From Anaerolineales bacterium (GTDB lineage: Bacteria; Chloroflexota; Anaerolineae; Anaerolineales; DRMV01), in assembly GCA_027053355.1 (NCBI GenBank), contig JALUDX010000137.1, forward strand, positions 1 through 33,883: 33,883 bases of DNA, given 5' to 3'. Under the pieces are notes generated by a model. It ran no database searches. It was not told the DNA's origin and saw only the letters and a program-made list of their open reading frames with translations. Made by a program: the position numbers and the translations under genes. Each line of letters begins with the position of its first letter. Position 1 is the stretch's first letter. Below, piece by piece: positions 1 through 33,883 of the stretch.

Positions 1-1637
1 CGGCGGTCATCCTGCCGCCGATCACCGTGCCCGGCCTGAGCGACCTGGCCGCGGGCAACTGGACTACCGGCGAGAACGCCAACGAAGACAACAGCACCCA
101 GACCGACCCGGCGCTGACCCACAACTATCCCGATGGCCGCACGAACCTGACCTTTGATGTTGGCCTGCGGAAGGTGAACGGAGTCGCCACCAAGGGTGTT
201 TCGTCCACAAATCAGGCCTTCACTGAGGGCTATGACGTAGCCGTGGGTGAAATTCTCACCTACCAAGTGACCTTGCGCCTGAGCCCGGGCACGGTGAACA
301 ACCTGAAACTCACCGATGTGCTCGCTCGGGGCTTGGCCTTCCAGCAATGCGAAAGCATCACGGCCGAGGGTAGCCTTACTGCCAGCGCGGGCACGCTGGA
401 TAGCATCTGCCAGAACCCCACGGTGAGTGCTTACCCTGCCGGAAGCACCGACCCCGTTGACCAAGGGCGTCAGGTGGTGTGGAACTTCGGTTCGGTGACC
501 AACAGCGGCACCGACGACGCCACTCTTACCATCACCTACACGGTGGTGGTGTTGGACAGTGCAGGCAACACCTCGGGCGTAGACTTGGATAACAAAGCCG
601 TCTGGTCGTGGGATGCCGGAAGCGACGAGGCCTCTGCTCCGCCGGTGACGGTGGTTGAGCCGGCACTGGATATTGCAAAATCCGCAAAGCCGACCACGGT
701 CTTGCCGGGTGAGAAGATCACCTTTACCTTGGACATCTTCCACACTGCGGCAAGCCGCACTGATGCCTTTGACGTGGTCGTCAAAGATGCTTTGCCCACA
801 CAATTGCACTATGTGGCTGGCAGCCTGACGGCCGTCAGTGGGCCTACCCCCACCAGCATCGCTTACGACCCCGCCACGGCTACCATCCGGGTCACTTGGG
901 ACACCTTCCCCTTGGGTTCCTCGGCCCGTATCACCTTCCAGGCTTCCCTGGAAACGACCGGCGGCGACCAGGTGGCCAACAGCGCCTCCGTGGCCTGGAG
1001 CAGCCTCCCCGGCGACGTGAGCACGCCGCAAAGTTCCTACAATGATGCCTCGACCGAGCGTACTTACGACCCGGGCAGCGCAGTGGATGTCTATGGCGCA
1101 CACGACACGGTAACCGTTCAGGCCGAACTGCCGCAGACGGGCTTTGCTCCGGGACGGGTCACGGTTTTGCCTGAGCAACGGGTCAGTTACGATGCCTTGT
1201 CGGGCATGACCCTGGAAATCCCTGCATTGGGTGTGCGTATGCCCGTGGTGGGTGTACCTCGCGCCGACGCCGGCTGGGATCTGACCTGGCTGTGGGATAA
1301 AGCGGGCTGGCTGGAAGGCACCGCCTTCCCGACTTGGACGGGCAACACCGCGATTACAGCCCACGTTTACCTGCCTAACGGCGAACCTGGCCCCTTCTTA
1401 GGCTTGGGTAAATTGCGCTGGGGCGACCAGGTGGTCATCCATGCCTTTGGCAAGCGGTATGTGTACGAAGTGCGGGCTGTGAAACGGGTGAAGCCGACCG
1501 ACCTGCGGGTGCTTGGACACAAAGACCACGATTGGGTCACCCTGATCACCTGCCAGGGCTACAACGAGCGCGCTGGCACTTACCGTTGGCGCCTGGTAGT
1601 ACAGGCCGTGTTGGTGCGCATCGAACCTGAGCCGTAA
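1..1637 (+). CDS. DUF11-repeat surface protein fused to a C-terminal sortase domain (5' partial)
   Basis: The reading frame is open from the left edge, so the gene starts upstream. Residue numbers below count from the GTG at 27. The first ~45 residues resemble the end of an SdrD B-like domain (TFDVGL). Two DUF11/isopeptide-type beta-sandwich repeats follow at about residues 45-210 and 212-360 (DIAKSAKPTTVLPGEKITFTL is typical). Next comes LPQTGF (1128-1142), then a sortase domain at about 385-530. Its catalytic residues are visible: His in TAHVYLPNG (~446), Cys in TLITCQGY (~509) and Arg in YRWRLVV (~522). Sortases of this type are extracytoplasmic transpeptidases cutting at LPxTG-like motifs; here the enzyme and a candidate substrate motif share one chain. 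The gene ends in a strong terminator. The sortase assignment is confident; its class and substrate are not. Confidence 0.85.
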   Translation, partial: AVILPPITVPGLSDLAAGNWTTGENANEDNSTQTDPALTHNYPDGRTNLTFDVGLRKVNGVATKGVSSTNQAFTEGYDVAVGEILTYQVTLRLSPGTVNNLKLTDVLARGLAFQQCESITAEGSLTASAGTLDSICQNPTVSAYPAGSTDPVDQGRQVVWNFGSVTNSGTDDATLTITYTVVVLDSAGNTSGVDLDNKAVWSWDAGSDEASAPPVTVVEPALDIAKSAKPTTVLPGEKITFTLDIFHTAASRTDAFDVVVKDALPTQLHYVAGSLTAVSGPTPTSIAYDPATATIRVTWDTFPLGSSARITFQASLETTGGDQVANSASVAWSSLPGDVSTPQSSYNDASTERTYDPGSAVDVYGAHDTVTVQAELPQTGFAPGRVTVLPEQRVSYDALSGMTLEIPALGVRMPVVGVPRADAGWDLTWLWDKAGWLEGTAFPTWTGNTAITAHVYLPNGEPGPFLGLGKLRWGDQVVIHAFGKRYVYEVRAVKRVKPTDLRVLGHKDHDWVTLITCQGYNERAGTYRWRLVVQAVLVRIEPEP

Positions 1638-1670
1638 AGCGTACGCGCAGAGCGGCTGTGTTCAACATCG

Positions 1671-1704
1671 CGAGGCGCCGGCTAACCGGCGCCTCGTATT
1701 TCTT
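1671..1704 (+). terminator. Rho-independent terminator of the sortase-fusion gene
   Basis: A perfect 11-bp GC-rich stem (CGAGGCGCCGG with its complement, loop CTAA, 1671-1696) is followed by TATTTCTT. It lies 34 bp after the stop codon of the sortase fusion gene. Confidence 0.85.
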
Positions 1705-1922
1705 GTGAGCCCTCGTAATTGTTCAGCCTGGGAAAGAGGAAACCAAAGAGATTGTGCAGATTTCGGAGACTGTGTTATCTTGGCCCCCTGGGCCGTGTTG
1801 ACCTAAAAAATTCGTGGGCCTCTGCGACTATCTGGATGCGCCGTGGCCGATTCTCTTGTGGCTGAATGGTTGCGAGCCTTCGTTAATTTTTTGTACAGAA
1901 GGGGCTCTTGCAGGAGGATTTT
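1705..1922. other. Intergenic region with one R1-type repeat end
   Basis: 1715-1732 matches the left end of the R1 element family (GTAATTGTTCAGCC then TGGGAAAGAGG). The rest shows no gene, RNA or convincing promoter. The flanking octamer (GAGCCCTC) is not repeated after the opposite-facing R1 end at 2384, so these two ends are not shown to belong to one insertion. Confidence 0.4.
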
Positions 1923-2180
1923 TCAGTCCAGAGAACGGAGGGGACGGGTAGGTAAATCGTGGACGTAGAGATGCGTATTGTCGAACGCCTCGGCTACGCC
2001 CATTTGTACCAATAGCATCAAAGCCTTCTCGTCCGCCGTATCATAAGTATTGGCCTCAGGCATGGGAAAAAATTCCCCACTGATCAGGTCCTGCGCGTAG
2101 CCATTGCCCCAATCGTAAGCGATGATGCCGTTGCGGGTAACGAAAACCCACTGCCGGTTTAGCGGAAGTCCGCGAGCCAT
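1923..2180 (-). CDS. Hypothetical 85-aa protein
   Basis: I do not recognise a family. The ATG at 2180 is chosen because GGAGG lies 6 nt upstream on the minus strand; an upstream in-frame start has no such site. The protein (MARGLPLNRQWVF...) is soluble, without a signal peptide or membrane segment, and ends in a short basic tail. Aromatic residues (W, Y, F) are well represented, and its composition looks like a real small globular protein rather than a shadow frame. It stands alone between two opposed R1-type repeat ends (1715 and 2384), pointing toward the sortase gene. Function unknown. Confidence 0.5.
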   Translation of the reverse strand: MARGLPLNRQWVFVTRNGIIAYDWGNGYAQDLISGEFFPMPEANTYDTADEKALMLLVQMGVAEAFDNTHLYVHDLPTRPLRSLD

Positions 2181-2370
2181 AATGAGCCTCCAGCAGAAAA
2201 TGAACAGCGTCAATTTCTATCTTACCACGTCTGGGCAAAAGTGAGCCGCTGGGTTTTGGACGCCGAGGGCAGCAAGAGAGGCATCTGAGTAGCCAAGCGC
2301 CATTTACCCTAATCTCTCAGTGCTCCACCCCTCCCGTCTTCTGTGGTTTTCCGCCTGCGTCATCCGTAGA

Positions 2371-2384
2371 GACTGAACAGTTAC
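2371..2384 (-). repeat. R1 element end (solo, reverse orientation)
   Basis: GACTGAACAGTTAC is the reverse complement of the R1 terminus GTAACTGTTCAGCC with one or two changes. It is preceded by a phrase (about 2328-2370, TCTTCTGTGGTTTT...CCGTAGAG) that also precedes the R1 right end at 21972-21985. No 8-bp duplication was found for this copy. Confidence 0.6.
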
Positions 2385-2405
2385 CAGTCGCCCTGAGGGG
2401 TAAAG

Positions 2406-2411
2406 TATAAT
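2406..2411 (+). promoter_or_regulatory. Candidate -10 box for the GH5-like lipoprotein gene
   Basis: A perfect TATAAT lies 40 bp before the chosen ATG at 2452. The best -35 candidate (TTACCA, 2381-2386, 19-bp spacing) falls in the R1 repeat end and is weak, so the promoter may partly use repeat-derived sequence. Confidence 0.45.
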
Positions 2412-2451
2412 TCGACCGTCTGTGTTGCCTCGCAGAAAAGGAGCCTCGCTG

Positions 2452-3825
2452 ATGTTTTCTTTTCGGCTACACCATATGGGCGTGGTGCTGCTGTTCTGGG
2501 TTTTGGCCGTGAGCCTTTGGGCTGCCTGCCGTCCAGTCGCGCCTGCTGCGGTTCCCTCGACGGTGGAGGGGAACACCGCAACCGCGCCGGCACCCGAACC
2601 TTCGGCCGCTCCTGCTGCCACCCTCCCTGCGCCTCCCTCGCCTTCACCCTCGCCGATGCCCTCCCCGCAGGCTGATAAATGGGCGCTGTGGTCCGAGGGC
2701 ACCCGCCTGCGCGGCGCGAACATCTACCAGCGGCGGGTCTTCCCCCCGCTGGACGGCACCGACTTCCTCGGCCCAGGCCCCTTGGGGCCGCCTTACAGCC
2801 AGGCCGACTTCGACGCGCTGGCCGCCCAGGGCGTGAACTGGGTCAACTTTTCGGTGCCGGGGCTGTTTACCGTTTCGCCGCCGTACCGCCCCGACCCGCA
2901 GGTGGTGCGCACCATCGACCGCTTGCTGCAGATGGCCGCCCGCGCCCGTCTCTACGTGGTGCTTTCCGCCCGCACGGGCCCCGGCCGCAGCGAGTTTTCT
3001 ATCCTGCGGGAAGGCGCCGGCGATTGGTTCCCTAAGAGTTATCTGATCGAAACCGTGTGGCAGGATCCGGCCGCCCGCCGCGCCTGGGCTGCGATGTGGC
3101 GTTACACCGCGCAACGCTACGCCCACAACCCCGTGGTGGTGGGCTACGACCTGATGGTGGAGCCCAACGCAAACGACATCGTGGAGGTGTGGGCGCCCGA
3201 TGAATTTGTCGCCCGTTACCGCGACACCGGCTACGACTGGACTTCGTGGTATCCGCAGATCGTGGCGGCCATCCGTGAGGTCGACCCGCACACACCCATC
3301 CTGGTGGGGTGTATGGGCTACAGCGCGGTGGATTGGCTGCCCACCATGAAGCCGGTGGACGACCCGCGCGTGGTGTACACCGTGCACCAATACCAGCCCG
3401 ACGCTTACACCCATCAAGAGCCAGAGAACCACTTGCCCTACCCCGGCAAGTGGGCGGTGGAAGAAGGCGCGGCGCCCGAATTTTTTGGCCGCAGCCGTCT
3501 GGTCGCACTCCTTCAGCCTATCGCCGATTTCCGCGCTCGCTATCACGTGCCGGTTGCGGTCAACGAAACGGGGGTGAAGCGGTGGGCGCCGGGGGCAGAC
3601 GCGTTCATGCGTGACCAACTGGCCGAAATGGAAAGGCTGGGCGTCAATTACGCGGTGTGGATGTGGTACCCTGCCTGGCCCCCTTTGGCTTCTGGGGATC
3701 ATGCGTTTAACTTCCGCCTGGGGCCCGACCCGACCCACCGGCAAGATACGCCTAACGCCCTGTGGACGGTGTATCGCGCTTTTTGGGCGCGGAACCGCCT
3801 CCGGCCTGCAGCGATTCAGCCTTGA
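2452..3825 (+). CDS. Secreted GH5-like glycoside hydrolase lipoprotein
   Basis: The ATG at 2452 follows AAGGAG with an 8-nt gap and gives a proper signal peptide. The hydrophobic segment at residues 9-25 ends in SLWAAC, a lipobox-like site at Cys26 (Trp at -3 is unusual). A Pro/Ala/Ser linker spans about 27-75, then a TIM-barrel domain spans about 80-450. Glycoside hydrolase clan A landmarks are present: acid/base Glu237 in YDLMVEPN, His312/Tyr314 in VHQYQP, and nucleophile Glu372 in VNETGV. The length of 457 aa fits a GH5 domain plus linker. It likely acts outside the membrane on a beta-glucan or mannan, but the substrate cannot be read from sequence. The last codons (GCGATTCAGCCTTGA) resemble the R1 repeat end, so the C-terminus may be repeat-derived. 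Confidence 0.8.
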   Translation: MFSFRLHHMGVVLLFWVLAVSLWAACRPVAPAAVPSTVEGNTATAPAPEPSAAPAATLPAPPSPSPSPMPSPQADKWALWSEGTRLRGANIYQRRVFPPLDGTDFLGPGPLGPPYSQADFDALAAQGVNWVNFSVPGLFTVSPPYRPDPQVVRTIDRLLQMAARARLYVVLSARTGPGRSEFSILREGAGDWFPKSYLIETVWQDPAARRAWAAMWRYTAQRYAHNPVVVGYDLMVEPNANDIVEVWAPDEFVARYRDTGYDWTSWYPQIVAAIREVDPHTPILVGCMGYSAVDWLPTMKPVDDPRVVYTVHQYQPDAYTHQEPENHLPYPGKWAVEEGAAPEFFGRSRLVALLQPIADFRARYHVPVAVNETGVKRWAPGADAFMRDQLAEMERLGVNYAVWMWYPAWPPLASGDHAFNFRLGPDPTHRQDTPNALWTVYRAFWARNRLRPAAIQP

Positions 3826-4218
3826 CGAAGAGAAACCATAGATTACGCGTAATTGCCTACCCCAAAGCGCTGCAGGTCCGTAAATGCTCACCCAGAGAAC
3901 ATAGAAGGCACGAAGGTACGGAAAGTGTTTCCCTTCGCAAGCGCTTTTTGGAGTGCGGTGCCTTAGCACCGCTTTGGAAAGCGGCCCTTCGATGCACTCA
4001 GGACAGGCGACTCGTCGCCGCACTCCAAAGAAAGACTGCCGACAGAGGCGTTTTGCCACCACGTAGGTAATTACGATTACGCAGAAAAACATCCACAGAA
4101 TTTCACAGATGAGCACAAATTGGGTGCAGAACCCCAAAAAGCGCAACGATTATCCTTGTTTCTTGGCGCTCGTCGCGCATCCGTTGTCCTCCGCAGCCCA
4201 TTTTCCCCGGCGGGACAG
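3826..4218. repeat. Intergenic repeat region: R1-like sequence with nested R2 copy A
   Basis: No gene is seen here. An R1-like left end (3808-3821) overlaps the GH5 stop, and an R1-like right end (about 4209-4222, ACAGTTAC) overlaps the stop of the convergent gene. Between them lie R2 copy A (3849-4074) and the dispersed phrase TTCACAGATGAGCACAAATTG. The two R1-like ends are diverged, and their flanking octamers do not match. Confidence 0.55.
3849..4074. mobile_element. R2 element copy A, MITE-like, with perfect 8-bp target duplication
   Basis: The 226-bp element begins GTAATTGCCTAC and ends GTAGGTAATTAC (12-bp terminal inverted repeats, one mismatch). GATTACGC occurs immediately outside both ends (3841-3848 and 4075-4082), a perfect 8-bp direct repeat. 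Inside is a second inverted repeat (TTGGAGTGCGG ... CCGCACTCCAA). It has no coding capacity. GTAA termini with 8-bp duplications are the hallmark of IS66-family insertions, so this is probably a non-autonomous derivative. Confidence 0.85.
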
Positions 4219-4809
4219 TTACCTCAAACCGCAGTATCCTACCAACAACTGCCATAGGTCACCCATGAGCGTGTGACGAAGCCCTGTGCGGCTTTCGAGT
4301 GCTTCGTACCATGCTATCAAATCTGTTACCACGTCTTGCACTGTGAGCCAGAGGATGCGTTTTTCTTGGGCGAGGCTGGGGCAAACCTGCTGCCGCACTT
4401 GTTCGTCGAGCGCATGAACCACAAAGATGCGATGAAACGCGGTGGTGCTGAAAATCGTCGTTGCTGTCTCGTAATGCTCTTGGCGTAACATGCTGAAGCG
4501 CGCTTTTTCCCCCTTGGCAATGCATGGAGCACTGCCCAACGCCGCTACATCTTCGAGGAGCCGCTTTCCAAAATCTCGCCCGTGGGGATCGAAGTCGTGT
4601 TCGTCTTTGGTTTCGACGATTGCTCGCAGCACGGGCGTTCCATCGGGCAACGTCCAGGGGTGAAGATCCGGCCGCATGGCCACGAAATCTATGTCCGAAT
4701 GACCGTAAGACACTTTGACCGGCACCGATTCGGCCACAAGGCAGCCGTGCCGACTTTGGAGCCAGAAACGGGTGAGTTCTGCAAGGGCGTTGTTTCGAGC
4801 GGCCATCAT
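4219..4809 (-). CDS. Hypothetical protein with a PD-(D/E)XK nuclease-like motif
   Basis: The 196-aa soluble protein has an N-terminal half laid out like a PD-(D/E)XK nuclease core: a conserved-looking Glu (~27) in a helix, then SDIDFVAM (Asp39/Asp41) on a beta strand, then AIVETKDEHDF (Glu66-x-Lys68). This D...ExK order and spacing fit the fold, but the family is too divergent to name from sequence alone. The C-terminal half (about 100-196) is unassigned. Either ATG at 4809 or 4806 could start it; both follow a weak AAGGGG. No methyltransferase or antitoxin gene is beside it. The TAA stop lies in an R1-like repeat end, so the true C-terminus may have been altered. Confidence 0.6.
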   Translation of the reverse strand: MMAARNNALAELTRFWLQSRHGCLVAESVPVKVSYGHSDIDFVAMRPDLHPWTLPDGTPVLRAIVETKDEHDFDPHGRDFGKRLLEDVAALGSAPCIAKGEKARFSMLRQEHYETATTIFSTTAFHRIFVVHALDEQVRQQVCPSLAQEKRILWLTVQDVVTDLIAWYEALESRTGLRHTLMGDLWQLLVGYCGLR

Positions 4810-4957
4810 ACCCCTTAGGCAAGTGAAGGCAATGGGCGGGAACTATTCAGCCACCTGGAAATAGACCACGCACGGATAACGCCGGGGATGTGCTTCTGCG
4901 AAATCTGTGTAATCTGTGGTTTCGTTTCCCCCTGGACGGGGTCGAACGGCTGCAAGC

Positions 4958-6139
4958 CTACGCCCACGTGCGGGTGTCGTGGATGGGCTTGGCGTCGGCG
5001 GGCAGGTCGGCCACCCGACGCACTTGCAGGCGGAATTTGAGCGCGTCGCGGGCCGCCGCGGCCAGGCGTTCTTCCAGGTCGGCGGGCGCATCGGGGGCGA
5101 CGACTTCCAGGGTGAGGTAGTCTTTGTGGGCTGTGCGGGTGATCACGGCCTGCCAGCGCGCCACTTCGGGGAAGCGTGCCATCAAGTCGCGCAGTTGCCG
5201 GGGGTGCAGGAACATGCCGCGCACTTTGACGGCATCGCCGACGCGCCCTAACCAGCCCACCAGCCGCGGGCTGGGCCGCCCGCACGGGCAGGGGGCGGTG
5301 TTCAGCGCGGAGAGGTCGCCGGTGCCGAAGCGCACTAAGGCGTATTCCTCGTGCAGCACGGTGACGACCACTTCGCCCACTTCGCCGGGCGGCACGGGTT
5401 GGCCGCTGTTGAGGTCGCAGATCTGCACGATGACGTCGTCGGGGATGTGCCAGCCGTCTTCGGCCTCGCATTCGTAGCCTAAATTGCCGCACTCCGCGGT
5501 GCCGTAGCCCTGGCGCACGGTGGCGACGCCGCGGCTCTGCAGTTCCGCGCGCAGCGAAGGCGGCAGCGGCTCCGCGGTGACGAAGGCTTTTTCTACCTTC
5601 AGCGGCAGGCCGAGTTGGTCGGCTTTGTCTAACAGGGCTTTGAGGTAAGAGGGCAAGCCCACGTAGCCGTTGACGCCCAGGGCGTGCATGGCGCGTACTT
5701 GCTGTTCCTGGTTGCCCACGCCGCCGGGCAACACGGTGCAGCCCACCGCGCGCAGCCCTTCTTCGAACATCGCCCCCGCGGGGGTGAGATGATAGCCAAA
5801 GGCGTTGAGCACCACGTCGCCCGCGCGGAAGCCCGCGGCTTCCAGCGCCGAAGCCCAACGCCAATAGTCGGCGCGGTCGGCTTCGGGTTCGTAAATCGGG
5901 CCTGGGGATTGAAACACCCGTTTCAGCGCGCCAATGTCCACCGCCAGCAGGCCGCCGAAGGGCGGTTCTTGCGCCTGCAGGTCGAGCAGGTCGTCCTTGC
6001 GCAGCACTGGGAGGCGGCTGAGATCCGCTTCCGAGCGGATGTCGGCAGGGGAGAGCCCCGCGTCTTTCAGCCGGCGGGCAAAGGCCGGTGCGTGGGCGGC
6101 AAGATGGGCAATGAGGTCAGGGAGAGTCATCAGGGGCAT
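4958..6139 (-). CDS. PaaK-like (phenylacetate-CoA ligase family) acyl-CoA ligase
   Basis: 393 aa, of the AMP-forming adenylate-forming superfamily and closest in layout to phenylacetate-CoA ligase, though about 30-40 residues shorter at the N-terminus than typical PaaK. Visible signatures are the helix HAPAFARRLKDAGL, the YGTAECGNLGYEC adenine-binding motif, the RFGTGDLS motif, a CPCGR segment, and the C-terminal VRGMFLHPRQL hinge seen in PaaK. It converts a carboxylate, ATP and CoA to acyl-CoA, AMP and PPi in the cytoplasm. It is the last gene of the leftward liv cluster, 41 nt after livF, so it probably activates an acid brought in by the transporter. Whether that acid is aromatic or branched-chain cannot be told. 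Confidence 0.8.
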   Translation of the reverse strand: MPLMTLPDLIAHLAAHAPAFARRLKDAGLSPADIRSEADLSRLPVLRKDDLLDLQAQEPPFGGLLAVDIGALKRVFQSPGPIYEPEADRADYWRWASALEAAGFRAGDVVLNAFGYHLTPAGAMFEEGLRAVGCTVLPGGVGNQEQQVRAMHALGVNGYVGLPSYLKALLDKADQLGLPLKVEKAFVTAEPLPPSLRAELQSRGVATVRQGYGTAECGNLGYECEAEDGWHIPDDVIVQICDLNSGQPVPPGEVGEVVVTVLHEEYALVRFGTGDLSALNTAPCPCGRPSPRLVGWLGRVGDAVKVRGMFLHPRQLRDLMARFPEVARWQAVITRTAHKDYLTLEVVAPDAPADLEERLAAAARDALKFRLQVRRVADLPADAKPIHDTRTWA

Positions 6140-6180
6140 TCTCGCGAGGTTATGGGTGGGTAGCGGGTAGCAGTTGGCGG

Positions 6181-6972
<792 letters not shown>

Positions 6973-7019
6973 GGCATCCTCGCGGGGTAAGCGGGGGAGG
7001 GCGGTTCAGGGTGGGCAAA

Positions 7020-7052
7020 GTGGCGAGGGGAAGGAGGGCTTCCCCTCGCCAC
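7020..7052 (-). promoter_or_regulatory. Intra-operon stem-loop between livK and livF
   Basis: A perfect 14-bp stem (GTGGCGAGGGGAAG and its complement) with a 5-nt loop begins 13 nt after the livK stop. No T-run follows on the minus strand, so it is not a standard terminator. Such hairpins after a binding-protein gene commonly protect its mRNA or reduce downstream expression. Confidence 0.6.
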
Positions 7053-7065
7053 GAAAGGGTGTGGA

Positions 7066-8262
7066 TTACGGCGCGGAGATGTAGTCCGTGACCCGCGTCC
7101 ACTTGCCGTCCTTGACCTGGTAAATCCGCAGGGCGGTGTTGCCCCGGTGGCTTTGGGCGGTGAAGGTGATCGGCGCGGTCACGCCGCCGGTGTCGAAGTT
7201 TTTGATGGTTTCCAGCGCGGCTTTGATGGATTCGCCGGTCACATCACCTTTGGCCGCTGCGCGTTTGATGCCCTCGGCCATCACGGCCATGGTCCACCAG
7301 CCTTGCACGTAGTGCACGCCCTTGGCGTCCAGGCTGGAGCCGTGGTCTTTCAGCCATTTGGCGGGTGCGTCGTGGCCGGGCACCGGGTCGGTGGGCGGAG
7401 TGAAGGGGATGGTGCCGTACACGCCGTTGGCCGCGTCACCGGCCAGTTTGAGGAAGATTTCATCCGCGCACCAGTTCATGTTGATGAACTTGATCTTGCC
7501 CAATAGCCCCTGGCTTTTGGCGTCTTTGATGAGCACCGCGGCGGGGCTGGATACGGTGTGCACGATGACGTAGTTGGCGCCGAATTGCTGAATCTGCGCC
7601 AGTTCGGCCACGTAGTCGGTCGCGCCTTTGGGCATGGCGATGTGCATGAAGCCCACGCCGTGCGCGTCGGCAAAGGCCTTGGCATCGGCCACCGGCGATT
7701 CGCCGAAGGGGCTGTCGTGATGGATGAGCGCCACTTTCGGCGCGCCATCGTGACCGGAGGCTTTCCAGTCTTGAATGGCCCACTGGATGGCGATGATCGC
7801 CTGGTCGGAGTAGGTCACGCCGATGAGGAAGTTGTACGGCGCTTTGCTGATGTCTTTGACCAGATTGGCGGAATAGGACGCCGACATGTAGGGGATTTTG
7901 TCAGAAGCAATCTTAGAGCGTAGGGCTTCGGTATCGCCCGTGCCCCAACCCATGAAGGCCACTACGCCGTCGTTGACATACTGAGAGTAAAGTTGCTCGG
8001 CCTGGTCGACTTTGTAGGCGTAGTCTGCCCATTCCAAGTCGATCTGGCGACCGTTGATGCCACCGTTGGCGTTCAGCCAGGCCACGTAGTCGCGCACACC
8101 TTCGCTGTACGGCGTACCGACGTCGGAGGTCGGGCCGCTGAGGTCGAACAGACCGCCTACCTTGATGGGGCCCGCCGAGGCGCTTTTGCCTCCGCCGCCG
8201 CAAGCGGTCAGGGCGACGGCCGCCAGCGCAATGACGGCGATTACGAAGAACCATTTACGCAT
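7066..8262 (-). CDS. livK: Liv-type substrate-binding lipoprotein
   Basis: 398 aa, type I periplasmic-binding fold of the branched-chain amino-acid/amide family. The signal peptide ends in the lipobox LTAC with Cys21 followed by GGGG; the mature start IKVGGLFDLSGPTSDVGTPYSEGV is typical. AGGAGG lies 6 nt before the ATG at 8262. It should sit on the outer face of the membrane and deliver ligand to LivH-LivM. Two acyl-CoA ligases share this cluster; such mixed clusters often carry binding proteins for aromatic or short-chain acids, so the LivK name describes the family and not a proven amino-acid ligand. Confidence 0.9.
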   Translation of the reverse strand: MRKWFFVIAVIALAAVALTACGGGGKSASAGPIKVGGLFDLSGPTSDVGTPYSEGVRDYVAWLNANGGINGRQIDLEWADYAYKVDQAEQLYSQYVNDGVVAFMGWGTGDTEALRSKIASDKIPYMSASYSANLVKDISKAPYNFLIGVTYSDQAIIAIQWAIQDWKASGHDGAPKVALIHHDSPFGESPVADAKAFADAHGVGFMHIAMPKGATDYVAELAQIQQFGANYVIVHTVSSPAAVLIKDAKSQGLLGKIKFINMNWCADEIFLKLAGDAANGVYGTIPFTPPTDPVPGHDAPAKWLKDHGSSLDAKGVHYVQGWWTMAVMAEGIKRAAAKGDVTGESIKAALETIKNFDTGGVTAPITFTAQSHRGNTALRIYQVKDGKWTRVTDYISAP

Positions 8263-8395
8263 ACTTCACCTCCTGAGTGGGTCGGAAAGGGAAAGAGTGA
8301 AAAAGCAGGGTGATTATTCGGGCAGCAAATCATCCCATAGCACCTCCTCCGCAGCGATAGAACGCCAGCCGGCGGCTGCTGGCACGCGCAGCAGC

Positions 8396-9439
8396 CTAAT
8401 AACTGAAGGGCCACAACCGGAAGTAATCTTTGATGTCTTCCCATAGTTTCTTTAGCCCTTCCGGCTCCAAAATCAGGAACAGGATGATCACCAGGCCGAA
8501 AGTGGCTTCCTGAATGAAAGGCATGATGGCGTTGATAGCCGGGAAGACCTTGCGCAGTGCGCGCCCCATGTTGGTCAAAAACGCTGGTAACAGCGTCATA
8601 AACGAAGCGCCGAAAAGCGAGCCAGAGACTGAGCCCATCCCGCCGATGATGATCATGGCGAGATAGAGCACCGACACATCCAAGGTAAACCGTTCCCAGG
8701 TGACGATGCTGCGGTAATGCGCCAGCAGCGCACCAGAAACGCCTACGAAAAAGGAAGAGATGGCAAAGGCCAGCAGTTTGTAGCGGAACAGATTGACGCC
8801 CATCACTTCTGCAGCGATGTCTTGGTCGCGGATGGCGATGAACGCCCGGCCGTAGTGGGTGCGGAAAAGGTTGAGGGTGACCAGCGCGGTGATGCCTGCC
8901 AATGCCCAGGCCAGCCAGTAAAAGTTGAAATCCGCGTTCAGCCGCAACCCAAAGAGGCGGGGGTCGGGCACCACCAAGGCTTCCACGCCGCCGGTCAGGC
9001 CCTTCCAGTGGGTCACGGTCCAGAGGATGATTTCCTGCGCGGCTAAGGTGGCGATAGCCAGATACAGCCCTTTCAGCCGCAGCGAGGGGATGCCGAAAAT
9101 CGCCCCTACCACCGCGGTCACCAGGCTGGCGATGATGATGGAAAGCCACCACGGCATACCCAGGCGCACGGTCAGCAGCCCGGCCGTGTACGCGCCAACG
9201 GCCATGAACCCGCCTTGCCCCAGGCTGATTTGCCCGGTGTAGCCGGTGAGGATGTTCAGCCCAATCGCGCCAATGGTAGCAATGGCGATTTGGTTGGCCA
9301 ACGTTAGGGTGTACTTGTTGGCAAAGAAGGGGAACACCAGGATGAACAGGATGAACAGCGCAATGCGGATTTTCTGCGCGGGCGTGCGCCGCAGCGCCAT
9401 ATCCGATTCATACGAGGTATGAAAAACACCAGAAACCAT
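8396..9439 (-). CDS. livM: Liv-type ABC transporter permease LivM
   Basis: 347 aa with about eight to ten membrane segments and the LivM hallmark LNILTGYTGQISLGQGGFMAVGAYTAG. The cytoplasmic coupling region carries GRAFIAIRDQDIAAEVMGVN. A GAGGAG sequence lies upstream of the ATG at 9439 with a rather long gap, so the start is moderately certain. The 36-nt spacing from livH and 133-nt gap to livK fit one transcript. It forms the channel with LivH. Confidence 0.92.
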   Translation of the reverse strand: MVSGVFHTSYESDMALRRTPAQKIRIALFILFILVFPFFANKYTLTLANQIAIATIGAIGLNILTGYTGQISLGQGGFMAVGAYTAGLLTVRLGMPWWLSIIIASLVTAVVGAIFGIPSLRLKGLYLAIATLAAQEIILWTVTHWKGLTGGVEALVVPDPRLFGLRLNADFNFYWLAWALAGITALVTLNLFRTHYGRAFIAIRDQDIAAEVMGVNLFRYKLLAFAISSFFVGVSGALLAHYRSIVTWERFTLDVSVLYLAMIIIGGMGSVSGSLFGASFMTLLPAFLTNMGRALRKVFPAINAIMPFIQEATFGLVIILFLILEPEGLKKLWEDIKDYFRLWPFSY

Positions 9440-9475
9440 AACGGCTTACTCCTCTGCTGGGGAACGACTCGCAGG

Positions 9476-10348
9476 TTACACGCGCTCGATGATTTCCTGC
9501 CCAAAGAGGCCGTAAGGCCGCACCATCAGGATGAGAATGAGCACGATGAAGGAAATCACCTGATTGAGCCCCATGCCGATGTAGCCGCCGACATAGGCTT
9601 CTAACAGGCCGATGATCACTCCGCCCACAATGGCGCCGGGGATGGAATCCAGCCCGCCCAAGATCACCACTGGGAACACCCGCAGCCCAAAACCGGCCAG
9701 TTCTGGCCCCACACCCACGATGTTGGCTACCAGCGCGCCGCCGATAGCCGCTGTCATGGCGGCAATCGACCAGGCCCAGGCGAAGATGCGCTTCACGCTG
9801 ATGCCCATGCTCATCGCGGCTTGTTGGTCGTCGGCCACAGCCCGCATGGCAATGCCTTCTTTGGAACGGGTGAAAAAGAGGTTGAAGAGGAAGAGCATTC
9901 CCCCGGCGATGGCGATCGCCCACAGCCGGTCGGCGCCCACTGTTGCCCCCAGCACATGCACCGGCTTGCTGGGGATGAAAGCCGGGAAGGCGCGCGGTTG
10001 GTTCCCCCAGATGGTGCTCACAATCGCCCGCAGCAGGCTGCTCAGGCCGATGGTCGCCATGATCACCGAGATGATCGGCTCGCCGATGAGGGGGCGCAGC
10101 ACCAGCCGTTCTACCGCCACGCCGATGCCCACCGCTACCAGCAGCGTCAACACCAGGCCGATCGTCCACGGGAGCGAAAACTGCACCAGCATGGAAAACA
10201 TCACATACGCGCCGATGAGCAGAAATTCGCCCTGGGCGAAGTTGATGACGTCGCTGGATTTGTAGATGAGCACGAAGCCCAACGCGGCTAAGGCCAGGAT
10301 CGCGCCGTTGGTCAGGCCGGTGAGGGTGAGTTGGATGAACAAATCCAT
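9476..10348 (-). CDS. livH: Liv-type ABC transporter permease LivH
   Basis: 290 aa and highly hydrophobic. It opens with the usual LivH N-terminus (LTLTGLTNGAILALAALGFVLIYKSSDVINFAQGEF) and carries the coupling-helix region GIAMRAVADDQQAAMSMGI. Length is normal for LivH. A GAGAGG sequence precedes the ATG at 10348. It lies 35 nt after the FadD-like ligase gene and forms the membrane pore with LivM. Confidence 0.93.
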   Translation of the reverse strand: MDLFIQLTLTGLTNGAILALAALGFVLIYKSSDVINFAQGEFLLIGAYVMFSMLVQFSLPWTIGLVLTLLVAVGIGVAVERLVLRPLIGEPIISVIMATIGLSSLLRAIVSTIWGNQPRAFPAFIPSKPVHVLGATVGADRLWAIAIAGGMLFLFNLFFTRSKEGIAMRAVADDQQAAMSMGISVKRIFAWAWSIAAMTAAIGGALVANIVGVGPELAGFGLRVFPVVILGGLDSIPGAIVGGVIIGLLEAYVGGYIGMGLNQVISFIVLILILMVRPYGLFGQEIIERV

Positions 10349-10383
10349 AATTTGCCTCTCGGTTAGCGGTCAGCAAGGAACGG

Positions 10384-12288
10384 TCAGTCAGAGGTATCCA
10401 AGGTTTCAATCCGCAGGTTGGTGCGGATGGTCGCGGTACGGCCGTCCTGATAGGTGATCGTGGTTTCCACAGGCACGCTTTGGGCGTCGCTATACAATGC
10501 GTCGATGAGGTCATCGTAGCGCTGGGCAATCAGGCGGCGGCGCACCTTGCGGGTGCGGGTGAGTTCCGCGTCGTCGGCGTCCAGTTCCTTGTGCAGCAGC
10601 AAAAAGCGACGGATGCGCGCCGCAGGCGGCAGGTCGGCATTAGCCTCCAGCACATGCGCCTTGACGATTTCGTACACTTCGGGCTTCTGAGCAAGGTCAG
10701 TGTAAGTAGTGTAAGGCACCTGGTGCTTCTCAGCCCATTTGCCCACGTTGGCAAAGTCGATGTTGATGAACGCGGTGACGAAAGGCCAGTCGCCGCCGAA
10801 GACCACGGCCTCCCGAATGTAGGGGCTGAACTTGAGTTTGTTTTCGATGAACTGCGGGCTGAACTTGGTGCCGTCGGCCAAGGTCATCACGTCTTTGGCG
10901 CGGTCGATCACAATCAGGTGGCCGTCTTCGTCCAGATAACCCGCGTCGCCGGAATGCAGCCAGCCTTCCTCGTCGACGGCCTTGGCCGTGGCCTCGGGGT
11001 CGTGGTAGTAGCCCACCATCACCGCGGGGGAGCGCATCAGGATCTCGCCGTTCTCGGCAATCTTGACCTCGGTTTCGGGGATGGGCAGCCCCACGGTCTG
11101 GAACTTGATGTCGCCGTCGCGGTGCACCACCGCGATACCCACGATTTCGGTTTGGCCGTAAATTTGCTTCAGGTTGACGCCCATCGCGTGGAAGAAGCGG
11201 AAAATATCCGGCCCCAGCGCCGCGCCGCCGGTGTATGCCCGCTTCAGCCGCCGCAGGCCAAGTTGGTCTTTGATGTTTTCGAACACCAGCCAATCGGCCA
11301 AAAAATAGAGGATTTTCAGCCCCAACGGGGGCTTTTCTTTGCGGAAGCGGGTTTCCGCCATCCGGTAGCCGATGGGCATGGCCCAGTTGTACATGAAGCG
11401 CTTGAAGCGGGTGGTATCTTCGATTTTGACCTGCACCTGGCTGACCAGGCTTTCCCAGATGCGGGGCGGGCTGAAGACCATCTGCGGGCCGATTTCCCGC
11501 ATGTCGTGCTGCACGGTTTCGGGCGCTTCGGGGAAGTTGACCTTGAAGCCGACGTACAGCCCGCAGGCTAAGGAACTCATCTGCTCGCCGATCCAGGCCA
11601 GAGGCAGGAAGGAGACGAACTCGTCGTCGGGCTCCATGGGGTCAACGGCCATCAGGTTTTTGCCCATGCTGATCAGGTTGCCGTGGGTCAGCATGGCCAG
11701 TTTGGGGCGCGAGGTGGTGCCCGAGGTGGTGGAAAGGATGGCCAGGTCGGAAGCCTTGCCGCGCGCGACGCTCTCTTCGTAAAGGCCAGGGTGTTCCTTT
11801 TCGTATTCCTTGCCCAGGGCTTCCACGTCCAGGAAGTACATCAGGTAGTCTTCGGTGTAATTTCGCAGGCCTTTGGGGTCGTAGTAGATGACCTTGTGCA
11901 CCTGGCCTTCCAGTTGCGGCCAGATTTCAATCAGTTTGTCAACCTGTTCCTGGTCTTCGGCGACTACAAAGGTGGCGTCGGAGCGGCTGACGATGTCGAG
12001 TACCTCTTCGCTGACCGAGTCTTGATAGATGCCCACGGATTTCGCGCCCATGGACTGGGCCGCCAGTTCGGCGAAAAGCCATTCGGGGCGGTTGTCGCCG
12101 ATGATGGCCACGGTATCTTCGGGCTTGAGGCCCAAGGCGTGCAGGCCCAGGGCGAAGGCTTTGACATGCTCGTAATACTGCTTCCAGGTGACCGGCTGCC
12201 AGATGCCGTAGATGCGCTCCCGCAGCGCCACCTTGTCGGGCGTGCGCTCCGCGTGCATGGCGAGGTATTGAGGGAGGGTCTCAGGCAT
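10384..12288 (-). CDS. Long-chain-type (FadD/FACL-like) AMP-forming acyl-CoA ligase
   Basis: 634 aa from the ATG at 12288, which has AGGAGG 5 nt upstream; an in-frame ATG 17 codons earlier lies inside livG and is not needed. The P-loop ILSTTSGTTSRPK, the GQTE motif, GWLHSGDAGYLDEDGHL, DRAKDVM and the C-terminal catalytic-Lys region RTRKVRR are all present, as in FACL-type ligases. It makes acyl-CoA from a carboxylate, ATP and CoA. The start overlaps the livG stop by 8 nt, which suggests translational coupling. Insertion between livG and livH is a recurring arrangement in anaerobes and points to transport-linked activation, though chain length and substrate are not readable. Confidence 0.87.
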   Translation of the reverse strand: MPETLPQYLAMHAERTPDKVALRERIYGIWQPVTWKQYYEHVKAFALGLHALGLKPEDTVAIIGDNRPEWLFAELAAQSMGAKSVGIYQDSVSEEVLDIVSRSDATFVVAEDQEQVDKLIEIWPQLEGQVHKVIYYDPKGLRNYTEDYLMYFLDVEALGKEYEKEHPGLYEESVARGKASDLAILSTTSGTTSRPKLAMLTHGNLISMGKNLMAVDPMEPDDEFVSFLPLAWIGEQMSSLACGLYVGFKVNFPEAPETVQHDMREIGPQMVFSPPRIWESLVSQVQVKIEDTTRFKRFMYNWAMPIGYRMAETRFRKEKPPLGLKILYFLADWLVFENIKDQLGLRRLKRAYTGGAALGPDIFRFFHAMGVNLKQIYGQTEIVGIAVVHRDGDIKFQTVGLPIPETEVKIAENGEILMRSPAVMVGYYHDPEATAKAVDEEGWLHSGDAGYLDEDGHLIVIDRAKDVMTLADGTKFSPQFIENKLKFSPYIREAVVFGGDWPFVTAFINIDFANVGKWAEKHQVPYTTYTDLAQKPEVYEIVKAHVLEANADLPPAARIRRFLLLHKELDADDAELTRTRKVRRRLIAQRYDDLIDALYSDAQSVPVETTITYQDGRTATIRTNLRIETLDTSD

Positions 12289-13153
12289 GGCGGCCTCCTG
12301 CTGCGCCTGCGGCAAAGGGGAAGACGGCCTGTTCTTCACCCAGGTAAGCCTGCACCACCAACGGGTTTTTGCGGATTTCGTCGGGGGTGCCTTCGGCGAT
12401 CTTCTGACCGAAGTTGAGCACGGCCACCCGGTCGCTGATGTCCATCACCACGCCCATGTCGTGCTCGATGAGCACGATGGTCACGCCGTGCTCTTCGTTG
12501 ACGTCGAGGATGAAGCGGGCCATGTCTTCCTTTTCTTCGCTGTTCATCCCGGCCATGGGTTCGTCGAGCAGCAAGATGGCGGGCTTCATGGCCAGGGCGC
12601 GCCCCAATTCCACCCGTTTTTGCAGGCCGTAGGCCAAGGTGCCTACCTTTTTATTGCGGATGGATTCGATTTCCAGCAGATCGATGATGTCTTCCACGAA
12701 CTCGCGGAAGGCGATTTGTTCACGCTGCGCTGGCCCCCAGTAAATCATGGCGCTGAGCAGGTTGCTCTTCATGTGCACGTGGCAGCCAGCGAGCAAGTTG
12801 TCGAGCACGGTCATGTGCCGGAAGAGTTCGATGTTTTGGAACGACCGCGCGATGCCCAGCCGGGCGATTTTGTGGGGCTTCATGCCGATTAGTTCATGGG
12901 AGCCTCGGCCGTCGTGGAAGATGATATGCCCACTCTGCGGTTTGTACAGGCCGCTGATGCTGTTGAGCAGGCTGGTTTTGCCTGCGCCGTTGGGCCCGAT
13001 GATGGCGAAAATTTCGCTTTGTTTTACTTCTAAGGTGACGCCGGTGAGGGCGGCGACGCCCCCGAAACTCAAGTGCACGTTTTGCACCTGCAATTGAGTT
13101 TCGCCGGGCTTCAGGCGACTGCTGTTGAGTGGGTGACGGAAACCTCGCAGCAT
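12281..13153 (-). CDS. livG: Branched-chain amino-acid-type ABC transporter ATPase LivG
   Basis: 290 aa from the ATG at 13153, chosen for AGGAG with a 5-nt gap. Walker A GPNGAGKTS, signature region LAYGLQKRVELGRALA, Walker B ILLLDEPMAGMN and H-loop IEHDMGVVM are all in LivG form, with the LivG-specific insert around IARSFQNIELFRHMTV. It energises transport with LivF. It is the first gene after a 440-nt gap holding a likely promoter, and its end overlaps the acyl-CoA ligase start. Confidence 0.92.
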   Translation of the reverse strand: MLRGFRHPLNSSRLKPGETQLQVQNVHLSFGGVAALTGVTLEVKQSEIFAIIGPNGAGKTSLLNSISGLYKPQSGHIIFHDGRGSHELIGMKPHKIARLGIARSFQNIELFRHMTVLDNLLAGCHVHMKSNLLSAMIYWGPAQREQIAFREFVEDIIDLLEIESIRNKKVGTLAYGLQKRVELGRALAMKPAILLLDEPMAGMNSEEKEDMARFILDVNEEHGVTIVLIEHDMGVVMDISDRVAVLNFGQKIAEGTPDEIRKNPLVVQAYLGEEQAVFPFAAGAAGGRHA

Positions 13154-13312
13154 GGCAACTCCTGCATGAAGGGAGCGGGGAGAACGAAGAGGTAAAACAT
13201 GCGCCAACGCCGTGGCGTCGCTCGCACGGTGAGGCCAAAAGGGAAGAGGAGATTAGAGACTCATGGAAAAAGGGGAAAGAAGATTAAAAGTAGGTGAAAG
13301 CCCAGTGTGACC

Positions 13313-13341
13313 AGTATTGCATACTTTAGGCAAAAAGTCAA
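13313..13341 (-). promoter_or_regulatory. Likely promoter for the liv/acyl-CoA-ligase cluster
   Basis: On the minus strand TTGACT (13336-13341) is followed by a 17-bp spacer and AATACT (13313-13318): five of six and four of six matches to sigma-70-type boxes. It would start transcription near 13306, about 150 nt before livG. Confidence 0.5.
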
Positions 13342-13514
13342 CAGGGTTTCGGGCAAACTTGGGCAACTGCTCGCAACGGTTTGGCCTTGGGAAAATAGGC
13401 CACGGCTGAACGCGGATCATTTCGGAGCGCCGCGGATTCGAGAGCGTCGTAGGCGGGATGCCAACCCGCCTGCTACCCACCCCGCCCCGCCCATAGGGGA
13501 GAGGCAACCCGGCA

Positions 13515-13552
13515 ACCAGGTAACCAAGTAACCAAGTAACCAAGTAACCAGT
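13515..13552. repeat. Tandem AAGTAACC octamer array
   Basis: About four consecutive, slightly varied copies of AAGTAACC. A second array lies at about 20167-20228. Both lie shortly after an R1-type copy. Confidence 0.75.
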
Positions 13553-13593
13553 ACCCAGGCACCCAGATCACCAAGCGCCTCTCCCTCAATTCC

Positions 13594-14145
13594 TCAATTC
13601 TTCTTCAATTCTTCAATCTGTGCCGCGCCGGCCTCGAGCGCCTGGTAGTTGGCCTCCAGCAAGTGCTGCTTGCGGGCGGGCAGATGCGCTTTGAGTGCGG
13701 CCTTGACCTGCGCCAACGTCAGGCCGTGCCAGCGGGCGAGCAGAGCGCCCAACATCACCATGTTGGCCATGCGGCGGTCGCCCAGGCTTTCGGCCACATG
13801 GTTGGCGCGTAGGCTGAGGGTTTGCACGTCGCTGCGTTGTACCTCGCGCTGCAACAGCGAGGCGTTGGCCACGATCAGCCCGCCTGGTTTCACCTGGGGC
13901 TCGAACCGATCCAACGACGGCGCGTTGAGCGCCATCAGAATTTGCGGGTGGGCCACCAGCGGCGAACCGATCTCTTCGTCGGCGATGATCACGGTGCAAT
14001 TTGCCGTCCCCCCGCGCATCTCGGGGCCATACGAAGGGAACCAAGTCACCTCGTGGCCCGCGTCCATCGCCGCGTAGGCCAAAACTTGCCCGGCAAAAAG
14101 CACACCTTGTCCGCCGAATCCGGCGATCAAAATTTCAGTTTGCAT
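13594..14145 (-). CDS. 2-oxoacid:ferredoxin oxidoreductase gamma subunit (VOR-type)
   Basis: 183 aa from the ATG at 14145, with AGGAGG 5 nt upstream; a GTG one codon earlier is too close to that site. The protein opens with TEILIAGFGGQGVLFAGQVLA, the gamma-subunit signature of pyruvate/ketoisovalerate ferredoxin oxidoreductases, and contains SYGPEMRGGTANCTV, also diagnostic. The gamma subunit packs against alpha and beta in the CoA-dependent 2-oxoacid oxidoreductase complex. It is the fourth gene after the T-box leader, 32 nt after the beta gene. Confidence 0.92.
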   Translation of the reverse strand: MQTEILIAGFGGQGVLFAGQVLAYAAMDAGHEVTWFPSYGPEMRGGTANCTVIIADEEIGSPLVAHPQILMALNAPSLDRFEPQVKPGGLIVANASLLQREVQRSDVQTLSLRANHVAESLGDRRMANMVMLGALLARWHGLTLAQVKAALKAHLPARKQHLLEANYQALEAGAAQIEELKKN

Positions 14146-14177
14146 CACGTCCTCCTAAAACCAACCAGGCAACCGGG

Positions 14178-14972
14178 TCACACCCGCAATTTTTTCAACG
14201 CCGCGTCGACCTTGTAATCGCCTAAGGGGTAAGCGGGCACCATGTGGTCGCGCACCCAGTGCATGGCCTCGATAGGCGACATCCGCCAATTGGTCGGGCA
14301 CGTGGAAAGCAACTCCACCATGGCGAAACCCAAGCCGCGCACCTGGGCTTCGAAAGCCAGGCGGATGGCTTTCTTGGCCTTGCGGATGTTCGCGGGGTCG
14401 TGCATACTGCGGCGCACTGAATAGGCCACGCCGTCCAAAGTAGCCAAAATCTCGGCCATCCGAATGGGGTAGCCCTGGGTGACTACATCGCGGCCTCGGG
14501 GGGAAGAAGTGGTCACCTGCTGCGGCAACGTCGTGGGCGCCATTTGTCCGCCCGTCATGCCATAGATGGCGTTGTTGATGAAAATCACGGTAATGCGTTC
14601 GCCCCGGGCCGCAGCGTGCATGATTTCGGCCATGCCGATGGAGGCCAGGTCACCGTCGCCCTGGTACGTGAAGACCACGCTATCGGGCAAGACGCGCTTG
14701 ATGCCGGTAGCCATGGCTGGCGCGCGGCCGTGTGCGGCCTCCACGCCGTCTAACTCAAAATAATCGTAAGCCAGCACCGCACACCCCACTGGCGCGATGC
14801 CGATCGCGCGCTCGCGTATGCCCATCTCGTCGATCACTTCGGCCACCAGACGGTGGGCGACGCCGTGGGTGCAGCCGGGGCAATAGTGGGTGGCTTTGTC
14901 GGTGAGGGCTTCTGGTTTCTGGTAAACCAGTTTCAATTTTCTGCGGGGCTTTGAGGGCGCAGACACCGTCAT
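14178..14972 (-). CDS. 2-oxoacid:ferredoxin oxidoreductase beta subunit (TPP-binding)
   Basis: 264 aa from the ATG at 14972, preceded by TAGGAGG with a 6-nt gap; a longer in-frame extension upstream would overlap the alpha gene and lacks support. [14 protein letters not shown] supplies the CPGC region that binds the proximal cluster and TPP, and [24 protein letters not shown] with [17 protein letters not shown] is the TPP/Mg motif. It performs the ThDP chemistry on 2-oxoacids with the alpha subunit and passes electrons to ferredoxin. The 10-nt gap to the alpha gene indicates one transcript. Confidence 0.93.
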
Positions 14973-14982
14973 GGGGAACCTC

Positions 14983-16092
14983 CTATGCTTGAGCCATTTG
15001 GGCCAGCCAACGACCCCGCGGGTCGTCGGCGGGGGAAGGGGGAGCAGCCGCCAGAGCCTTGATTTCAGCCAAAACTTCGTCGGGGAAGGGAACCATCCCG
15101 CCCATGCGGCCATAAAAGCGGATGGGCACTTGCCCTTGGGCTGCGGCCTGCACGTCTTCGAGCATTTGACCGCCGTTCATTTCCACCACCAAAAAGGCTT
15201 TGGCCTGGCTGGCCAACTGGCGGATGGCCTGGGTGGGGAAGGGACGCAAACTCACCGGCCGGAACAAGCCCACCCGGATGCCTTCGCTGCGCGCCGCGCG
15301 CACCGCCGAAAGGGCGACGCGTCCCGCGGTGCCGAAGCCGATGACCACATACGCCGCGTCGTCCAGATGGTAGCCGCGATAACGCACCTCATGGGCTTCG
15401 GCTTCCCGCCAGCGGCGCAAAATACGCAGGTTGACCCTTTCCTCGACCTCGGGCTTGAGGTAAAGCGAAGTCAGCCGCCGCGGGGCGCGTCCTTTTGCCC
15501 CACCCACCGCCCATTCAGGCCGCGCGCGTTTGCGCTCCCGCATGGGCGGCAGGGTCACCGGTTCCATCATCTGACCGATGCTCCCGTCCGCGACCACGAA
15601 AACCACAGTGCGGTACTTCTCGGCCAGGTCAAAAGCCTCGCTGATCAGGTCGACCGCTTCCTGCACCGAGGCCGGGGCCAGCACCAAGGGGAAGAAATCG
15701 CCGTGCCCCGCGCCGTGGATCACCTGACGGTAATCGCCTTGGGAGGGCGCGATGTTGCCCAAGCCGGGCCCCCCGCGCATGACGTCCACAATGACCGCGG
15801 GCACCTCGGTGCCGGCGATGTACGAAATGCCCTCGGCCATCAGGCTGATGCCGGGGCCCGAAGTAGAGGTCATCACCCGCGCGCCGGTGCAAGCCGCACC
15901 GTACACCATGTTGATGGCCGCGACCTCGCTTTCGGCCTGCAGAAACGCCCGCCCTTCTTCGGGCATCCGTTTTGACATCCATTCCAGCAGTTCACTTTGC
16001 GGGGTGATGGGGTAGCCGAAATACGCATCCACCCCCGCGCGAATGGCGGCTTCGGCCATGGCAACATTGCCTTTGAGTAGTTCGCGCGTCAT
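14983..16092 (-). CDS. vorB: VOR-type 2-oxoacid:ferredoxin oxidoreductase alpha subunit
   Basis: 369 aa. The N-terminus [36 protein letters not shown] is the form found in 3-methyl-2-oxobutanoate (2-ketoisovalerate) oxidoreductase subunit VorB, rather than pyruvate enzymes. [38 protein letters not shown] follows, and a C-terminal domain ([20 protein letters not shown]) completes the subunit. The complex converts branched-chain 2-oxoacids plus CoA and oxidised ferredoxin to acyl-CoA, CO2 and reduced ferredoxin, a reversible reaction. AGGAGG precedes the ATG at 16092 by about 6 nt. Substrate preference is inferred from family resemblance; 2-oxoglutarate-type relatives share much of this sequence. 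Confidence 0.87.
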
Positions 16093-16107
16093 CGTATGCC
16101 TCCTGTT

Positions 16108-16353
16108 TCAAACCGTGGTCGCATGGCGGCGGGGAATGACTTCCCGATAGACGGTAATCGCGGCTTCCGGGCAGACCACCGCACACACGTTGCACCCCGT
16201 GCAGGCGTCTTCCACCAGCGCAGCCGGATGATAGCCCTGGGGCGTCAGGCGGTTGGTATCCAAGGCGAGCACGCTCACGGGGCAGTAAGCCACGCAAAGT
16301 TCACAACCTTTGCATAAGGCTTCGTCAATTTCGACCCATCCTTTGGCTGGCAT
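16108..16353 (-). CDS. vorC: 2x[4Fe-4S] ferredoxin-like delta subunit of the VOR complex
   Basis: 81 aa from the ATG at 16353, with CGGAGG upstream (gap 5). It has two clusters: CKGCELCVAYCP near residue 14 and CTGCNVCAVVCP near residue 51, the bacterial two-cluster ferredoxin pattern. In VOR/POR complexes the delta subunit relays electrons from beta to free ferredoxin. It is the first gene behind the T-box leader, 15 nt before vorB. Nothing is missing from either motif. Confidence 0.9.
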   Translation of the reverse strand: MPAKGWVEIDEALCKGCELCVAYCPVSVLALDTNRLTPQGYHPAALVEDACTGCNVCAVVCPEAAITVYREVIPRRHATTV

Positions 16354-16507
16354 AAACACCTCCGAAAAATCTTGTAGGGGATGACCGGGCGCTGCGCCCA
16401 GTTTTGGCTTGCGGGGAAGGTGGGCGCCCAGGCAAGCGACGAACTATTTGGCCTTTGATTGCGCATGCCGTCTCACGCCTTGCGCTTCCCGTTCTCAGAT
16501 ATGCATA

Positions 16508-16542
16508 AACAAAAACGCCTTCGTCGTTCAGGGACGAAGGCG
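16508..16542 (-). terminator. Leader terminator of the T-box
   Basis: On the minus strand a 10-bp stem (CGCCTTCGTC pairing with GACGAAGGCG, 16516-16542) is followed by TTTTTGTTT. It lies right after the T-box sequence, as expected for the alternative, terminating structure. Confidence 0.9.
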
Positions 16543-16792
16543 CAACCTCCGCGGTACCACCCGCATTGTCAACCGCCGCGCACCAGAAGGCGCACCTGCC
16601 GGCGCGGCAGCCGACCACTCACGGCGCGCTAACGGGCGCCACGCGCCGTCGATTACAGCCCTCCAGGGGTTCACCGGCGGGGTGCCTCTCGGCACGAGAG
16701 CGCAGGCGAGTTCGGTCTCGAAGCGCTCGGTGGGCGCTGTTGCCGGGCTTACACCCTCCCCGGCTCGCTGGCCGATGACCTACTACTCCTGC
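16508..16792 (-). ncRNA. T-box riboswitch, leucine (CUC) specifier
   Basis: Read on the minus strand, stem I closes with GCAGG (16788-16792) and CCTGC (16702-16706). The specifier loop has AGTAGTA on the 5' side and GAA-CTC-G on the 3' side, bounded by the helix GGTC/GACC. The codon directly after the conserved GAA is CUC (16708-16710), leucine. The apical stem GCCGGG/CCCGGC with GGTGTAAG matches the canonical T-box distal region. The T-box GCGGGTGGTACCGCGG is at 16549-16564; its UGGU bulge would pair with ACCA, consistent with the A73 discriminator of tRNA-Leu. A terminator follows. The element senses uncharged tRNA-Leu and turns on the VOR genes when leucine is short. Confidence 0.93.
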
Positions 16793-16818
16793 TTACACCG
16801 TTTGCTTTTGGATATGGC

Positions 16819-16845
16819 AAACCCGGCGCTCAAGCAGCCGGGTTT
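16819..16845 (-). promoter_or_regulatory. 5' hairpin of the T-box transcript
   Basis: A perfect 9-bp stem (AAACCCGGC/GCCGGGTTT) with a 9-nt loop lies just inside the predicted transcript start and upstream of stem I. It may stabilise the 5' end. No T-run follows in either direction, so it is not a clear terminator. Confidence 0.45.
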
Positions 16846-16857
16846 CAATTGGCGGCG

Positions 16858-16886
16858 ATTGTAACGCGGCCTGCCGTTAGTGTCTA
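16858..16886 (-). promoter_or_regulatory. Promoter of the T-box/VOR operon
   Basis: On the minus strand TAGACA (16881-16886), a 17-bp spacer and TACAAT (16858-16863) give five of six matches to each sigma-70-type box. Transcription would begin near 16851, about 60 nt before the T-box stem I. Confidence 0.75.
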
Positions 16887-16979
16887 TGGCGCACGCCGCG
16901 ATTGTTATGATTTTTTTATACTTTGGCAGTTGGGGGAGGCGAGCGGGCTGCGGCCGCGAGTTTTTGCGGAAGGGTCGGG

Positions 16980-17405
16980 CTACTTGCTTTGCTGCTCTCT
17001 GCCGCTACTGGTCAACTGCCGCTTGCTCCAGGCCACGCTGATTAGCCCGAAACTCACGCAAGCCAGGTTGATGAACCCGTTGAGCAACCCATCGCCTAAG
17101 GAGCGGGCGTAGACGCCGTGTTGCAAGTTGAAACTGAAGTCTACCAGGCCCAAGAAAACCAGCGCGCCGCCGGCCGCGGCGGTCCACACGGGGGCCAGAG
17201 GGCTGGCCTGGCGGTTGGCCTTGGCTGCCTGCACTAACAGCGGCGTCAGCCAGACCAGATCGGGCAGGGGGAATGCGCTTTCGAAGGCCAGATACGCGGC
17301 GCTGTTGTGGGGGTCATTGCGGAAGACGAAGAAAAAGAGCGCCCACCAGAGCACGATGCCCGCGGCAAACAGCGTTTGCCATAAGGCGATGGATTTGATC
17401 TTCAT
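16980..17405 (-). CDS. Small four-helix membrane protein, unknown function
   Basis: 141 aa from the ATG at 17405, preceded by AAGGAG (gap 9). Four hydrophobic segments are visible, at about residues 5-22, 45-58, 70-86 and 100-125 (the first is IALWQTLFAAGIVLWWALFFF). I do not recognise a named family. Its ATG overlaps the TGA of the preceding gene (ATGA), so the two are almost certainly cotranslated, which suggests a shared membrane role. It ends about 90 nt upstream of the T-box operon promoter and reads in the same direction. Confidence 0.65.
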   Translation of the reverse strand: MKIKSIALWQTLFAAGIVLWWALFFFVFRNDPHNSAAYLAFESAFPLPDLVWLTPLLVQAAKANRQASPLAPVWTAAAGGALVFLGLVDFSFNLQHGVYARSLGDGLLNGFINLACVSFGLISVAWSKRQLTSSGREQQSK

Positions 17406-18049
17406 AGCGATTTTCTCCTTGGGTTGCTGGGAAAGCGGAGCCCGCGTCGCGGCCAGGGGAAGAGCATGGGTGTTTTTTGGCGGTACTTCGCATAGGCCTC
17501 GCCGTATTCGGCCAGGAGTTTGCGTTCTTCCCAGCGGGCGCCGACGACGATGTACAGCGTCAGCGCGGCGTAAAACAGCGCGCTGTTCAAGGTCATCACC
17601 GGCAAGGCCCACAACATGAGCAGGCTGCCGGTGTACATGGGGTGACGCACCCAGCGGTAAGCACCTCGGGCCACCAGGCTTTGCGCGGTGGCGGGCGGCT
17701 CCTCTTTCAGCCCCAGAAAAGCGCCCAGGTCGGTGCGGAGCGTTGCGTCGACGGCCAGCGCCAGCCCTACCAGCGCCAGCCCTCCGGCCGCGTAAATCAG
17801 CGGCGGGTGGAGCACGTAGAGCACCCGGTCAGGCAACAGGCCTGGTACGGCTAACAGGGGCAATAGCAACAGGGTGAAGACCACGTTGTAGGCCAGGCGA
17901 TACCAGCGGGCCGCGCGCGGCCAACGTCGGCGTACCCAGGCTTTGACCTCGTGCGAAGCCAAGGCTGAGTGGAGCAAGCCGTAGAGGCCGACCGCAGCGA
18001 AGATCACCCCGGCGTGGACGAGCACGGTAGAAAGGCGAAGCGGTGTCAC
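17402..18049 (-). CDS. ICMT/NnrU-family membrane methyltransferase-like protein
   Basis: 215 aa, with about five to six membrane segments. The C-terminal half holds the isoprenylcysteine carboxyl methyltransferase / phospholipid methyltransferase signature: RGAYRWVRHPMYTGSLLMLWALP, then EERKLLAEYGEAYAKYRQKTPMLFP. Family members bind S-adenosylmethionine at the membrane and methylate small thiols, lipids or isoprenyl cysteines; the bacterial substrate is generally unknown. A GTG start at 18049 follows GGGGAAGG. It overlaps the next gene by 4 nt. Confidence 0.8.
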   Translation of the reverse strand: MTPLRLSTVLVHAGVIFAAVGLYGLLHSALASHEVKAWVRRRWPRAARWYRLAYNVVFTLLLLPLLAVPGLLPDRVLYVLHPPLIYAAGGLALVGLALAVDATLRTDLGAFLGLKEEPPATAQSLVARGAYRWVRHPMYTGSLLMLWALPVMTLNSALFYAALTLYIVVGARWEERKLLAEYGEAYAKYRQKTPMLFPWPRRGLRFPSNPRRKSL

Positions 18050-18496
18050 GGGCCTTCCCCGTTTTCTGTTCGGTCAGGGGCTGAGAATGCCGCGGGCACG
18101 TGGCGAATTGCGAATCGCGAATGAGGAGCGGATGGCAGCGGTTTTTGGGGTCGCCAAGGGCGCAAAGAAACACAAAGGGCACCAAGGTTAACGCAGAGAC
18201 GCAGAGAGAGTGACGCAAAGACGCAGAGAAATGCAAAGACGCAAAGAAAAAGTTTCTGTGTTTTCTGTGTCTTCCTCTCAATCGGTGCAAATCTATGTCA
18301 ATCGGTGGATAACAACGCCAAGGTCGCCAAGGAAAGGAAGTCAAGACGCAGAGAAACCACACAGTTTCCACGGATTAGCACAGACAAACCTTTTCTTTCT
18401 GAGTGCTCTGCAAGTTTCTGTGCTCTCTGTGGTTTTCCTCCTTCTTTGCGCAGGCAACGCATGTCGCTTTCCGTCACGCTGCTGCTCATTTTACCA
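18050..18496. repeat. Gene-free region of degenerate dispersed repeat phrases
   Basis: No gene is supported. The DNA is made of short, mutually similar phrases on both strands: CGCAGAGACGCAGAG, GCAAAGACGCAAAG, TTTCTGTGTTTTCTGTGTC, GGATTAGCACAGAC. A weak R1-like start (CTGTTCGGTCAGG) lies near 18067-18079. The same phrases recur inside R1 elements elsewhere in the window. A frame running through here into the hydantoinase gene is fortuitous. Confidence 0.7.
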
Positions 18497-18526
18497 TTGT
18501 CTCTTCACGGCAATCAAAGGTAAAAT
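18497..18526 (+). promoter_or_regulatory. Candidate promoter of the hydantoinase gene, with a flanking dyad
   Basis: TTGTCT (18497-18502), an 18-bp spacer and TAAAAT (18521-18526). An inverted repeat ATTTTACC ... GGTAAAAT (18488-18526) brackets the boxes and could be an operator. A further hairpin, AGACGCC ... GGCGTCT (18575-18599), lies just before the ribosome-binding site. Confidence 0.5.
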
Positions 18527-18620
18527 AGAGGGCGCAAGCGCACGACCCGTAGCCCTCGGCAAGCCCGACTTTGCAGACGCCTGGGTTCCCCTGGCGTCTT
18601 CCTCTGTGGCGGAGGTCATC

Positions 18621-20039
18621 ATGACGCACAAGTTGCTTTTCCGCGGCGGCACCTTGGTCACCGCTGCCGAAATGTTCACCGCCGACGTGCTGGTCGCAGG
18701 CGAAAAAATCGTGGCCGTGGGCCGCGACCTGGTCGCCGCGGATGCCGACGTGGTGGACGTGCACGGCAAGTTCCTCCTGCCGGGCGGTATCGACCCCCAC
18801 GTGCACTACGACTTGCCCATGTTCGACACCGTGTCTTCCGACGACCATTACACCGGCACCAAGGCCGCGGCCTTTGGCGGCACCACTACGGTGATGGATT
18901 TCATCCCCCAGGATTGGCCCACCCTGGAAGCCGCTGTGCAGGCGTGGCACACCAAGGCAGCCAAAGCCGCGGTGGATTACGGCTTTCACATGAACATCAC
19001 CCGTTGGGATGAGGCCACCCGCGCCGAACTGCCCCGCCTGCCGGAATGGGGCATTACCAGCATCAAGGTGTTCATGGCCTACAACGGCCGCTTGCGTTTG
19101 CAAGACGGCGAGATTTTCGAAGCCATGCGTTTGGCCCGGGAGCACGGCATCCTCACCATGTTGCACGCGGAAAACGGCGACGTGATCGACATTTTGGTGC
19201 GCGAAGCCCTGGCTGCGGGGCACACCGAGCCCGTGTGGCACGCCCGCACCCGCCCCGCGTGGGGCGCGGTCGATGCGGTGTTGCGCGGCGCGATGCTGGC
19301 CGCGCAGGCCCAAGCCCCCCTTTACATCGTGCACATGAACACCGCCGGCGGCGCAGAAATGCTGCAATATGCCCGGGAACAAGGGCTGCCTGTGATGGGC
19401 GAGACCTGCCCGCAATACCTCTTCTTCACCGAAGAGCACCTGGCCCGCCCCGACGGCGCCAAGTGGATCTGCTCGCCCCCCATGCGCTCCCCTGAAGACA
19501 ACGCCTTGCTTTGGCACGCGCTGGAGCAAGGCTGGATGAGCACCATCGGCACCGACCACTGCCCCTTCTTCTTCGACGGCACCAAGCCCATCCTTTACGA
19601 AGGCGAAGAAATCGCCATTCCTGGCAAGGAATTAGGCAAAGACGATTTTACGAAAATCCCCAACGGGTTGCCGGGCGTGGGCGATCGCCTGCCGGTGCTG
19701 TGGACAGAGGGCGTGGTCAAGGGGCGGCTGACCCCGGAACAGTTTGTGGCCTATACCAGCACCAACCCGGCCAAAATTTTTGGCCTTTACCCCCGCAAGG
19801 GCACCCTTGCCCCCGCCGCAGACGCCGACCTGGTGGTCTGGGATCCGGATCTGAAGGTGACGTATGGCGTCGCGGTGGCCCAACACCGCACCGATTACAA
19901 CCTTTATGAGGGCTGGGAACTGACCGGCTTCCCGGTGCAGGTGTATTTGCGCGGTCGTTTGATTGTGTGCGAGGGCGAATGGTTGGGCCAGCGCGGGCAG
20001 GGCCGTTTCCTGCATCGTGGTCGGCCGCAGATTTTGTGA
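18621..20039 (+). CDS. D-hydantoinase / dihydropyrimidinase
   Basis: 472 aa from the ATG at 18621, which has GGAGG 5 nt upstream; longer upstream frames run through repeat DNA and are rejected. It is an amidohydrolase-superfamily enzyme with a binuclear metal site: His60 and His62 in GGIDPHVHYD, carboxylated Lys149 in SIKVFMAYNG, His182 in LHAENGD, His238 in IVHMNT and Asp312 in GTDHCPF. Tyr154 is at the usual substrate-contact position, and CSPPMR is present. It opens cyclic ureides (dihydropyrimidines, hydantoins) in the cytoplasm. No dihydropyrimidine dehydrogenase or carbamoylase gene is nearby, so its pathway is not shown. Confidence 0.92.
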   Translation: MTHKLLFRGGTLVTAAEMFTADVLVAGEKIVAVGRDLVAADADVVDVHGKFLLPGGIDPHVHYDLPMFDTVSSDDHYTGTKAAAFGGTTTVMDFIPQDWPTLEAAVQAWHTKAAKAAVDYGFHMNITRWDEATRAELPRLPEWGITSIKVFMAYNGRLRLQDGEIFEAMRLAREHGILTMLHAENGDVIDILVREALAAGHTEPVWHARTRPAWGAVDAVLRGAMLAAQAQAPLYIVHMNTAGGAEMLQYAREQGLPVMGETCPQYLFFTEEHLARPDGAKWICSPPMRSPEDNALLWHALEQGWMSTIGTDHCPFFFDGTKPILYEGEEIAIPGKELGKDDFTKIPNGLPGVGDRLPVLWTEGVVKGRLTPEQFVAYTSTNPAKIFGLYPRKGTLAPAADADLVVWDPDLKVTYGVAVAQHRTDYNLYEGWELTGFPVQVYLRGRLIVCEGEWLGQRGQGRFLHRGRPQIL

Positions 20040-20082
20040 GCCCTGCTGCGATGGAAAGGCAATACAGAAAACACAAAATCTC

Positions 20083-20150
20083 GTCACTGTTCGGCCTGTG
20101 GAAGATAGCCCGCGGATGAACGCGGATGATGGCGGATAGCCGCTGATTTT
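20083..20150 (+). repeat. R1-type copy, left part only
   Basis: Starts GTCACTGTTCGGCC and continues with CGCGGATGAACGCGGATGATGGCGGATA, the R1 left-half phrase. No matching right end or 8-bp duplication (left flank AAAATCTC) was found. Confidence 0.65.
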
Positions 20151-20166
20151 AGGGTGCCGGGAGGGG

Positions 20167-20228
20167 TGCCTGAGTAACCAAGCACCAAGTAACCAGGCGC
20201 CAAGTAACCAAGTAACCAAGTAACCAAC
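20167..20228. repeat. Second AAGTAACC octamer array
   Basis: Interrupted and then uninterrupted copies of AAGTAACC, ending 12 nt before the OsmC ribosome-binding site. Same unit as at 13515-13552. Confidence 0.75.
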
Positions 20229-20249
20229 AGAATTTCGGAGGTATTGACC

Positions 20250-20702
20250 ATGAGCAAAGCCGGTTGGCGCGAAGTGCACGCCGCCTGGACAGGCAAAGAT
20301 TTGACGTTTATCGGTTCCAACGCCAACGGCGGGGTGGTGCAAATGGGCGACTTGGACAGTGTGCCCGGCATCCCGCCGATGGAACTGCTTTTGGTAAGCG
20401 TCGCAGGCTGCACAGGCATGGATGTGGTGCACATCCTCAAGAACAAGAAACGCTTGCCCGTGAGCGACGTCCGGGTGACGGTGCGAGGCAAGCGGCGGGA
20501 AACGTATCCGCAAATTTACACTGAGGTGCATTTGCACTACGAAATCACGGCCACCGCGCCCATCGCCCCCCGGGATGTGGAACAAGCCATTCAACTCTCG
20601 CAAGACAAATACTGCTCGGCCAGCGCCATCTTGAAAGCGGTGGCCGAGGTGACTTATGACTACGCCTTGCGGGTCGAAGCGCCCGAAATGGCGGCTGCGT
20701 AA
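20250..20702 (+). CDS. OsmC/Ohr-family protein
   Basis: 150 aa from the ATG at 20250, with GGAGG 8 nt upstream. The two conserved cysteines of the OsmC family are present: VAGCTGMDVVHILKNKKR (peroxidatic region, about residue 50) and LSQDKYCSASAILK (about residue 126). The layout matches the OsmC-like YhfA branch more than Ohr. Such proteins reduce organic or other hydroperoxides using thiols, forming a homodimer with active sites at the interface. It follows the hydantoinase gene by 210 nt of repeat DNA and is probably transcribed separately or by read-through. Confidence 0.88.
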   Translation: MSKAGWREVHAAWTGKDLTFIGSNANGGVVQMGDLDSVPGIPPMELLLVSVAGCTGMDVVHILKNKKRLPVSDVRVTVRGKRRETYPQIYTEVHLHYEITATAPIAPRDVEQAIQLSQDKYCSASAILKAVAEVTYDYALRVEAPEMAAA

Positions 20703-20787
20703 CTTTCTCAAAAAAACGTAACTGTTCAGCCTTGGGAAAATAGGCCGCGGATGAACGCGGATCATTACGGATAGCCGCGGATTGAAG

Positions 20788-21027
20788 GTAATTACCTACC
20801 GAGAAGCCCTGCGGGGAGCCCCGTGCCTGTAAATGCTCACACAGGGAACACGGGAGAACTCGGAGGACACGGGGGCGTATTTCCCCGGGCAAGCGCATTT
20901 TGGAGTGCGGTGCCTTGGCACCGCTTTGGAAAGCGGCCCTTCGATGCACTCAGGACGGGCGGCTCGTCGCCGCACTCCAAAGAAAAAACCGCCGACAGAG
21001 GCGTTTTGCCACCACGTAGGTAATTAC
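20788..21027. mobile_element. R2 element copy B
   Basis: 240 bp with perfect 12-bp terminal inverted repeats, GTAATTACCTAC and GTAGGTAATTAC. It is about as long as copy A and has the same interior, including TTGGAGTGCGG ... CCGCACTCCAA. Its own flanks (GATTGAAG, AAAAAACA) do not form an 8-bp duplication. Confidence 0.75.
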
Positions 21028-21045
21028 AAAAAACATCCACAAATT

Positions 21046-21243
21046 GTAATTACCTACCCAGAAGCGCTGCAGTGGCTTTTCGCCCTCACCTTACCCCCGC
21101 TGCGCGCCCCCTTCGACTTCGCTCAGGGCGCCGGCTCTGGGGGAGTGGTGAGGGCGAGCAAGGTGTAATGTTGTTTCATGGCATGGCAGAGTTATTGGAA
21201 TATTGCTTGTCAACCTCGTTTTCGGCGCAGGGTAGGTAGTTAC
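21046..21243. mobile_element. R2 element copy C, with perfect 8-bp target duplication
   Basis: 198 bp, with termini GTAATTACCTAC and GTAGGTAGTTAC (one mismatch in 12). CACAAATT flanks both ends exactly (21038-21045 and 21244-21251). Its interior (GCGCTGCAGTGGCTTTTCG, CTTCGCTCAGGGCGCC) differs from copies A and B but is shared with copy D, so it is a second subtype with the same ends. Confidence 0.85.
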
Positions 21244-21373
21244 CACAAATTTCACAGATAAGCACAGATTGAGCGAAAAACGCCAAAAAGCGCAACGCTC
21301 ACCTTCGTTTCTCGGCGGGCTTGGCGTTTCCCTCTCCGCGTCTGTGTTTCTTTGCGCTTTGCGTTAACGGAGG

Positions 21374-21715
21374 CTACATTTGCGGCTGGCCGGGTGTACC
21401 GCCGGCCTTCCATTTGCTGTGCTCCAGATCCACAAAGCGCATCCGCTCGGCTGCGTTCATCGGTTCCACGGTGACCCGAAAGTTTTTGACGCCCAATTCG
21501 TGAGCCGCGCGTGCCACCGCGTGGATCATATAATCGCGCACCGTTTGCGGGATGCCCAAAAAAGGCACCACCAGGGTGAACGAGAAGGTGTTTTCTTCGG
21601 GGTCGTAGTCGAAATTGCGCAACATGCCCAGTTCTTGCAGGGTGGCGGCAATTTCGGGGTGCTCTACCTGGTTGACGGCCTCGATGATGGCCTCTAAGGT
21701 GGGGCGTTGTTCCAT
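21374..21715 (-). CDS. DUF59 / MIP18-family protein
   Basis: 113 aa with the DUF59 layout over residues 7-85: LEAIIEAVNQVEHPEIAATLQELGMLRNFDYD, then a beta-strand pair and VRDYMIHAVARAAHELGVKNFRVTVEPM. Family members (SufT, PaaD-like, MIP18) help assemble or insert iron-sulfur clusters. The Cys found in many members after the LTLP strand is absent here (VVPFLGIPQ), so its cluster chemistry may differ. AAGGAG lies 6 nt before the ATG at 21715. R1 copy d lies upstream, so its promoter may be within or beyond that element. Confidence 0.75.
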   Translation of the reverse strand: MEQRPTLEAIIEAVNQVEHPEIAATLQELGMLRNFDYDPEENTFSFTLVVPFLGIPQTVRDYMIHAVARAAHELGVKNFRVTVEPMNAAERMRFVDLEHSKWKAGGTPGQPQM

Positions 21716-21994
21716 GAGTTGCTCCTTGGTTTTTGGGGGTAACTGTTCAGCCTTGGGAAAGAGGCCGCGGATGAACGCGGATCATTGCGGATAGACGCGG
21801 GTTTTGGGGCACCAAAGCGCAAAGGCGCGGAGAAGGCAAAGGCGCAGAGAGGAACGCCAAACCGACCTCCAATCGTCCCAGTCCCTCGGCACCTTACCCC
21901 CCTCCCGTCTTCTGTGTTCTCGGTGCCTTCGCTGTGTCTTCTGTGGTTTTTCTGCCCGCGTCCTCCGTAGAGGCTGAACAGTTGCTTTTGGGGT
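21716..21994. other. Gap between the DUF59 and murA genes, nearly filled by one R1 element
   Basis: Apart from about 15 nt at the left and the 8-bp duplications, this gap is R1 copy d. The murA stop codon lies 1 nt after the right-hand duplication. Confidence 0.8.
21739..21985. mobile_element. R1 element copy d, complete, with perfect 8-bp target duplication
   Basis: 247 bp. The left end GTAACTGTTCAGCC and right end GGCTGAACAGTTGC are inverted repeats (13 of 14). TTTTGGGG flanks both ends (21731-21738 and 21986-21993). The interior is non-coding dispersed phrases (GGATGAACGCGGATCATTG, GCAAAGGCGCAGAGAGG, CTTCTGTGGTTTTTCTG). GTAA ends with an 8-bp duplication fit IS66-type transposition. Confidence 0.87.
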
Positions 21995-23305
21995 TCATAG
22001 CCCGTTGAGGGCGCCGTCGGCCACGCGTTGGATGCGCGCTCCTAAGCGTTGGAGTTTTTCGTCGACTCGCGCGTAGCCCCGGTCGATCTGGCCCACGTTG
22101 TGGATTACCGAGCGACCCTGCGCGGCCAGCGCGGCCAGCAGCAGCGCCATGCCGGCGCGGATGTCGGGGCTTTCCAGCCGCTCGCCGACCAGTTGCGCCG
22201 GGCCGTTGACGATGACCCGGTGAGGGTCACAAAGCACGATTTGCGCGCCCATGCTGACCAGTTTGTCGGTGAAGAACATCCGGCTGGGGTACATCCAATC
22301 GTGGAAGAGCACGCTGCCCCGCGCCTGGGTGGCGACCACGATGGCGATGCTCATCAGGTCGGTGGGGAAACTTGGCCACGGCCCCACCGTGATTTGGGGC
22401 ACCGCGTTGCCCAAGTCTGGGGTGATTTTCAGTTCCTGCGCCGCAGGCACCAGGATGTCTTCGCCTTCGGTTTGCCAATCGACGCCCAAGCGGTTGAACA
22501 CCAAGCGGATCATCGGCAGATATTCAGGCTTGGCCTGGCGGATGCGGATTTCGCCGTGGGTCACCGCGGCCGCGCCGATGAAACTGACGACTTCCAAGTA
22601 GTCGGGGCCGATGGTGAATTCCGCACCGTGCAGCCGTTCGACGCCCTGGATGTGGAGGATGTTGCTGCCGATGCCCTCGATTTGGGCGCCCATGCGGTTG
22701 AGCAGATGGCAGAGTTCCTGAACATGGGGCTCCGAGGCCGCGTTGCGGATCACGGTCTCGCCCCGGGCCAACACCGCAGCCATGATGGCGTTTTCGGTGC
22801 CCGTGACCGAGGCTTCGTCGAGCAGGATTTCCGCGCCGTGCAGGCCGCGCGGCGCGGTAAACACAAATTGCCGCTCGGTAGCGTGGTATTCCGCGTGCGC
22901 GCCCATGGCCTCCAGCGCCAGGATGTGGGTATCCACCCGCCGCCGCCCGATGACGTCGCCTCCTGGCGGCGGCAGGTGCAGGCCGCCGCTGCGGGCCAGC
23001 ATGGGGCCGGCCAGCAAAATCGAGGCGCGAATGCTGCGGCACAGCCCCGCGTCTAAACGCTGTGGTTGCACATCGCGGGCCTGGAATTCCCAGCGCCGCG
23101 GGCCGTGTTCGCGCACCTGCACGCCCAGGCTTTCCAGCAGGGCGCGCATGGTGTGCACATCGCGGATTTCGGGCACGTTGTCCAGGATGACGGGCTCGTC
23201 GGTGAGCAGGGTGGCGGCCATCAGGGGCAGGGCCGCGTTTTTGTTCCCCCCCGGCTGCACTTCGCCGCGCAGGGGCACGCCGCCTTCGATGATGAAACTG
23301 TTCAC
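21995..23305 (-). CDS. murA: UDP-N-acetylglucosamine 1-carboxyvinyltransferase with Asp at the catalytic Cys position
   Basis: 436 aa, normal length for MurA, which adds enolpyruvate from PEP to UDP-GlcNAc in the first committed step of peptidoglycan synthesis (cytoplasm). Lys22-Asn23 (GGNKNAALP), the Arg cluster after the active loop, Asp in FPTDLMS and Arg in DIRAGMALLLA are all in place. The active-site loop reads PPPGGDVIGRRRVDTH: Asp117 stands where most MurA enzymes have Cys (codon at 22955-22957, GAC). The start is GTG at 23305, after GAGGTG. It lies 32 nt after the SAM hydrolase gene, likely on one transcript. It is the only MurA in the window; a second copy elsewhere cannot be excluded. 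Confidence 0.93.
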   Translation of the reverse strand: MNSFIIEGGVPLRGEVQPGGNKNAALPLMAATLLTDEPVILDNVPEIRDVHTMRALLESLGVQVREHGPRRWEFQARDVQPQRLDAGLCRSIRASILLAGPMLARSGGLHLPPPGGDVIGRRRVDTHILALEAMGAHAEYHATERQFVFTAPRGLHGAEILLDEASVTGTENAIMAAVLARGETVIRNAASEPHVQELCHLLNRMGAQIEGIGSNILHIQGVERLHGAEFTIGPDYLEVVSFIGAAAVTHGEIRIRQAKPEYLPMIRLVFNRLGVDWQTEGEDILVPAAQELKITPDLGNAVPQITVGPWPSFPTDLMSIAIVVATQARGSVLFHDWMYPSRMFFTDKLVSMGAQIVLCDPHRVIVNGPAQLVGERLESPDIRAGMALLLAALAAQGRSVIHNVGQIDRGYARVDEKLQRLGARIQRVADGALNGL

Positions 23306-23337
23306 GCTCGCACCTCACAGCAGGGGACTTCGATGGT

Positions 23338-24177
23338 TTAGCCCAACCAGCGTTTTCTGCTCAAGAGCAGCACGGGCTCGCCGGGTTGCAGGTCGAGCAT
23401 ACGGGCTGCGCTGGCTCCGTTGGCCACGATTTCTATCAAGCCACTGCTGCCCACCAGTGCGGCCGCACTGTCGGGCGGCACGTCGGCGAAGGTCTGCACC
23501 AGCGGCAGCAGCATGTCGTGGCGGGGGAGCCGCACGGCTCGTGGTTGCAGGGTATACATTTTACCAGGTCGGGGCCACGATTCCAGCACCCAATCGCCCT
23601 CGGTTTGTCGGCGGAGCACGCCCAGCGAGGTGACCACGTTGCCGAAACGGTCGGTGTACAGGGTTTCACCTTCCAGCCCGGCCGCGCCCCACCGCCAGCG
23701 GGGGAGGGGGATGTGTTGCAGCGCGGGCACGATGGGCCCGAAGGCTTTGCCCGGCACGCCCATGGCCGCATAGGCCGCGGCCGGGGCGAAAATGTCGCGG
23801 CCGTGGAACGTGGCGCTGGTTTCGGGTAGATGGAAGGAGGGGTTGACCAACGCCCAGGCGCGGGCTTTGTCACCCAGCACGTAGGTGAGCACGCCGTTGT
23901 CGGGGGCGACAAAGCGATAACCTTGCGTTTCTACCAGCACCGGCAGCCGCCGGGTGCCTACCCCTGGGTCGACCACCACCAGGAAAACGCTTCCCCGCGG
24001 GAAGTAGCGATAACTCTGCCACAGGGTCAGCGCAGCCCGCCGAATATCGTGGGGAGGAATGTCGTGGGTGAGATCTACCAGGGGCACGTCGACGCGCTGT
24101 AAAATGACCCCTTTCATTATGCCCGCGTAGGGGTCTTGCCGGCCAAAGTCGGTCAAAAGAATTATCGGTGTGCGCAT
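23338..24177 (-). CDS. SAM hydroxide adenosyltransferase (DUF62, S-adenosylmethionine hydrolase)
   Basis: 279 aa of the SAM-dependent halogenase/hydrolase fold. It shows LTDFGRQDPYAGIMKG at the N-terminus, VVVDPGVGTRRLPV and APDNGVLTYVL in the middle, FHGRDIFAPAAA with the catalytic-type His, and a C-terminal beta-barrel domain (LYTDRFGNVVTS). Bacterial members hydrolyse SAM to adenosine and methionine; halogenases have different active-site residues. AAGGGA precedes the ATG at 24177. It is first in a two-gene leftward unit with murA, divergent from the SHOCT-like gene. Confidence 0.88.
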   Translation of the reverse strand: MRTPIILLTDFGRQDPYAGIMKGVILQRVDVPLVDLTHDIPPHDIRRAALTLWQSYRYFPRGSVFLVVVDPGVGTRRLPVLVETQGYRFVAPDNGVLTYVLGDKARAWALVNPSFHLPETSATFHGRDIFAPAAAYAAMGVPGKAFGPIVPALQHIPLPRWRWGAAGLEGETLYTDRFGNVVTSLGVLRRQTEGDWVLESWPRPGKMYTLQPRAVRLPRHDMLLPLVQTFADVPPDSAAALVGSSGLIEIVANGASAARMLDLQPGEPVLLLSRKRWLG

Positions 24178-24210
24178 ATCATTCCCTTGTTTCGGAAAAA
24201 CAAACAGCGC

Positions 24211-24239
24211 TTGACAAAACAGAAAGGTTGTGCTATCCT
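24211..24239 (+). promoter_or_regulatory. Strong promoter for the SHOCT-like gene
   Basis: TTGACA (24211-24216, perfect), a 17-bp spacer and TATCCT (24234-24239). It lies in the divergent region and drives rightward transcription, starting about 80 nt before the first ribosome-binding site. Confidence 0.8.
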
Positions 24240-24328
24240 CCTTTTAGGATTTAGGAAGAGTGACAGCGGAAAATTTCGTTTCTTGCCCGAGGTAATTCTT
24301 CCTCATTTTACCATTTTTTAGGAGGACG

Positions 24329-24769
24329 ATGATGGGGCAGCAGGCTGAGCGATTTCGCTTACCTTTTTTCAAAAGGAGGACGACGATGGAACAGAACGAC
24401 GAGCAAACCCGCATTTTGCAGATGGTAGCCGATGGCAAAATCAAGCCCGAAGAGGCGGCGACGCTTTTGGAAGCGTTGGGCACCCATGGCGCGGGCGACC
24501 AAACCCAACCCGCTGCAGAGGCATCAACAAAACAGGGCCGTTGGCTGCGTATTAGGGTGGAAGAGGGCGGCTCGCAGAGGGTCAACATCCGCTTGCCGTT
24601 GCGAATGGTGGATGTGGGGATGCGTATTGCTGGCCGTTTCGTCCCTGAGTTGAATGTGCAAAACGTGGGGGGCTCCCTCAGTGAGGCCTTGCGTTCGGGT
24701 GAAGTCGGCAAAATCATCGAGGTGCACGACGACGAGGATGGCGATCACATGGAGATCTGGCTCGAATGA
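24329..24769 (+). CDS. SHOCT-like (YvlB/LiaX N-terminal-type) small protein
   Basis: Up to 146 aa. Two well-placed starts exist in one frame: ATG at 24329 (or 24332) after AGGAGG, and ATG at 24386 after AAAAGGAGG, giving 146, 145 or 127 aa. The shorter form begins just before EQTRILQMVADGKIKPEEAATLLEALG, the helical SHOCT-like domain found at the N-terminus of YvlB/LiaX envelope-stress proteins. A variable linker follows, then a beta-rich C-terminal domain ending in acidic EVHDDEDGDHMEIWLE. No membrane segment is present. Its role is unknown; the domain is often a protein-interaction module. The strong promoter points to substantial expression. Confidence 0.75.
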   Translation: MMGQQAERFRLPFFKRRTTMEQNDEQTRILQMVADGKIKPEEAATLLEALGTHGAGDQTQPAAEASTKQGRWLRIRVEEGGSQRVNIRLPLRMVDVGMRIAGRFVPELNVQNVGGSLSEALRSGEVGKIIEVHDDEDGDHMEIWLE

Positions 24770-24820
24770 AAAGCGCGGCGCCCTGGTTGCCTGGGGCCTT
24801 CTTCCGGTGCCTTGGGTGTC

Positions 24821-25168
24821 GTATCTGTTTAGCCTCAGCAGAAAAAACGCAGATTGCGCAGATTTCGCAGAAAAAATCCACCGATTTCGCAGGTTGACAG
24901 TAATTACCTGCCCAGAAGCGCTGCAGTGGCTTTTCGCCCTCACCTTACCCCCCGCTGCGCGCCCCCTTCGACTTCGCTCAGGGCGCCGGCTCTGGGGGAG
25001 TGGTGAGGGCGAGCAAGGTGTAATGTTGTTTCATGGCATGACGGATTGGGCGAAAAAAAGCCACCGCTCGCTTTCACTTCTTGGCGGTCTTGGCGTCATC
25101 TTGGTGACCTGAAAATCCGTGACGCTCCGTGTTATCCGTGATCTATTTCCTCGTGGCTGAACAGTTAC
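24821..25168. mobile_element. R1 element copy e with perfect 8-bp duplication, overlapping the TrmH-family gene
   Basis: 348 bp. Ends are GTATCTGTTTAGCC and GGCTGAACAGTTAC (inverted, 12 of 14). TGGGTGTC flanks both (24813-24820 and 25169-25176). It includes the dispersed phrase GCAGATTGCGCAGATTTCGC and a truncated R2 (copy D, 24900-25041). The right end lies inside the last codons of the TrmH-family gene. The whole gap 24770-25142 is explained by this element plus about 43 nt on the left. Confidence 0.88.
24900..25041. mobile_element. R2 element copy D, truncated, nested in R1 copy e
   Basis: Starts GTAATTACCTGC and follows copy C closely to about CATGGCATG, then returns to R1-type phrase (ATTGGGCGAAAAA). 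It lacks a right terminus and a duplication. Confidence 0.75.
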
Positions 25169-25856
25169 TGGGTGTCGTCGTTGCGCTTTTCTGCGCTTCT
25201 TCTGTGCCTCTGAGTTTGTCCCCCAGGCGCAGGCCATAGACCACCGCGGCCAAGGCCGCGGCCACGTTGAGCGACCGTTTGCGCCCGGCCATGGGCAAGG
25301 CGACCACCGCGTCGGCCATGGTCAGCAAGCCGGGGTCTACGCCCGCAATTTCGTTGCCCAGGGCCAGTAGCAGGCGATCGGGCAGCGTGCTTTTCAGCAT
25401 CTTGGCCAATGGAGCGGCCGCGGGCGCGGTTTCTACCGCCCACAAAACCCACCCCTGTGCCTGCAGGTCGGCTACCAGGCGCAGGCTGTTGGGGTGATGG
25501 CTCCAGGGCACGTGGCGTTCTGCGCCTAACGCGGTTTTGCTGATGCCGCGGTGGGGCGGCGCGGGGGTGATGCCCGTCAGGTACAGATGTTCCACCCCCG
25601 CGCCGTCCGCGGTGCGGAAGGCCGAGCCCACGTTGTAGGCCGAGCGGATGTTGTCGAGCAGCACGGCCAGTCGCGTCCGCGGCGGGTCGGAGGGCAAGTT
25701 GGCTGTGGCCGTGGCATGGACGACGGCCGCTACCCTCGCGTGCCCGCCGCAGCGCGGGCAGCGGTCGGCGGGCGGGGTTTGCAAGGGGGCTTCTGCATAC
25801 CGAAAGCCGCAAGCCGTACACTCGCGGAACACCCCTACCACAGGCTCATTCTTCAC
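25143..25856 (-). CDS. TrmH/SpoU-family RNA methyltransferase with an N-terminal zinc ribbon
   Basis: 237 aa. An N-terminal zinc ribbon (CTAC near 13-16, CPRC near 33-36) precedes a SPOUT domain with all three motifs: LDNIRSAYNVGSAFRTADGAG, LALGNEIAGV and ALPMAGRKRSLNVAAALAAVVYGL. These trefoil-knot enzymes 2'-O-methylate ribose in tRNA or rRNA as homodimers; the target is not readable. The start lies inside the recombinase gene (11-nt overlap), suggesting coupling. The last residues (SNCSATRK) and the TAG stop are encoded by R1 copy e, so the native C-terminus was replaced. Confidence 0.87.
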   Translation of the reverse strand: MKNEPVVGVFRECTACGFRYAEAPLQTPPADRCPRCGGHARVAAVVHATATANLPSDPPRTRLAVLLDNIRSAYNVGSAFRTADGAGVEHLYLTGITPAPPHRGISKTALGAERHVPWSHHPNSLRLVADLQAQGWVLWAVETAPAAAPLAKMLKSTLPDRLLLALGNEIAGVDPGLLTMADAVVALPMAGRKRSLNVAAALAAVVYGLRLGDKLRGTEEAQKSATTTPSNCSATRK

Positions 25857-26907
25857 GGCGGTCGCCTTCTTCGAGGGGGCGCTCTTCGAAAATGCGGTGG
25901 TAGCCCCGATCCAGTTCGTCGTCGGTGAGATGCGCGTAGCGTTGTGTGACTGCGATGTTGCTGTGGCGAGCCAGTTCCTGCGCCAATTTCAGGTTGCCGC
26001 CGCTGCCGAAGAGCACGGTGGTCACGAAATAGTGGCGGAAGGAATGGGGCGTGATGGTGCCCGCGGCTTCGGGGCCCAGGGCTTCGCGCACCCGCTGCGC
26101 CACGATGTTGCGCCCCGTGGCCGTGGTGATCGGGAGCACCTTTTTCCCCGCGCCTTTGTCGTGGCGGGCAAACAGGGGGAGCGCCCGCAAAGGACGGCCT
26201 GCGCTGCCGTCTAAATCGCTGCGGGCGCGCAGGTAATCTTGCAGCGCGTCGAGCGCGCGGCGCGAAAAACGCACCACCGCTTGTTTGTTGCCCTTGCCGA
26301 TGATGATGGTGCGGCCTTCGTGCCAGTCGATGTCGCCGCGCCGCAGCGCGCAGGCCTCGTGCACCCGCAGGCCGGTGTCGGCCAGGGTGAGCAGAAAGGC
26401 GCGGTCGCGCAGGTTGCGCAGGCGTTGGGCGGGGTCGTCGGTGGCTTTTTCGTGTAGCCTGCGGGCATAAGCCAACACCCGCTCGATGGCCTCGCGGGAA
26501 AACTGGGGCAGCCGCAAGCCCAGCCGCCGTCCCCGTTGCCGAATCAGCAACCGCACCCGCGGCAGGTTGACGGGCAGCAGCCCTTCCGCGGCCAGGTATT
26601 CGTAAAATCCGGCCACCGCGGTGAGGTAAAGGCGTTCGGTGGCCGGGGCCAGGGGCTTCAGCGCGGTGGCAAACCAAGCCACCGCGTCTTCGTTGAGCGC
26701 GTGCAGGGGGGTGGTGTCGGCCGGCAGGTCGTGCTCGGCCAGGGTGTTCTTGAATGCCCGCAGGGCGTTGCGATACGTGCGCGCGGTATTGGCGCTGCGG
26801 GCCAGGTTGATGGTGTCCAGATAGGCGGCTAGCGCGTCCGCGATGGTCGGTTCCTCTGGTTGGCCCCGTGGCGCCGTGGGGGAAGGGGGGACGGTCTGCG
26901 AGGTCAT
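25846..26907 (-). CDS. Tyrosine recombinase (XerC/XerD-like integrase)
   Basis: 353 aa from the ATG at 26907; this start lacks a clear ribosome-binding site, so it is uncertain. The N-terminal SAM-like core-binding domain (about 20-115) is followed by the catalytic domain with Arg181 (TGLRVHEAC), Lys205/208 (GKGNK), His288-x-x-Arg291 (HSFRH), His315 (ARHSNI) and Tyr324 (TQRYAHL). An insert of about 25 residues (231-258) precedes the C-terminal half. Tyrosine recombinases resolve chromosome dimers or integrate mobile DNA; there are no phage or att-like features nearby, and the gene overlaps a conserved RNA methyltransferase gene, so a cellular role is more likely. Specificity is unknown. Confidence 0.88.
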   Translation of the reverse strand: MTSQTVPPSPTAPRGQPEEPTIADALAAYLDTINLARSANTARTYRNALRAFKNTLAEHDLPADTTPLHALNEDAVAWFATALKPLAPATERLYLTAVAGFYEYLAAEGLLPVNLPRVRLLIRQRGRRLGLRLPQFSREAIERVLAYARRLHEKATDDPAQRLRNLRDRAFLLTLADTGLRVHEACALRRGDIDWHEGRTIIIGKGNKQAVVRFSRRALDALQDYLRARSDLDGSAGRPLRALPLFARHDKGAGKKVLPITTATGRNIVAQRVREALGPEAAGTITPHSFRHYFVTTVLFGSGGNLKLAQELARHSNIAVTQRYAHLTDDELDRGYHRIFEERPLEEGDRREE

Positions 26908-27163
26908 GGGCAAAAGGGGAGGAATTGGGGGATTGGGGGATTGAGGAAATACGGAGGGCCCGCGGGAAGCGGGGTGCGGCAAACGGGGCGCGTTGACTTT
27001 GCCCTTTGCGCCTCGCTGGCGTCATCTCTGCACCTGCGGGCGAGGCAGGCCTCGCCATTCGCAACTCGCAACTCGCCAGGCGCCCCCGCGTTCATCCGCG
27101 GGCTGTTTCCCCAGAGCCGAACAGTGACCAGGGGATGGTGGGGCCGCACCCTGGCGCACGGCG
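26908..27163. other. Gap before the recombinase gene: short tandem repeats, a hairpin and an R1 end
   Basis: It holds TTGGGGGAT tandem copies (about 26927-26943), a perfect 8-bp hairpin GGCGAGGC/GCCTCGCC (27038-27055), an ACTCGCA-type heptamer repeat just after it, and an R1-type reverse end (27087-27128, ending GCCGAACAGTGAC). No terminator for the alpha-2-macroglobulin gene is evident. Confidence 0.55.
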
Positions 27164-30100
27164 TTAGCGAATTTTGACCTCCGCGCCCGCGCTGCGCCCC
27201 CGCAGGTCGGGGTAGCGCGCCGCGTAGGCTTCCGCGGGCCGCGCCTGATAGTCGCCGCGCACCGCGGCCCGCACGTAGTAGGTGAGGGTGTACACCCCAG
27301 CGGGCAGGTCGTGGCCTACGAAAACCACTCGTTCGTCGTAATTTTCGCGGTGGTCGAACAGCCACGAGCCCCAGCCGTAGCGGTAGAAATCTCCGAAACG
27401 ATACCCCTCGTCGGCCCGGGGCTGCCAGGCGACGTTTGCGTTGACCACCTCGAAGCCCGCGGGCAGGTAATCGGTGACCACCACATGCCCCATCTGGTGG
27501 TGCAAGGTGACGGTCAGCCGCACCTGCACCAACCCGCCCACGTGGAAGGTCTGCGCGGGGTTGTGCAGGTCTTCGATGGCGTAGTAGGCGCGTTGCACGG
27601 CGATGCCGTCGTCGCGGGCAGGCAGTTGCCCCGCGGGGACGGTGGTTTCCAGGTAGGCGGTGTAGTACAGCGTGCCCGGTCCGGGCAAGTGGCGGATGCG
27701 CAGGGTTTTTTGTTGTCCCGCTGGCAATTGCTCGCCGTTCCAATGCAGGGTGACCGCTTCGGCCATGTGGGCTTTGTCCATGTGGCCGCGCTGGGCCGTG
27801 TCGGCGAAAAGCACTTCGTAATCGAAGTTGGGCGGTTGGGCTTCGTGTGCCTGCGCCCAGTGGGCTAACGCCCGATACACCAGGCCGTCTTGCCAAGAGG
27901 TGGTGTCGGCATGGGCTTTTTGCGCGTCGGCCAGCCAGCGCACCGCCTGGGGCAGCACGGGTGCGTCGGGCTGCAGGGCGAGCAGCGCGTCGACCACCAC
28001 CGCGGTGGTCACCCGCGGCGGCGACCATCCGCGGCCATCCCAGTGCGCGCCGGTAGCCGAGAGGGCGACTCGGTTTTCCAACTGCTGCAAGATGCGCTGT
28101 CGGCTTTGGTCGTCTAAGCGCAGCAGGGCCGCGGTCTGCCCCAGCCAACCCCAGCCTTCGGTGCTCAGGTCTTTCGCGTGGTTGCTCAGCAAATCGAACA
28201 CCACGCCGCTGGCCCGTGCGGGGGCCTTCAGCGCGTCTACGTAAGCAAAGAACGCCCGCTCGTCGGCCGAGTAGCGGCTGTTTTTGCCGTCCCGGGCCAG
28301 CATTTCGCCCAAAGCCCGATAGCCGGCGCGGGGGACGTCGGCATCCACCGCGTAGCCGGCGGCCTGGGCTTCGGTGAGCGCCAAAAGGGTTTGCGCGGTG
28401 GGGGTGGGCTGGCTGTTGAGGCGCTCGGTGTTGCACCACGACCACCCGCCATCGTAGCCCTGCTCGGAGATCAGGGCGCGGATGAGGGTTTCGATGGCCT
28501 GGTCGAGTTGCCCTTGCCATTGGGGCTGCACGCCCACCGTGCGCAGCGCATGGGCTAAGGCCGCGTAGGCCAGCAGCCGGTCGGCTTGGGCGATGGGGCA
28601 CCGCCCGGGGGAAGAAGATGTCTGCTGCCGCAAGGCTGCGGGGATGGCCGTTTGGCCGATTTGGCCCAGCAGCGAAGGCGCGAGGTCGAGGGTCAGGGCG
28701 GTGTTGGCCGTTTCTCCAGGCAGGCGGATGGTCTCGTCCACTTCCGCAGGCCGGGGGAGCACCCCCGACGTGCCCACCACTTCGGTGATGCGGTTTTGAT
28801 ACACGGGCAGGCTGCCTTCAGGCCCTTGGGCGAGCACGGGGCGGGTGGCGTCGCTGTAAGTGCCGCCGCGGGCCTCTACCCGCAGGATCACCCGCTGGGC
28901 CTGCAAGGACGCGCTCGCCCGCCAGGTGACCACGGCCTGCCCCTTGGCCGGTACCGTGGTTTGCTGTTCTACGGGGTCGTGCAGGGTCAGCCCCTCGGTT
29001 TTGCTGAGCCGCGCTTGGGCCTGGATGGGCTGGTCGGTGGTGTTGTGGAGCACGGCCTGGATGAACGCGGTATCGCCGCCGATGAAGAAGGCCGGGGTGT
29101 GCAGTTGGACGAAGAAGGGCTGGCTGACGGTGATTTCCGCGGTGCTTTGGCCTACGCGGGTGTCGGTGGTCACTGCACGGGCGGTCATCACCCACGTGGT
29201 CAGGTTGTCGGGCAGGGTGACGTCGACTTGGGCGCGGCCTTGCGCGTCGGTTTGCACCGCGGCTTGCCAGAAGGCCGTGTCGCGCAGGTTTTCGCGCTGG
29301 GTGATCACGCCCCAGGTATCCGCGCCCTTCCCCCCGCCGCCGCTGCCCATGCCTGGGCCTTCGGGCAACGCCCGTTTGAGCCGGGCGTTGTAGGTTTCCA
29401 GGTCGCCCAGCAGGCCGAGGGCGGTGTAAACCTTCAGGTCCAGGGGGGAGTAGAAGGCGTCCATCAGGTTCAGCGTATCGGGCGCCAGCGCGAAGATGGC
29501 CTTGTCGACCAGGGCCAACGAAACCTCCGCGGGGATGGCCGCGCCGTCTTTGGTGCGGGTTTCGATGGTGAAATGCGCGGTCTCGCCCGGCGCGTAGCGG
29601 GCTTTGTCGGCCTGGATGCGTACTTCCACCTGCTGCTCGTCCAGGGCCACGTCGAGGGGGGCGATGCCGAAGCGGAAGTCGGCGGGAGGCTGGTTGGATG
29701 CCCCGCGCAGCACCAGCACGCTTACGAACACCCGCGGGGCCATGTCTTTGTTCAACGTGATGGGCACCAGGTTGTTGGGCTGTTCCAGGCGCACCACATG
29801 GGTTTCGTAAATGCGCTCGTTGGCCAAGGTGACCAGCGCGTAAGCCGGGGCGGCGTAGGGGTTGGGTACCAACACGTGCGCCACGTCGTTGGGGCGGTAG
29901 TTGCGGTGGTCGGGGATGAGCGGCAGGGCGTGCGCGTCGTTTTGTGCCCAGAGCAGGGCTTCGGGGCCGCTGACCCACCAGGTCAGCGACGCGGTGCGCG
30001 TGTGCCCTTGCGCGTCGTCGGCTTGGGCCACGAAGCGGTAGGTGCCCGCGTGCTCGGGGGTGAAGGGCACCGCGGCTTTGCCTTGGGCGTCGGTTTGGAC

Positions 30101-33100
30101 GTGCTCGAAGGTGGTGATGGGGATGGTCTCTTCCTGCGTTTCCCAGCGGAGCACACCATCCGCGCCGCGCACTTCGGCGCTGTGCCAGCGGACTTCTTCC
30201 ACTTTCACCTGCACTGGGTGGTCGGGCAGGGGGTTGCCCTGGGGATCCACGACCACCACCTGCACGGTGGTCGCTTCGCCGGCGATGCCCAGCCAGGTTG
30301 GGGCGCGCAGGCCGACGTACACCTCGCTTTGCCGGGCGACGATGGTGGTGTGGCCGTCCGCGCTGTTGCCCCCCGCGTCGGTGACGGTGGCCCACACGGT
30401 GTAAGCCCGGTCGCCCTGGTTTTTGTCGGCCTGGGTTTTCAGGGGGATGAGGAACCGCCCCTGCGCGTCGGTGGTGCCTTCGATGGCCTGGGGTTCGCTT
30501 TGGCGGGTGGGGGTTTCGTTGGCCGGGCCGAACCACCAATAGCCTTGCTCGCCCCGGCTGTCGGTGAAGGTGTAGTCGCTCAGCGTGTCGGGCGGCGTGA
30601 AGGTCGAAGGCTGCTCTTCGATGGTGGCCCGCACTTGGGCGTTGGCCACCGCGTCGCCGGCGTAGTACGTGGCTTCCAGGCGGACGGTCGCCTCTTCCCC
30701 CGTGAGCAGGTGGGGCTTGTCGGGAGTGAGGCGCACTTCGAACACCGGCTTGTGATACATGGCGACCCGCACCGCGCCCTGGGGCAAAATGTCTTCTTTT
30801 TTGGCCGGGGTGACGAGTTGGGCGTTCCAGAAGTAGGTGCCCACTTCGGCCTCTGCGGGCAGGTCGACTTTTCCGGCAAAGGTGCCCAGGGGCGAAAGGG
30901 GCAAGGTTTGCTGGAAGATGGCTTTACCGCCTTCGGCTTGCAGGGTGAGGGCGATTTGCCCCGCGGGGATGGCGTAGTGGCTACCCTCTTTTTGCCGCAG
31001 AATGCCTTTGAAGAAGACCGTTTGCCCCGGTCGGTAGAGGGTGCGGTCGGTGTAGATGACCAGGGTGTAGGCCGGGGGCGAGGTGAGGGTTTGGTTGTAG
31101 TAGCCGGGCGAGAAGGGGTTGTCGTCCAGCCCCCAGCGGAGGGAGGTGACCGCGAAATGCTCCCCTGTGCTCACCACCGCGTAATTGGCGCCTTGGGGGA
31201 CGCTGGCCAACCCCTGGGCGTCGGTGTTGCCTTGGGTGGCCGTGGTGATTTGCTTCTCGCGGTAGTCCACGGTGAGGAAGTGGACCGGCAGGTTGGCGAC
31301 GGGTGCGCCGGTATCCCAGTCGGTAACCCAGGCCACGCTGTGCGCGGCGTCGGTTTCTAAGGTGATGTTGTCGGTGACCAGGTAGAGCAGGTTGTCGTCG
31401 TAGCCTTTGCCGTATTCGGGGGTGGGCTGCTGGCTGAAGCGCAGGCAATACGCGCCGGGCGGGAGGTCGTGGCCGTGGTTGAATTCCCGCAGGGCGATGG
31501 TGCGGCGGATTTCTTTGTCACGCGGGTCGTCGGCTACGGGCAGGTTCACCACGCCCACGGGTTTACCCGTTCCGCATTCCACATCGTAGGGGTGTCGGAT
31601 GGCCCCGAGAAAGGCTTTGGCGTCGAGGGCGTAGAGGGTGAGGGTGGCCTGGGTCAGGTTGGCGGTGTGCACGGTGATTTGCTGCGGGCCGTGGATGCGG
31701 ATTTGGGCGGGCCGGCTGGTGGGCAGGTACACGCCGCCGGAAGGCTCCAGGTGGGCGGTGGTGATTTGCACGCTGAGGGGCTGGGTGGTTTCGTGGCCGT
31801 AGATGTCGCGAATGCCGGGCAACAAGGTGATGGTGTAAGTGGTGCCCGCTTCCAGCACCCCGATGTTGAGATAGCGGTCGAAAGCCTGCCAGGTGAGGTT
31901 GGGCACTGCAGGGGAGATCACGATGTGCCCTTGCAGGCTGTCGGGGTCCAGGTAGGTGTTGAAATCCAGACCGGCCCAGGGGGTGAAGAATTGCTGGTAG
32001 AGGTGGGGGTCGTTGATCAGCCGCGGCAGGCCGACGGTGTGGAATTGGGCGACGACGGGCTGGGCCAACGTGCCGCCGTCTTGGGCGCGCGCCTGGGTAG
32101 AGAGGATGATGGTGTAGGTGGTGTCTAACGCGTAGCGCGATTGGGGTATCAGGGTGAGTTTGGTGGCGTCTGCGTTCCAGCGGCTGGTAAATGCGGGGAT
32201 GGCAGCCCGGTCGGGGGCGTTGCTGCTGATGCCCAGGGCTTGCAGGGTGCTGGTCTGCTCCATGGGCTGGGCAAAGCGGATTTCGATGGCCGCGTCCAGG
32301 CGGACGTATTTGGGGGTGTTGTCCAACGCGTTGAAGTTGTCCACTTTGATCGCGTCGACTGCGGGGGCGCGGACGTGGAAACGCCACTGCAAGGGTTGGC
32401 GCAGGCTTTCGCCTTGGGGGGTGGTGAAGTTTTGGGGCAGGGTGACGGTGTAGGTGGTGTTGCTGGCCAGGGGTTCCTCGGGGTGGAAGAGGAGGATGGA
32501 GGTGCTGACCCAGCGGGCGGTGCCTTTGACCGCGGGGGAAATTTGCAACGGCACGGCCGCGGCCGGGTCTTCGCGGGTGGTGAGGGGCGCGGCGGGTTTG
32601 TTGAACACAATGGTGATGTCGGCGTCGGGCGCGACGTCGTCACCCGTGGGGTAGGTGCGCAACACTGAGAACGCGTCTTCGGTGGTGTAGGTGAGGGTGA
32701 CGGCTGCGGGGAGGGCCTGGCCGTCGGCGGTGGTCAGCGCGGTGCTAAAGGCGGCGGTGTACGTGTTGTTGGGTTGCAGCGGTTGCTGGGGTGTGAAGCG
32801 TACCGTGCGTTCGTCGGCCAACGTCAGTTCCCCCGGCAAGGGCTGGTTGGGGGCTTGGGCTGAGGTAAAGGCAAAGGCTTTGCGCAGGCTGGCGGGCTGC
32901 AGGGGACGGTTGAACTTGAAGGTGAGGGTGGGGCGCAGGGTGAGCAGGCCGTGGTTGGCCGGCGTGGCGGTGACCAGCGTGAGGGGGAACGGCGTCGCGG
33001 TCGGCAGCGGGATGAGGGTGGGGATGGCCGCGGCCGTAGGCTGAGCGGTAGCGATTGCCGTGGGGAACGACGACGGGGCGGTGGGCGTGGCGGCTTTGGG

Positions 33101-33178
33101 TTGGCACGCGGTGAAGAAGAGGGCAATGCTCAGGAGCGATAGAAAAGTCGGCAGGGTGAAACGGCGCATGGTTTTCAT
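27164..33178 (-). CDS. Bacterial alpha-2-macroglobulin-like lipoprotein, thioester motif degenerate
   Basis: 2004 aa from the ATG at 33178 (GGAGG 5 nt upstream). The signal peptide ends in FFTAC, a lipobox. In order: bacterial Ig-like repeats (about 55-480), MG-type domains, a glycine-rich bait-region-like stretch (GPGMGSGGGGKGADTWG, about 1330), an A2M domain with FFVQLHTPAFFIGGD, the thioester-type helical domain (about 1500-1780), and a C-terminal MG10 domain (YLPAGFEVVNANVAW ... DERVVFVGHDLPAGVYTLTYYVRAAVRGDY). Bacterial A2M proteins trap proteases in the cell envelope. The usual CxEQ thioester reads CPIAQ at Cys1527, lacking the Glu and with Gln one residue too far. The E. coli partner gene pbpC is not beside it. 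Confidence 0.92.
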   Translation of the reverse strand: MKTMRRFTLPTFLSLLSIALFFTACQPKAATPTAPSSFPTAIATAQPTAAAIPTLIPLPTATPFPLTLVTATPANHGLLTLRPTLTFKFNRPLQPASLRKAFAFTSAQAPNQPLPGELTLADERTVRFTPQQPLQPNNTYTAAFSTALTTADGQALPAAVTLTYTTEDAFSVLRTYPTGDDVAPDADITIVFNKPAAPLTTREDPAAAVPLQISPAVKGTARWVSTSILLFHPEEPLASNTTYTVTLPQNFTTPQGESLRQPLQWRFHVRAPAVDAIKVDNFNALDNTPKYVRLDAAIEIRFAQPMEQTSTLQALGISSNAPDRAAIPAFTSRWNADATKLTLIPQSRYALDTTYTIILSTQARAQDGGTLAQPVVAQFHTVGLPRLINDPHLYQQFFTPWAGLDFNTYLDPDSLQGHIVISPAVPNLTWQAFDRYLNIGVLEAGTTYTITLLPGIRDIYGHETTQPLSVQITTAHLEPSGGVYLPTSRPAQIRIHGPQQITVHTANLTQATLTLYALDAKAFLGAIRHPYDVECGTGKPVGVVNLPVADDPRDKEIRRTIALREFNHGHDLPPGAYCLRFSQQPTPEYGKGYDDNLLYLVTDNITLETDAAHSVAWVTDWDTGAPVANLPVHFLTVDYREKQITTATQGNTDAQGLASVPQGANYAVVSTGEHFAVTSLRWGLDDNPFSPGYYNQTLTSPPAYTLVIYTDRTLYRPGQTVFFKGILRQKEGSHYAIPAGQIALTLQAEGGKAIFQQTLPLSPLGTFAGKVDLPAEAEVGTYFWNAQLVTPAKKEDILPQGAVRVAMYHKPVFEVRLTPDKPHLLTGEEATVRLEATYYAGDAVANAQVRATIEEQPSTFTPPDTLSDYTFTDSRGEQGYWWFGPANETPTRQSEPQAIEGTTDAQGRFLIPLKTQADKNQGDRAYTVWATVTDAGGNSADGHTTIVARQSEVYVGLRAPTWLGIAGEATTVQVVVVDPQGNPLPDHPVQVKVEEVRWHSAEVRGADGVLRWETQEETIPITTFEHVQTDAQGKAAVPFTPEHAGTYRFVAQADDAQGHTRTASLTWWVSGPEALLWAQNDAHALPLIPDHRNYRPNDVAHVLVPNPYAAPAYALVTLANERIYETHVVRLEQPNNLVPITLNKDMAPRVFVSVLVLRGASNQPPADFRFGIAPLDVALDEQQVEVRIQADKARYAPGETAHFTIETRTKDGAAIPAEVSLALVDKAIFALAPDTLNLMDAFYSPLDLKVYTALGLLGDLETYNARLKRALPEGPGMGSGGGGKGADTWGVITQRENLRDTAFWQAAVQTDAQGRAQVDVTLPDNLTTWVMTARAVTTDTRVGQSTAEITVSQPFFVQLHTPAFFIGGDTAFIQAVLHNTTDQPIQAQARLSKTEGLTLHDPVEQQTTVPAKGQAVVTWRASASLQAQRVILRVEARGGTYSDATRPVLAQGPEGSLPVYQNRITEVVGTSGVLPRPAEVDETIRLPGETANTALTLDLAPSLLGQIGQTAIPAALRQQTSSSPGRCPIAQADRLLAYAALAHALRTVGVQPQWQGQLDQAIETLIRALISEQGYDGGWSWCNTERLNSQPTPTAQTLLALTEAQAAGYAVDADVPRAGYRALGEMLARDGKNSRYSADERAFFAYVDALKAPARASGVVFDLLSNHAKDLSTEGWGWLGQTAALLRLDDQSRQRILQQLENRVALSATGAHWDGRGWSPPRVTTAVVVDALLALQPDAPVLPQAVRWLADAQKAHADTTSWQDGLVYRALAHWAQAHEAQPPNFDYEVLFADTAQRGHMDKAHMAEAVTLHWNGEQLPAGQQKTLRIRHLPGPGTLYYTAYLETTVPAGQLPARDDGIAVQRAYYAIEDLHNPAQTFHVGGLVQVRLTVTLHHQMGHVVVTDYLPAGFEVVNANVAWQPRADEGYRFGDFYRYGWGSWLFDHRENYDERVVFVGHDLPAGVYTLTYYVRAAVRGDYQARPAEAYAARYPDLRGRSAGAEVKIR

Positions 33179-33267
33179 CATACCCTCCATCGGGTGGGTG
33201 CCAAGGGAATATGCCCCTCCGCGGGTTGGCTGTTCTTGGCTGTTTGTGGTGAATCGGGGGCCTTTTC

Positions 33268-33273
33268 ATTATA
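33268..33273 (-). promoter_or_regulatory. Candidate -10 box for the alpha-2-macroglobulin gene
   Basis: TATAAT on the minus strand, about 90 nt before the start codon. No -35 hexamer at normal spacing is close to consensus. Confidence 0.4.
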
Positions 33274-33379
33274 GCACCGATTGGGTTGGAGTTGTTGTGG
33301 GAGGTTTCACCGGGAGCATGCAAATGTTGTCGGTAGAAGGGGAGGCGATACGCTCTGCGCCTGACGCAGCAGCCCTGTC

Positions 33380-33541
33380 GTAATGACCTACGTGGTAGTC
33401 AAATGCCTCTGTCAGCGGTTTTTTCTTTGGAGTGCGGCGGCTCAGCCCCCTCTCCTCTCCCAATGGGAGAGGAGAGGGGGCGCGCAGCGGGGGTAAGGTG
33501 AAGGCGAAAAGCCACTGCAGCGCTTCTGGGTAGGTAATTAC
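33380..33541. mobile_element. R2 element copy E, hybrid of two subtypes
   Basis: 162 bp with termini GTAATGACCTAC and GTAGGTAATTAC. Its left part is the reverse complement of the right part of copies A/B (CTTTGGAGTGCGGCGG); its right part is the reverse complement of the left part of copies C/D (CACTGCAGCGCTTCTGGG). No 8-bp duplication (GCCCTGTC, GGGAAAAG). Confidence 0.7.
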
Positions 33542-33674
33542 GGGAAAAGCGAGATTTCCGAAAAGCCTTGGGCTGACGAGATGAGATTGTCAGCCAATGA
33601 AACAACGGCCGGGACACGATGGATTTTGTGTCGGGTAATCAGTGCAAAAAGAGTGTTCCCAAGGAGCCTGTTCT

Positions 33675-33703
33675 GTAGGGGCACAGCGCCGCTGCGCCCC
33701 TAC
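33675..33703. repeat. Short palindrome GTAGGGGC ... GCCCCTAC
   Basis: 8-bp inverted arms around a GC-rich centre. A related half-site (GTAGGGG then GGGCGCTGCGCCC) lies at about 16374-16401. It may be a REP-like unit; there is no T-run to call it a terminator. Confidence 0.5.
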
Positions 33704-33883
33704 TACTCGGGCTGTTGTTGGATTTGTCAGAACTTGGATTCAAAACCCGTTTTATCCCTGAAGTTCAGACATGAGTTAGGACATGAGGTAGAACCAAATC
33801 AGCAAAGGCGCTCAAGGCTTGTTTAGACGCCTCTTTGTAAAGGCGGGTTGGTATTGACCAATAATCCTTCAACAAAATAAAGG

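Follow-up and report, generated by a model that had tools for sequence, protein, structure and literature searches.

T-boxes switch genes on when the matching tRNA is uncharged, and their targets are usually aminoacyl-tRNA synthetases, biosynthetic genes, or transporters. VOR, a four-subunit 2-oxoacid oxidoreductase that interconverts branched acyl-CoAs and ketoacids, is reversible. A leucine T-box in front of leuA in Geobacter is associated with a GAG tRNA and is predicted to control leucine supply (PMC2700814). Additionally, the carboxylation of isovalerate on the way to leucine is known from labelling in rumen bacteria, as cited in a later source (PMC7356843, citing Allison 1962, 1966).

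Here, we describe a complete T-box leader of the transcriptional type, together with its promoter, immediately 5' of vorDABC on the minus strand (16507-16886) of the window, i.e. the whole stretch of 33,883 nucleotides analysed from an Anaerolineales bacterium (contig JALUDX010000137.1). Architecture, specifier, and tRNA match support its assignment as a leucine T-box that precedes a VOR-type operon. The best explanation overall, which we consider probable, is that of a leucine T-box attenuator over vorDABC, with VOR being run in the anabolic direction. The features of the locus are listed in Table 1.

Table 1. Features of the vor locus and its T-box leader (window coordinates).
Feature	Positions	Strand	Basis
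livG - acyl-CoA ligase - livH - livM - livK - livF - PaaK-like ligase	4958..13153	(-)	own promoter
livG-cluster promoter TTGACT-17-AATACT, separate	13313..13341	(-)	conserved in G000, G001, G005
VOR gamma subunit	13594..14148	(-)	profile match
VOR beta subunit (TPP)	14178..14972	(-)	profile match; start set by homologue alignment
vorB (alpha), 3-methyl-2-oxobutanoate:ferredoxin oxidoreductase subfamily	14983..16092	(-)	NF005507, 506 bits (cut-off 399)
vorD-like 2x[4Fe-4S] ferredoxin subunit, ATG at 16353 after GGAGGTG	16108..16353	(-)	Fer4 match
Intrinsic terminator, 11 pairs (16542-16516), with U-tract ending at 16507	16507..16542	(-)	-18.7 kcal/mol, z -4.4
T-box/antiterminator, bulge UGGUACC at 16559-16553	16531..16564	(-)	Rfam, alignment, motif count
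Variable helix 5' of the antiterminator	16569..16614	(-)	alignment pairing; helices 8-9 changed on both sides
Stem III with CCGUUA motif	16626..16639	(-)	Rfam match and alignment pairing
Stem IIA/B region, predicted	16642..16684	(-)	position and partial pairing
Stem II hairpin	16686..16700	(-)	sequence; 78% of cells paired
Stem I; AGUA in the specifier loop, AGCGA/GGUG as distal elements	16702..16792	(-)	stem I model, 107.6 bits; pair counts
Specifier codon CUC (Leu), followed by G and the lower helix	16708..16710	(-)	Rfam alignment, orthologues, stem I model
5' hairpin AAACCCGGC...GCCGGGTTT, GC-rich, between predicted transcription start and stem I	16819..16845	(-)	-17.8 kcal/mol, z -3.9
Sigma-70-type promoter TAGACA-17-TACAAT	16858..16886	(-)	1 found, 0.2 expected in shuffles

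The identity of the vor leader as a T-box is near certain. A default Rfam scan of the leader region reported nothing; RF00230, the covariance model with which the sequence-only reading had proposed to check the leader, did recover all T-box blocks in the right order, but at 22.5 bits (E 0.0066), i.e. below the gathering threshold of 93. This low score points to divergence of the lineage rather than to the absence of a T-box, as RF00230 gives no more than 38.9 bits to the leuS T-box in the same genome. A stem I model (R1) built from 13 leuS T-boxes of related genomes of the same order, and from no vor leaders, matched exactly the stem I span given in Table 1 (107.6 bits, E 3e-30), the next match in the window reaching 12.2 bits. 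The T-box sequence GGGUGGUACCGCGG occurs once in the window (0.0017 expected).

When five vor leaders are aligned with six leuS leaders, 94% of cells are paired in the T-box structure (36-49% in slid controls), and 11 pairs have changed on both sides, compared with 6.1 in shuffles. The terminator alternative behaves likewise (12 pairs versus 7.1). Terminator and antiterminator have CCUUCGUCCC in common and are mutually exclusive according to alignment pairing, motif count, and folding. The leader is predicted to be off by default, because the terminator folds alone and the antiterminator stretch, folded alone, yields no antiterminator. The minimum-energy fold of the whole leader differed from the T-box fold and reached a z of only -1.5, a poor result that is to be expected of a long GC-rich riboswitch; it was set aside as evidence.

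Leucine specificity is hardly in doubt. The CUC specifier and the UGGU bulge are invariant in all five orthologous vor leaders, CUC being the specifier of every aligned relative, and the AACUCG loop also occurs in related leuS leaders. The genome encodes tRNA-Leu(GAG), and the gene reads ...CCAGCGC-A after the acceptor stem; this is the A73 to which the sequence-only reading had fitted the bulge, and UGGU would pair with the ACCA end of this tRNA. That reading had also placed the promoter, a stem I with a CTC specifier, the T-box sequence, and the terminator on the minus strand upstream of VOR-type oxidoreductase genes, all of which were recovered here (Table 1). Neither of its sequence-based grounds for refutation applies, since there is a covariance-model match and the specifier of aligned relatives is constant. 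It gave no reason why VOR should respond to leucine starvation, for which comparison of genomes points to an anabolic role. The promoter hexamers and their spacing are recognizable in four of the five orthologous leaders, the -35 element not being visible in G005; the promoter is conserved in G001 and G004 and in part in G002. The 5' hairpin was absent from the earlier description, as was the lack of an obvious GA/K-turn motif in stem I. Its arms are kept in all five vor leaders, its loop is variable, and it could protect the 5' end or have an operator role.

Downstream of the leader, PF01855, PF02775, PF01558, and Fer4 were matched in the four vor genes. G000, G001, and G005 have a liv cluster behind vor; in the assemblies of G002 and G004, livG and vor are on different contigs. 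A single vor-liv-ligase operon was initially assumed and then dropped upon finding the conserved livG promoter. Given this promoter and the separation of vor from livG in two genomes, only vorDABC can be assigned to the T-box; T-box control of the liv/acyl-CoA-ligase cluster is possible by read-through only. A PDB search with LivK did not decide between an amino acid and a carboxylate ligand. G000 alone has short tandem GGTTACTTGG-type repeats (13505-13550, minus strand) in the gap from the VOR gamma gene to livG, and an open reading frame of 2008 amino acids is located at 27164-33190 of the window (minus strand).

Five of the six genomes of the genus have vor, in each case (5/5) with the T-box in front. 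The vor homologues of sister genera are without a T-box, and the stem I model, applied to 50 Chloroflexota vor loci, had no match in the 45 outside the genus, a few of which are cut upstream by contig ends. The association of T-box and vor in Chloroflexota is probably one event, since it is based on one genus; several genomes are incomplete. In a phylogenetic tree, the vor leaders group together weakly (57/84), outside of the leuS leaders of the genus (97/94). The tree lends no support to the idea that the vor leader was recently copied from a leuS leader within the genus. Six other T-boxes in the genome precede a TrpB-like gene, pheST (pheS assigned by its position before pheT), ileS, serS, thrS, and leuS (L099, L107-L111). 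Default annotation would miss most of these because their scores are below the Rfam gathering threshold. Two further candidates were rejected: GGTACCGCG in L059, where there is no stem I, and the T-box of L201 (Izimaplasma), which controls leuS instead of vor.

By analogy with the T-box family, charged tRNA-Leu(GAG) would leave the terminator to form and vorDABC off. Uncharged tRNA-Leu would pair at two points, with CUC in stem I and, through the ACCA end, with UGGU, thereby stabilizing the antiterminator and permitting transcription of vorDABC. If VOR supplies 2-oxoisocaproate, there is a rationale for uncharged tRNA-Leu to induce vor, because leuA, ilvC, and ilvD were undetected and IlvE is present (NF005146 above cut-off). 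Indeed, none of the three genes had a match above cut-off in the six genomes of the genus, including the 100%-complete genome of the window; G001 and G002 have weak leuA-like matches far below cut-off, and several sister genera have these genes. VOR is not the sole answer to loss of the pathway, as G009 is without ilvC, leuA, ilvD, and VOR alike.

Judging from protein families and gene content, it is quite likely that VOR works anabolically, by reductive carboxylation. The enzyme would convert isovaleryl-CoA, CO2, and reduced ferredoxin to 2-oxoisocaproate, which IlvE would transaminate to leucine; VOR would thereby replace the ilv/leu route. These gene contents suggest that VOR run backwards makes leucine from scavenged acids. 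Counting against this reading, VOR is reversible, its substrate does not follow from the NF005507 match, the vor unit of the window has no ilvE, and co-regulation of an acyl-CoA ligase would there depend on read-through.

An independent parallel emerged from VOR loci surveyed in other phyla (clostridial loci L155, L158, L173, L196, and L209-L242). In gut Clostridia, T-boxes (RF00230, 81-104 bits) are found 5' of a gene encoding an HTH-cupin-AMP-ligase fusion (ACS), for which MbcS is the best-matching NCBIfam model, at a score under the cut-off. MbcS of S. aureus activates 2-methylbutyrate and isobutyrate (PMC10026030). The T-box is directly upstream of ACS in 33 of 34 loci, the remaining one being cut by a contig end, and vorB lies within the available stretch in 19 of the 34. 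Stem I pairing identifies the specifier as GUA (Val) or AUC (Ile), and some genomes have two T-box-ligase units in tandem. After the ligase there usually come a P-loop protein and VOR, with ilvE as well in some loci; in L155 and L173, vor and ilvE are the last genes of the operon. Genomes with ACS lack ilvC in 19 of 23 cases, versus 3 of 14 relatives without ACS (Fisher p 0.0004, a value that ignores relatedness and genome completeness and for which the smallest ACS-less genomes were left out beforehand). The clostridial ligase (L173:2674-5001 and homologues) has N-terminal HTH_19 and Cupin_2 domains, as in XRE-cupin regulators, and the fusion may itself bind DNA or sense a ligand.

Three other explanations of the vor leader were weighed. 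The T-box could serve the uptake of branched-chain amino acids, VOR being a passenger in one long leucine-starvation operon together with liv. Transporters are often under T-box control (PMC2494555), and the liv cluster does lie 3' of vor in three genomes, but we consider this unlikely given that livG has its own conserved promoter, that G002 and G004 have T-box and vor without livG on the same contig, and that no T-box was found at livG-type loci in the family. Still less probable is a catabolic VOR that ferments leucine to isovaleryl-CoA, with the T-box as a leftover or as a paradoxical control: VOR together with a LIV transporter resembles established gene sets for amino acid fermentation, but induction of an enzyme by the lack of its own substrate is hard to explain, the T-box structure is conserved across five species, and the clostridial parallels include acyl-CoA ligase and ilvE.

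It is very improbable that the leader is no more than the decayed copy of a T-box that has ceased to regulate. T-boxes usually, though not universally, have a GA/K-turn motif where stem I begins; it is present in the clostridial leaders, and none was seen by eye in the vor and leuS leaders of the present lineage. This, the low Rfam score, and an A1 helix of three pairs in G000 would fit decay; the low score of the leuS T-box in the same genome and a core that is intact, conserved, and marked by compensatory changes argue against it. An attenuator over an anabolic VOR is the reading preferred here. Extending it, we lean towards the view that branched-chain T-boxes independently captured VOR-based routes of reductive carboxylation, with Leu T-boxes in Chloroflexota and Val or Ile T-boxes in Clostridia. 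Anaerobes without ilv/leu genes would then, when starved of these amino acids, produce them on demand from branched acids in their environment.

Through its specificity, a T-box carries a built-in label of what the gene behind it does in the physiology of the cell. In the present case, the label assigns VOR, which is reversible and as a rule annotated as catabolic, to leucine supply. The clostridial parallel offers a candidate gene set and a regulatory signal for the decades-old isovalerate, isobutyrate, and 2-methylbutyrate carboxylation routes of gut anaerobes, rendering the carboxylation route directly testable. Genomes without ilvC or leuA should be called strict auxotrophs only with caution.

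The RNA of the vor leader belongs to a known class, and its target appears to be unreported: no T-box over VOR was found in the literature covered, although a T-box survey may list this target. The vor leader resembles the leuS T-box leaders of the same Chloroflexota order in stem I, CUC, UGGU bulge, and terminator, and shares 72% DNA identity with the leuS leader of its own genome; it differs from them in controlling vorDABC, in its longer variable helix, and in forming its own, weakly supported group. The target of the Geobacter T-box is the canonical leuA, whereas the target here is a ferredoxin-dependent oxidoreductase in genomes without detectable leuA. The isovalerate route of Allison, established by labelling in rumen anaerobes and described in the accessible texts without T-box regulation, has the same proposed order of acid, acyl-CoA, 2-oxoacid, and amino acid (PMC7356843). 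Finally, the clostridial Val/Ile loci are like the vor locus in having a branched-chain T-box over VOR, often in the absence of ilvC, but belong to another phylum, have GUA or AUC as specifier, carry the T-box 5' of the ligase, and include ilvE in some operons.
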